Shown here: in pieces, positions 1 to 44,579 of the stretch
How positions within the stretch are numbered: the stretch's first letter is position 1
Layout of the letters: each line of letters opens with the position of its first letter
Virus record (IMG/VR): IMGVR_UViG_3300037071_004345
Span: 1 to 44,579 of that record
Source of the DNA: a virus
DNA length: 44,579 nucleotides
Strand: one strand, 5' to 3'
The notes under the pieces: model-generated
Seen by the model: only the letters and a program-made list of their open reading frames with translations
What the model was told of the DNA's origin: nothing
Databases searched by the model: none
Translations under genes and position numbers: made by a program

Positions 1-208
1 TAATCTGACCCCAGCACAGCAGCGGGCGATCGACAACAACACCTCGAACGGGGGCGGGTCTCTCGTGCGCACGGTGGCCTACCGCCGGGTCGACGGGAAG
101 CTCGTGCGCGTCGTGGTCTACCGGCGCGTCGGCGGCAGCGGGACGACGGCTTCGAAGCCGAATGGTGGCGCGACCTCCTGCCACGGATCAGGCTGCAACG
201 GCGGCTAG
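1..208 (+). CDS. 3' end of a gene, probably portal protein (partial)
   Basis: An open frame enters from the left edge (first full codon at base 2) and stops with TAG at 206-208, giving 68 residues. It holds two copies of a VxYRRV motif (TVAYRRV and VVVYRRV) about thirteen residues apart, then a Gly/Ser-rich end with two cysteines (SCHGSGCNGG). I cannot identify the family from this tail. The portal call rests only on position: it lies directly upstream of scaffold and capsid genes, where podovirus portals sit. A Gly-rich tail of this kind could also belong to another head protein. Confidence 0.45.
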   Translation, partial: NLTPAQQRAIDNNTSNGGGSLVRTVAYRRVDGKLVRVVVYRRVGGSGTTASKPNGGATSCHGSGCNGG

Positions 209-230
209 GGGGCTGTCTGCTACGTCCGTA

Positions 231-259
231 TTGCCGCCAGACAAAATCTCCGCTAACAT
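231..259 (+). promoter_or_regulatory. Candidate promoter for the head module
   Basis: TTGCCG (231-236), a 17-base spacer and TAACAT (254-259) match a sigma-70-like promoter. It sits in the 85-base gap before the scaffold gene. An AACATAC at 255-261 is one base away from the GACATAC motif that recurs elsewhere in the window. The ribosome site GGAGG follows at 282-286. Confidence 0.45.
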
Positions 260-293
260 ACGCCTCGACTGACCCCCAACCGGAGGTTTACCC

Positions 294-1277
294 GTGGGCG
301 TAGAAGATCAGGACTCGGCATCGCCCGACGAGTCCGCCACTGCCACCCTGGACGACGCCTCGGTCGTCGACGCTAACGCGGAGACGACCGAGAGCACTGC
401 GGACCCGTCCCCCGCGGCCAAGGACGAAAAGACGATCCTTTCGGTTGTGCGCGATGCCGTGCAGCCCAAGGCCGTCGCGGACCCGTCCACCGCAGAGCCA
501 AGCGACCACCAGGCCGCGCCAAAGCAAGCGGAACCCGACAACGAAGCCTTTGGCGACGTTCCGTTCCATGCACACCCGCGATTCCGCGAACTGATTCAGC
601 AGCGGAATGATCTCCGAGCCCCGGCCGCGAGTTACCGGAAGATCGAGGAGTTCTTGCAAGAGAACGCCATCGAGCCGAAGGAAGCCTCGGACGCCCTCAA
701 CTGGACTGCGCTGATGAAGCGCGACCCGGAGCAGGCGTGGACGCAGATCAAGCCCGTGATTCAGCAGCTTTTGCTGACCATCGGCGAGGTACTGCCCCCG
801 GACATCCGCGCCCAAGTCCAGAACGGCCAGCTAACGGCCGACGTGGCGAAGGCGCTGGCGAAGGAACGCGCCAAGGCCACTCTCGCGCAGGGGCAACTGT
901 CCTTCCGCGATCAGCAGCTAGAGGCGCAGCGCCGCCGCGAGGAAGCCGACACGACGACCGCCAAGCAGGCGGCAGTCACGGCAGCGGCGCGGGCGTGGGA
1001 TGCGGCGGCGCGGGGGAAGGATCCCGACTACGCGAAGAAGGAGCGCCGCCTCAAGTCCGAGGTTCTGCTCTTGCAGCGCGAGGACGGGGTTCCGGACACG
1101 GCCGAAGGCGTCAAGGCGCAGCTCGACAAGGCCCTCAAGGCCGTGAACGCCGAGTTTGCCCGTGCGATGCCGCGTCGGCCGGGCGTCACGCCCGTCACTG
1201 GTGGGAGCGTTTCAGGAAGCCCCCGCGCGCAGCCGAAGTCGATTCTGGAAGTCATCCAGTCGGCCGGGGCGCGGTAG
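294..1277 (+). CDS. Putative capsid scaffolding protein
   Basis: 327 residues from a GTG start with GGAGG eight bases upstream. The first 80 residues are acidic and low in complexity (Asp, Glu, Ala, Thr, Ser). The middle is rich in charged helix (about 185-260, many Gln/Glu/Arg/Ala), consistent with a coiled coil, and the C-terminal part is basic and flexible. An acidic, helical protein immediately before the major capsid gene is the usual form of a podovirus scaffold, which directs procapsid assembly and then leaves or is cleaved. There is no visible protease motif. The assignment is by composition and position, not by a recognised signature. Confidence 0.65.
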   Translation: MGVEDQDSASPDESATATLDDASVVDANAETTESTADPSPAAKDEKTILSVVRDAVQPKAVADPSTAEPSDHQAAPKQAEPDNEAFGDVPFHAHPRFRELIQQRNDLRAPAASYRKIEEFLQENAIEPKEASDALNWTALMKRDPEQAWTQIKPVIQQLLLTIGEVLPPDIRAQVQNGQLTADVAKALAKERAKATLAQGQLSFRDQQLEAQRRREEADTTTAKQAAVTAAARAWDAAARGKDPDYAKKERRLKSEVLLLQREDGVPDTAEGVKAQLDKALKAVNAEFARAMPRRPGVTPVTGGSVSGSPRAQPKSILEVIQSAGAR

Positions 1278-1295
1278 TCCAGGGAACGGACCCAA

Positions 1296-2390
1296 ATGCC
1301 CTACACAGCGGCAGAACTTGCGAACATCAACAACAGCGCCCTCGACTTCTATCTCGAGAAGGGGAAGCTGACTGCTCAGAATATCCAGGAAAAGCCGATG
1401 TCTGCGGCGTTCGAGAGTGCCGCAGGCACCTTCTCGGGCGGCAAGGGCGAGGTCTCTGTCGGTGTCAAGACCGGTCAGGGCGGCGGCTCGCTCCTCGGCT
1501 ACCAGGGTGACGATCAGGTCACCTACTACAACCCGACCCCGGCCAAGCGGGCGGCGTACCCCTGGCGGGAACACTTCATCGGCATCGGCTTCACCCACTC
1601 GGAGCTTAAGGTCGACGGTATCACCGTCACCGAGAACGATGCCTCGCAGACGACTTCGCCGAAGGAAGGCCGTGAGGAGCATGTCCTCGCCGAGATCCTC
1701 GAGGAGAAGTACGAAGCGTTCGACGAGGACTACAAGGTCTCGTGGGATACGCTGATCCACGGTGACGGCACCACCGACACCAAGGCGATCGCCGGCATCC
1801 GGGCGTTCATCCTCGCCGACCCGAGCCTCGGCTCGACCGGCGGCATCAACCGCACGGCGAATACCTGGTGGCGGAACCGGGCGGCCACTGCCGCCGCGAA
1901 CTCCGCCGGCAGCGGCGCCAACGCCATCTCCTCGGCCTCGACCGGTGGCGGCGTGCTCCTGACGTTCCTCCAGAAAGAGCGCCGTCAGCTCAAGCGGTTC
2001 GCGATGGGCGCCCCGCTTCGGCACAAGTGCTTCGCCGGCTCGGACTTCATCGCTGCGATGGAAGCCGAGATTCGCGCCAACGGCAACTACTCCCAGACGG
2101 GCTTCCGCGACTCGGCGTCCAACGACGGCTCGCAGGGCACCGAGGAGGGCACTCGGTTCGGTTCGTGGCTCTTTGTCTACGACCCGACCCTTGACGACCT
2201 GAGCCTCGCAAAGCGGGCGTACATCATCGACATGGCGTCGATCAAACTGATGTACATGCGCGGCGAGAAGAAGAAGCGGAGCAATCCGGCCCGGCCGCAT
2301 GACCGTTTCGTCATGTACCAGGGTGTCACCACGACTGCGGTGATGGTCGCCAAGAAGTTGCGGACCTCCGGCGTGTACGACATCGCCTGA
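1296..2390 (+). CDS. Major capsid protein
   Basis: 364 residues, ATG start 18 bases after the scaffold stop. The order of features (helical N-terminal arm, long loop with YYNPTP and a WREHFIGIGFTHSE segment, and a C-terminal stretch MYMRGEKKKRSNP followed by HDRFVMYQGVTT) fits an HK97-fold major capsid protein of podovirus-like phages that has a separate scaffold. The C-terminal beta-rich segment VTTTAVMVAKKL is typical of the capsid A/P domain end. It forms the icosahedral shell and interacts with the scaffold upstream. I recognise the type rather than a named family member. Confidence 0.8.
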   Translation: MPYTAAELANINNSALDFYLEKGKLTAQNIQEKPMSAAFESAAGTFSGGKGEVSVGVKTGQGGGSLLGYQGDDQVTYYNPTPAKRAAYPWREHFIGIGFTHSELKVDGITVTENDASQTTSPKEGREEHVLAEILEEKYEAFDEDYKVSWDTLIHGDGTTDTKAIAGIRAFILADPSLGSTGGINRTANTWWRNRAATAAANSAGSGANAISSASTGGGVLLTFLQKERRQLKRFAMGAPLRHKCFAGSDFIAAMEAEIRANGNYSQTGFRDSASNDGSQGTEEGTRFGSWLFVYDPTLDDLSLAKRAYIIDMASIKLMYMRGEKKKRSNPARPHDRFVMYQGVTTTAVMVAKKLRTSGVYDIA

Positions 2391-2449
2391 TCGCGTGAAG
2401 GCGGGGCGCACGAGGCGCCTCGCCAGCCCTTTCCTCTGAGGAGGCCACA

Positions 2450-3181
2450 ATGGCTTTTAAGACAATCGAGTTCGTCCTCGCCTCGGCGGTCGCAAGCAGC
2501 GGCACCGTCGCGAGCATCGCGTACCCCTCCGGCACGGTCGCGGGGCAGTTCACCGGGGCCAACGCCTCGGCGACCGGCCGGGCGATCATCAACAACAACG
2601 ACGTGTGGTTGCAGTCGGCGGCGAAGATCAGCATCACCTACGGCGCGTCGACGATCACCCTCACCAACCTCTCGCTCACGACCTGGGCGGCGGGCTCGGA
2701 GGTGATCCTCGAACTCGGCTACCAGGATGCCTCGGACGACGCCAACTACCTCGACGGTGACACCCCGTCCGGCCCCAACGTCGTCTACATCCCCGACGCC
2801 GCCGCCTATACCTGTCTCGCCGCCGACTCGGGCAAGCTTCACATCTTCCCCGACTTCACGGCGACCTGCACCATCGACCTTCCGGCGCCCGTCGCCGGGA
2901 TGGACTACACCTTCGTCTCGGCGGCCCGAGTGGCCGACGCCGCGAACGTGGTGATCGACACGCAGGCCGACGTGAACTTCTTCCTCGGCTCCGTCTACCA
3001 CCTCGACACTGACGGCGGCACGATGGCCGTCGTCTCGCCGGACGGGAACAGCAACTCCAAGCTGACCCTCGTCACTCCCTCGGGTGGGACGAAGGTCCGC
3101 GTGATCGCGGATGCGATCAACTGGACCATCATCGAGACTCACGTCTGCTCGGCCACCGTGCCGACCTTCGCCGACCAGTAA
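2450..3181 (+). CDS. Head-associated structural protein (possible decoration protein)
   Basis: 243 residues with a strong GGAGG ribosome site just upstream of ATG. The sequence is rich in Ala, Ser, Thr, Gly and Asp with alternating beta-strand-like segments (ISITYGASTITLTNLSL, AVVSPDGNSNSKLTLV) and no helical coiled coil, as in capsid decoration or fibre-like virion proteins. It lies between the major capsid gene and the head-tail connector genes. No catalytic motif is visible. It could be a capsid-stabilising protein or a head fibre; I do not recognise a specific family. Confidence 0.5.
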   Translation: MAFKTIEFVLASAVASSGTVASIAYPSGTVAGQFTGANASATGRAIINNNDVWLQSAAKISITYGASTITLTNLSLTTWAAGSEVILELGYQDASDDANYLDGDTPSGPNVVYIPDAAAYTCLAADSGKLHIFPDFTATCTIDLPAPVAGMDYTFVSAARVADAANVVIDTQADVNFFLGSVYHLDTDGGTMAVVSPDGNSNSKLTLVTPSGGTKVRVIADAINWTIIETHVCSATVPTFADQ

Positions 3182-3239
3182 TACCCACGAGGCGGGGCGC
3201 TCCGGCGCCCCGCGACCCCTCTAACCGAAAGACGCATCC

Positions 3240-3662
3240 ATGCAGCTCGTCAACTGCCTCGTCGCCCTCGGGGGCGATCCTCGCAACACCGTCCCGAAGT
3301 ACGGCATCACCGTGGCCGAGGCCCATGTCTTGCGCGCCATCCACGGTCATGAGTCCCTGCTCGATGTGCAGCCGCTCGACGAGGAGTCCGACGTGTCTCC
3401 CCGGGCCGAGATCACGCACCTCGCCGAGACCTATTTTGCCCGCGACGAGGACGGGGCCAACATCGTCTCCAAGGTCTTCGCCGGCGGCGTCGCTTCGGTG
3501 CCGATGGAGATCGCAGACCTCGACCTGCCCGAGACGTCCTACCGCGTCGTTGAGCGCGTCGCCCCGCCGGCCCCCAAGCGCAAGCGCGCGAAGGTAGAAC
3601 CGGCCTCGGCAGTGAAGCCGGTCGACGACGGCAACGATGACGTGGACGACGCATTCGCCTGA
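3240..3662 (+). CDS. Small acidic protein of the head module, unknown function
   Basis: 140 residues. An N-terminal domain of about 100 residues (LVALGGDPRNTVPKYGITVAEA) is followed by a Lys/Arg/Pro linker (PAPKRKRAKVEP) and an acidic C-terminus ending DDAFA. The acidic-then-Phe-small-residue end is like that of eleven DNA-metabolism proteins in this window, and this is the only member in the structural module. Its place between the decoration-like and adaptor genes suggests a head-completion or assembly role, but no family is recognised. Confidence 0.6.
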   Translation: MQLVNCLVALGGDPRNTVPKYGITVAEAHVLRAIHGHESLLDVQPLDEESDVSPRAEITHLAETYFARDEDGANIVSKVFAGGVASVPMEIADLDLPETSYRVVERVAPPAPKRKRAKVEPASAVKPVDDGNDDVDDAFA

Positions 3663-3679
3663 GCTGAGAGGGAGCGAGA

Positions 3680-4426
3680 ATGGCTCGCAATAAGACGCTG
3701 ATCTCGCTCCTACAGGACTACCGCATCGAAGTCGGTGCGTCCTCCAACCCTGCCCACAACAGCAACGCCCGCGACGCGCAGGTGGCAGCCTTGCAGAAGG
3801 CGCAAGAGCGCCTATGGCGCAAGTACGACTGGCCGCACCTGCGCGTCAGGCGCTTCCTCGACCTGCAATCCGGGCAGCGGTACTACGACTCCCGCGGCGC
3901 CATGCTCGAGGACGGCACGGACGCCGCGGACCTGGGGCTCGAGCGGCTCGAGACGATTGAAGTCCGCTGGGGCGAGGAGTGGACCCCCGTCTGCCCCGGC
4001 ATCAACGCGGCGCAGTACTCGACCTACGACTCCGACCTCGACGAGCGGTCTTGGCCTGTTGAGCGGTGGCAGGTCTACGAGGACGAGCAGATTGAGATCT
4101 GGCCGATCCCCGCCAGCAACGCCGACACGACCACCCTCGACGGCCGGCTGCGGCTCACGGGCATCCGCGACCTACGCCCCTTCGTCGCCGACGACGACCG
4201 GGCCGACCTCGACGACGACCTGATCGTCAAGTACGCCGCGCTCGGCTCGCTGACTCGCAGCGGGAGCAAGAACGCGCAGGTGGTGCTGGACGAGGCCAAG
4301 GGCATCGAGGCCGGGCTCACGCAGGGCTTCACCAAGGCCAAAGTTTTCTCGCTCGCTGGGCGGCAGCCGGTGGGTCGCCAGCCCAAGGGACCGTTCCGCG
4401 TCCACTACCGTGTGAACGAGGTCTAG
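3680..4426 (+). CDS. Head-to-tail adaptor protein (SU10-like)
   Basis: 248 residues with a good ribosome site (GAGAGGGAG). The N-terminus, TLISLLQDYRIEVGA followed by a helix ending RLWRKYDWPHLRV, is the pattern of the podovirus adaptor family that joins the portal ring to the tail nozzle. The middle is beta-rich with IEIWPIP, a common feature of these proteins, and the C-terminus is basic. The gene abuts the nozzle gene with no spacer (stop 4424-4426, next ATG 4427), consistent with a connector pair. Confidence 0.7.
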   Translation: MARNKTLISLLQDYRIEVGASSNPAHNSNARDAQVAALQKAQERLWRKYDWPHLRVRRFLDLQSGQRYYDSRGAMLEDGTDAADLGLERLETIEVRWGEEWTPVCPGINAAQYSTYDSDLDERSWPVERWQVYEDEQIEIWPIPASNADTTTLDGRLRLTGIRDLRPFVADDDRADLDDDLIVKYAALGSLTRSGSKNAQVVLDEAKGIEAGLTQGFTKAKVFSLAGRQPVGRQPKGPFRVHYRVNEV

Positions 4427-5881
4427 ATGGGATCCATCTGGATTAAGGAGTTCCGCGGCGGTCTTGACGCCAGGCGGCTCCCCGAGACCCTGCCCGGCGG
4501 GACGCTCATCCATGCGCAGGACTGCCACATAACGCAGGGCGGGGAGATCGAGCAGCGCGCCGACTTCGTTCCCGTGTGGGAGATACCGGAGGGGACGTGC
4601 GTCGGGCTCGCGGCCGACGAGGAGCACCTCGTCGTCTTCGGGCATGGGGCGTCGGCGCCCGACGGCATCCCGGACACCTTCATATACCAGCAGCTCGTGC
4701 ATCCCGAGGACGGCGACGTGGCGCTGATAGGCGTGCCGGCGTGGCAGGTCTATGGCGGCCAGGTCGCCGCGGTGGGACTTTTCGAGGACAACGCCGACTT
4801 TCGGCGCTACCTCTACCTCAACGCCATCCACGTCTCCGACGCCAACGCACCGCCGCAGACCGGCGGCGAGCCCGTCGCGCTCGGCATGTCCGGGTCCAAG
4901 CTGTTCGTCGGTGCCGGCCCGGCCTTCTACTTCTCCGACAACGAGGACGGCGACGACTTCACGGGTTCCGGCGCCGGCTTCTTCAACATGGCGTTTCGGA
5001 TAGGGCAGGGCGCCAGCGTGCGCGCCTTCTCGGACTACGAGAAGCTCCTCGCCATCTTCTCCGACCGCGCCATCACGACATGGGTGGTCGACGCCGACCC
5101 GGCCAACATGGCGCTCGTGCAGGTCATCCGGGGCTTCGGCACCTTCTCTAGCCGCACCGCCATCCAGTTCCGCGGCGCCGACGTGCTGTTCTACGACCTC
5201 TCGGGCATCCGCTCCATGCAGGCCCGCGACTCCTCGGGCACGGCGCTGACCGCGGACATCGGCAGCCCGATCGACAAGCTCACGGCGCGGGCGGTCGAGA
5301 ACGCCGACACCGAGCGGCGCGAGTTCGCGGCGGCCATCATCGAGCCGCGCACCGGGCGAATCTGGTTCTGCATCGGCGACACGATCTTCGTCCTCTCCCA
5401 CTACGATGTGACGAAGGTGACAGCGTGGACCGTATACAAGCCGGGCTTCGTGGTCGACGGCATCGCTGTGCTCGGCGACCGGGTGTACGTGCGCTCGGGA
5501 AACATGGTCTACGTCTACGGCTCGGAGAGCGGCCCCTACCAGTACAGCAGCAGCGTGCAGGCCGAGGCGTGGCTGCCCTACCTCGACGCCAACGCCCCGG
5601 CGCAGAACAAGTCTTTGCAGGGCGTCGACGCGGCGGTGCGCGGCACATGGGAGATCCGGGCGGGGTACGATCCCCGGAACCTCGACGCCAGTGACCTCGT
5701 GGCGCGCGTGACGAACACGACTTACCCCGACCCGCAGATCCCCATCGTGCAGGGGGAGGGGACGCACATAGGGCTGCGGTTCAAGGCGCTCGCGCCGCTC
5801 TCGGCGACCGAGCCTGCGGTCCTGTCTGCAGCCGTGATCCATCACAGCCTCGACGACCTCACAGACTCGCCGGGCTCGTGA
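4427..5881 (+). CDS. Tail nozzle / stabilisation protein
   Basis: 484 residues starting directly after the adaptor stop. It begins with a short loop motif (EFRGGLDARRLPETLP) common at the start of podovirus nozzle proteins and then has repeated beta-propeller-like strands (LAADEEHLVVFGHG, LGMSGSKLFVGAGPAFYFSDN, FSDYEKLLAIFSDRAITTW). This resembles T7 gp12/P22 gp10-type proteins that form the distal tube below the adaptor. Size and place agree with that role. The stop overlaps the next start (TGATG at 5879-5883). Confidence 0.65.
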   Translation: MGSIWIKEFRGGLDARRLPETLPGGTLIHAQDCHITQGGEIEQRADFVPVWEIPEGTCVGLAADEEHLVVFGHGASAPDGIPDTFIYQQLVHPEDGDVALIGVPAWQVYGGQVAAVGLFEDNADFRRYLYLNAIHVSDANAPPQTGGEPVALGMSGSKLFVGAGPAFYFSDNEDGDDFTGSGAGFFNMAFRIGQGASVRAFSDYEKLLAIFSDRAITTWVVDADPANMALVQVIRGFGTFSSRTAIQFRGADVLFYDLSGIRSMQARDSSGTALTADIGSPIDKLTARAVENADTERREFAAAIIEPRTGRIWFCIGDTIFVLSHYDVTKVTAWTVYKPGFVVDGIAVLGDRVYVRSGNMVYVYGSESGPYQYSSSVQAEAWLPYLDANAPAQNKSLQGVDAAVRGTWEIRAGYDPRNLDASDLVARVTNTTYPDPQIPIVQGEGTHIGLRFKALAPLSATEPAVLSAAVIHHSLDDLTDSPGS

Positions 5882-6321
5882 TGGACGTTCGCCTCTTGTC
5901 CGCCAGCGACTACGACGAGATACGCCGCCTCGCCGTCGAGGCCGTCGACGAGACCGAGGCCGGGCTCGGCTTCGACAGCGGAGCCTTCCTCGAATCGTTC
6001 GACCGCTGCTGCGCCGGCAAGCTGACGTGCTGGGTCTGCGAGGACGAAGGGGCGCTCCTCGGCTTCCTGCTGGCGCGTATCGACGGCTTCCGATTCGCGG
6101 CTGGACTGGCGGCAGTCGCCGAGGTACTATACGTCACGCCCGCCAAGCGCGGCTCTCGGGCACCCGCACTCCTCATCGACGAGTTCTTCCGGTGGAGTGA
6201 GATAGTGGGCGCCCGGCGCAAGTACCTCGGCATCAACAACGCACTGCACCCCGAGCGCACGGCCCGCTTCTTCGAGCGGTACGGCGCGCGGCGTGTCGGC
6301 GTCTATCTGGCGGCTGATTGA
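5881..6321 (+). CDS. GNAT-like N-acetyltransferase fold protein
   Basis: 146 residues, taking ATG 5881, which overlaps the upstream TGA; a GTG three bases earlier is possible. The fold pattern is that of GNAT enzymes: an opening strand-helix (DVRLLSASDYDEIRRLAVEA), WVCEDEGALLGFLLARID, then AEVLYVTPAKRGSRAPALLID, where the RGxGxG/A acetyl-CoA loop would be, and a C-terminal NNALHPERTARFFERYGARRVGVYL. GNAT-like genes occur between tail and internal-virion genes in several podovirus-type genomes. The substrate is unknown, and it could act on a virion protein or on a host target. Confidence 0.65.
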   Translation: MDVRLLSASDYDEIRRLAVEAVDETEAGLGFDSGAFLESFDRCCAGKLTCWVCEDEGALLGFLLARIDGFRFAAGLAAVAEVLYVTPAKRGSRAPALLIDEFFRWSEIVGARRKYLGINNALHPERTARFFERYGARRVGVYLAAD

Positions 6322-6932
6322 TGGCAAAAGGCGGCAGCAACGACGAGGCCGAGCGGGCTCGCCGCGACGAGGAGGAGCGCCAGGCGCGTATCCGTTCCGG
6401 CACCGCCCGGATCGACAACGTGTTCGACAAGCAGTTCACGCCGAGCTTCTACAAGGGCCAGGAGACGGCGTACAAGGACTACGCCGTCCCGCAGCTCGAC
6501 AAGCAGCACGAGGACGCCGGCGAGGAGTTGGGCTTCGACCTCGCCCGGCGCGGCGGCCTGCAAAGCTCCGTTCGGGCCGACAAGGAAGCCGACCTCGGCG
6601 AGTTGTACGACCTCAAGCGGCAGGAGGTCACCGGCAAGGCCCGTGAGTTCGGCACGACGGCCCGGACCAACGTCGAGGACGCGCGGAACGACCTGATCCT
6701 GACGCTACAGAGCACCGGGGACGCCTCGGGCGCGGCCAAGAGCGCCCTTTCCCGCGCCGGGGCGCTGTCCCGGCCCCCGGCCTACTCGCCGCTGGAAGAC
6801 GCCTTCCTGAGCTTCACGCAGGGGCTCGGGACGCAGGCCGGGCTAGAGCGCGCGGCGGCGGCCGGGAGTCCATATAAGCCGCGACACAACACGGGGCTTT
6901 TCGGCGGCTCCGGCTCCGTGAAGGTGACGTAA
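6321..6932 (+). CDS. Putative internal virion protein
   Basis: 203 residues from ATG 6321, overlapping the previous TGA by one base. The N-terminal 40 residues are strongly charged (NDEAERARRDEEERQARI), followed by a predicted long helix. The middle has GFDLARRGGLQSSVRADKEADL, and the C-terminus is Gly/Pro-rich. It starts a run of three genes between the nozzle and the peptidoglycan hydrolase, the usual place of ejection/internal core proteins. No named family is recognised. Confidence 0.55.
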   Translation: MAKGGSNDEAERARRDEEERQARIRSGTARIDNVFDKQFTPSFYKGQETAYKDYAVPQLDKQHEDAGEELGFDLARRGGLQSSVRADKEADLGELYDLKRQEVTGKAREFGTTARTNVEDARNDLILTLQSTGDASGAAKSALSRAGALSRPPAYSPLEDAFLSFTQGLGTQAGLERAAAAGSPYKPRHNTGLFGGSGSVKVT

Positions 6933-7594
6933 TGGTCCTTCCGCTTCTCCCTATCGCCCTCGCTCTAACCGCCGGCGGCATCGGCGCGAACTACATGGGC
7001 GCCAAGCAGGCCGAGCGGGCGAACCAGGACGTGCTGGGCGCCGAGCGCGTCCGGCAGAACCGATTCGACCGCGAGGCCGAGGCTACCACCACGAAGTCGC
7101 GCAAGCGGTTCGAGAACTTCGACGAGCAGCAGGGGGACAAGGCCGACGAGCTGGCCGACCTGTTCCTCGCCGACGCGGGGGCTGCTCCCCCCGCGCTGGA
7201 CGCGCCTACCGACACCGTGACGGTGCAGCGCACCGCCGACGAGAAGGCCGACCGTCGCCAGTTCACCGACCAGCAGGGCACGGCCCGGGGCAAAATGCTC
7301 TCCTTCGGCGACCTGTTCGGCGACATCGGCGTCGGGCAGGCGCGCGACATGACGGACCTCTCGGGCATCTACGGGATGCGCCAGGGCTCGCAGGGCGTGC
7401 TGCCTCTGGAACTGGACGCGGCCTCGCAGAAGGGCGGCGGGATGCGGCTGGCCGGCGACATCATGGGCGGCCTCGGGTCGATCGCCACGATGGGCGCTCT
7501 CTCCGGCGCGTCGCTGCCAGGCATCTTCGGCGCCAAGGCGGCGGGGCCGGCGGCGGGCGGTACGGGCCTCCTCTCCCTATTCGGGGGCCGATGA
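6932..7594 (+). CDS. Putative internal virion / ejection protein with hydrophobic ends
   Basis: 220 residues. It starts with a membrane-like segment (MVLPLLPIALALTAGGIGANYMG), continues with a charged helix (about 25-70) and ends in a Gly/Ala-rich hydrophobic segment (GDIMGGLGSIATMGALSG) closed by LLSLFGGR. Proteins with membrane-seeking ends and a helical middle, next to large ejection proteins, often help form the channel for DNA transfer across the envelope. That role is inferred. The ATG overlaps the upstream stop. Confidence 0.5.
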   Translation: MVLPLLPIALALTAGGIGANYMGAKQAERANQDVLGAERVRQNRFDREAEATTTKSRKRFENFDEQQGDKADELADLFLADAGAAPPALDAPTDTVTVQRTADEKADRRQFTDQQGTARGKMLSFGDLFGDIGVGQARDMTDLSGIYGMRQGSQGVLPLELDAASQKGGGMRLAGDIMGGLGSIATMGALSGASLPGIFGAKAAGPAAGGTGLLSLFGGR

Positions 7595-7595
7595 C

Positions 7596-9035
7596 GTGGG
7601 AACGCGATTGAACCGCTACTACAACAACCCGAACATCGGCGCGGCGATGGAGAACATCGCCAGCATCTTCGCGCCGCCCTCCGCGCAGGACATCGCGGGC
7701 TACGCGCTGGCCGACAAGGCGCGCACGGAAGCTCGGGGGCTCGAATCGCTCTACGGGATGGCCGGCGACCCTGACGCCGACATGGGTGCGTTCGACCGTT
7801 GGGGCGCGGCTACAGGGCAGTGGAACCCGAACCAGGGCTTCGGCGCCCGCGACATGAGCGACGCGACGACGCGGCGCGGCGACGACATCCAGGCGGGCAC
7901 GCAGCGGTATGGCTACGACACGCAGGCCGCAACGCAGACGTCCAACAACGTGCGCGACAACCAGACGCGGGCGATCACGGAACTGTTCGGAGCGCGCGAC
8001 CCTTACCACGACCAGCCCGCGGCCCCCGACGAGTTCATGGATGTGATCGGCCTTCCGGGCGTTCCGGCCATGCCCGGCCGCGACAAGCCCCTCTCCGAGA
8101 CCGAAGTCGAGGGCGCGATCCTCAGTGATGCCTACGGCCAGGGGCTCGTCGGGACGAAGGACGCCGCAGACATCTATCGCGGCGACATCCCCATCGAGCA
8201 GGTGATCGGCGCCGACATCGACGGCGACGGCAAGGGCGACCCGGTGAACGTGGCGCGCGGCAGCGCCATCGGCCGTCAGCCCTACACCAACCCCGGCTCT
8301 GCGCCAGCTAAGGGCTTCAAGTCGTGGACGTCGCCCTCGACGCAGCGCAGCGGCATCGCCATCACCGACCCCGCCACGGGGACCATCACCGACAATGCGA
8401 GCGGCCAGCCCCTCCCTCCCGACGCCATCATAGGCGACGTGACCGACGCCGGGGGCGGAGTGTTCTCCTCCACCACGTCGAACCAGACCGACGCCACGAA
8501 GTCCGAGGCCGAGGTCAACTTCTACCTTGGCCGCGTGAACGCGATGCGGGATCTGCTCACGAACAACCCCGGCATCGCCGGAGCGCCGGGCATGATCCGC
8601 GGCTTCGTGCAGGACGCGCAAGCCTTCTCGCGGGAGATGACCGCAGCCTACGGCGACGACCCGATCATGCCCGAAGACGTGGGAGCGATGGCGGAGCGGT
8701 TCGGCGCCGCGGGGGACTACGACCCGGCCATCCGCCGGTTCCGGGCGCTGGCGGTGGAGCTGGCCTACGCGAAGGCCAAGGCTGCCGATCCCTCGGGCGA
8801 GGTCAACGTCCGCGAGTTCGAGCAGCACTTCAACGACTTCAACGGCGGCCTCGCGGGCAATGAGGGTGTCATACCGCCCCTAGACGAGCTAGAGGACAGC
8901 CTGCGCAGCCGCCTGACCTCGCAGGTCCAGACGTTGCGCAATCCGGGGCAGCAGCCCCCGCCGTCGAATAAGGGCGCGGTGCCGCCCGCAGAGGGGACGA
9001 CTCCGGCAGGGACGCGCTGGCGCGTGGTGCAGTAG
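7596..9035 (+). CDS. Internal virion protein, unknown function
   Basis: 479 residues from a GTG start two bases after the previous stop. Asn/Gln/Gly-rich N-terminus (RLNRYYNNPNIGAAMENI), long Gln/Thr/Asp region, a calcium-loop-like IDGDGKGDPVNV at about 208-220, and a helical C-terminal third (ATKSEAEVNFYLGRVNAMRDLL onward). No enzyme motif is visible. Place and length suit a T7 gp15/P22 gp20-like internal protein. The TAG stop and the next GTG overlap at 9035. Confidence 0.5.
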   Translation: MGTRLNRYYNNPNIGAAMENIASIFAPPSAQDIAGYALADKARTEARGLESLYGMAGDPDADMGAFDRWGAATGQWNPNQGFGARDMSDATTRRGDDIQAGTQRYGYDTQAATQTSNNVRDNQTRAITELFGARDPYHDQPAAPDEFMDVIGLPGVPAMPGRDKPLSETEVEGAILSDAYGQGLVGTKDAADIYRGDIPIEQVIGADIDGDGKGDPVNVARGSAIGRQPYTNPGSAPAKGFKSWTSPSTQRSGIAITDPATGTITDNASGQPLPPDAIIGDVTDAGGGVFSSTTSNQTDATKSEAEVNFYLGRVNAMRDLLTNNPGIAGAPGMIRGFVQDAQAFSREMTAAYGDDPIMPEDVGAMAERFGAAGDYDPAIRRFRALAVELAYAKAKAADPSGEVNVREFEQHFNDFNGGLAGNEGVIPPLDELEDSLRSRLTSQVQTLRNPGQQPPPSNKGAVPPAEGTTPAGTRWRVVQ

Positions 9036-11941
9036 TGGCCGTAATCGAGGTCAACGGGAGGCGGATAGAGGTAGACGACAGCTTCCTGTCGCTGCCGCCC
9101 GAGCAGCAGGAGGCCGAGGTCGACGCCATCGCGGCGCAGGCGGCGCCCCCGCAGCCCAACCTGTCGCCCGCAGGCGAGGACGTGGCGGGCCTCATCGACT
9201 CCATCTTCCCGACCGATTCCACGGTCGTCGAGGCCCCACCGCCGAGCGCCGTCGACCGCGCGCTAGGGGGGCTGGCCCCTGCGGCGGAGTTCGTGGGCGA
9301 CCTCGGCACAGGCGTCGCGCGGGGTCTCGCGGCCGTGGCCGGCGCGCCCGTGGACCTCATCAACGCCTCGCCCATGCTCTTGAACCTTCTCCCCGGCGAG
9401 CAGGGCATGACCCCGCTCACTGACCGCCCGGTGGGTGGCTCGGCCGATATGGAGGCGTTATTCAACCTCCCGGCCGCGGGAATTAACGCGGTGGCGGGCA
9501 CCGACTTCGACGTGTTCAACGAGCCACAGAACATGGCCGGGCGCTTCGCTGATCGCGTCGGGCAGGAGGTCGGGGCCACCGTGCCCTTCCTCGGCGCCGG
9601 CGCGCGGCTGGCCTCGGGGGGACGAGCACTTAGCGAGATGTCCCCGGTCGGGCGGCACCTCGCCGCGCCCATGCGTGTCGATCCTGCCGGCGCGGCGCGG
9701 CGTGAGGTCGCGTATGCGACCTCTGCGGGCACCGGTGCGCAGACGGCGAACGAGCTTTTCACGCTCGACAACCAGGGCACCCCCTACTCGGACATCGGCG
9801 GCTCCGTCGCTGGCGTAGCGGGGCACGCGAGCCTTGCGGGGCTCCTGGGGGCGGGAAAGACCGCGCTCGCGGCCATATCGGGCAAGCCGGGGTTTATGGA
9901 CGACGTGGCCGGAAAGGCGATCGTCGACCAGATCATCAACAACTCCGGTATGATGCACCGGCAGGCCGAGCCCTTCGTCCTGCGCGGCAAGCAGCCGCAA
10001 CTCGACACGACGCCTTTGGCCGAGCAACTCCGCACGCCAGCCGAGGTGGAGCGACTGGTCCCCGGCTATACGGCTGACATCGGCGCGCGATCGGGCGATC
10101 CGATGCTACAAACCTACGCTCAGGACGCCAACTCGCGCGTCCCCGGCGCGGGCAACACCGCGCGCGTAGCCAATAACGCGGCCGTCAACGAGGCCGTGGG
10201 CCAGATGGCGCCGCAGGGCGATCCAGCGAAATTTCGCCTCGACCTGCAAGGCGGCGTCGACGAGCAGATCAATGCCCTTCTCTCGGCGGAGATGGACGCG
10301 CAGAACGCGGCCACGGCGGCGCGGGGCGCCGTCGCTCCGCAGATGGCGGGGCCGACCGCCCGCGGCACCGAGATCCGAGCCGGGGCGCAGGGCGCCAAGG
10401 ACACGCGGCTCGACGCCAACCGTGAGATGTACCGGGCAATCGAGGACAGCGACGCGCATATCGACCCGGCCGTGCTTGCCGAACGCTTCGGCGCCGTCGA
10501 CGCCGGCCTGGCGCGCAACGACCAACTGCGGTTCCGGCCACGGGAGGCCGACACTCCGGGTCTCCTGGGGGACGAAGGGCCTGTGCCGTTCCGCGAGGCC
10601 ACGGCCATCCGCTCCGGCCTGTCGAACGACATGATGGCCGCCCGCGCCAAGGGCGAGCCTCGGCAGGCCAGCATCGCCGGGCAGTATCGTGACGAGCTGG
10701 ATCAGTATCTCACCGAGGCGCTGGACCCGGAGACGGCCGCCGCCTACTCCGCCGCGAACCGCGACCGCTTCGACATCGGCGAACGGTTCGAGGAGGGCAA
10801 CACGGCCATCGCGCAGGCGCTCAAGCGTACCGAGCGCGGCAACTACGTCCTCGACGCCTCGGCGCTGCCGCGGAAGTTCGTGCAGCCCGACACGGGCAAG
10901 ATCAGCGACTACCAGGGTCTCATGCGTGAGGCGGGCGACCAGCCCGGCGTGCGAGACGCCATCGCCGACCAGGTGCTCGAGGACGCGCAGCCGTTCCTCG
11001 ACAAGCCGGAGCGCCTGCGCGCCTTCCTGAGCGAGCGCAACGTCGTGCTCTCGGACTTCCCCGAGGTCCGGCAGCGGCTCGAGGCGGCCGGCGTGGCGAC
11101 CGAGGGGCTGGCAGAGGCGACGACCCGGCGCACGGGCAAGGAGCGCGACCTGACGACGCCGGGCCGCTCCCCCGAGGCCGACTATCTCTACCAGCGGCAG
11201 GGGCAGGCGTTCGGCAACGACGAGAGCCGGCGCAGCGTGGCCCGACTCGTGAACGCCGCCGATCCGCGGGCGGCGACGCGGCAGTTGCTCGACACCGCTG
11301 GCGGCACGCCCAAGGCGGCCGTGAACCTCCGCACCGCTTTTTGGGAGGAGGTTCAGGGCCACGGCATCAACAGCGCGACGGACTCCAAGGGCCAAAAGAT
11401 GTGGAACGCCCGCGCAGTGCTCGACAAGTTCAACGACCCGAAGTTCTCGGCTGTGGCCGAGGAGTTGTGGCGCGACAACCCGGAAGACCTCAAGGCCATC
11501 CGCGACGTGTTCACGGCGATCGACGCGGCCGCGCCCGGCAAGTCCCGCGCTCCGGGCAGCTCGGGGACGCCGCAGGCGATTGCAGGCACGGGGCAGCAGG
11601 CCATCACCTCGCGGCGCATCGTCTCCGACGTCCGCAGCCTGTCGCGCGGCGCCATGTCCCTCCCGGTCGCAACGGTGGGGCTGGCGACGAACTGGCTGGC
11701 GAAGAAGAGCGCACAGGTCCAGTCGGGGGCCATCCAGACCCTCGCCGCGCAGGTCGTCAACAACCCCGGCCTGGCCGCGGACCTGCTCGAGAAGTTCAAC
11801 CCCGCCGACTACGCCGCGCGCCGGCAGATGCTCACTCAGAAGTACGGCGCCCGCGTCGGGAACCTCCTCGAGATGATCGCCCCCGACAGCGAAGACGATG
11901 AAGACGAGGAGATGAAGGGGGCCATCGAAGATGGTCGTTAG
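9035..11941 (+). CDS. Large internal virion protein, probable DNA-ejection protein
   Basis: 968 residues, the largest protein of the left module. It has several hydrophobic or amphipathic stretches rich in Ala/Gly (about 75-115, VGDLGTGVARGLAAVAGAPVD; 240-285, GGSVAGVAGHASLAGLLGAG; 860-880, GAMSLPVATVGLATNWL), separated by long charged helical regions and closing with an acidic tail (DSEDDEDEEM). This mix is typical of T7 gp16/P22 gp16-like proteins that leave the capsid and span the host envelope. No transglycosylase motif was seen; lytic activity is probably supplied by the next gene, which overlaps by 11 bases. Confidence 0.6.
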   Translation: MAVIEVNGRRIEVDDSFLSLPPEQQEAEVDAIAAQAAPPQPNLSPAGEDVAGLIDSIFPTDSTVVEAPPPSAVDRALGGLAPAAEFVGDLGTGVARGLAAVAGAPVDLINASPMLLNLLPGEQGMTPLTDRPVGGSADMEALFNLPAAGINAVAGTDFDVFNEPQNMAGRFADRVGQEVGATVPFLGAGARLASGGRALSEMSPVGRHLAAPMRVDPAGAARREVAYATSAGTGAQTANELFTLDNQGTPYSDIGGSVAGVAGHASLAGLLGAGKTALAAISGKPGFMDDVAGKAIVDQIINNSGMMHRQAEPFVLRGKQPQLDTTPLAEQLRTPAEVERLVPGYTADIGARSGDPMLQTYAQDANSRVPGAGNTARVANNAAVNEAVGQMAPQGDPAKFRLDLQGGVDEQINALLSAEMDAQNAATAARGAVAPQMAGPTARGTEIRAGAQGAKDTRLDANREMYRAIEDSDAHIDPAVLAERFGAVDAGLARNDQLRFRPREADTPGLLGDEGPVPFREATAIRSGLSNDMMAARAKGEPRQASIAGQYRDELDQYLTEALDPETAAAYSAANRDRFDIGERFEEGNTAIAQALKRTERGNYVLDASALPRKFVQPDTGKISDYQGLMREAGDQPGVRDAIADQVLEDAQPFLDKPERLRAFLSERNVVLSDFPEVRQRLEAAGVATEGLAEATTRRTGKERDLTTPGRSPEADYLYQRQGQAFGNDESRRSVARLVNAADPRAATRQLLDTAGGTPKAAVNLRTAFWEEVQGHGINSATDSKGQKMWNARAVLDKFNDPKFSAVAEELWRDNPEDLKAIRDVFTAIDAAAPGKSRAPGSSGTPQAIAGTGQQAITSRRIVSDVRSLSRGAMSLPVATVGLATNWLAKKSAQVQSGAIQTLAAQVVNNPGLAADLLEKFNPADYAARRQMLTQKYGARVGNLLEMIAPDSEDDEDEEMKGAIEDGR

Positions 11942-12521
11942 CCTCTACGACTCGCCCATCGCCGCGGCGACTACGATGATGGGCAAGGCCGAGCAGCCCA
12001 ATCGCGACGAGCTGGCCGACTACCTGCGCACCGGCGGACAGAACCTCGACCCCGCGAAGACGGCCTGGTGCGCGGCGTTCGTCAACGCCTCGCTCACCAA
12101 GTCGGGTCGGGAGGGGACGGGCCAGATGAACGCCCGCAGCTTCCTCGATTGGGGGCAGCCGGTCAACCAGCCGCAGCCCGGCGACGTGGCCGTGTTCTCC
12201 CGCGGCGACCCGAACGGCTGGCAGGGGCACGTAGGCTTCTACCAAGGCACGAACCCGGACGGGAGCTACAGCATCCTCGGCGGCAACCAGGGCGACTCGG
12301 TGTCGAGCGCCCGCTTCGCCCCGGACAGCCTTCTCGGCTTCCGGCGCGACCCCGGTGCCGCCCCGCAGACGCCGGGCTTCAACCCGAACGCGACGCCCGA
12401 CTTTCCCCTCGACGCGCTGTTCTCCTCGGCCGCGCCGCAGCAGGAGCCGCAGGAGGACCGGGCCGCCGCCGAGAAGCAGCGGCGCGCGGCGCTGTTCAAC
12501 GCCGTGCCGGGGCTCGGCTGA
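11931..12521 (+). CDS. Virion-associated peptidoglycan hydrolase (CHAP/NlpC-type, TIGR02594-like)
   Basis: 196 residues. The catalytic Cys lies in KTAWCAAFVN (Cys47), the His in QGHVGFYQG (His100) and a likely third residue in SILGGNQGDSV (Asn119), spaced as in the CHAP/TIGR02594 papain-like fold. A GDVAVFSRG strand lies between. The Pro/Gln-rich C-terminal 50 residues look like an anchor or linker. Its overlap with the large ejection protein suggests local cell-wall opening during DNA entry rather than lysis, because a separate amidase endolysin with a holin lies at 35032-35936. Confidence 0.75.
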   Translation: MVVSLYDSPIAAATTMMGKAEQPNRDELADYLRTGGQNLDPAKTAWCAAFVNASLTKSGREGTGQMNARSFLDWGQPVNQPQPGDVAVFSRGDPNGWQGHVGFYQGTNPDGSYSILGGNQGDSVSSARFAPDSLLGFRRDPGAAPQTPGFNPNATPDFPLDALFSSAAPQQEPQEDRAAAEKQRRAALFNAVPGLG

Positions 12522-12698
12522 GTGCCCCAAAGAGTGCCCAAAAGGCGCTTGTCTGTCCGATCATCCAGCGGAGAAACTATAAGGGGATCAACGGCTTAAT
12601 GGGTGGTTTGTCCGCTTGGTTTGCTGTACCCACGGTAGCGTTCCTGTCGGTTGTCTGTCCCCCGCCTTTGCTGGTTTTCCCCCTGTTTCCGGTGCTCG
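12522..12698 (+). other. Non-coding gap beside the integrase, candidate attP region
   Basis: No gene was found on either strand. It begins with a short direct repeat (AGTGCCC at 12521-12527 and 12533-12539, 12-base period) and carries TTGTCTGTCC at 12549-12558 and 12651-12660; a third copy lies at 29755-29764. A related TTTGTCC lies at 12607-12613. Phage attachment sites usually adjoin the integrase gene, with short repeats as arm sites. I see no tRNA-like core sequence, so the crossover point is not assigned. Confidence 0.35.
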
Positions 12699-12917
12699 CT
12701 ACGGGTCGGTGTTGGTCGCTGTCGGCCATGTCCGACGCCCATCTTGCGCACTTGTGCCCCTCGCCCGCGCATTCAGGAATGCGCAGATGGCGTCCGCCAG
12801 ATCCTCTTGCTCCTTATCGACGCGGATCGCCGCGTACTTCTGCCCGTCGTCGAAGCGGCACTCGATGTGCCACTCGTCGTCCCCGTCACGAACCGTCGCT
12901 GACACTACCCCAGCCAT
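12699..12917 (-). CDS. Small protein downstream of integrase, unknown function
   Basis: 72 residues read leftward from ATG 12917. The start overlaps the integrase stop (TGATG), and AGGAGG lies just inside the integrase 3' end, so it is probably translated with the integrase. It contains VSATVRDGDDEWHIECRF followed by an IRVDKEQEDLADAICAFLN helix. The first 50 residues look like a compact alpha/beta domain and the last 20 are polar. No family is recognised. A co-expressed partner or modulator of the integrase is possible but unproven. Confidence 0.6.
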   Translation of the reverse strand: MAGVVSATVRDGDDEWHIECRFDDGQKYAAIRVDKEQEDLADAICAFLNARARGTSAQDGRRTWPTATNTDP

Positions 12918-14110
12918 CACTTCCGTCCTCCTATGGTCTCGACCGCGGCCCTGCCGAAATCCGGCTGCCACTTGGCATATACGTTCTCGACCTGTGCGAT
13001 CGAGTTCCCGAGCAGTTGGGCGATGATCCAGAGGCTCACGCCGCGCCGCGCCATGTGCGTCGCCCCTGTGTGGCGCAGGACGTGAGGATGCACCCCTTCG
13101 AGGCCAGCGGCCTTCGCCGCCGCAACCACGGCCCGGTAGACCTCCCCCGGAGTGTCGAGCACGTAGGGGCCGACGCGCTCCTCGTGCGCTCGCACCATGA
13201 CGGCGTATAGCCGGTCGCTCATAGGGACGCTGGCGCGGCGCTTGCTGGTCTGCGCCCGGCCCGGCGGGTTGAAGTGGATTACTCGGGCGTCGAAGTCGAC
13301 TTGGCCGTTGTCCCACCGGAGTTCTTGGACGGCGGTTCGTCGGGCGCAGGCGTCGAGGGCAAGCCATAGAAATCTCTCGACGCGCGTGAGGCGGTACGCA
13401 GCCACTCGTCCAGCGGGGGGACGTTCCTCACTCGCCTGCCCCTCTGTCCGTAGAGTCGCTCCCACGCTTCGGGCGTTAGCGCCATCGTCTCTCTCCTGTG
13501 CTGCCGCCATTAGGCGGGTGATCTCGTCGTCAGTCAACCAGCGGTCACGGGGCGGGCTGTCGTCGGGCGGCTCGATGGCCGGGACATCGGTTGCTGCCAG
13601 GTGCCGCGCCTTCACGGCCGCGTTCCACGCAGCGGCGAGGCAGACGACCTCGAGGCGGATGGTGGCAGGAGCAGCCCTGCGGCGGCTCACGTAGGCGTCG
13701 ACGAGATCCTGCGTCACGTCCGCGGGACGTCGGCTGCCGAAGGCAGGGGCCAGGTGCTTCCAGAGGTAGCGGTGCCGCTCCGAATCACCGTACTTCCGAC
13801 GCCACACGTCCGCGCAGGTGAGCACCTGACCACGGCCGGGGGCGTCGAGGAGCCTCAGCCACTCGTCGAAGTACGCGCTCGCCGCAGCGATTTCCGTCGC
13901 GCCCGTGCTCTCGCGCTTGCTTCGGCGCTGCTCGGACCAGTGGATGTAGAAGACGCCCGATTCGTTCGGCCGGAGTTCGTACCATGTCCCGTCATGGAGG
14001 CGGCGGCCACGAACGCGCGCAGGGCTTCCTCTGCGACCAGCACGGGTCGACCGGGGAGATACGTCAACCGGCCTGACAAACGCAGCCGCTTCACCTTGCT
14101 CGTCGAACAT
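12917..14110 (-). CDS. int: Tyrosine recombinase (phage integrase)
   Basis: 397 residues as an open frame from ATG 14110. The C-terminal catalytic domain is clear: ARRTAVQELRW holds the first Arg, HVLRHTGATHMARRG the H-x-x-R box (His343, Arg346) and NVYAKW the nucleophile Tyr378. LLGNS stands where many relatives have LGH, so the usual His/Trp is Asn. A core-binding domain occupies about 95-200. It catalyses integration and excision at attP/attB. The first 31 residues lie in the -1 frame of the excisionase and look like its shadow; real homology appears to begin near RGRRLHDGTWYE, where no ATG or GTG is in frame. The start is therefore uncertain. Confidence 0.88.
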   Translation of the reverse strand: MFDEQGEAAAFVRPVDVSPRSTRAGRRGSPARVRGRRLHDGTWYELRPNESGVFYIHWSEQRRSKRESTGATEIAAASAYFDEWLRLLDAPGRGQVLTCADVWRRKYGDSERHRYLWKHLAPAFGSRRPADVTQDLVDAYVSRRRAAPATIRLEVVCLAAAWNAAVKARHLAATDVPAIEPPDDSPPRDRWLTDDEITRLMAAAQERDDGANARSVGATLRTEGQASEERPPAGRVAAYRLTRVERFLWLALDACARRTAVQELRWDNGQVDFDARVIHFNPPGRAQTSKRRASVPMSDRLYAVMVRAHEERVGPYVLDTPGEVYRAVVAAAKAAGLEGVHPHVLRHTGATHMARRGVSLWIIAQLLGNSIAQVENVYAKWQPDFGRAAVETIGGRK

Positions 14111-14151
14111 CTCAGTACCTCCGCAACTTCGGGCTCAGTCAGGAATTTCAT
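13855..14151 (-). CDS. xis: Excisionase-like HTH protein
   Basis: 98 residues from ATG 14151. The first 50 residues form a MerR/excisionase-type winged HTH (FLTEPEVAEVLRCSTSKVKR, then LSGRLTYLPGRPVLVAEEALRAFV). Such proteins bind near attP and bias the integrase towards excision. The last 48 residues (Ser, Thr, Arg, Ala-rich) read like an out-of-frame translation of the integrase, so the useful protein may be only about 50-55 residues, with loss of a stop or a frame switch into integrase. It overlaps both neighbours, which suggests one leftward transcript. Confidence 0.65.
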   Translation of the reverse strand: MKFLTEPEVAEVLRCSTSKVKRLRLSGRLTYLPGRPVLVAEEALRAFVAAASMTGHGTNSGRTNRASSTSTGPSSAEASARARARRKSLRRARTSTSG

Positions 14152-14338
14152 CTTTGTAGGGGTTCTTGTAGAGCGTCCCGTCTCTGAAATGATAGCGACC
14201 GCAGTGACCACACGCCCATCGGGCGTAGCAGTTGCTCGGTCTCGCCGGCGACACCGTCCTCGGGTATGCTGCGACCGGGGGGATGACCGCCCTGAATACC
14301 GGACGTATCGTCTCGCCGCCGCATTCTTTGCACAGCAT
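14135..14338 (-). CDS. Small zinc-ribbon protein of the lysogeny module
   Basis: 67 residues from ATG 14338, with AAGGAG eight bases upstream. Two CxxC knuckles, CKECGG near the start and CGHCGRYHF near residue 45, form a zinc ribbon, followed by a C-terminus ending KDEIPD. It lies between repressor and excisionase and overlaps excisionase by 17 bases. Zinc ribbons of this size bind nucleic acid or proteins. The exact job is unknown. Its last five residues equal those of the neighbouring repressor (DEIPD). Confidence 0.65.
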   Translation of the reverse strand: MLCKECGGETIRPVFRAVIPPVAAYPRTVSPARPSNCYARWACGHCGRYHFRDGTLYKNPYKDEIPD

Positions 14339-14348
14339 CGTCTTCTCC

Positions 14349-14777
14349 TTAGTCGGGGATTTCGTCATCATTCAGTAGCTGTGTCACGGCCAGCGCCGTC
14401 CGGAGCGACACCCGGCGGTCGACCCTCAGCCATGCCTCTTGCGGGCGCTGCGGGGAGACTTTCAGGTCGATGCTCGGATGGGAGTCGCCCACGGCCTGCT
14501 CCACGTAGTTAGGCAGTAGCGCCTCGGGATCGACGCCGAGCGCCTTCGCCAGCCTATGCAGGCTCGAGGGCGTGGGATAGACCTGGCCGCGGATATAGGT
14601 AGAGACGGCATCGCGGCGCAGATCGGCACGGCGGGCCAGCTCGCTCTGGTTCCAGCCCTTCGAGAACATTAGCCGCTGCACGCGAGCACCGAACTCCTGC
14701 TTGGAGATGTGCCGAGGTGTCAGGGGAACGTCCTGCGCCTCCGTGCTCTCCTGGTGATACCGACTCTTGCGAGCCAT
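14349..14777 (-). CDS. XRE-family transcriptional repressor (CI-like)
   Basis: 142 residues from ATG 14777 with an AAGGAA ribosome site. A helix-turn-helix of the XRE/Cro-CI type spans about 30-90 (EFGARVQRLMFSKGWNQSEL, then RRADLRRDAVSTYIRGQ, then LHRLAKALGVDPEALLP). There is no LexA-like Ser-Lys protease domain, so induction by self-cleavage is not expected. It is the first gene leftward from a divergent promoter region with a GTATGTC-N9-GACATAC operator, so it is the best candidate for the lysogeny repressor and for binding that motif here and at other sites. It ends NDDEIPD. Confidence 0.75.
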   Translation of the reverse strand: MARKSRYHQESTEAQDVPLTPRHISKQEFGARVQRLMFSKGWNQSELARRADLRRDAVSTYIRGQVYPTPSSLHRLAKALGVDPEALLPNYVEQAVGDSHPSIDLKVSPQRPQEAWLRVDRRVSLRTALAVTQLLNDDEIPD

Positions 14778-14818
14778 AGCCGATTCCTTTTGTTGTTGTA
14801 GCCCCTCCCGTAACCGTA

Positions 14819-14847
14819 ACGTATGTCACATTCACGGGGTATGTCAA
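14819..14847 (-). promoter_or_regulatory. Candidate leftward promoter for the repressor operon
   Basis: Read leftward, TTGACA (14847-14842) is followed after 16-18 bases by a weak -10 (CATACG/TACGTT region, 14825-14818). The -35 lies inside the GTATGTC half-site at 14839-14845 and the -10 overlaps another GTATGTC at 14821-14827, so a protein bound to these sites would block the promoter. Autoregulation of the XRE repressor is the simple reading. Confidence 0.45.
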
Positions 14848-14861
14848 GCGTCCCGACATAC
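14839..14861. promoter_or_regulatory. Operator: GTATGTC-N9-GACATAC inverted repeat
   Basis: A perfect 7-base inverted repeat (14839-14845 and 14855-14861) with a 9-base spacer, in the gap between the divergent repressor and early genes. Half-site copies flank it at 14821-14827 and 14958-14964, with a near copy (GACATAT) at 14933-14939. Dyad size and place fit an HTH-dimer operator. Confidence 0.6.
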
Positions 14862-14930
14862 GTGAGCCCTATATTTCCGACAGATGGTTTACGGATAGCG
14901 CGCGATGCGCTACCCTAATCGCGTTACGGG

Positions 14931-14958
14931 TTGACATATGGCTCCTGCCGTGTGTAAG
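14931..14958 (+). promoter_or_regulatory. Candidate early rightward promoter
   Basis: TTGACA (14931-14936) and TGTAAG (14953-14958) with a 16-base spacer. A GACATAT half-site covers the -35, and GACATAC (14958-14964) covers the likely start region. It would drive 15005 onward. The ribosome site GGAGG lies at about 14988-14992. Confidence 0.5.
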
Positions 14959-15004
14959 ACATACATAGTGAGTCGTCAGACAGACACGGAGGCTTTCCCC
15001 TCAG

Positions 15005-15223
15005 ATGCCCATTCCCCTCTCTACGCAAGCATTGGTCTATTGGCGGATCTGCCAGGAGCTTCGACAGGCGCGCAGGTCGGGTGACGGCAAAGCCGAGGCT
15101 GCGGCTACCTACGAGCTGGTCGACCTCACCGTGTTCACGAGGAACGACTGGCGCGGCCGAGTGTTCGCGGCGAAGCCCGTCGAGCCCTCCGCTGTCACTC
15201 CGCACTACTGCCGCCTCTCGTGA
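15005..15223 (+). CDS. Small early protein, unknown function
   Basis: 72 residues, ATG start with an upstream GGAGG. Helical N-terminal half (TQALVYWRICQELRQARRSG and AAATYELVDLTVF) and a basic loop RNDWRGRV; no cysteine pair or catalytic motif apart from one late Cys. It is the first gene of the early rightward operon, and its stop overlaps the start of the RuvC-like gene (GTGA). First genes in such operons often act on the host, but nothing in the sequence shows that here. Confidence 0.6.
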   Translation: MPIPLSTQALVYWRICQELRQARRSGDGKAEAAATYELVDLTVFTRNDWRGRVFAAKPVEPSAVTPHYCRLS

Positions 15224-15705
15224 GGGTTCTCGGCGTGGACCCGGGCGGCAGCGGCGCGCTGGCGCTGGTGATGGACTCCCATCTTCGTGAAGTCGTGGAC
15301 ATGCCTATCTTTCTGGTAAAGCGTGGAAAATCCGCCAAAGCGGAACTCGACACGCACAATCTCGTCGCGCTGCTCGCACAGTGGCGCCCCGACGTCGCGT
15401 ACTTCGAGCAGGTCGGCGGCATCCCTGGCCAGAGTGCTTCCGCCGCGTTCAACTTCGGCCGCATCGCCGGCTCCTGCGAGGCGCTCGTCAAGGCCAGTGG
15501 CGCTCGCTTCGTCTTCGTGACACCGGCAGTGTGGAAGAAGGCGATGGGCGTCACCGGCGACAAGGACGAGGCACGATCCAAGGCTACGAACCTGTTTCCC
15601 TACGCCGCCGAGTCGTTCCGACGTGTGAAGGATGACGGGCGCGCCGAAGCGGTGCTCCTGGCCGAGTACGGCCGCCGCATCGAGGCTACGACGATTTTTT
15701 CTTGA
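15220..15705 (+). CDS. RuvC-like Holliday junction resolvase
   Basis: 161 residues from GTG 15220, overlapping the previous TGA. RNase H-fold signatures are in order: VLGVDPGGSGALA (Asp7), AYFEQVGGIPGQSA (Glu63), TPAVWKKAMGVTGDKDEAR, and the closing acidic pair in KDDGRAEAVLLAEYG (Asp138/139 with Glu143). This family cuts four-way or branched DNA and in phages trims replication and recombination intermediates before packaging. The C-terminus ends TTIFS, matching the Phe-plus-small-residue tail shared by many DNA-metabolism proteins here. Confidence 0.85.
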   Translation: MRVLGVDPGGSGALALVMDSHLREVVDMPIFLVKRGKSAKAELDTHNLVALLAQWRPDVAYFEQVGGIPGQSASAAFNFGRIAGSCEALVKASGARFVFVTPAVWKKAMGVTGDKDEARSKATNLFPYAAESFRRVKDDGRAEAVLLAEYGRRIEATTIFS

Positions 15706-15730
15706 CCTCCGTGTATGATTCGAGTCATAC
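15702..15730 (+). promoter_or_regulatory. Candidate promoter with GTATGA/TCATAC dyad
   Basis: TTGACC (15702-15707) overlaps the end of the resolvase gene and is followed after 17 bases by TCATAC (15725-15730). GTATGA (15713-15718) and TCATAC form a perfect 6-base inverted repeat with a 6-base spacer, and GACATAC follows at 15735-15741. The -10 is a poor match, but the combination with the recurring motif suggests a regulated internal promoter for 15777 onward. Confidence 0.45.
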
Positions 15731-15776
15731 AACAGACATACGGACCCGACACTGACCTGAAACGGATAGGCCCGCT

Positions 15777-16166
15777 GTGCCAATGCACCTGACTTTCGAG
15801 GGCGAGACCCTCGGCCAGATCCTCGCCAACATCCGCACCTTCCTCGACTCGCTGCCGGGCGACGGCGCCGTGCAGGGGCTCGTCAATCTCGACGCGCCGC
15901 TGCCGGCGGCGGTGAAGCGCGCTCCGAAGGACCGCGGCACTCCGCCTACCCCGGAGCAGGTCAAGGCCGTCTTCAACGCCGAGGCCCCTCCCTGCACCCG
16001 CGAGGAGGTTGCTGCGAGCGCCCGCGCCTATGTCGACGCTTTCGGCAGCGTCGGCGAGGTGATGATCGAGCGGGTTGGCTACCACAAACTCACCGACATC
16101 CCCGACGCCGAGTTGTGGCGCGTCAAGCGCGACCTAGACGCCTGCGTCAAGAATGGCACCCCCTAA
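15777..16166 (+). CDS. Unknown protein of the replication operon
   Basis: 129 residues from GTG 15777 (ATG 15783 is an equal choice; GGATAGG lies upstream). An N-terminal helical segment (LGQILANIRTFLDSL), a Pro-rich middle, and a C-terminal domain of about 60 residues (TREEVAASARAYVDAFGSVG, then IPDAELWRVKRDLDACVKNG). No family recognised. It precedes two genes that lead into the nuclease and SSB genes, so a role in recombination or replication is likely by context only. Confidence 0.6.
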   Translation: MPMHLTFEGETLGQILANIRTFLDSLPGDGAVQGLVNLDAPLPAAVKRAPKDRGTPPTPEQVKAVFNAEAPPCTREEVAASARAYVDAFGSVGEVMIERVGYHKLTDIPDAELWRVKRDLDACVKNGTP

Positions 16167-16191
16167 CCCCACCAACCATGGAGACCCACAG

Positions 16192-16884
16192 GTGAAAATC
16201 GAGATCGACGGATTCTACGGAGCGGAGGACTACCTACTCCTGTCCGAGTTTTTCGCCAAGTTCGCAGAGTCGCGCCGACTTCGCGAGAAGGAGGTCTTCG
16301 CGACGAGCGGCTCGCAGGAGCCGTACATCCTGACGGCCGAAGGCTCCGGCTCCGGCGCCGGAGCCGCGACCGACAGGCGCGACGCCGGCACGATGGACCC
16401 CGCCTATGCGACCGACAGCGGAACGCAGACCGCCCCCGGAACGGAAGCCCCGGCCAAGCGCACGCGACGCACCAAGGCGCAGATCGCCGACGACGAGAAG
16501 AAAGAGTACGCCGAGAAGGTCAAGCTGGCGCAGCAGTTGGGCGAGGCGTCCAACATTTCGACCACGCCCGAGGACCGGCAGGATCCCGAGTTCGCTGACG
16601 ACGAGGCGACGGAGGAGCAGGGCGACTTCTTCGGCGACGAGGATGTGCTCGACGAGGACGTGGCGGATGACCTGATCGACGGCTACGCCGTGACCGACGA
16701 GGGCCTCGTCGCCGCGATGAAAGCCTATGTCGCCAAGTTCGACATGGCTGCGGCGCAGACCAACGCCAAGGCCCTGTTCGGTGGCTACACCAAGCGCAGC
16801 GAGGTCACTGCGGCCGGCGAGGCGGCGATCGCCACCGCGATCCGCAACTTCGCCAACGCCGTCAACACCGGCAAGGCGGCCTGA
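16192..16884 (+). CDS. Acidic protein upstream of nuclease and SSB, unknown function
   Basis: 230 residues from GTG 16192, chosen because GGAGA lies eight bases upstream; an ATG at 16153 overlapping the previous gene would add 13 residues. There are three parts: an N-terminal alpha/beta segment (IEIDGFYGAEDYLLLSEFF), a low-complexity linker with a basic patch (KRTRRTKAQ) and a strongly acidic stretch containing GDFFGDED, and a C-terminal helical domain (VAAMKAYVAKFDMAAAQTNA onward). The buried GDFFG equals the end of the adjacent SSB. A partner of the DUF2800/DUF2815 pair is plausible. Confidence 0.6.
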   Translation: MKIEIDGFYGAEDYLLLSEFFAKFAESRRLREKEVFATSGSQEPYILTAEGSGSGAGAATDRRDAGTMDPAYATDSGTQTAPGTEAPAKRTRRTKAQIADDEKKEYAEKVKLAQQLGEASNISTTPEDRQDPEFADDEATEEQGDFFGDEDVLDEDVADDLIDGYAVTDEGLVAAMKAYVAKFDMAAAQTNAKALFGGYTKRSEVTAAGEAAIATAIRNFANAVNTGKAA

Positions 16885-16885
16885 C

Positions 16886-18151
16886 ATGGCGCACGGTTCT
16901 CGCGCCCATGCTCGGTGGTCGGCCAGCTCGTCAGAGCGCAACTTCGCGTGTCCTGGCGCGCTGGCGCTGATCGAGCGCATGGGCGTCGAGGATCGTGAGA
17001 CCGAAGCCGCGGCCTGGGGCACCGCTTGCCACCAGGTCGCGGAACGCTGCCTCCGCGCGGGCGATGATGCCGACAAGTACATCCTCACGATAGAGAAAAC
17101 GAAGTCATTCTCGTTCGTCTTCGACGAGGAGATGGCTGAGTGTACGCAGGTCTTCCTCGACTACGTGCGCGGGCGGATGACCGAGTATTCGGAGGCAGGC
17201 GAACTCTACCACCCGGACGGCCACGCCTGCTCGATTCCAGAGGCCACCCTCCTGATCGAGCAGCAGTTCGACCTGTCTCCCATCAACCCGCCATTTGAAG
17301 CGGGAGGGACAGGCGACGCCGTGCTGCTGTTCCCGGCCTGGGGGATGATCGAGGTCGTCGACCTCAAGACCGGCCGCAAGTGGGTGGAGGCCGAGGGCAA
17401 CAAGCAGACGCGCACCTACGCCCTCGGCGCAGCCATCGCCAACAAAGGGCCGTGGACGCGGGTTCGCAGCACGATCGTCCAGCCGCGTGTCGGTGACGAC
17501 GCCGTGCGCTCCGAGGAAATCGACATCTGCGATCTCCTCGACTGGACGACCGATTTGCTCGAAGCCATGCACGCCAGCGCCGCCCTCGACGCCCCTCTCA
17601 TCGCCGGCGACCACTGCCACGCGACGTTCTGCCCCGCTGCGGGCCGTGGCTGCCCCGCGATGGAGGCCAAAGCCCTCGAGGCTGCCCACACGTTCTTCGC
17701 GCCCGTCGAGGCTGGCGCTGTCGCGGTAGCGCAGCCGCCAGACCCGCGCACCATGCCCGTCGAGAAGGTCGTCGGCGTCCTCGACGCCGCAGACATGATC
17801 GAGAACTGGCTCAACGGCGTGCGCCAGTACGCCCGCGAGCTGGTCGAAGCCGGCGAGACGGTCGGCGACTACATCCTCGTCGACAAGCAGGCGCGGCGGA
17901 AGTGGCTGGACGCGGAGGATCTGCCCTCGGAGCTGACGAAGCGCCTCGGCATCCCCGAGAGCGGCCTCTACGAGAGCAAGCTCAAGTCCCCGGCGCAGAT
18001 CGACAAGTTGGCCGGGAAACAGGGGGCGAAGATCATCGCCGATCTTTGGACGAAGGAGAGCAGCGGGACGAACCTGGTGCGCTCCGACAAGACGACGCGC
18101 GTGCCTGCCATCCCTGCCGCGCAGAAATTCTTCAGCATCGAAAAGGAGTAG
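16886..18151 (+). CDS. DUF2800-type PD-(D/E)XK nuclease (Cas4/RecB-like)
   Basis: 421 residues from ATG 16886, one base after the previous stop. Nuclease core: GTGDAV (first Asp), then EVVDLKTGR (E-x-D-x-K) and NKQTRTYALGA (Q-x3-Y helix), the order of RecB/Cas4-like exonucleases. A cysteine near the N-terminus (NFACPG) and a cluster CHATFCPAAGRGCPAM are placed as in Fe-S Cas4-type enzymes. It probably resects DNA ends for recombination with the following single-strand binding protein, a common phage pair (DUF2800 with DUF2815). The C-terminal 90 residues are a basic helical extension. Confidence 0.8.
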   Translation: MAHGSRAHARWSASSSERNFACPGALALIERMGVEDRETEAAAWGTACHQVAERCLRAGDDADKYILTIEKTKSFSFVFDEEMAECTQVFLDYVRGRMTEYSEAGELYHPDGHACSIPEATLLIEQQFDLSPINPPFEAGGTGDAVLLFPAWGMIEVVDLKTGRKWVEAEGNKQTRTYALGAAIANKGPWTRVRSTIVQPRVGDDAVRSEEIDICDLLDWTTDLLEAMHASAALDAPLIAGDHCHATFCPAAGRGCPAMEAKALEAAHTFFAPVEAGAVAVAQPPDPRTMPVEKVVGVLDAADMIENWLNGVRQYARELVEAGETVGDYILVDKQARRKWLDAEDLPSELTKRLGIPESGLYESKLKSPAQIDKLAGKQGAKIIADLWTKESSGTNLVRSDKTTRVPAIPAAQKFFSIEKE

Positions 18152-18155
18152 ACGA

Positions 18156-18791
18156 ATGGCGAAGAACAGCATGTTCCGCACCGACCGGTTCAAGGGGCCG
18201 CTCATGCGCATCAGCTACGCATGGCAGCTTTTCAAGCCGCGCGAGGCGGGCGAGTTCGGCCGCGGCGGCTACGGCTGCACCCTCATCATGCCGAAGTCCG
18301 GCGACTGGTCGGCCATCCAGGGCGCCATCAAGGCGTGCGTCGCAGGACAGTGGGGCGACCGCGGCGCTGAGAAGTGGAAGGCGGGGCTCATCAAGAACCC
18401 CATCCTCGACGGTGCCGGCAAGGAGGCCCGCAGCAAGGAGAGCGGCGAGCTTCACCCCGGCATGGGTGAAGACGTGCGGTTCATCCGCGTCGGCTCCGGC
18501 CTCGATCGTAAGCCGCAGGTCTACGACCAGAACGTCGTGCTCCTCGCCGACTCCGACGACTGCCCGAGCGGCTCGTGGGGCTACCCGGTGCTCAACGCCT
18601 ACACCTGGCACAACGACCAGAACGGCGACGGCGTGAGCTTCGGGATCGAGATGTTCCAACTCGTGAAGAAGGCCGAGGGTGGCGACGTGCTCGGTGGCAG
18701 CGGGAAGGCCAACCCGAGCGCCTTCTTCGAGGCCGTGGCTGGCGCGGGCGACGGCGAGAAGCCCGAGTCTGCCGGCGACTTCTTCGGCTAG
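18156..18791 (+). CDS. DUF2815 single-stranded DNA-binding protein (gp2.5-like)
   Basis: 211 residues, four bases after the nuclease. The opening (FKGPLMRISYAWQLFKPREA), a central DGAGKEARSKESGELHPGMG region and VYDQNVVLLADSDDCPSGSWG match the DUF2815 OB-fold family related to T7 gp2.5. It coats single-stranded DNA in replication and recombination. The C-terminal 40 residues are Gly-rich and acidic, ending AGDFFG; gp2.5-like proteins use an acidic, Phe-ended tail to contact polymerase and helicase. It therefore gives the reference for the shared tail in this genome. Confidence 0.85.
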   Translation: MAKNSMFRTDRFKGPLMRISYAWQLFKPREAGEFGRGGYGCTLIMPKSGDWSAIQGAIKACVAGQWGDRGAEKWKAGLIKNPILDGAGKEARSKESGELHPGMGEDVRFIRVGSGLDRKPQVYDQNVVLLADSDDCPSGSWGYPVLNAYTWHNDQNGDGVSFGIEMFQLVKKAEGGDVLGGSGKANPSAFFEAVAGAGDGEKPESAGDFFG

Positions 18792-18796
18792 GCGCC

Positions 18797-19126
18797 GTGC
18801 CTGCCGATGTGATCTGCGACCTCGACAGGCAACTGATCGAGGCGCACATCGCCCGGAAGGGCGTCACAATCGTCGCGACCGGCGTGTACGGGCTCGACCC
18901 CTACGCGCCGCCGCCCTGCCTCTACTCGGCGTTGCACGCCACTCGCGCCAAGAGGGTCGCCCTCCGACGCGCGGAGGTGCGGACGCTCGTCGAGAAGGGC
19001 GTGACTCAAGACGCCATTGCCGAGGCGATGAACGTCTGCGTCTCGACCATCAACGGCGACGTGCGGGCGCTCAAGGACGAGGGGCGCCTGCCACCGGGAT
19101 ATCCGAGAGGAGAGCGACATGGCTAA
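18797..19126 (+). CDS. Small HTH DNA-binding protein
   Basis: 109 residues from GTG 18797, five bases after the SSB stop. The C-terminal half has a helix-turn-helix (LVEKGVTQDAIAEAMNVCVS, then TINGDVRALKDEG); the N-terminal half holds CDLDRQLIEAHIARKG and a Pro-rich YGLDPYAPPPCLYS loop. It could be a local regulator or a replication accessory protein. The 3' end overlaps the GapR-like gene by eight bases. Confidence 0.65.
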   Translation: MPADVICDLDRQLIEAHIARKGVTIVATGVYGLDPYAPPPCLYSALHATRAKRVALRRAEVRTLVEKGVTQDAIAEAMNVCVSTINGDVRALKDEGRLPPGYPRGERHG

Positions 19127-19385
19127 TATCGGTGATAACAGCGAGAGCTACCGCGTCACGGCCGAGGAGCTGAAAGGCTTCATCGCACGCATCGAAGGTC
19201 TCGACGCGCAGAGGACCGATCTCGCGGAGGACATCAAGGAGGTCAAGGCCGAGGCGAAGGCCCGCGGCTACGACATGAAGGCTCTGGCAGCGGTCATTCG
19301 GCGGCGCAAGCAGGATCGTGACGCCGTGAAGGAGCAGGACGCTATCATCGCCCTGTACGAAGACACGCTGGGGATCTTCTCCTGA
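19119..19385 (+). CDS. GapR-like (DUF2312) DNA-binding protein
   Basis: 88 residues with AGGAGAG upstream. The sequence follows the DUF2312 plan: LKGFIARIEGLDAQRTDLAE, IKEVKAEAKARGYDMKALAA, then RRRKQDRDAVKEQDAIIALY. GapR tetramers clamp overtwisted DNA ahead of moving polymerases and help topoisomerases, and the family is mainly alphaproteobacterial. The phage copy may ease supercoiling during replication or compete with the host protein. It ends LGIFS. The stop overlaps the next ATG. Confidence 0.85.
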   Translation: MANIGDNSESYRVTAEELKGFIARIEGLDAQRTDLAEDIKEVKAEAKARGYDMKALAAVIRRRKQDRDAVKEQDAIIALYEDTLGIFS

Positions 19386-20728
19386 TGCCCACGATCCTCC
19401 CCGGTGACAACCGCGCCTCGCTCGCCGCGATGGCTGAGAACAGCATCGACGCGGTTGTCACCGACCCGCCGTACAGCTTGACGTCGATCACGAAGCGGTT
19501 TGGCGCGGCCAACGCTGCGCCAGCCAAGGGGGGCGACGGCAGCTTTGGCCGCGTCTCTGGCGGGTTCATGGGCAAGTCGTGGGACGCCACGGGCATCGAG
19601 CGCGACCCCGAGTTCTGGGCCGCCGTCTATCGGGTGCTCAAGCCGGGCGCGTTCGCCTTCGCATTCTCGGGCGCCCGCACCGGTCACTGGCAGGCGTGCG
19701 CTATGGAGCAGGCCGGCTTCGTCATGCACCCGATGCACGCCTGGATCTACGGTCAGGGCTTCCCGAAGGGGCACGACGCCAGCAAGGCGATCGACAAGCA
19801 CCTAGGCGTCGAGGGCGACGTGGGGGGCTACAAACCCGGCTACGCCTCCCGACAACGGCCGGGGCTGCTGAAGTCGATGGGTGACGCTTGGTCGGGGGAG
19901 GGGGGATTCCACCGGCCTTGGATGGACGACCCGGACGCCGTGGACCGCCAAGCCCGATCGTACCTGCCCGGCTCTCCCGAGGCCCAGCAGTGGGACGGCT
20001 ACAAGTACGGCACGCAGACGCAGAAGCCGGCGATGGAGCCTATCTACCTCGCGCAGAAGCCCTACGAGGGTAAGCCGGTCGAGAGCATCCTGAAATGGGG
20101 CGTCGGGGCGTTCAACATCGACGGCTGCCGCGTGCCGGCAGCGGACGGCGTACCGAAGTTCGCGCGTAGCGGCGGTGCAGCCGCTAACGTATACGGCGAT
20201 GGCTTGAACCGAAGCAACCGCACAGGCGAACTCACGCACACCGGCCGCTACCCCGCCAACGTGCTGCACGACGGCTCGGACGTGGTGTTGGCGCTGTTCC
20301 CCTACACCAAAAGCACCCCGCCGGGGAACATCAAGCCCAGCGATTCCACCAAGCACGCCTACGGCGAGTACGCGACCCGCAGCCTCGTCGGGCACACAGA
20401 CGAGGGATCTGCAGCACGCTTCTTCAACAGCTTTCCCGTCGATGAGGTGCCCTGGCCGCTGGCGTTCTATCACGCCAAGGCAGGCAAGGCTGACCGCGCG
20501 GGCGCGAAGCACCCTACCGTGAAGCCGATCGGCCTGCTGCGCCACCTGATCCGCCACGTCTGCCCTCCGGAGGGCACGGTTCTCGACCCCTTCGCCGGCA
20601 GCGGCACGACGGCCGAGGCAGCGCGGCTCGAGGGCATGGGCTGCGTGTTGATGGAGGCCGAGCCCGACTACCTGGCGTTCCTGCGGCGGCGGTTCGTGTC
20701 TGAAATAGCGGAGGACATTTTCGCATGA
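19385..20728 (+). CDS. DNA N6-adenine/N4-cytosine methyltransferase
   Basis: 447 residues. DPPY (27-30) comes first and DPFAGSGTTAE (about 401-411) last, the beta-class order also used by CcrM-like enzymes; between them are MGKSWDATG and a long target-recognition region (about 130-330). DPPY points to adenine N6 or cytosine N4 methylation; the sequence does not settle which. There is no linked restriction gene, so protection of phage DNA or a regulatory role is more likely than a complete R-M system. It ends AEDIFA. The start overlaps the GapR-like stop. Confidence 0.85.
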   Translation: MPTILPGDNRASLAAMAENSIDAVVTDPPYSLTSITKRFGAANAAPAKGGDGSFGRVSGGFMGKSWDATGIERDPEFWAAVYRVLKPGAFAFAFSGARTGHWQACAMEQAGFVMHPMHAWIYGQGFPKGHDASKAIDKHLGVEGDVGGYKPGYASRQRPGLLKSMGDAWSGEGGFHRPWMDDPDAVDRQARSYLPGSPEAQQWDGYKYGTQTQKPAMEPIYLAQKPYEGKPVESILKWGVGAFNIDGCRVPAADGVPKFARSGGAAANVYGDGLNRSNRTGELTHTGRYPANVLHDGSDVVLALFPYTKSTPPGNIKPSDSTKHAYGEYATRSLVGHTDEGSAARFFNSFPVDEVPWPLAFYHAKAGKADRAGAKHPTVKPIGLLRHLIRHVCPPEGTVLDPFAGSGTTAEAARLEGMGCVLMEAEPDYLAFLRRRFVSEIAEDIFA

Positions 20729-20958
20729 ACCTCACGGAACTCGAAGCCGCGATGACGGCGCGGAACCTCCAGGCCGTCACCATCGCCTACGTCACGACGC
20801 GCGGGGAGTGGCAGGCGAGCCTCCGGCCGCGAGGCGGAGACGGGTGGCGCATAGACATGGGCGCCACGGTCGAGGAGGCCGTCGCGGGTGCGCTGGCGCA
20901 ATTCCGCGCGCCTGTTGTGTCTGATTCGTCGGCAGACGAAGTGGATCTGTTCGGATGA
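20725..20958 (+). CDS. Small protein between two methyltransferases, unknown function
   Basis: 77 residues; ATG overlaps the upstream TGA (ATGA). It reads as a compact alpha/beta unit: NLTELEAAMTARNLQAVTIA, strands VTTRGEWQASLRP, GGDGWRIDMG, then a helix TVEEAVAGALAQF and an acidic end closing in DEVDLFG. The general plan (short domain, flexible acidic linker, DLFG end) resembles a module built to present the C-terminal tail. No family recognised. Confidence 0.6.
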   Translation: MNLTELEAAMTARNLQAVTIAYVTTRGEWQASLRPRGGDGWRIDMGATVEEAVAGALAQFRAPVVSDSSADEVDLFG

Positions 20959-21521
20959 AAGTGCTCGTCGCCTGCGAGTTCTCCGGGGTTGTGCGACGGG
21001 CGTTCCGCGCGTGCGGGCACGACGCCTGGTCGTGTGATCTTCTCCCGGCCGAGGATGGCGATCCGCACCACATCCAGGGCGACGTCTCGGAGGTATTGCT
21101 GCGGGGCTGGGGGCTGATGGTGGCTCACCCGCCGTGCACGCATCTAGCCGTCTCCGGGGCGCGCTGGTTCGTCGAGAAGCGAGAGGAGCAAGCCGAGGCC
21201 CTGGACTTCGTGCGGGCGCTCCTCGCGGCCCCCATCCCCCGCATCGCACTCGAGAACCCGATCAGCATCATTTCCTCCCGCATCCGCAAGCCGGATCAGA
21301 TCATCCAGCCGTGGCAGTTCGGGCACGGCGAGACGAAGGCCACCTGCCTATGGCTCAAGGGCCTGCCGCCTCTGGTGCCGACCAACGTCGTCGAGGGCCG
21401 GGAGGCGCGCGTGCATCGGATGCCCCCCGGCCCCGATCGGTGGAAGGAGCGCAGTCGCACGTTCCCCGGCATCGCCGAGGCTATGGCGGATCAGTGGATC
21501 AGCGAAGGCATCTTCGGATGA
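20955..21521 (+). CDS. C5-cytosine DNA methyltransferase-like protein
   Basis: 188 residues; start overlaps the previous stop. VLVACEFSGVVRRAFRACGH resembles the SAM-binding motif I of C5 enzymes, HPPCTH (PPC at 59-61) the catalytic Cys loop, and IALENP (Glu100-Asn101-Pro102) the ENV/ENP motif. It is much shorter than classical C5 methyltransferases, with little room for a target-recognition domain, like other compact phage Dcm-type proteins. It may modify phage DNA together with the DPPY enzyme. It ends SEGIFG. Confidence 0.7.
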   Translation: MKVLVACEFSGVVRRAFRACGHDAWSCDLLPAEDGDPHHIQGDVSEVLLRGWGLMVAHPPCTHLAVSGARWFVEKREEQAEALDFVRALLAAPIPRIALENPISIISSRIRKPDQIIQPWQFGHGETKATCLWLKGLPPLVPTNVVEGREARVHRMPPGPDRWKERSRTFPGIAEAMADQWISEGIFG

Positions 21522-23611
21522 CGACGCTCTCCCTCGACTTCGAGACGAGGAGCGCCGTCGACCTCAAGCGCGCCGGCGCGCACCGCTACGCCGCCGACCC
21601 CAGCACCGACGCCTGGTGCGCCTGCTACGCCCTCGACGACGACCCCGTGAAGGTGTGGCGGCCGGGGATGCCGACGCCCCCCGAGATCGCGCTGGCGCAG
21701 ATCGAAGGCTGGACGATCGCCGGCTGGAACGTGGCCTTCGAGCGCCTGATCTGGAACGGCGTATGCACGCCGCGCTACGGCTGGCCGCGCCCGGACCTCG
21801 AGCAGTTCGACGACACGGCTGCTGCGGCCGCAGCTATGGGCCTCCCGCGCAACCTGGGCGACGCAGCTCGCGCCCTCGGCAGCGAGCACGAGAAGGACGA
21901 CACCGGCCACAGGCTCATGTTGCAGATGGCCAAGCCTAGGCGGGCGCGCAAAGGCGAGGCCGAGGGCGTCTACTGGTGGGACGACGAGGACCGCCTAGGG
22001 CGCCTCATCGCCTACTGCGTGAAGGACGTCGAGGCGGAACGCGCGCTGCGCAAGCTGCTCATCCCGCTCCCGGCCGAGGAGCGCGCCTGCTATCTGTTCG
22101 ACCAGCGGATGAACGATCGCGGCGTCAGGCTTGATACGGCGCTCATCAAGTCCATGCGCCGCATCACGGACGACGCCAAGCTCGACCTCGACGCCCGCAT
22201 GGCCGAAGCCACGGGCGGCGCCGCGACAGCGTGCACGCAGGTCGCCCGCATCGTGGCGTGGGTGGCCGAGCGCGGCGAGGGCGTCCCCAGCCTCGCGAAA
22301 GCCGCGCTCTCCGAGGCGCTCGAGGACGCCTTCATGCCGGAGGACGTGCGCACGGTGCTCGAGTTGCGCCAGTCGGCCGCGAAGTCCAGCACCGCCAAGC
22401 TCGACGCCATGTCTGCCTGCGTCTCAGCCGATGGCCGGGCGCGGGGGCAGCACCTCTATCATGGCGCGAGCACGGGCCGATGGAGCGGCCGGCTCATCCA
22501 GGTCCAGAACCTCCCTCGCGGGACTGGAACGGTAGCCGACCCGGACGCCGCCGCGCCTGACTTCCTGACGGGCTCCGCGCCTTGGGTGCGGCTCTCCCAC
22601 GGCGACCCCATGTCGGCCGTCTCGGACATGCTGCGCGCCTGCATGGTGGCGTCTGAGGGGCATCGATTACTGGCGGCAGACTTCGCCAACATCGAGGGCC
22701 GCGTGACGTCGTGGCTCGCGGGGGAAGCGTGGAAGCTCGAGGCGTTCCGTGCTGCCGACGAGGGCCGAGGCCCCGGCCTCTATGAGCTGACGGCCAGCCG
22801 CATCTTCAACTGCGCCGTCGAGGGCGTGACGAAGGCGCAGCGGCAGGTGGGCAAGACGGCGGAGCTGGCCCTTGGCTTCGCTGGCGGCGTCCCGGCCTTC
22901 CACGCCTTCGCGCAGGTCTACAACACCGACATGGCGCAAGCCTATGATTCGCTGCGCGCCAGCGTCGACGGCGAGACGTGCGAGAGGGCCGAGCGCGCGT
23001 ACATCCGCTGGGAGAAGGAGGGGCTGCTCGCCACCGACGTCATGTCGCGCGAGGCGTGGATCGCCAGCGACGTGACGAAGCGCATGTGGCGGGAGAAGCA
23101 CCCCGCGACGACGGCCTGGTGGGACGATCTGGCCAAGGCAGTGTTCGCCGCTGTGACGAAGCCGGGGACACTGACACACTGCGGCCGGCTATCCTACATC
23201 GTCAAGCGCGGCTTCCTCTGGTGCCGCCTCCCCTCCGGCCGATGCCTCGCCTACGGCTCCCCTGACGTCCGCATGGTCGCGACGCCGTGGGGCGAGAAGC
23301 AGGCTACTCCAACTGCGTTGGGAGTAGATTCAATCACGAAGCGGTGGCGACGTTACCCGCTAACCCGCCAGATTCTCTCGGAGAATCCCGTGCAGGCTGT
23401 GGCGCGGGACTGCATGAGAGACGGCATGCTGGCGTGTGAGCGCGCAGGCTACCCCATCGTCCTGACCGTCCACGACGAGGCTGTGGCTGATACCCCGCAG
23501 GGCTTCGGCAGCCTCGAGGAGTTTGAGCACCTGCTCTCCGACATGCCTGCATGGGCCGAGGGGCTGCCTGTCGTCGCCACGGGATTCGAGGCTCAACGAT
23601 ATCGCAAATAG
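21518..23611 (+). CDS. Family A DNA polymerase
   Basis: 697 residues from ATG 21518, overlapping the methyltransferase stop; an in-frame extension upstream was rejected as shadow. A 3'-5' exonuclease domain opens with LSLDFET (Asp7, Glu9). The polymerase domain has motif A (LLAADFANIEGRVTSWLAGE), motif B region (AQRQVGKTAELALGFAGG) and motif C (VLTVHDEAVAD, His652-Asp653-Glu654). This is the replicative enzyme. Unlike many neighbours it lacks the Phe-small-residue tail, ending QRYRK, which fits it being a receptor rather than a carrier of that tail. Confidence 0.92.
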   Translation: MTTLSLDFETRSAVDLKRAGAHRYAADPSTDAWCACYALDDDPVKVWRPGMPTPPEIALAQIEGWTIAGWNVAFERLIWNGVCTPRYGWPRPDLEQFDDTAAAAAAMGLPRNLGDAARALGSEHEKDDTGHRLMLQMAKPRRARKGEAEGVYWWDDEDRLGRLIAYCVKDVEAERALRKLLIPLPAEERACYLFDQRMNDRGVRLDTALIKSMRRITDDAKLDLDARMAEATGGAATACTQVARIVAWVAERGEGVPSLAKAALSEALEDAFMPEDVRTVLELRQSAAKSSTAKLDAMSACVSADGRARGQHLYHGASTGRWSGRLIQVQNLPRGTGTVADPDAAAPDFLTGSAPWVRLSHGDPMSAVSDMLRACMVASEGHRLLAADFANIEGRVTSWLAGEAWKLEAFRAADEGRGPGLYELTASRIFNCAVEGVTKAQRQVGKTAELALGFAGGVPAFHAFAQVYNTDMAQAYDSLRASVDGETCERAERAYIRWEKEGLLATDVMSREAWIASDVTKRMWREKHPATTAWWDDLAKAVFAAVTKPGTLTHCGRLSYIVKRGFLWCRLPSGRCLAYGSPDVRMVATPWGEKQATPTALGVDSITKRWRRYPLTRQILSENPVQAVARDCMRDGMLACERAGYPIVLTVHDEAVADTPQGFGSLEEFEHLLSDMPAWAEGLPVVATGFEAQRYRK

Positions 23612-23615
23612 GCGG

Positions 23616-23643
23616 TTGACGAGCGCCATACATCCGACATACA
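23616..23643 (+). promoter_or_regulatory. Candidate promoter with repeated CATACAT motif
   Basis: TTGACG (23616-23621), 16 bases, then CATACA (23638-23643). The 71-base gap holds CCATACAT (23626-23633) and GACATACAT (23636-23644), a direct repeat with 11-base spacing that includes the recurring GACATAC. It is likely to drive the small-gene run from 23683. Confidence 0.45.
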
Positions 23644-23682
23644 TTAGCGTTAACGAGCAGACGAATCAGACGGACAGGAAAA

Positions 23683-23871
23683 ATGCCCCTCGAAGCAGAA
23701 GCCCGCAATATCACGACCATGCGCCTCCCGGCCGGTCTGCTGCGGGAGCTGACGAAGATCGCCAACCGCCGCGGCATGTCGCGCACGAAGCTGGTGGAGC
23801 GCGAGATGATCGCCCTTGTCAAGCGCGAGGGCGATTACGGCTACGACGAAGACGAAGACCCGTTCGCATGA
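23683..23871 (+). CDS. Ribbon-helix-helix DNA-binding protein
   Basis: 62 residues, ATG with AGGAAAA upstream. The pattern NITTMRLPAGLLRELTKIAN, then RRGMSRTKLVEREM is an Arc/MetJ-type ribbon-helix-helix with strand ITTMRLP. The C-terminus is very acidic, ending DEDEDPFA. It is first in its operon behind a promoter with GACATAC, so it may be a regulator of this or nearby operons. Confidence 0.7.
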   Translation: MPLEAEARNITTMRLPAGLLRELTKIANRRGMSRTKLVEREMIALVKREGDYGYDEDEDPFA

Positions 23872-24077
23872 CCCGCCCCGACGACGAGACAATCGAACGG
23901 GTAGCCGTGCTGCTGTCGATCGCCCAAGAGGGGCGACGGCTACCGTGGCCGGCGCACCTGAGCGAAGTCGAGCGCGACGTGTGGCGGGTGCGGGCGATGC
24001 AGATCATCGCCGCTTGGCACGGCGCAAACGCCCTGTTGGCCCGTACCGATCCGCCCAGCCCGCCGGTCGGCCTATGA
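23868..24077 (+). CDS. Small helical protein, unknown function
   Basis: 69 residues from ATG 23868, overlapping the ribbon-helix-helix stop by four bases. It contains two amphipathic helices (ETIERVAVLLSIAQEG and EVERDVWRVRAMQIIAAWHG) and a Pro-rich end. No motif recognised. The coupled start argues that it is real. Confidence 0.55.
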   Translation: MTRPDDETIERVAVLLSIAQEGRRLPWPAHLSEVERDVWRVRAMQIIAAWHGANALLARTDPPSPPVGL

Positions 24078-24364
24078 GAAGCTTGAACGAGGCCAGGGCG
24101 CGACAGGCCGCAGCCAAGGCCGCCTTCTTTCGCGGCGAAACGGACCAGCACCCGCAAGGACTCTCCGGACGGGCGTGGATCATCCCTCCCGAGGAGACAC
24201 GCTGCATGTGGGATTGGGGCGAATATGGCGCCGACGCGGGTTGGGACCACGATCGAATCGTCGGGCGATCGGAGCATACGATCGCAGAGCATCGGCGAAA
24301 GCTGGCCGTCCTTCACTACAAGCTGACTCAACTGAGCCTGCGGATGCGGACGGGGCCGCGATGA
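24074..24364 (+). CDS. Small basic protein, unknown function
   Basis: 96 residues; ATG overlaps the previous stop. An Ala/Arg-rich N-terminal helix (EARARQAAAKAAFFRG), an aromatic middle (MWDWGEYGADAGWDHD) and a His/Arg/Lys-rich C-terminal helix (TIAEHRRKLAVLHYKLTQLS). It might bind nucleic acid through its basic helices, but no family is recognised. Confidence 0.55.
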   Translation: MRSLNEARARQAAAKAAFFRGETDQHPQGLSGRAWIIPPEETRCMWDWGEYGADAGWDHDRIVGRSEHTIAEHRRKLAVLHYKLTQLSLRMRTGPR

Positions 24365-24615
24365 CCCTCGACGACCTTCGCGCCGCGGCGCCCGACCTGG
24401 GCTTCGCCCTCTACGCCTACGCCCCAGCGAACGCTGGCGGTCCCGTGACGCTCGAGGTCCACGCCGCCGAGGGGGTCTTCACCTTCGATGGCCCGACTGA
24501 GGCCGCAGTGATCGCGGCCGCCTTTCCCCACCAAGCAACGGAGGAACCCGATGTCCGCCCGTCCCCAGCACCCACTGACGAAGCGCCTGCCGCGAGCGAG
24601 GACATCTTCGCGTAA
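24361..24615 (+). CDS. Small acidic protein with EDIFA tail
   Basis: 84 residues; ATG overlaps the previous TGA. A folded N-terminal part (LDDLRAAAPDLGFALYAYAP, then VTLEVHAAEGVFTFDGPTEA) is followed by a 25-residue Pro/Ala/Glu linker and the end SEDIFA, the same as the methyltransferase end EDIFA. Like the 77-residue protein at 20725, it has the look of a small domain carrying the shared tail on a flexible arm. Confidence 0.6.
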   Translation: MTLDDLRAAAPDLGFALYAYAPANAGGPVTLEVHAAEGVFTFDGPTEAAVIAAAFPHQATEEPDVRPSPAPTDEAPAASEDIFA

Positions 24616-24706
24616 CCGCGTCAGCGTCAACTACACGTCCTTGGCGTTCTACGCCGCCTGCACCTTCTGGACGGTCGTCATCCTGCTCCTGATGGCTTTC
24701 AGATGA
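24551..24706 (+). CDS. 51-residue single-pass membrane protein
   Basis: Starts at ATG 24551 inside the 3' part of the previous gene in another frame, with GGAGG at about 24540-24544. The N-terminal 27 residues are basic (KRLPRARTSSRNR), followed by a membrane segment (LAFYAACTFWTVVILLLMAF) and a final Arg. The stop overlaps the next ATG (ATGA). Strong ribosome site, coupled stop and a clean hydrophobic helix all support a real gene. A membrane-anchored role, with a cytoplasmic basic N-terminus by the positive-inside rule, is inferred. Confidence 0.6.
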   Translation: MSARPQHPLTKRLPRARTSSRNRVSVNYTSLAFYAACTFWTVVILLLMAFR

Positions 24707-25107
24707 TGGCGGAGTACGATCAACAGACAGAGGCGATGTTGAAAGCGGAGCGCCGGGCAGGCCATGATATAGCAACCCGGAGAGAACTCGAGGTTCGTCT
24801 CAGCATCCTTCGTGCATCGCTGGAACGCACCCGTGCTCGAATGATGATAATTGCCGACGATATAGACGGCATCCTCGGTAGCGCACAGCAAGGGGAGGGC
24901 GAGACCATCCCGCCCGCACCGCGCGAGAAACTGCCGGATGGCTGGTTCCGTCTGTCCCCGTACAGAACCGCGACCTCTTACGGGTGCGCGAGCGAGGGAT
25001 GCTTAGGCCATCCACAATATCGGCTCGAAGCGGGCGGCGTCGGTTCCGACTACTGCGAGAACTGCGCCGCAACCATCCGCGCACAGCAAGGGGAGGGCGA
25101 GTCATGA
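24703..25107 (+). CDS. Coiled-coil plus zinc-knuckle protein
   Basis: 134 residues (ATG 24703 or 24706). Residues 1-58 form a charged helix (QTEAMLKAERRAGHD, then RLSILRASLERTRARMMII), then a linker with AQQGEGE, and a C-terminal domain with two cysteine pairs (CASEGC and CENC) likely to bind zinc, closed by a second AQQGEGE. The linkers are encoded by a perfect 23-base direct repeat, so the zinc domain appears to be an inserted module. Confidence 0.55.
   Translation: MMAEYDQQTEAMLKAERRAGHDIATRRELEVRLSILRASLERTRARMMIIADDIDGILGSAQQGEGETIPPAPREKLPDGWFRLSPYRTATSYGCASEGCLGHPQYRLEAGGVGSDYCENCAATIRAQQGEGES
24881..25101 (+). repeat. 23-base direct repeat pair flanking a zinc-knuckle coding segment
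   Basis: Identical copies at 24881-24903 and 25079-25101, 198 bases apart, in the same reading frame. Each contains AGGGGAGGG, and the second copy supplies the ribosome site for the gene at 25104. Removal of one copy with the segment between would leave a shorter protein ending AQQGEGES. Confidence 0.8.
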
Positions 25108-25358
25108 GCCGCCTCCGCATCGAGGCGAAGGTGCGCAAGAACCCGGACTTCGAAACCGTGTCGGCAGAGCTGGACCGGCTCGGCATCGAATGGTCCCTCA
25201 ACCCCGCGACAGGCAAGGGCCACCCTATGATGCACATAACCGTCAGGGGCGTCGTCCACCGCCGGCCCGTAGGCTGCACCCCGGGGATGAACACGCCTCG
25301 GGCACGGTTCCTCGGCGACCTGAGACGGTGGTTGCGCACCCGTGGTCTGGATGTATGA
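25104..25358 (+). CDS. Small protein with HicA-like pattern, unknown function
   Basis: 84 residues, ATG overlapping the previous TGA. An N-terminal basic helix (KNPDFETVSAELDRLG), then strands around GKGHPMMHITVRG and a C-terminal helix TPRARFLGDLRRWLRTRG. The alpha-beta-beta-beta-alpha plan with a conserved His after Gly recalls HicA-type dsRNA-binding toxins, but the GSHH signature is not present and no HicB antitoxin lies beside it. Treat this as an unknown protein with a weak resemblance. Confidence 0.5.
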   Translation: MSRLRIEAKVRKNPDFETVSAELDRLGIEWSLNPATGKGHPMMHITVRGVVHRRPVGCTPGMNTPRARFLGDLRRWLRTRGLDV

Positions 25359-25611
25359 TATGTCAGCCAACATCCGGATCACGCAGATGCTCATGCGCCT
25401 GTCCCGCCTGCTCAACGGCCTGACAGGGGGCAGCTTCGACGAAATGCTCTGCTCGCGCATCTGGCGCAGCAGCCCCAAAGGCCGCCTCGTGCGGACGATC
25501 GACGACCTCTGGTTTCGCGTCTACAGCGAGCCCGAGCACTGCCGCAACTGCACGATCTACGAATACCTGCGCAAAGCCAACGACCCCTCAGAGGAGGATG
25601 AATTAGCGTGA
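25351..25611 (+). CDS. Small protein, unknown function
   Basis: 86 residues from ATG 25351 (ATG 25360 just after the upstream stop is an alternative; neither has a clear ribosome site). It holds RITQMLMRLSRLLNGL, then FDEMLCSRIWRSSPKGRLVR and a CRNC pair near residue 70, closing in an acidic SEEDELA. The Cys pair and basic segment may form a partial metal site. Not recognised. Confidence 0.5.
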   Translation: MYDMSANIRITQMLMRLSRLLNGLTGGSFDEMLCSRIWRSSPKGRLVRTIDDLWFRVYSEPEHCRNCTIYEYLRKANDPSEEDELA

Positions 25612-25793
25612 TTTCCCTCATCGTACTGATCTGCGCCGGCACGAGTTGCCAAGCCTTCGAGGGCGCCATGCCCGATGGGATCACTACCATCGCCGCCTGC
25701 GAGGCGGCGGCCCCTGAGATCCTCGGGCAGCTGGACCTGTCTGACGACGCGATGGTCATGGCGTGGCGCTGCGTGGCGGGGGAACCGGCGTGA
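25608..25793 (+). CDS. Small protein with signal-like N-terminus
   Basis: 61 residues from GTG 25608 (GTGA overlap with the previous stop). The N-terminal ISLIVLICAGTSCQAFEG is hydrophobic, resembling a short signal or lipoprotein-like sequence; two later cysteines (ACEA, WRCV) could pair in the periplasm. It begins a chain of GTG-started small genes. Function unknown. Confidence 0.5.
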   Translation: MISLIVLICAGTSCQAFEGAMPDGITTIAACEAAAPEILGQLDLSDDAMVMAWRCVAGEPA

Positions 25794-25930
25794 TCCGCCT
25801 CCGCCGCATCACATGGCGGGAGTTCGACCTGCCCGTCATCAACCGCGACCGCTACGACCTCAAGTGCTGGCTCGAGGCGAGAGGGGCGAGGGTGTCCGCG
25901 TGGATGCGCACCTGGGAGATCAGGTGGTGA
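25790..25930 (+). CDS. 46-residue basic protein, unknown function
   Basis: Read from GTG 25790, overlapping the previous TGA (GTGA) and overlapping the next gene the same way. Rich in Arg and Trp (RLRRITWREF, KCWLEARGARVSAWMRTWEI). Coupling at both ends is the main evidence that it is translated. Not recognised. Confidence 0.45.
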   Translation: MIRLRRITWREFDLPVINRDRYDLKCWLEARGARVSAWMRTWEIRW

Positions 25931-26148
25931 TTCCCTTCTACGCCCTGCTCGTCACCTGCTCGCTGCTGCACGAGGGGGAGGGCGTAGCCTGCCAGAACTT
26001 TTGGCTCCCCGAGCCCTACCGGTCGCTGGACGACTGCCTCATCGCCGTCTCCCGCGCCGACCAGGGGCTCAGGAGCATCCGCTCCTCCCTCACATCGGGC
26101 ACCTGCACGACAGACGCCCCGCCACCCCCGCCAACGGAGGACCATTAG
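25927..26148 (+). CDS. Small cysteine-containing, possibly exported protein
   Basis: 73 residues from GTG 25927 (GTGA overlap). N-terminus IPFYALLVTCSLL is hydrophobic, then CQNFWLPEPYRSLDDCLIAV and a Pro-rich end with one more Cys pair position (GTCTTD). The Cys spacing and short hydrophobic start resemble the gene at 25608 and suggest a related exported pair with disulfides. No lysis or spanin signature could be confirmed. Confidence 0.45.
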   Translation: MIPFYALLVTCSLLHEGEGVACQNFWLPEPYRSLDDCLIAVSRADQGLRSIRSSLTSGTCTTDAPPPPPTEDH

Positions 26149-26267
26149 TGCCCCTCACCCTCTACATCGCCTATTGGGCCATCCTGTTCGGCCTCGTCAC
26201 CAGGGCGTCCGACGCCCCCGCCAAGCCCCCGCGCCTCGTCCTCATCAAGAAGGACGATCGCCCGTGA
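26148..26267 (+). CDS. 39-residue membrane peptide
   Basis: GTG 26148 shares its first base with the previous TAG. The N-terminal half is a membrane segment (LTLYIAYWAILFGLVT) and the C-terminal half is basic (KPPRLVLIKKDDR). It ends in GTGA overlap with the dNMP kinase gene. Function unknown. Confidence 0.45.
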   Translation: MPLTLYIAYWAILFGLVTRASDAPAKPPRLVLIKKDDRP

Positions 26268-26833
26268 CGATCCTAGCCTTCACCGGTCGCGCGGGGACCG
26301 GCAAGACGACCACCGCCCGCGTCCTCTGCCGGGACCACGGTTTCCAGCGCATCGGCTTCGCCGACCCCATCCGCGCCATGATGCGGGCGCTCTACGTCGA
26401 GATGGATCTCCCTTTCGACGAGATCGACAGGCGCCTCGTCGGCGACCTGAAAAACGCGCCCGACCCCGCGCTGGGCCACACCCCCGGCCGCTTCTACGAG
26501 GCGACACCGCGGCGCGCCATGCAGACCCTCGGAACCGAGTGGGGACGTATGTGCATGGGCCAGAGCTTTTGGACCGGCGTCTGGTTGCGGTCGGTAGAGT
26601 CGTCAGGGGCGCATCGCGTCATCGTCGACGACTGCCGCTTCCACGACGAGGCCGAGGCCATACGTCGCCTGGGCGGCCAGGTCATCGGCCTGCGCCGCGA
26701 GGGCGTCGAGCCGCTGCCGGGCAGCCACATCAGCGAGACGGGCACCGAGCCCGACCACTGGATCGACATGAACGGGACGCCCGAGAGCACGGCGACGAAG
26801 GTGCTACTGCTCGCATCACTCAAGGCGGCTTAA
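26264..26833 (+). CDS. Deoxynucleoside monophosphate kinase
   Basis: 189 residues from GTG 26264, overlapping the previous stop. Walker A GRAGTGKTTT (about 8-17), then GFADPIRAMMRAL, the RRAMQTLGTEWGR segment typical of the phage dNMP kinase family, and IVDDCRFHDEAEAI as the lid/Walker B side. It phosphorylates dNMPs to dNDPs to feed phage DNA synthesis. It ends the small-gene operon before a hairpin. Confidence 0.85.
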   Translation: MTILAFTGRAGTGKTTTARVLCRDHGFQRIGFADPIRAMMRALYVEMDLPFDEIDRRLVGDLKNAPDPALGHTPGRFYEATPRRAMQTLGTEWGRMCMGQSFWTGVWLRSVESSGAHRVIVDDCRFHDEAEAIRRLGGQVIGLRREGVEPLPGSHISETGTEPDHWIDMNGTPESTATKVLLLASLKAA

Positions 26834-26846
26834 AGCCAAAAAGGAA

Positions 26847-26876
26847 AGAGGCGGCCCCGGTGCAAAGGCCGCCTCT
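26847..26876 (+). terminator. Hairpin between dNMP kinase and prim-pol genes
   Basis: A 10-base perfect stem (AGAGGCGGCC, 26847-26856, pairing with 26867-26876) and a 10-base loop lie in the 62-base gap. No T-run follows, so it is not a standard intrinsic terminator; partial termination or mRNA stabilisation is possible. Confidence 0.5.
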
Positions 26877-26895
26877 CCACATTTAGAGCAGGTCC

Positions 26896-28713
26896 ATGCG
26901 CAACGTACATCATGTGGTGCCAACCGTCAAGGCGTTCTCTCACTTGTGGGGGCTCGGCTATCGACGGCTATGCCCTATTATCCCTCCCGATGCGCCACTC
27001 CATCCTGAGTCCGGCATGGCGAAGCGCGCTGCTCGGGGCAAAGACCCTCGAGGTAAAGCGCCCGGCGTCATGCGCGATGGGCATTGGACCGGCTTCGATT
27101 GGGTCAAGCACGAGAGCACCGAGGCCGACATAGCGCGCTGGGCCGACATGGGCGCTGGCGTAGGGATCAAGCTGGGCCACGGGCTCGTCGCTATCGACAT
27201 AGACGTCCTCGATCCCGAGGATGCGTTTGTCATCGAGTCGTTGGCGACGGATACGCTGGGCCTCGCCCCGTGCCGAGTAGGCAGGGCGCCCAAGCGGCTC
27301 CTCGTCTACGCCCTGGACGGCGACCTCCCCTACCGCAAGCTGCGCCTGAAGGGCGGCCAGGCCGTCGAGGTGCTCACCGAGGGGCGGCAGTTCGTCGCCG
27401 CCGGCATCCACCCCTTCACGCAGAAGCCCTACAACTGGACGCGCGCCCTACCGCCCCGTGCCGAGCTGCCTGTCGTCACCCCTGCGGAGGTCGACGCCTT
27501 CCTCGACGCGCTGGCTGTCGGCCTGGGCGGCGAGGTCTACCAGGGCCACGAGGCGAGCGACGCGCCCGCGCCGCCGCAGGAGCAGCTACAGGGCGACCCT
27601 GCACTCGTCGCAAAGGCCGTGGCCTCCCTCCCCAACCGCGACGCCGACTTCCCCACCCGCGACGACTGGATGCGCGTCGGCTATTCCATCAAGGCAGCGA
27701 TGGGGCCAGAGCACGAGGACGAGGCGCTAGAGTGCTTCCACCAGTGGTCCGCACGCTGGGACGCCGGCAGCACCGATCCCGACGACCTCGAGGATGAGTG
27801 GCGCAGGATGCGCCCGCCCTACCGCGTAGGCGCCTCGTGGCTGTACGAGCAGGCCGAGAAGCTCGGTGGGTGGGAGGGCAGGGCCGCCGAGTGGTTCGAG
27901 CCCGTCAGCGAGGCTCCTGTGCGCCCTGAGGGCACATACGAGCTGCTCACCTTGGGCAACGTCCTGACCCTCCCCGACCCTGTGTGGCTCCTCGACAGGC
28001 ACATCCCTGAATCGGGCCTCGGCTTCCTCTACGGTCGCCCGGGCTGCGGGAAGTCCTTCGTGGCGCTCGACATGGCGCTCCACATGGCCCATGGGCTGCC
28101 TCAGTGGCATGGCGACGCCATCCGCACTCCGTCGGCGGTAGAGCAGCCCACGGTGCTCTACATCGCCTCTGAGGGCGTCTCAGGGTTCAAGGGCAGGGCA
28201 GGGGCGTGGCTGCGCACCAGGGCGCTCCCTGACGAGGCCGAGCCCCGCTTCTTCCTCCTGCGCGAGACCATCAACTTTATGAAGCCCGAGGACATCGGTA
28301 AGCTCGTGCGGACGGCGCGCTCCGCCAACCTCCCTCGCGTCGACCTGACGATCGTGGACACGGTGTCTCGCTCCATGCCGGGCGCCGACGAGAATCTCCA
28401 GAAAGACATGACGCTGTTCGTGAGCGCCTGCGACGCGCTGAGAGGGGCGCTGGGCGGCGGTGTCCTCGGCGTGCATCACGCGGGCAAGAGCGGAGACATG
28501 CGCGGCTCCACGGTGCTCCTGGGCGCTGGTGACTATGTGCTGCGCCTCGACCGCGAGGAGGGCGAGAAGGTGGGGTTCCTGCGTTGCGAGAAGCAGAAGG
28601 ACGGCCCCGACGGCTGGCAGGACGCCTATCGCTTCGTGGCTCGTGACAAGAGCCTCGTGGTCGAGCGCATCGCTGAGGATGCGTCCCCCACGCCCGAGGA
28701 GATCTTCACTTAG
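26896..28713 (+). CDS. Primase-polymerase/helicase fusion
   Basis: 605 residues. Prim-pol domain at about 35-210 with the catalytic LVAIDIDV (Asp101, Asp103) and an EVLTEGRQFVAAG strand; a PriCT-like helical segment at about 235-310; then a RecA-type ATPase (AAA_25/RepA-like) with Walker A GRPGCGKS near 379-386 and Walker B-like LTIVDTVSR near 484, followed by GVHHAGKSGDMRGST. It should prime and unwind at the fork alongside the family A polymerase. The end is TPEEIFT. A real ribosome site (GAGCAGG) precedes ATG. Stop lies one base from the convergent gene. Confidence 0.88.
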   Translation: MRNVHHVVPTVKAFSHLWGLGYRRLCPIIPPDAPLHPESGMAKRAARGKDPRGKAPGVMRDGHWTGFDWVKHESTEADIARWADMGAGVGIKLGHGLVAIDIDVLDPEDAFVIESLATDTLGLAPCRVGRAPKRLLVYALDGDLPYRKLRLKGGQAVEVLTEGRQFVAAGIHPFTQKPYNWTRALPPRAELPVVTPAEVDAFLDALAVGLGGEVYQGHEASDAPAPPQEQLQGDPALVAKAVASLPNRDADFPTRDDWMRVGYSIKAAMGPEHEDEALECFHQWSARWDAGSTDPDDLEDEWRRMRPPYRVGASWLYEQAEKLGGWEGRAAEWFEPVSEAPVRPEGTYELLTLGNVLTLPDPVWLLDRHIPESGLGFLYGRPGCGKSFVALDMALHMAHGLPQWHGDAIRTPSAVEQPTVLYIASEGVSGFKGRAGAWLRTRALPDEAEPRFFLLRETINFMKPEDIGKLVRTARSANLPRVDLTIVDTVSRSMPGADENLQKDMTLFVSACDALRGALGGGVLGVHHAGKSGDMRGSTVLLGAGDYVLRLDREEGEKVGFLRCEKQKDGPDGWQDAYRFVARDKSLVVERIAEDASPTPEEIFT

Positions 28714-28714
28714 G

Positions 28715-28903
28715 CTATCGAAACACGTGGAACTGGTTTGACCCCCGGCTCTCTCTTTCCACAAGCATCCACGCCTCTACGCCGCCATCGGCGCAGAGTT
28801 CGTCGGGATCGAGGCCGAGCCGCGCGCACTCCTCCCGCGCCCATTTTTCGCGGGCGGGAGAGACGAGGGGGAACGTGGCCGGAATACCGGGGGGCTGTTT
28901 CAT
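28715..28903 (-). CDS. Small acidic protein, last of the leftward cluster
   Basis: 62 residues from ATG 28903, overlapping the previous stop (ATGA). Contains SPAREKWAREECARLGLDPD, then ELCADGG and EAWMLVERESRG. The helical, acidic character and coupled start support a real gene. It converges on the prim-pol gene with one base between stops and no terminator in the gap. Function unknown. Confidence 0.55.
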   Translation of the reverse strand: MKQPPGIPATFPLVSPAREKWAREECARLGLDPDELCADGGVEAWMLVERESRGSNQFHVFR

Positions 28904-29067
28904 TTTTGGGGCAAACCCTTTTTAGCGTGCTGTTCACATGTGACGTGGAACCGCCGTTTGGCGCGGCGGCATTGCGTGCCGGCCTTGGTGATCCCTTGGC
29001 AACGACGGTAGTCCGGTACCGGCTTGGTACCCCATCGGTTAGTGAATGGTGGCTCGAGGGTACCCAT
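28900..29067 (-). CDS. Cys/His zinc-knuckle peptide
   Basis: 55 residues from ATG 29067 with a strong GAGGAGGAG site embedded in the end of the metallopeptidase gene. The motif CQGITKAGTQCRRAKRR followed by FHVTCEQH is a compact Cys-Cys-Cys-His zinc site seen in many small phage and bacterial proteins of unknown role. Basic overall, so nucleic acid binding is possible. Its stop overlaps the next start. Confidence 0.65.
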   Translation of the reverse strand: MGTLEPPFTNRWGTKPVPDYRRCQGITKAGTQCRRAKRRFHVTCEQHAKKGLPQK

Positions 29068-29069
29068 AT

Positions 29070-29537
29070 TCAGCTCCTCCTCTTACATGCGCGCGCGGCG
29101 CCCCGGATCTTGTCCCACAGTATGCGCGGACCTGGGCGCCCGCTACGGGCCATCCATCGCGCCGTAAGGGTATGGGCTTGCAGCTCGCGGGCGCCGGTGC
29201 ATCCGGGTGCCTGCAGCCAATGGGCAAGCTCATGCACCAGGACGGCTTGCGCTTGGTCGGGCGGGAGCCACGATGCGAGATAGACCACCCCATTAGCGTA
29301 GGCGCCATAGCGGGCGCCGGGATGATAGGCGCCAGGATCACTCACAAGGCGGACCTGTGGCAGCTCGGCGCCCCGAGCTGCCCGGAGTGCGGAGTTTGCC
29401 TCGAGCCATGCCACGGCGGCGCCAGCCGCGCCAGGGGCCAGCGTAGGCGCCGCCGCATGCGAGGCCGGCGCAAAGGCTTGCGCCACCGTAGCGAGTGCTA
29501 CGGCCGCAAGGCAGGTGCGCAGAATGTCTCTCCTCAT
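29070..29537 (-). CDS. Secreted zinc metallopeptidase-like protein
   Basis: 155 residues from ATG 29537; longer in-frame reading is shadow of the upstream gene. Signal peptide about 1-28 (RTCLAAVALATVAQAFAPAS then HA|A). Zinc motif VHELAHWLQ (His102, Glu103, His106) and a possible third ligand in ARELQAHTL (Glu118). YANGVVYLASW gives the edge strand typical of gluzincins. It should act in the periplasm. The lysis genes are elsewhere, so it may be a lysogenic-conversion or envelope-modifying factor. The family is not named with certainty. Confidence 0.7.
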   Translation of the reverse strand: MRRDILRTCLAAVALATVAQAFAPASHAAAPTLAPGAAGAAVAWLEANSALRAARGAELPQVRLVSDPGAYHPGARYGAYANGVVYLASWLPPDQAQAVLVHELAHWLQAPGCTGARELQAHTLTARWMARSGRPGPRILWDKIRGAARACKRRS

Positions 29538-29538
29538 C

Positions 29539-29742
29539 TCAGACAATCGTCCGAGAAGGAAGCTTTTCCGCCCAGCCGAAAGCGGCGCGCCTCGCCTTAA
29601 CCTCGGACTCGAACGGGCCATGCACGGCCGAGTCGAGCTTCCTGACGCGAACGTACCAGCCGCGCGCCAGGATCCCGCCGTGGCCATCGGCGCGGATAGA
29701 TTTGCCGCGCGTGCCGCTCGCATAGAAAACCGTGGGTGCCAT
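29539..29742 (-). CDS. Small AP2/integrase-N-like DNA-binding-fold candidate
   Basis: 67 residues from ATG 29742 with CAGGAG upstream. Strand-like ILARGWYVRVRKLDSAVHGP then a helix EVKARRAAFGWAEKL resembles a three-strand/helix unit like AP2 or arm-binding domains, but the match is only by pattern. First gene after a near-consensus leftward promoter and followed by the metallopeptidase with one spare base. Confidence 0.5.
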   Translation of the reverse strand: MAPTVFYASGTRGKSIRADGHGGILARGWYVRVRKLDSAVHGPFESEVKARRAAFGWAEKLPSRTIV

Positions 29743-29767
29743 AGTCGACTCCTGTTGTCTGTCCGGT

Positions 29768-29796
29768 ATCATACCGCGTATGACATACATACGCAA
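29768..29796 (-). promoter_or_regulatory. Leftward promoter for the metallopeptidase set
   Basis: Reading leftward: TTGCGT (29796-29791), 17-base spacer, TATGAT (29773-29768), a near-consensus pair. GACATAC (29782-29788 on the + strand) lies in the spacer. TTGTCTGTCC at 29755-29764 (+) lies just downstream. It should drive 29742 to 28715 and could be controlled by the motif-binding regulator. Confidence 0.65.
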
Positions 29797-29810
29797 CGGG
29801 TAAGCGGCGC

Positions 29811-29945
29811 CTAGTGGTGGCGCCGCCTCCTGAGGTGCGCCACCACTCGGAAGATCCCGAGTGTGGCGAGCGACACTGCCAATCCCGCCAGGGCGGCAGG
29901 AAGGGTAAGCGCCGCTAGTGCGCCGAGTGCAAAAAGGACAATCAT
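29811..29945 (-). CDS. 44-residue membrane peptide
   Basis: Read from ATG 29945, overlapping the previous TGA (ATGA). Almost the whole first 32 residues are hydrophobic (IVLFALGALAALTLPAALAG, then LAVSLATLGIF), followed by a basic RVVAHLRRRRHH tail. One long or two short membrane helices. It might affect membrane potential, exclude other phages or be a small toxin-like peptide; none of this is shown. Confidence 0.55.
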   Translation of the reverse strand: MIVLFALGALAALTLPAALAGLAVSLATLGIFRVVAHLRRRRHH

Positions 29946-30226
29946 GAATCGTGCGGATTCTGGTGGCGAAAGACGATCCCTTGTTCATCTTCCGCTTGCG
30001 TCAGGTAGCCTTTCACTCGGCAACCCTGAATCCGCACAACGGCCGGGATGGAGAACCATGTATCCGGCTCTCCGGTCACGTAGGCAGTCCGGCGCATATC
30101 CCCCGCCAAGCTCTCCAAACGGCAATTGTCGACCTTGGAAAGTGTCGGGCCTCCCATCCAATGCGCATGCCATAGGACGGAACCATCGGGCGCCGGAGTC
30201 GGCTTGTCCGCGCGATACTTCATCAT
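29942..30226 (-). CDS. Unknown protein of the leftward cluster
   Basis: 94 residues from ATG 30226 (or 30223), overlapping the previous stop. Mixed alpha/beta with GSVLWHAHWMGGPTLSKV, TWFSIPAVVRIQGCRVKGYL and an acidic-polar end. No motif recognised; coupled at both ends. Confidence 0.6.
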   Translation of the reverse strand: MMKYRADKPTPAPDGSVLWHAHWMGGPTLSKVDNCRLESLAGDMRRTAYVTGEPDTWFSIPAVVRIQGCRVKGYLTQAEDEQGIVFRHQNPHDS

Positions 30227-30423
30227 TCGCTGGACTCCTCGACATAGGACCACGAGCCGACTCGGTTGCCATTGGAGTCGTGTAGCGTGGCGCCCGTAGG
30301 CTGTAGACCGCGGATAAGATGCCGCTCTGCCGTCCCAGCAACCGCGCGCAAGATCCGCGCCAGCTCGGCGCCGGCGTCATCGGCAAAGGCGGAGTTGTCG
30401 GTTTCGATTTCAAGCTTGAACAT
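30223..30423 (-). CDS. Small acidic protein of the leftward cluster
   Basis: 66 residues, ATG with AAGGAA upstream. FKLEIETDNSAFADDAGAEL, then ARILRAVAGTAERHLIRG and a C-terminal strand pair ATLHDSNGNRVGSWSYV. The beta-alpha-beta plan is reminiscent of small phage proteins of unknown role widely seen in accessory clusters. No function assigned. Confidence 0.6.
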   Translation of the reverse strand: MFKLEIETDNSAFADDAGAELARILRAVAGTAERHLIRGLQPTGATLHDSNGNRVGSWSYVEESSE

Positions 30424-30426
30424 GGT

Positions 30427-30636
30427 TCAGGATTCCTTGTGCGCGATGCGGTAGGCGTCGGCGGAGTCGATAATGCGGTTTCCCTCCTCCTTACCAACGG
30501 CCGTGAAAATGCGGCGCATGATATGATCCGAGCGGCCTAGCTCGGGATGTACGTTCTGCCCCCATCCGTTTTCCGGGCCATGGATGGTCTCGGCATATGC
30601 CGCCGCGAGGGACTCGGGAGTCCATTCGGTTTCCAT
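30427..30636 (-). CDS. Small protein of the leftward cluster
   Basis: 69 residues, ATG with GAGGAG upstream. TPESLAAAYAETIHGPENGW and SDHIMRRIFTAVGKEEGNRI are helical. Short, polar and acidic. Not recognised. Confidence 0.6.
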   Translation of the reverse strand: METEWTPESLAAAYAETIHGPENGWGQNVHPELGRSDHIMRRIFTAVGKEEGNRIIDSADAYRIAHKES

Positions 30637-30648
30637 TGTCTCAGCTCC

Positions 30649-31056
30649 TCAAAAGTAGGCGGAAGCGTTGCCGGACTCGGGATCGTCGGGCGCCACGTAA
30701 AGCTTGATGCTGGCGCCGCGGGGATCCCCATTGAAGCGGATGGAGAAGGGCACCAGCATCGACTCAGCGTTCAACCGATGGACGATTGCCAAGGCCGCGT
30801 TTGCGTGGCGAAGTGCAAGCTTTTCGGCTCGCGCCTCGTCTTCCTCCGTCCAGCTCGCCAGCCGCATCCGGGCGGCAGGGTCCCAACGCTCGATCCCGTT
30901 GCACCGGTCGACGTTGATACGGTCCAACACTCGCGCCGCTTTGGCGAGCTGCGCAGCCATGTCCTCCACATCGCGGAAGCGGAATGCGCCGCCCATGTCG
31001 GCCCGCTCAATCGCCGTGTACAGCTCGCGGATTGCATCAAGCTTGTTGCGTGTCAT
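30649..31056 (-). CDS. Unknown helical protein of the leftward cluster
   Basis: 135 residues, ATG with AAGGGAA upstream. Mostly helical (LDAIRELYTAIERADMG, VEDMAAQLAKAARVLDRINV, DEARAEKLALRHANAALAIV) with a beta-rich last 40 residues (FSIRFNGDPRGASIKLYVAP). No catalytic pattern. Function unknown. Confidence 0.6.
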   Translation of the reverse strand: MTRNKLDAIRELYTAIERADMGGAFRFRDVEDMAAQLAKAARVLDRINVDRCNGIERWDPAARMRLASWTEEDEARAEKLALRHANAALAIVHRLNAESMLVPFSIRFNGDPRGASIKLYVAPDDPESGNASAYF

Positions 31057-31083
31057 GTTGTGATTCCCTTGTCTTGCGTGATT

Positions 31084-32031
31084 TCAGACTGCCGGACGAT
31101 CGAAAAGATCCGGCGTTTTCTGGCAGCGGTAGGGCGCGCCCTCGTAGTCGAGATCCTTGAAGGTTCCCGGATCCGCCGCAACCACAGAGTCGAATGCCTC
31201 GAGGTTATGGGCGCGCCAGAGGTAGACCGCCTCTTTATCCTCCTCGAGCCAAGCCTCGAGCTTTTCCGCGCGCTCCTCGAGCCGGCGCTTGTCGAAAGCT
31301 TCCCAGTCGACGGCCTCTGACCAGGCTTGGTATGCGCGCTCGTCCCCCACGGTTTCTTCGTACAGGTCGAGATCCTCGGGGTCGGCGCCCGCGAGCTGTA
31401 GCACCGCGAGCAGCAGCGTTCCCAACTCGTTGTGGTCCCAATCGCCTAGGGGCTTTTCCAGCCAATCCTCGATATCGGTCGGGTAGTAGGCTATGAAACC
31501 ATCGTAAGACGTGAAACGATCCTTGATAGTCTTCGCCAGAGTAGCGTGACCTTCCGCCCGCGAGCGGCGAAACATGAGGTACACAATCGCGAGCGGCATT
31601 TCGCCATAGAGACGATCCGTCGCGAAATTATACTCGCGCGGCGAGTCCATCGACTCGAAAGTCATACGGATTGAGTCGCGACGATACGGCTCCTCTACGT
31701 AGGTTTTTGTCTGCCACTCAAACCGCTTGTGAACATCTGGAACGCTAAACCCTAGCGTTTCGCCGGCCATGTTGTCAAAGGACGCAACGTAGTTAGTTGC
31801 AATCTTCGCATACGCGATATCGTAAGACGTTTCGCGTAACAGGATCTCGCCCAGGTCGCTGGCGGATAAGCGCAGTTCCTCCGGCCATGCCGGTTCATAG
31901 TCGAGATCGCCTTTCTCGCCTTCGGTGGCGATATAGTAGCAGTGTGACTCCTCCTCATGGTCGACGGCGCGGGAATAGTCGGACTCGTAGAATCCCGGGA
32001 AAGGGATGTTGACGACAACGTTGCGGCTCAT
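31084..32031 (-). CDS. Large acidic protein of the leftward cluster, unknown function
   Basis: 315 residues, the longest of the cluster. Very rich in Asp/Glu, Tyr and Trp throughout (SDYSRAVDHEEESHCYYIAT, DPEDLDLYEETVGDERAYQA, LEAWLEEDKEAVYLWRAHNL), with a basic C-terminal PYRCQKTPDLFDRPAV. Strong overall negative charge is typical of DNA-mimic anti-restriction proteins, but no ArdA or Ocr signature is visible, so this is only a hypothesis. Its ribosome site (GGAG) lies in the 20-residue ORF that overlaps its start. Confidence 0.6.
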   Translation of the reverse strand: MSRNVVVNIPFPGFYESDYSRAVDHEEESHCYYIATEGEKGDLDYEPAWPEELRLSASDLGEILLRETSYDIAYAKIATNYVASFDNMAGETLGFSVPDVHKRFEWQTKTYVEEPYRRDSIRMTFESMDSPREYNFATDRLYGEMPLAIVYLMFRRSRAEGHATLAKTIKDRFTSYDGFIAYYPTDIEDWLEKPLGDWDHNELGTLLLAVLQLAGADPEDLDLYEETVGDERAYQAWSEAVDWEAFDKRRLEERAEKLEAWLEEDKEAVYLWRAHNLEAFDSVVAADPGTFKDLDYEGAPYRCQKTPDLFDRPAV

Positions 32032-32090
32032 GCCCCGGACTCCTCATTGTTGATCGACCATGTGAAGACGAACCACGCGTAGTTCGGCAT
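32028..32090 (-). CDS. 20-residue ORF upstream of the acidic protein
   Basis: Read from ATG 32090 with a good AAAGGAG site; Trp, Phe, Tyr-rich start (NYAWFVFTWS) and acidic end. Its stop overlaps the next ATG (ATGA), and the next gene's ribosome site lies inside it. It may be a leader peptide that couples or controls translation of the 315-residue gene, or an independent micropeptide. Confidence 0.45.
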   Translation of the reverse strand: MPNYAWFVFTWSINNEESGA

Positions 32091-32102
32091 TTCAGACTCC
32101 TT

Positions 32103-32333
32103 TCACGGCAAACGGGACGCGGGGCCATCAACCACGCGGCCGATGGCACGGGCGCAGCTCCGCCAGGTCCGGCCGAGCACGCGATCGGGCGCCCCGATGG
32201 ACTCGGCCGACTCCACCCAATCGGCTTTCTCTAAGCAAACCGAGTCGAGTGCGCCGAGCACGGTTCCCAGCCCGTGCTTGTCCACAAGCTCTTCGAGATC
32301 GTTCTTTAGTGTCTGCCATCCTATCAGGTTCAT
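32103..32333 (-). CDS. Small helical protein of the leftward cluster
   Basis: 76 residues from ATG 32333, overlapping the previous stop. LIGWQTLKNDLEELVDKHGL, GTVLGALDSVCLEKADWVES and a basic end (RTWRSCARAIGRVVDG). Short helical protein commonly seen in phage accessory gene clusters; role unknown. Confidence 0.6.
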   Translation of the reverse strand: MNLIGWQTLKNDLEELVDKHGLGTVLGALDSVCLEKADWVESAESIGAPDRVLGRTWRSCARAIGRVVDGPASRLP

Positions 32334-32860
32334 GGCTCCACCCAATTCACGCACGCATCTATGATGCGGCCGGCCGCTTCCTGCGCCGACATGGGCGCAA
32401 GCCGGCGCCGCTTGCTCGCGGCGGTTTCCCTCAGAGAAACGAGCATCCCTTCGCCAAAGGTCCGACCTGTGAACTCGCGCCCGTTGACGCGAGCGTAGGC
32501 TTGGAACATGCGCGAGCCGATGTAGCTCTGGACACGCCAGCCGGCGCCGAGCGTTACCGTGCCGATCACGTCCCCCGTCCATGTCGTCAGGTCGCGCGAG
32601 CCGAGTCCGTAGGCGGAGTCTGTCCTCGCGTGTAGCTTCCCGACATAGGCGACGAATGACTCGGGTGTGTCATTGAGCAGCTCGTATTGATTGACTCGGC
32701 CGCGCATGGCGTTGTCGACGGCCGCATAGTCGGGATGGCGGGATATCTCGACTGGCAAGTATCCGCCGCGATTGGCCACGTCGGGCGCCATGCGGCGCAT
32801 GGTCTCGTCCGCCTTGTCGACGGCCGCGCGCTCTATGGCGTAGGTCTCTGGCGTCAACAT
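32330..32860 (-). CDS. Unknown protein of the leftward cluster
   Basis: 176 residues from ATG 32860 (in-frame upstream part is shadow). N-terminal helices (TYAIERAAVDKADETMRRMA), then a beta-rich middle (TTWTGDVIGTVTLGAGWRVQ, SYIGSRMFQAYARVNGREFT) with TFGEGMLVSLRET, and a basic linker SKRRRLAP. The middle could be a small beta-barrel domain. No family recognised. Confidence 0.6.
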   Translation of the reverse strand: MLTPETYAIERAAVDKADETMRRMAPDVANRGGYLPVEISRHPDYAAVDNAMRGRVNQYELLNDTPESFVAYVGKLHARTDSAYGLGSRDLTTWTGDVIGTVTLGAGWRVQSYIGSRMFQAYARVNGREFTGRTFGEGMLVSLRETAASKRRRLAPMSAQEAAGRIIDACVNWVEP

Positions 32861-32864
32861 GGCG

Positions 32865-33056
32865 TCACCGTGCCCGCGAGTAGTGGCGCATGGTCTCGGC
32901 ACGAGCCTCAGACCAACGCGAGTTGATGGATTCCATGCGCGCATCGTGGCCGGCCATCGCAGCATTGGCGCGCCGCGTCAGTTCCTCGCGGGCGCCGGGC
33001 GTTCCGCGGCGGATAGCATTCATCAAGCCGGGAAGCGGGATGGTTTGCAGTGTCAT
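32865..33056 (-). CDS. Small basic protein of the leftward cluster
   Basis: 63 residues from ATG 33056 with AAGGAACG upstream; overlaps the first cluster gene by four bases. LMNAIRRGTPGAREELTRRA and SINSRWSEARAETMRHYSRA give a strongly basic, helical peptide. Nucleic acid binding is possible. Not recognised. Confidence 0.55.
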   Translation of the reverse strand: MTLQTIPLPGLMNAIRRGTPGAREELTRRANAAMAGHDARMESINSRWSEARAETMRHYSRAR

Positions 33057-33244
33057 ATCTTCGTTCCTTTCAACCAAGCAGTTACCGCGTCAGCCCTAAG
33101 TGCGTCCCGCTTTTCCTCGGCGCTAAGCACTTCCGAGATCTCGGCCATGCGTGCGTAGGCCTCGCCCGGAACGTTGGCGCGCCATTGCAGCCCGTACCTA
33201 TGGACTAGCTCTAGGAAGGCTAGGCGAGCCTCATTCTTCGTCAT
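33053..33244 (-). CDS. First gene of the leftward cluster, unknown
   Basis: 63 residues from ATG 33244 with GGGAG upstream. Helical: EARLAFLELVHRYGLQW, EAYARMAEISEVLSAEEK, DALRADAVTAWLKG. Short, two to three helices, no motif. Being first after the promoter it should be expressed earliest and most strongly of the set. Confidence 0.6.
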   Translation of the reverse strand: MTKNEARLAFLELVHRYGLQWRANVPGEAYARMAEISEVLSAEEKRDALRADAVTAWLKGTKI

Positions 33245-33275
33245 TGTCTGATTCTCCCGTATCTGTCCTGCACTC

Positions 33276-33304
33276 ATGTTGCGCCATCTGACATACACTT
33301 GCAA
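33276..33304 (-). promoter_or_regulatory. Candidate leftward promoter of the accessory cluster
   Basis: Leftward TTGCAA (33304-33299), 17-base spacer, CAACAT (33281-33276). GACATAC lies in the spacer at 33290-33296 (+ strand), as in the promoter at 29768-29796. Only the -35 and spacing are good; the assignment relies partly on context. Confidence 0.45.
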
Positions 33305-33319
33305 CAGGAATCGTACGGC

Positions 33320-33348
33320 TTGCCATACCGTCGGCGCGGGATTATCAT
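33320..33348 (+). promoter_or_regulatory. Candidate promoter for the small terminase gene
   Basis: TTGCCA (33320-33325), 17 bases, TATCAT (33343-33348), with AGGGGA at 33365-33370 as the ribosome site ahead of the TTG start. It diverges from the leftward cluster promoter. Confidence 0.55.
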
Positions 33349-33379
33349 ACACATCTGATTAATCAGGGGAATTGATGAA

Positions 33380-33895
33380 TTGGCTACGCATACCAAGAGC
33401 GCAGACACAAGCCCGAAGCGTAAGACGCTTGTCTCGGCGCTTGCGCTGGTAGGCGATCCGCACGCGGCGGCGCGGCTGGCGGATTGGCGAGGGTATGGCG
33501 TTAATGATGCGGCATTCGTCGCGAAAGATCCGAGGGTTATCAAACAGGTAGAAGCAATCCGATTCCGGCGTATGTCAGAGGAGATCGTTCCGCTTGCGTT
33601 GGGCGTGATTGTCGAGACGCTTCGGGGTGCACCAGGTCGGGCTCGCGACGATATGGCTCGTTGGGCGGTCAAAGAGTGGAAAGACGAGCACGGGAGCGTC
33701 GCAGGGGGCGTCGTCGACGGTGATCTCGACCTCAGCAACGCCAGCCAAGGGCAGCTCGCGCGCATGATTCAGGAGCTGGAGGTACAACAGGCCGCGCTCG
33801 AAACGATTGCTGCAGGCAAGGCGAAGGACGTCACACCATCAACAGATGTGATAGATGCTGGCGATCATATCACAGAGATTGATCCATTCAGCTGA
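33380..33895 (+). CDS. Probable terminase small subunit
   Basis: 171 residues from a TTG start (no in-frame ATG or GTG upstream before a stop). The N-terminal part, SALALVGDPHAAARLADWRG followed by AAFVAKDPRVIKQVEAIRFR, has the helix-turn-helix-like arrangement and the 'P-x-V-x-x-x-x-E' helix of phage small terminases, followed by an oligomerisation helix (QLARMIQELEVQQAALETIA) and an acidic tail ending EIDPFS. It would select the packaging site; the repeat-rich non-coding DNA immediately downstream could hold that site. The large subunit is not in this window. Confidence 0.6.
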   Translation: MATHTKSADTSPKRKTLVSALALVGDPHAAARLADWRGYGVNDAAFVAKDPRVIKQVEAIRFRRMSEEIVPLALGVIVETLRGAPGRARDDMARWAVKEWKDEHGSVAGGVVDGDLDLSNASQGQLARMIQELEVQQAALETIAAGKAKDVTPSTDVIDAGDHITEIDPFS

Positions 33896-33898
33896 TGT

Positions 33899-33976
33899 GC
33901 GCAACACCACATGAGCTTCAGGTCGTAACCCTATGACCTGGTTAGCTATGTAACTGTACTAAGGTTACAGTTGCGC
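33899..33976. repeat. Nested inverted repeats after the small terminase gene
   Basis: Three perfect dyads: GCGCAAC (33899-33905) with GTTGCGC (33970-33976) encloses CAGGTC (33919-33924) with GACCTG (33935-33940), and AACTGTA (33952-33958) with TACAGTT (33966-33972). Together they could fold as a three-way structure. No T-run follows, so simple termination is doubtful; packaging-site or RNA-structure roles are possible. Confidence 0.65.
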
Positions 33977-34166
33977 AAGCCTCGGGGCGCATCGAGCCGC
34001 AGCTCTGCCTCGACGTCGACCTCGGCGCGGGCGCCTCGGCGGCCGGGCGGCCCCCCGGGCCACGGCCCACAATTGCACCAAAAGCCGGCGCTGGACGCCC
34101 ATACAAAAATGCGCCCCACCGTACCTTTCTGACATACAGTAACGTCGGCTACGGACTTCTCTCCCT

Positions 34167-34333
34167 CCTTCGTACCTTCGTATCGTAGGCTGCGTAGGGT
34201 ACGATCTTACCCTACGAAAGGGTACGAAACCCCCCTTCCGAGCGTCGTCAACCTTCGTACCTTCTTCGTAGGAAACGCAGTGCTAGGAACCCCCCCCCTT
34301 AAGGGGGGTCCGCATCCTACGAAAGGTACGAAG
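34167..34333. repeat. Iteron-like array: eight TACGAA/TTCGTA in four bipartite units
   Basis: Units at 34167-34189 (reverse), 34211-34228 (forward), 34252-34272 (reverse) and 34316-34333 (forward), each of the form CCTACGA-n-GGTACGAA. TACGAA copies: 34169, 34177, 34254, 34265 (as TTCGTA) and 34213, 34223, 34318, 34327. A 9-base dyad CGTAGGGTA-N6-TACCCTACG sits at 34193-34216. The alternating orientation and non-coding place suggest a replication origin or packaging site bound by a multimeric protein. Confidence 0.75.
34293..34308. repeat. 16-base palindrome C6-TTAA-G6
   Basis: A perfect palindrome CCCCCCTTAAGGGGGG between the third and fourth bipartite repeats, preceded by three more C. It stands in otherwise mixed sequence and could be a cleavage, nicking or protein-binding point. 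Confidence 0.7.
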
Positions 34334-34379
34334 ACGACACGAGGGGCGCAAAAACGCTTGCCGACGATAAAACAGGAGT

Positions 34380-34415
34380 GTATGTCTGGCGGACGCCGTC
34401 ACATGGGAGACATAC
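34380..34415. promoter_or_regulatory. GTATGTC/GACATAC pair over the zinc-finger gene start
   Basis: GTATGTC (34380-34386) and GACATAC (34409-34415) are inverted, 22 bases apart. The second lies between the ribosome site GGGAG (34405-34409) and ATG 34418. A further GACATAC lies at 34132-34138. A bound regulator, or an RNA hairpin formed by the pair, would block expression of the gene. Confidence 0.5.
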
Positions 34416-34417
34416 GA

Positions 34418-34969
34418 ATGGCCAAGGAATCGCCGGAAACCCCTTGCGTGTATTGCCACGCCCCCGGGCGGATATACGCCGTGAAGGAGGGCTACGTGGT
34501 CCCAGGCACCGAGCACCTCGCAAAGCCGACCGCACTCTGCGCTCGCTGCTACCATCCACACCAGCAGGAGCTTTTCTGGCACGCCCATCCCCGAGGCCGG
34601 GATTTCGCGAAGAAGGAGATCGAGGATCTCGCCGCCGAGGTCGCCGAGCGGAAGCAGGCGCAGCGCGAGGCCGCAAGGCCCAAGCCCGCTTCGTCGACTC
34701 CCGAGCCCCAGCTCATCGAGGCCGCGGTCCAGCGGCTCATGGGGGAGGCCCAGCGGCTCGCGGACCCGCATCCGAAGCCCCGGAGCCCCGCCTGGATCGG
34801 CCGAGACCTCGAGGTCGAGGGCTGGGACCGCAAGCTGCTCGTCGCGGCGCTGGCTCAGGCCGTCGAGGACGGCGACCTCGTGCTCGATGAGCAATTCGAC
34901 GCTTCGCGGAACATGAAACGGGTCGTCCGGCCCGCCCCGACCGGCGTTGCGGTCGATCTTTTCGCGTAG
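34418..34969 (+). CDS. Zinc-finger protein with DLFA tail, candidate repeat-binding protein
   Basis: 183 residues from ATG 34418 (GGGAG eight bases upstream); in-frame ATGs at 34403 and 34382 are alternatives, the latter with AGGAG only three bases away. CVYCHAPGR and CARCYHPH form a zinc site at 10-45, then a charged helix (EIEDLAAEVAERKQAQREAA), and a C-terminal winged-helix-like part (WDRKLLVAALAQAVEDGDLV, then LDEQFDASRNMKRVV), ending VAVDLFA. It follows directly after the iteron-like array, so it could be an origin- or packaging-site-binding protein. Family not recognised. Confidence 0.6.
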   Translation: MAKESPETPCVYCHAPGRIYAVKEGYVVPGTEHLAKPTALCARCYHPHQQELFWHAHPRGRDFAKKEIEDLAAEVAERKQAQREAARPKPASSTPEPQLIEAAVQRLMGEAQRLADPHPKPRSPAWIGRDLEVEGWDRKLLVAALAQAVEDGDLVLDEQFDASRNMKRVVRPAPTGVAVDLFA

Positions 34970-34970
34970 G

Positions 34971-35013
34971 TTGACGCCCGTGGCGGTTGTCGGATATGAT
35001 GGCCGACAACCGC
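34971..35013 (+). promoter_or_regulatory. Late promoter with 11-base inverted repeat over the -10
   Basis: TTGACG (34971-34976), 18-base spacer, TATGAT (34995-35000). A perfect 11-base inverted repeat, GCGGTTGTCGG (34983-34993) with its complement at 35003-35013, brackets the -10 box in its 9-base spacer. This is the form of an operator placed to block a promoter. It precedes the endolysin and late tail genes. Confidence 0.65.
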
Positions 35014-35031
35014 AGCACGGATCAGACGCTC

Positions 35032-35661
35032 ATGGCCCCTCGGATCGCGATCGTCATCGGACACAACGCCAAAGCCTCAGGGGCCGAGCGCGTCACCGAT
35101 GGTGTCAGCGAATTTTCCTGGAACGGCCGGCTCGCGGAGGAAATCCAGAGCCTTAATCCCGGCCAGGTCCGGGTTTTTCGCCGGGAATCCAACCCCAACG
35201 GCTACACGGCCGAGGTCAAGGCCGCCTACGCGCAGGTCGACGCCTGGGATCCCAGCGTTTCCTGCGAGCTGCACTTCAACGCCTTCAATTCGACCGCCAC
35301 CGGGACCGAAACGCTCTACGCCACGAATGCCGGGAGGGCAGTTGCCGAGAAGATCCAGCCAAAAATGGTCGCTGCGCTCGGGCGCAAGGACCGTGGGCTG
35401 GTCAAGATCGAGAAGGGCGGGCGCGGGTGGGAGTCGCTCGTCGCAGGAAAGGCCCCTGCCGTCATTGCCGAGACGTATTTCGGCTCGAACAGCACCGATT
35501 GCGACCACGCCGACGAGCGTTTCGGGCAGTTGGCCCGCGCCATCCTGACCGGGCTCGGAGGGACCGTTCTCGGGCCGACGCCGTGGCCCGGACCTGTCGA
35601 AATCACGATCGAGGAGCGGGTTTCGATGATCGAAGCCCGGCTCGAAGCAGCCGGAATCTGA
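35032..35661 (+). CDS. N-acetylmuramoyl-L-alanine amidase endolysin (Amidase_3)
   Basis: 209 residues from ATG 35032, chosen because upstream in-frame ATGs at 34996 and 34999 fall in the promoter -10. Zinc ligands and catalytic Glu follow the Amidase_3 order: IVIGHNAKASGAE (His11), SEFSWN (Glu27), CELHFNAF (His81) and AVIAETYFGSN (Glu147). It cuts the amide bond between muramic acid and L-Ala in peptidoglycan. There is no signal peptide, so it needs the holin just downstream to cross the membrane. Confidence 0.85.
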   Translation: MAPRIAIVIGHNAKASGAERVTDGVSEFSWNGRLAEEIQSLNPGQVRVFRRESNPNGYTAEVKAAYAQVDAWDPSVSCELHFNAFNSTATGTETLYATNAGRAVAEKIQPKMVAALGRKDRGLVKIEKGGRGWESLVAGKAPAVIAETYFGSNSTDCDHADERFGQLARAILTGLGGTVLGPTPWPGPVEITIEERVSMIEARLEAAGI

Positions 35662-35672
35662 GGAGAACGAGC

Positions 35673-35936
35673 ATGGCGGACCCCACTGGCCCCAACACCG
35701 ACCTCCCCGAACTGCCTGCGTGGCAGGCCCGCAGCTTTTGGGTGACGATCGTCGCCGCGGCGCTGCAAATCGCCACCTTCGCGCGGTTCGACCTGCTCGG
35801 GATGTTCGGCGTCGAGGGCTCCGAGCAGCTCGTCGACGCGATCATGCAGATCGTGGCCGCCGGCGCCCTCTTTTGGGTGTGGTTCGAGCGCAAGGCGCCG
35901 AATTTCCGCCTCTCCCTCTCCGGAAAGAAGGGCTGA
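35673..35936 (+). CDS. Holin (two membrane segments)
   Basis: 87 residues, ATG with GAGGAG upstream, 11 bases after the endolysin. Two membrane helices: ARSFWVTIVAAALQIATFAR and LVDAIMQIVAAGALFWVWF, with a short loop between and a basic C-terminus (ERKAPNFRLSLSGKKG). This is the topology of class II-like phage holins and the gene adjoins the endolysin. Confidence 0.75.
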   Translation: MADPTGPNTDLPELPAWQARSFWVTIVAAALQIATFARFDLLGMFGVEGSEQLVDAIMQIVAAGALFWVWFERKAPNFRLSLSGKKG

Positions 35937-35939
35937 AAC

Positions 35940-36203
35940 GTGGCAACTTCGGCGGTCAGCCAGATCACGGACCTCGAGTGGGCCGTCGCTGCGGATGGGG
36001 CCGCTGAAACCCTGCTCACGAGCGACGGGAACGGGTTCTTCTACCTGATCCTCGAAGACAGCCCGGATGCGGACCTCGCGTTCGGGCATGTCGTCGAGGG
36101 GTGGCAGAACGAAGCCATCATCACGCTCACCGGCGAGACGCTCTACGTCCGATCCCGGCACGGCACAGTGACGCTCATCGCCACCGTGGACGCCGAAGCA
36201 TGA
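35940..36203 (+). CDS. Small virion-associated protein, unknown function
   Basis: 87 residues from GTG 35940. Beta-rich throughout (LEWAVAADGAAETLLTSDGN, FFYLILEDSPDADLAFGHVV, ITLTGETLYVRSRHGTVTLI), without helices or Cys. It looks like a small beta-sandwich of the kind in tail fibre bases or baseplate hubs. The stop overlaps the next ATG. Confidence 0.5.
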   Translation: MATSAVSQITDLEWAVAADGAAETLLTSDGNGFFYLILEDSPDADLAFGHVVEGWQNEAIITLTGETLYVRSRHGTVTLIATVDAEA

Positions 36204-36892
36204 CCTACCGCGGCGGAGGGTACTTCCGGGCGGGCGGCGGCACTGGCGGTGGCGGCGGCGGGGATATGACCGGCGCCGAGATTGCGACGGCGCTCACAGC
36301 GCTGACCGAGGAGGCCCGCGACGCCTTCCTGGCCGACATGGCCGCCGGGCTGGTCGGCGACGACGAGCTTTGGAAGAACAACGCCGACAGCTCTGGCGTA
36401 GAGGGCGCCGCGATCGTCGAGGAGGCCCTTGCGGACCCCTCAGACGTGGCCGAGGGCATCAACACGACCCTCGGGTTGAACATCGCCATCGAGCAGTTCT
36501 GGCGGCAGGAGCAGACGGTCGCGCAGGCGAGCCCCCTGACCCTGCATTTCCCCGGGTCGAGCACGACGTTCGGGGCAGCGAACCATACCCTAAACGTCCG
36601 GGTCACCGGCGTCACCGCCGCGGTGCCCTGGCAGATCGCAGAGATTGCCGACGGGCTCGAGGGTGTCGAGTTCCGGGTCACCTTCGTCAACGCCGAGGGT
36701 AACACCAACAACGCCTTCCCGCAGAACCATGTCGGGACGGGCGCCACGGTCTCCTACGTCGATGGCGTCGAGGAGGCCGATCTCGTCATCCCGACCGGTT
36801 CCGGCAGCGAGCTGGCGGTCTTCGGTCGCATCGTGGCGACCGGGGCGACCGGCTCGTTCAAGATCACCGGCTACGAGACGGACACAGCCTGA
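36200..36892 (+). CDS. Tail-fibre-like structural protein
   Basis: 230 residues; ATG overlaps the previous stop. Gly-rich start (GGGYFRAGGGTGGGGGG), then a helical stretch (AEIATALTALTEEARDAFLA) and a beta-rich C-terminal domain from about 110 (LTLHFPGSSTTFGAANHTLN, then ELAVFGRIVATGATGSFKIT). A flexible Gly arm followed by a beta domain is common in adsorption proteins. Not recognised as a named family. Confidence 0.55.
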   Translation: MTYRGGGYFRAGGGTGGGGGGDMTGAEIATALTALTEEARDAFLADMAAGLVGDDELWKNNADSSGVEGAAIVEEALADPSDVAEGINTTLGLNIAIEQFWRQEQTVAQASPLTLHFPGSSTTFGAANHTLNVRVTGVTAAVPWQIAEIADGLEGVEFRVTFVNAEGNTNNAFPQNHVGTGATVSYVDGVEEADLVIPTGSGSELAVFGRIVATGATGSFKITGYETDTA

Positions 36893-37032
36893 TGGCATGG
36901 ATCGCTGGTGCCCTTCGCCTCGCTGCACGACGCCGGGTTCCGTCCGAGGCGGAGGCCCCCGGCCCCGCGTCGGCCGACTTCTCCGACGCCACCAACAGCC
37001 AGTACGTGCCGCTCCTATTGAGGGTTTTCTGA
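36892..37032 (+). CDS. 46-residue protein of the tail module
   Basis: ATG 36892 overlaps the previous TGA and the frame stops just before the next gene. AWIAGALRLAARRRVPSEAE, then a Ser/Asp/Asn stretch and a hydrophobic end (YVPLLLRVF). Coupling and tight packing support it. Function unknown. Confidence 0.5.
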   Translation: MAWIAGALRLAARRRVPSEAEAPGPASADFSDATNSQYVPLLLRVF

Positions 37033-37033
37033 G

Positions 37034-37672
37034 ATGGCCACGATTACCGTACTGGACTCAGGCGGCTCTCCGGTAGCAATCGAGAAGCCGCTTACCGCCG
37101 GCGCCGCTGCCGCCGCAGCAAGCAACCCCGTCACCCTCTCGACCGAGAATGTGGCGCAGGTCGGCGCGACGAACGAGACGGCGGCCTCGACCGACACGGC
37201 CACCGCCGGGCTCAACGGCCGGCTCCAGCGCATAGCGCAGCGGCTCACGTCGCTCATCGCCGTCTTCGGCATCGGCGCCGGGACCGAGGCCGCCGCCGTC
37301 CGCGTGACGCTCCCGACTGACGGGACGGGCAAGGTCGGCCTCAACTCCGGGACGGCGCTTGTCGGCCGGGTGAAGCCAGAGGGCGACGAGTACGAGACGG
37401 TGGCCGCCTCTCAGACGGCGCAGGCCCTCGGCGCGTCCGGTGCGACCGGAGACTACATCTCGGGCATCCTCGTGGTCCCGGCGAACCTCAACCCCGGCAA
37501 CGTGCTGCTCCTCGACAACGCCACGTCGATCACGGTTTTCGCGGGGGGCACCAACAGCGTCTCGAACCTGGTCCCCTTCTTCATCCCGCTCGGCATGACC
37601 AGCGTCTCAGGGGCCTGGAAGATCACGACCGGAGCGTCGGTGTCCTGCGTCGGCATCGGCAACTTCACCTGA
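37034..37672 (+). CDS. Tail-associated structural protein
   Basis: 212 residues, one base after the previous stop. Ala/Thr/Ser-rich, beta-type repeats with a short helical segment (NGRLQRIAQRLTSLIAVFGI) and a C-terminal beta domain (NVLLLDNATSITVFAGGTNS, then LGMTSVSGAWKITTGASVSC). Similar composition to adjacent tail proteins. Likely part of the adsorption apparatus; family not recognised. Confidence 0.55.
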   Translation: MATITVLDSGGSPVAIEKPLTAGAAAAAASNPVTLSTENVAQVGATNETAASTDTATAGLNGRLQRIAQRLTSLIAVFGIGAGTEAAAVRVTLPTDGTGKVGLNSGTALVGRVKPEGDEYETVAASQTAQALGASGATGDYISGILVVPANLNPGNVLLLDNATSITVFAGGTNSVSNLVPFFIPLGMTSVSGAWKITTGASVSCVGIGNFT

Positions 37673-37673
37673 T

Positions 37674-38363
37674 ATGCGCCTCCGCCGAGGGCTCCTCCAG
37701 AACACCCAAGTGCGGGCGGGGAACTTCCTCATCCCCACGCTGGAGGCGTTCGAGGGGGCCGCGACCACAGGGAACACCATCACCCTAACGGGGTCTCTCA
37801 CCGGAGACCTCCTCATCGGTATCAACTCCAGAGCCGACGCCACGCTCCCGACCATCCCGGCCGGCGCCACGGGGCTAGGGGCGGGCATCAGTTCCGACGA
37901 GACGACCGATCTGGCAATCCGCTGCTCGTGGAAGGTAGCGGCCGGCGCAGACGAGGTAATCGCCACTGCCGGGTCGTCGCGCGCGACGTGGCTCGCGCTG
38001 CGCGGCGTCGACACCACCAACTTCGCCTCGCTCATGGTCGAGGGCACGACCTTCGAGTACGGCGACACGACCGGCGCGAACATGGTGATCCCGGCATTGG
38101 GCGCTCTCCCGCGCCCTGGGGTCATCCTCGTGTTCGGCCGCCAGTCCGGCGCCAACACCATCGCCCCCGCGGCCGGCATGACGCTGGTCGACGTGCAGAA
38201 CAGCGCGAGCGCCGAGGCTTTCTCCTGGTGGTCAGGCGCGTCCAATGCGCTCGACTCGTCGGGGACGCTGCTCCCCTCCTACGCCGGCCAGACGACCGCG
38301 CTCGGCACAGGCACCAGCGGGCGCGCCGCCATTTCTATCTGGATCCCGGGAGCGCCCGTATGA
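37674..38363 (+). CDS. Tail/receptor-binding structural protein
   Basis: 229 residues from ATG 37674. Beta-rich with regular GNTITLTGSLTGDLLIGINS and ATWLALRGVDTTNFASLMVE segments, the latter followed by GVILVFGRQSGANTIAPAAG. A jelly-roll-like receptor-binding domain is plausible. The stop overlaps the next start (ATGA). Confidence 0.55.
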   Translation: MRLRRGLLQNTQVRAGNFLIPTLEAFEGAATTGNTITLTGSLTGDLLIGINSRADATLPTIPAGATGLGAGISSDETTDLAIRCSWKVAAGADEVIATAGSSRATWLALRGVDTTNFASLMVEGTTFEYGDTTGANMVIPALGALPRPGVILVFGRQSGANTIAPAAGMTLVDVQNSASAEAFSWWSGASNALDSSGTLLPSYAGQTTALGTGTSGRAAISIWIPGAPV

Positions 38364-39112
38364 ACATCCCCGGCCTTGTCGCAGATTGGGACTTCACCCG
38401 ACCCAACCCCTACGTGAACGCCTGCGGCGACCGCGAGTACCGCCTCCGTGCCGAGGGCGGCACGCCGCAGAAGCACGCCAACGGCCTTCTACTCCCTGCC
38501 GGGTGCAGCCTCTACGTCCCACGCGCCGAGATCGGCGGGCTCGATCCCGGCCGAACGACGGGCGAGGTGACGATCATCGCCTACGCTCGGCGCATGGTGA
38601 GCGAGTTCACGCTCGCCTGCCTGGCCGGGATATGGGACGAGGCCGGCAAGGGCCGCGTGGCCGCGGTCTGGCACCACCTCCCGCTCGTCGGCGGGGGAAA
38701 GAGCGTCTATGGCCATGTGAGCGAGAGCGGGGGGCCAACCCCCGGATGGAAGTTCGCGGTCGACGGCGCCGGCATGAAGCGGGACACGCCCCTCACCGGC
38801 CGCCTCTACGGCTGCGGCATGACCTACGACGGCAGCAGCGCCCGCGCCTACCTCGACGGCGTGACCGACAGCAACCCCGACGTCCAGATCGCACTGAAGT
38901 CGCTCTCCGGCGGCACCATGAAGGGCGATCGCAACCCCTACCGCTACGGCAAGCCGCTCAACCGCAACTCGCAGGCGCCCTTCGCGGTCAACCGCGCAAG
39001 TCGGACGGGCGGGACCAAGCACAGCCGGCGGGTTCTCTACAGCCGCGTGATCGTCGTCGACCGGGCTCTCTCAGACGCCGAGATGCTGCAAATCCACCAG
39101 GAGGTAGCATAG
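38360..39112 (+). CDS. Concanavalin A-like lectin (LamG-type) tail protein
   Basis: 250 residues. IPGLVADWDFTRPNPYVNAC at the start, EVTIIAYARRM, a YGHVSESGGPTPGWKFAVDG segment, GCGMTYDGSSARAYLDGV and the closing SRVIVVDRALSDAEMLQIHQ are the strand order of LamG/concanavalin-like domains seen in phage adsorption proteins. The last segment is the familiar 'YxRxLxxxEi' end of these folds. It should bind surface glycan. TAGTG overlap with the next gene. Confidence 0.7.
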   Translation: MNIPGLVADWDFTRPNPYVNACGDREYRLRAEGGTPQKHANGLLLPAGCSLYVPRAEIGGLDPGRTTGEVTIIAYARRMVSEFTLACLAGIWDEAGKGRVAAVWHHLPLVGGGKSVYGHVSESGGPTPGWKFAVDGAGMKRDTPLTGRLYGCGMTYDGSSARAYLDGVTDSNPDVQIALKSLSGGTMKGDRNPYRYGKPLNRNSQAPFAVNRASRTGGTKHSRRVLYSRVIVVDRALSDAEMLQIHQEVA

Positions 39113-42100
39113 TGGCTACGGTATCCCGCGGCGGGTCTATCGTCCGCAAGGCGGGGACCGTGCGCCGCGCGCATAACCCCGCGGCACCGAATACCCCCAA
39201 CTTCGGCACCGTCTCGGCGCAGCACGTCGACGGCATCTGGTACGTCAGGGTGTCCCGGATCCCGGTAGCCCCCGAGGATGCGATCGAACAGGCCAGGCTC
39301 GTCGTGTACCGGGTGGTCAGCGGAGTGGAGGCCCCCGCGTACAAGACGCCGATCGTGACGCTCCAGCCTGACGAGTTCGTCGAGTGCGGGCCGGGTACGG
39401 TAGTGTCCGACGCGGGAACGCTGATCGTCGCGCTCGAGGCGGTGTTCAACATCCCGGGCCGCCCCGTGCGCATCCGCGACGTGACGATCGACGGCGAGGA
39501 TCCCCCGATCGAGACGCCCGCGTCGGTGTCGTGGACGTTCACCACGGGCAGCAACCCGGGCGAGCTGGACGTCACTATCACGGGGATCACCAACGGCTCG
39601 GGCGACAATGGCGTGCCCACCCACGTCGATATTAGCCTCAACGGAGGGGACCGCGAGCCCCTTGGCGACGGGCTCCTCGCCGTCGAGACCAATACCATCA
39701 CGACCACACCCGGCGCGCTCACCGCCGCCGTTCTTCAGATCAGCAACGCCTTCCAGGACTTCCCCCCGAGCGAGATCAAGACGGCGCTGGCGGGCGCGGA
39801 CGATCCGCCCGTAACGACCAAGCCCGTCTGGCATTTCCCCCAGCCGCAGAGCTTCACAGAGGGCGACGCCTTTTCGGTCGACTTCCACGACTATTGCGAC
39901 GGCGCCGACAGCTTCGAGGTGGTCACGAACCTCACCGGTGGGATCTCCTCGGGGACCGACGACGAGCAGCTCGACGTGGCGAGCCTGGTGCCGGGGACCA
40001 CCGACCTGACGGTCGAGGCTACCAACGCCCAGGGCACGTCCATCGGTATCTGGACGATCACCGTCGAGCCCGCGGTGCTCGCGCCATCGGTCGTGCGCCC
40101 CGTCGCGGACCAGGCCCTCGTGAACGGCGACACCCTCCGCATCAATCTCGACGGGCCGAACGGGGTGTTCTCGGGCACCGAGCCGATGACCTTCACGATC
40201 GACCCCGACGACGACCCGGACTTCGCACTCGGCGCCGGCGGCAACGCGAACACCTTCGGGAACGCCAATTCGCTCGTCGACGCGCGCAGCCCCTTCACGG
40301 TGACGCTCACCGCGGAGAACTCGGCGGGCACGGCCGAGGAGACCTTCCAGTTGGGCGTCTCCATCGTCCGCGACGACGCCCCGGCGTGGGGCACAGACGT
40401 CACGATGGGGGCCTCACAGGCCACCCACACCGACTGGCGCACCGGCACCGTCTCGTGGCCCTCCGCGCCGGGACAGCGCCTGTGGACCCGCTCGGTTCCG
40501 GACGCCAACGGCAGCGTGCCGCCGGACCAGGTGGAGCAGTTCGAGAGCCTCGGTTCCAACCTCTACCGGATGCAGATGACGGATCCCCTGGAAAGGGGCG
40601 ACCCCGACGTCCAGACCGCGGTCGTCAGTCTCGGCGCCAATCCCGTCACCACCACGAACGGCTCGAACAACATCGTCGTCGCGAAGACCGCGCATGGTAT
40701 GGGCGTGGGCCGCCGGGTGACGCTCGCCGACCTCACCGCGGGGAACGGGCTCACCGCGGCGCAGATGAACGGCTCGCGCCAAATTATCGCCGTCGCCGCG
40801 AACACCTTCACCGTGCAGGCTGGCGGCAACGCGACGGGGAGCGGGGCGACGGGCGGCTCGAGTGGCTCCTACGCCGCGAACCGGGCCGACTACTCTGTCA
40901 TGGCTCCGGGAGATCCGGCGAACATCCGCGTGGCGTATGACGACGCTGGCGTCATCAGCCATTGGTCCCTGCCGATGGCGGTGCCCCAGGTCGTTTCGCT
41001 CGGAGCGCGGTACTGGCGTTTCAACACCCGGCGACCGCAAGAGGCTTATGAGGCTACGCCGCCGTGGCCCGCTGGCCCCGGAAACCAGTACCAGCACGTC
41101 GTTGCTTGGAACGAAAGGTCCGTCCGCGACCCGTCCAAGAAATTCTACATGTTCACGGGGCAGGATGAGAACGGGGTGTCGTTCTCCCCGGACGGCGGGC
41201 GCACGATCAGCCCCATCGTCGGGCTGGGGTTGACGGGCCTGTCGATCACCGGCCTCTACTTCTGTTCCGACGACCTGACGAACGGTCTGCTCCTGGCGAC
41301 GACGGGGGATTGGAACGGCCTCGCCAAGACGGGGCTCTACGGCTCGATTGACGAGGGGCGCACCTGGAAGCGCATCCGGCTCAACCGGACCAACGGCGCG
41401 GACGCCTTCGCGAGCAACAAGACTATCTTCCCGCGGATGACCATGAACGTGATCGACCGCCGGCCTCAGAACGCCAGCGGCACGCTCACGGACGCGCAGC
41501 GCCCGATATATGTCGTCGCGCAGCCGAAGGATGGCAGCAGCTCCTTGATCGGCTGCTATCTGTTCAAATGGGACGGGGGTGACGTTTTCGACACGGCGGA
41601 CTGGACGCAGGTCTACGAGTGGCCCGTTGCGGAGGTCAGGGGAGACAACCCGACCGTCAACAACGCCGGCGAGGTCGGCATGCGCGGGGTCAGGGTCGCG
41701 ACGAATGGCGACGTGATCGTCGACGGGCGTCAGGGGGTTTGGTACTCCTCGAACGGCGGAACGAGCTTCACCAAGAAGTTCTCCAACGCCTGCGTCCGCG
41801 GCCTGGCGGTCGATATGTCTGCCGCGGGCGCGCCCGCCGTCGCTATCGCCGTGTCGAACAAGGCGGGCGCCAATGATCCCGTTGTCTTGAAGACCGCCAA
41901 CATCAGCACCACGGGGTTCACCTCGCCGGGGAACACCGGCCTTCCGACGAACGCTACTGCTGTCGGGTTCAACGGTGCCAAGAGCAACTTCAACCGGCAG
42001 TACCTCGTGTACAAGACGGGCTCCAGCTACGCGGCCCGGCTATCCACCAACGGCGGGTCGAGCTGGCAGGCGATCAACGTAGAGGAACCGCCGGGGTACG

Positions 42101-43419
42101 ACGACAGCGCGAACGCCTGGCGCTACACCTGGGGCGGAGGTCGTGGCCCCACCATCTACCCTCACCCGAGCGATTTTAATCACGTCTTCGGGATGGTCTT
42201 CATCAGCGGCGCGGTGTCGCACGACGGGGGCGCCAACTTCATCGGGCGCGACTGCTCCTACTTCGACCACGCGCACACGAAGGGCTGGTCCTACGACCGG
42301 AACGACTTCCGCAAGCTTTTCGCCATGCTCCAAGACAGCGGCTCCTGGTCTCAGAACGCGACGAAGTGGTACGAGGAGCTTGGCCTGAAGCACGACAAAG
42401 CCTGCACGAATCAAGCCGGCACCAACGGGGATCCGTTCGCTTTCGCCACGACAACCGCCGCGCTGACTGCATCCAACACCGCCCCCCGGCGGACGCAGGG
42501 CAGAGGGGCGTGCTCGCTGCACGGTTCCGCCATGACGCTGTTCGCGCTGTCGGCCGACAAGCCCAACAACAAGTGCATCCCCGTCATCCGGGCCTCCAAC
42601 GGTAGTTGGGTCGCGAGAACCGACGTGGGCATATCGTCGTGCGCCAGGTTCTTCCACCACCCCACCATCTCCACGACTATCGTCCTCGGCAGTTGGTTCA
42701 TCACCGGATGGGGGACTACGCCCGCCAGTGTCAACTTCACCAACTACAGCGGCCGGGAGGTCGTCGGATATTCGCTGGTCGGCGGGGCGCCCCGCTGGTA
42801 CTTCGGAACCTCGGGCACGTCGGGAAGCTCGATCTACCGCTCGACGAACGCCAACGGCTCCGGTGGCACGCTCTGGAAGACGCTCGCCAGCTCCGCCCTT
42901 CACACGGCGGTTGCCCCGGACATCCACAACGACGGCACCGTCTTCGTCGCTCGCATAAGCCAGAACGGCAAAGTCGAGCGGCACACGGCGAGCACCAGCA
43001 CGGTGATCTTCGACGCGAAGGTCGCGATCGACGCTGTATTCGACCAGTACGGCCTCCCCAAGACCACGATGCCTGACGTCGAGGTATCCTACCTCGTCAC
43101 CGATCCGAACATGCCGGGGCTCCTGTACGTCGTGCTCCACGGGGCGGGGATGCCGGTCATCTTCATGTCCCTGAATGCCAACGACGCGAATCCGACTTTC
43201 ACGAACGAGACCAGGAACCTCCCGCACACCTACTACTGGTTGCCCAGCTTGCACCCGGTCACGGGCGAGCTGTTCATGGACAGCAGCATGGGCGAGTTCG
43301 TCCTGCCGGCCCCGGCGGGGTATCCCGCACTGACAAACTTGAACTACTTCACGCAGGAGATGGACGCCTTCTACGGCAGAGCCGATGTACCCGACCCGCC
43401 AGTCCTGCCGGGGGCGTAG
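39112..43419 (+). CDS. Large receptor-binding protein/tailspike with BNR (Asp-box) repeats
   Basis: 1435 residues from GTG 39112 with GGAGG upstream; a longer in-frame opening is shadow of two genes before it. The N-terminal 450 residues have Ig/cadherin-like beta domains (SWTFTTGSNPGELDVTITGI, FTVTLTAENSAGTAEETFQL). A TTTNGSNNIVVAKTAHGMGV segment follows. From about 660 there is a beta-propeller region with Asp-box motifs SPDGGRTI, SIDEGRTW, SSNGGTSF, STNGGSSW and SHDGGANF, as in sialidase/xyloglucanase-like propellers. It probably binds or cleaves surface polysaccharide; catalytic residues are not identified. Confidence 0.75.
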   Translation: MATVSRGGSIVRKAGTVRRAHNPAAPNTPNFGTVSAQHVDGIWYVRVSRIPVAPEDAIEQARLVVYRVVSGVEAPAYKTPIVTLQPDEFVECGPGTVVSDAGTLIVALEAVFNIPGRPVRIRDVTIDGEDPPIETPASVSWTFTTGSNPGELDVTITGITNGSGDNGVPTHVDISLNGGDREPLGDGLLAVETNTITTTPGALTAAVLQISNAFQDFPPSEIKTALAGADDPPVTTKPVWHFPQPQSFTEGDAFSVDFHDYCDGADSFEVVTNLTGGISSGTDDEQLDVASLVPGTTDLTVEATNAQGTSIGIWTITVEPAVLAPSVVRPVADQALVNGDTLRINLDGPNGVFSGTEPMTFTIDPDDDPDFALGAGGNANTFGNANSLVDARSPFTVTLTAENSAGTAEETFQLGVSIVRDDAPAWGTDVTMGASQATHTDWRTGTVSWPSAPGQRLWTRSVPDANGSVPPDQVEQFESLGSNLYRMQMTDPLERGDPDVQTAVVSLGANPVTTTNGSNNIVVAKTAHGMGVGRRVTLADLTAGNGLTAAQMNGSRQIIAVAANTFTVQAGGNATGSGATGGSSGSYAANRADYSVMAPGDPANIRVAYDDAGVISHWSLPMAVPQVVSLGARYWRFNTRRPQEAYEATPPWPAGPGNQYQHVVAWNERSVRDPSKKFYMFTGQDENGVSFSPDGGRTISPIVGLGLTGLSITGLYFCSDDLTNGLLLATTGDWNGLAKTGLYGSIDEGRTWKRIRLNRTNGADAFASNKTIFPRMTMNVIDRRPQNASGTLTDAQRPIYVVAQPKDGSSSLIGCYLFKWDGGDVFDTADWTQVYEWPVAEVRGDNPTVNNAGEVGMRGVRVATNGDVIVDGRQGVWYSSNGGTSFTKKFSNACVRGLAVDMSAAGAPAVAIAVSNKAGANDPVVLKTANISTTGFTSPGNTGLPTNATAVGFNGAKSNFNRQYLVYKTGSSYAARLSTNGGSSWQAINVEEPPGYDDSANAWRYTWGGGRGPTIYPHPSDFNHVFGMVFISGAVSHDGGANFIGRDCSYFDHAHTKGWSYDRNDFRKLFAMLQDSGSWSQNATKWYEELGLKHDKACTNQAGTNGDPFAFATTTAALTASNTAPRRTQGRGACSLHGSAMTLFALSADKPNNKCIPVIRASNGSWVARTDVGISSCARFFHHPTISTTIVLGSWFITGWGTTPASVNFTNYSGREVVGYSLVGGAPRWYFGTSGTSGSSIYRSTNANGSGGTLWKTLASSALHTAVAPDIHNDGTVFVARISQNGKVERHTASTSTVIFDAKVAIDAVFDQYGLPKTTMPDVEVSYLVTDPNMPGLLYVVLHGAGMPVIFMSLNANDANPTFTNETRNLPHTYYWLPSLHPVTGELFMDSSMGEFVLPAPAGYPALTNLNYFTQEMDAFYGRADVPDPPVLPGA

Positions 43420-43422
43420 GGA

Positions 43423-44223
43423 ATGCTTGTACGACTCCTCGCGTTATTTCTGACAACGGCCACCGGCGCCCACAGCGCAATGGTGATCGGGACCGAAGAT
43501 AAGTTCGTTGTCGGAACCCCCGGCGCCGACGTGCTCCTGGGCACGGGCAGGCCGGGGGGAAGCATGATCGCCGGGAACGGGAACGACCAAATCCGCGGCG
43601 GCATCCCCATAGGGGTCACGGGACCGGACTTCCGGTACATCAACACATACGGTGGCGTGCTCCTCCCCAGCGCCGACGATCTGTCTGACGCCCCGGACAA
43701 GGCGATCGCAGGGCAGCCCGGCGCCATCGGAACCCTGGCCAATGACGGGAACGACTGGACGGACGGCGGCTGCGGCTACCGGTCCAAGGGGGGCAGCGGC
43801 GCCGACACCTACCAGAACCACGGCTTCGGCTGCGACAACCTCCCCTTCCGCACGGCCCACACCGCTCCGCTCGAGGGCGATCGCTTCGTGTTCAACGTAG
43901 GCACGGCCGACGCATCGCACCCGATGGGCTTCAAGATCGACGAGATCGACTACTCCGAGATAACGAAGGCCGGGCGGCCGTATCTGAGGGTCCACTCGTT
44001 CCGAATCGAGATGACCGGCCCGCTGCACCAGAATCAGGTTATCGGCTTCACCGACGACCAGCGCGGGCCGGCTTCGCTTCATCTGGTTGACGTTCCCAGG
44101 GGCGACGAGACCGTGACCAGGCCAGACGCTATCCGGGCGATGATCTACGCCGCAGCTACCCCCGGGCGGCAGGCGGCGGATTTGGCAGGCGCCCCGGCGC
44201 AATGGATTTTTCCGATCAGATAA
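43423..44223 (+). CDS. Secreted protein with RTX-like repeats
   Basis: 266 residues, ATG four bases after the tail gene. Signal peptide about 1-19 (LVRLLALFLTTATGAHS), then degenerate nonapeptide calcium repeats: GTPGADVLLGTGRPGGSMIA, GNGNDQIRGG and later KGGSGADTYQNHGFGCDN. The rest is mixed beta without a recognised enzyme motif. RTX repeats fold on calcium outside the cell. A signal peptide in a phage late gene is unusual; it may be made for release to the host envelope or medium rather than built into the virion. Confidence 0.6.
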   Translation: MLVRLLALFLTTATGAHSAMVIGTEDKFVVGTPGADVLLGTGRPGGSMIAGNGNDQIRGGIPIGVTGPDFRYINTYGGVLLPSADDLSDAPDKAIAGQPGAIGTLANDGNDWTDGGCGYRSKGGSGADTYQNHGFGCDNLPFRTAHTAPLEGDRFVFNVGTADASHPMGFKIDEIDYSEITKAGRPYLRVHSFRIEMTGPLHQNQVIGFTDDQRGPASLHLVDVPRGDETVTRPDAIRAMIYAAATPGRQAADLAGAPAQWIFPIR

Positions 44224-44579
44224 TGGCCGAGCCTGCGCAAATCCGCATCAATATCAGCCTCGCCCTGGCGGCTCTGGCGCTGTTCGCCGCCGCCTACAAC
44301 GGTGGGAACAACTTCTTCAAGGCCGGGCAGGCGGTGCAAGCCTTCTCGAGCCGGGTCACGACCATCGAGGCCAAGCTCGACCAGGCGGAGAGCAACATCG
44401 AGCAGCGGCGGTCGGAGATCACCGCTACGGTTAGTGCGATTGGCGCCCGGATCACTGAGACAGAGGCGGCGGCGCGGACCGTGAGCACCCTCGTTGATCG
44501 TAATACTACAGCTATTGCCGGGCTTGTTGCTCGACAGGAACAATTCAGCGCGGCTATTGACAAGATGGTCGACGCAATA
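44223..44579 (+). CDS. Membrane-anchored coiled-coil protein (partial)
   Basis: ATG overlaps the previous TAA; open to the window end (119 codons seen). N-terminal membrane segment (INISLALAALALFAAAYNGG), then long heptad-like helix (VTTIEAKLDQAESNIEQRRS, EITATVSAIGARITETEAAA). The plan resembles an inner-membrane spanin or a membrane-bound virion protein, but the C-terminus is missing. Place after the tail genes and before the unseen terminase/portal junction is compatible with a lysis accessory role. Confidence 0.55.
   Translation, partial: MAEPAQIRINISLALAALALFAAAYNGGNNFFKAGQAVQAFSSRVTTIEAKLDQAESNIEQRRSEITATVSAIGARITETEAAARTVSTLVDRNTTAIAGLVARQEQFSAAIDKMVDAI

Follow-up and report, generated by a model that had tools for sequence, protein, structure and literature searches.

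The helicase initiators of SaPIs and of phage P4 (Rep and alpha, respectively) recognize iterons through a C-terminal domain, which is a winged helix in the P4 protein. The C-terminal domain of SaPI Rep binds iterons located directly downstream of the Rep gene (PMC7581432). The primase-helicase of the archaeal plasmid pRN1 likewise ends in a winged helix, and the origin of this plasmid, which is a stem-loop and carries no iterons, resides downstream of the primase-helicase gene and still works when displaced (PMC4234260). A similar layout is evident in members of a group of phages that includes Rhizobium phage RHph_N65, Microcystis phage Mae-Yong1326-1 and several IMG/VR genomes, and given the SaPI/P4 and pRN1 precedents, the pairing of helicase gene and iteron array in these phages is of a known kind.

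We analysed a relative of these phages represented by an IMG/VR virus record of 44,579 bp, the full length of which is called the window. Genes in the relatives follow the order primase-helicase, minus-strand cluster, small terminase (TerS), non-coding gap, late genes, TerL, portal and head, and the window maintains this order up to its limit. Positions 1-22005 match a second record (IMGVR_UViG_3300037119_002998) with 99.86% identity across 22 kb, and because that contig adds ~7.5 kb of upstream sequence with TerL and portal genes that are absent from the window, the latter is incomplete. An open reading frame of the minus-strand cluster (29070-29540, minus strand) carries a HELAHW motif and, as read by eye, is like a small zinc metallopeptidase.

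An array of TACGAA repeats behind the small terminase gene

The only strong repeat cluster revealed by a k-mer scan of the window is formed by the hexamer TACGAA between positions 34167 and 34333. This hexamer occurs 15 times in the window, where 7.1 +/- 2.6 copies are expected, and it is the most tightly clustered of all 6-mers, with a log10 P of -18.2 versus -8.2 for the best of 60 dinucleotide shuffles. Eight copies (34169-, 34177-, 34213+, 34223+, 34254-, 34265-, 34318+ and 34327+) are organized into four two-part units, exactly as described in a sequence-only reading of this DNA that preceded our analysis. In the order reverse-forward-reverse-forward, the units read 5′ to 3′ CGATACGAAGGTACGAAGGA, CCCTACGAAAGGGTACGAAACC, CCTACGAAGAAGGTACGAAGG and CCTACGAAAGGTACGAAG, such that units 1 and 2 constitute one inverted pair and units 3 and 4 another. 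A ninth copy resides past the array at 34413+. The dyad reported in that reading is also present, with perfect arms of 8 bp rather than 9 (Table 1).

The 167-base interval carries no likely gene, again in agreement with the earlier description, and the next gene begins at 34382 or 34418. Its GC content is 56%, compared with 67% for the window, and as single-stranded DNA it folds with a z-score of -6.6, indicating strong foldback potential. The TACGAA array is thus confirmed as a real feature, in which short repeats accumulate beyond chance in non-coding DNA as they do in iteron-type origins. The open reading frame upstream, previously described as the probable small terminase gene, is recognized by a profile of TerS proteins from the relatives.

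No further copy of the array was found in the record, no match to it in Rfam, and no sigma-70-like promoter near it. GC skew, which the sequence-only reading had proposed as a check, was uninformative, since its cumulative curve has no minimum at the array. Hexamer-pair scans of IMG/VR, which are unspecific, uncovered no related array; a comparable cluster in one genome (L041) was rejected as an unrelated repeat set inside a gene.

Table 1. Features of the window that are relevant to the TACGAA array
Feature	Position	Strand	Remarks
Primase-helicase without C-terminal winged helix	27016..28713	+	ORF from 26896
Convergent small ORF, 62 aa	28715..28903	-	Abuts helicase stop, at the place of the relatives' iteron array (and lost domain)
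TerS (small terminase)	33380..33895	+	HMM from relatives' TerS, window left out, E = 1.5e-6
Conserved packaging-type element	34049..34110	+	GGCCCCCCGGG box, 54-bp spacing, ACAAAAAT
GACATA	34131..34136	+	Resembles sites before repressor gene (14822-14963)
Iteron unit 1	34168..34182	-	TACGAAGGTACGAAG
One-mismatch (degenerate) copies between units 1 and 2	34182..34205		TACGAT 34182- and 34200+, TACGCA 34191-
Iteron unit 2	34211..34229	+	CCTACGAAAGGGTACGAAA
Iteron unit 3	34252..34272	-	CCTACGAAGAAGGTACGAAGG; ~18-bp stem with unit 4
C/G palindrome (dyad)	34293-34308		CCCCCCTTAAGGGGGG; between units 3 and 4; perfect 8-bp arms
Iteron unit 4	34316..34333	+	CCTACGAAAGGTACGAAG
Orphan zinc-finger protein, candidate initiator	34418..34969	+	Ends VDLFA; alternative start 34382

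Primase-helicases, iteron arrays and the zinc-finger protein

Among 87 primase-helicases compared, the window protein is the only one that lacks the C-terminal winged-helix domain, as evident by the fact that all 86 related proteins run 79-123 amino acids past its C-terminus. The predicted structure of this extension is a winged helix (pLDDT 85), and Foldseek searches with the model mostly returned MarR-like and DnaD winged helices among PDB structures, all as weak matches (E > 0.06). An HMM built from 75 such domains did not match any frame of the window significantly, and therefore the loss is not simply due to a frameshift. A misassembly at the 3′ end of the helicase gene is possible, because this arrangement is known from one genome only.

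The relatives place their repeats differently from the window. At least six copies of a short iteron are located just behind the primase-helicase gene in 19 of 20 distinct relatives whose sequence extends to TerS, and the remaining genome (L203) carries a 10-copy array 0.9 kb further on, behind inserted genes. When the best 6-mer is counted, with the helicase-side count covering 600 bp behind the gene, the relatives other than L203 exhibit 6-13 copies behind the helicase versus 3-6 behind TerS across the 20, and the window exhibits the reverse, with 3 and 9 copies, respectively. An array comparable to that of TACGAA was found behind TerS in none of the 20. The k-mer cluster scan likewise detected arrays just behind the primase-helicase that are strong in RHN65, G005 and G008 but weaker in G004. 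Loci retrieved via the helicase conform to this pattern. Of 86 helicase loci, 35 carry at least five exact copies of a 7-mer within 500 bp downstream, compared with 20 of 430 random control windows. Many of the more distant loci have no array by this criterion, and we therefore confine the rule to the nearer relatives rather than extend it to the entire family.

In their build, the arrays of the related phages (RHph_N65, G004, L172-L174 and others) resemble that of the window, since each is a dominant short-repeat array with 6-13 copies in 100-300 bp and similar C/G hairpins are found in or after the repeats. In G004, whose helicase is 52% identical to that of the window, the array even has a CGAA unit of two parts (GCCGAAACGCCGAAAC) that occurs in either orientation. 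Unlike these arrays, which reside behind the gene for a winged-helix primase-helicase and mostly include IHF-like boxes, the window array is not directly downstream of such a gene and no IHF-like box was found in it, nor does an exact IHF consensus occur anywhere in the window. A weight matrix derived from the relatives' iterons does not pick out the TACGAA array. A recurring box within the relatives' arrays, TAAGTCATTGAAATCATTG, is like the IHF consensus in its reverse complement (L172 at 6074 and 6143, L173 at 12112 and 12180, RHN65 (L124) at 34983 and 35051).

The gene beside the array is not that of the primase-helicase, but encodes an orphan zinc-finger protein. Homology searches with this protein found nothing useful beyond two marginal matches of 32-35%, and a search for relatives of a neighbouring 315-amino-acid protein also gave nothing useful. 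A low-confidence structure model of the zinc-finger protein has a helix-helix-beta-beta C-terminus. By eye, the C-terminus of this protein resembles the C-terminal domain of the helicases, but neither hhalign nor HMM searches bore this out. The proposal from the sequence-only reading that this protein serves as the initiator is possible, although it could not be connected to the lost winged helix by profile searches and sequence tests give no support.

That reading had also noted the DLFA tail of the zinc-finger protein. We have dropped the idea that this tail marks an initiator because about 10 proteins per genome, including TerS, carry such a tail. The shared C-terminal sequence (D/E/G-I/V/L/P-F-x) occurs in 10 of 58 called window proteins, compared with a background of ~1.6%. 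The tail-bearing proteins end at 18791, 19385, 20728, 20958, 21521, 23871, 24615, 28713, 33895 and 34969 and nearly all belong to DNA metabolism (SSB, methyltransferases, helicase, TerS, zinc finger). This enrichment extends to G004, RHN65, G005 and G008 but not to Mae-Yong1326-1. Possibly, the tail is a docking peptide for a replication hub.

A packaging-type element and operator-like sites in the same gap

A conserved element in the gap behind TerS consists of a GGCCCCC(C)GG box followed 51-54 bp later by a motif like ACAAAAAT (at 34049 and 34103 in the window). Both motifs are present in the window, G004, RHN65, G008 and L195, and by eye in Mae-Yong1326-1; the two-part pattern is not matched in full in every relative. 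For Mae-Yong1326-1, a fixed terminus and a DTR of 366 bp are reported on the basis of PhageTerm (PMC9503304), and this DTR extends from within a TerS-like open reading frame to a point between the two motifs of the element. By analogy with this terminus, the packaged DNA end of the window is predicted to be near 34080. The element is located ~60-120 bp upstream of the TACGAA array and is found in relatives that have no such array in the gap. Conservation behind TerS and coincidence with a mapped terminus are properties of the element and not of the array, and judging from these sequences the putative packaging site and the array are separate elements within one gap.

IHF-type sites similar to TAAGTCATTGAAATCATTG are located directly behind TerS in L172, L193, L194, L196, G004 and RHN65. 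The TerS gaps of relatives also hold GGACAnnnTGTCC palindromes (G004 42575-42720, G008 1959 and 25288, several in G005, L174 11960 and 12328), which in G008 additionally precede the repressor gene and probably serve as operators. In the window, GACATA/TATGTC sites seem to take their place and are found at 14822-14963 and, in its own TerS gap, at 34131, 34381 (TATGTC) and 34409 (GACATA). We considered that TACGAA might substitute for the GGACA repeats of relatives as TerS sites, and dropped this idea because GGACA/TGTCC sites also precede the repressor gene.

Possible functions of the array

The sequence-only reading had left open whether the array is an origin or a packaging site. The helicase-side arrays of the relatives favor the former, whereas the separate element in the same gap speaks against the latter. 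We estimate a probability of roughly 60% that the array is an iteron-type replication origin that has been relocated from an ancestral place behind the helicase gene. This is the simplest reading because both the domain and the array are absent from their usual place while one array is present elsewhere. The ancestral layout would have been a primase-helicase with a C-terminal winged helix followed directly by an iteron array and hairpin. In the lineage of the window, the helicase gene would have lost its 3′ end together with the array that followed it, and an array of similar build would have come to reside between TerS and the late genes. An initiator, which could be the adjacent zinc-finger protein or another, would bind the two-part TACGAA units, assist in melting or extruding the inverted units that surround the CCCCCCTTAAGGGGGG dyad, and recruit the shortened primase-helicase. 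Unlike SaPI Rep and P4 alpha, this helicase carries no recognition domain and the iterons are 5.4 kb away. The position unlike that in every relative examined, the results with IHF-like boxes, weight matrix and GC skew, the failure to connect the zinc-finger protein to the lost domain by sequence, and the single genome all count against a relocated origin.

The main rival, which we regard as unlikely, is that TerS binds the TACGAA units as part of a cosB- or pac-like packaging site that is cut just upstream, near 34080. The array does lie directly behind TerS, several relatives have an IHF-like site there, and the mapped end of Mae-Yong1326-1 falls inside the element homologous to 34049-34110. 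Moreover, ~90 bp separate the predicted cut from the start of the array on its right, a distance comparable to that of lambda cosB, and both lambda cosB and P1 pac have repeats near the packaging cut and terminase genes. Unlike in those systems, the repeats of the window are outside the element that is conserved behind TerS in the phage group. No comparable array of repeats occupies the gap in relatives that share this element and have a homologous TerS, and the GGACAnnnTGTCC gap sites of relatives match sites before the repressor gene and look regulatory.

Regulation of the downstream genes is less probable still. An operator or promoter region, for example for autoregulation by the zinc-finger protein, would suit the location of the array in the 522-bp gap before the zinc-finger, endolysin and tail operon, and inverted two-part units would suit a dimeric regulator. 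However, the gap already holds the GACATA/TATGTC repressor-type sites, nothing comparable to the array is present here in the relatives, and the promoter search near the array was negative. The foldback potential of the region might instead reflect another type of cis element, such as a partition centromere, a structured RNA or a mobile palindromic repeat. We consider this very improbable, given the single copy in the record, the negative Rfam search, and the fact that no ParA or ParB was seen among the genes examined.

A relocated origin could also have come with its own initiator, although we hold this idea tentatively and judge it to be on the unlikely side. In such a split arrangement, the winged helix lost from the helicase would have been replaced in trans by the orphan zinc-finger/winged-helix-like protein, which was carried with the new iteron origin immediately beside the packaging site. 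If true, the starts of replication and packaging would be combined in one shared 300-bp control region.

The comparison provides a map that can be tested in a group of phages that has received little study, with iterons located behind the primase-helicase gene and an element of packaging type behind TerS. Nature offers an exception to this map in the window, since a putative origin-binding domain and an array are jointly absent from the usual place and an array is present elsewhere. It therefore represents a case for the study of initiator and origin exchange in phages.
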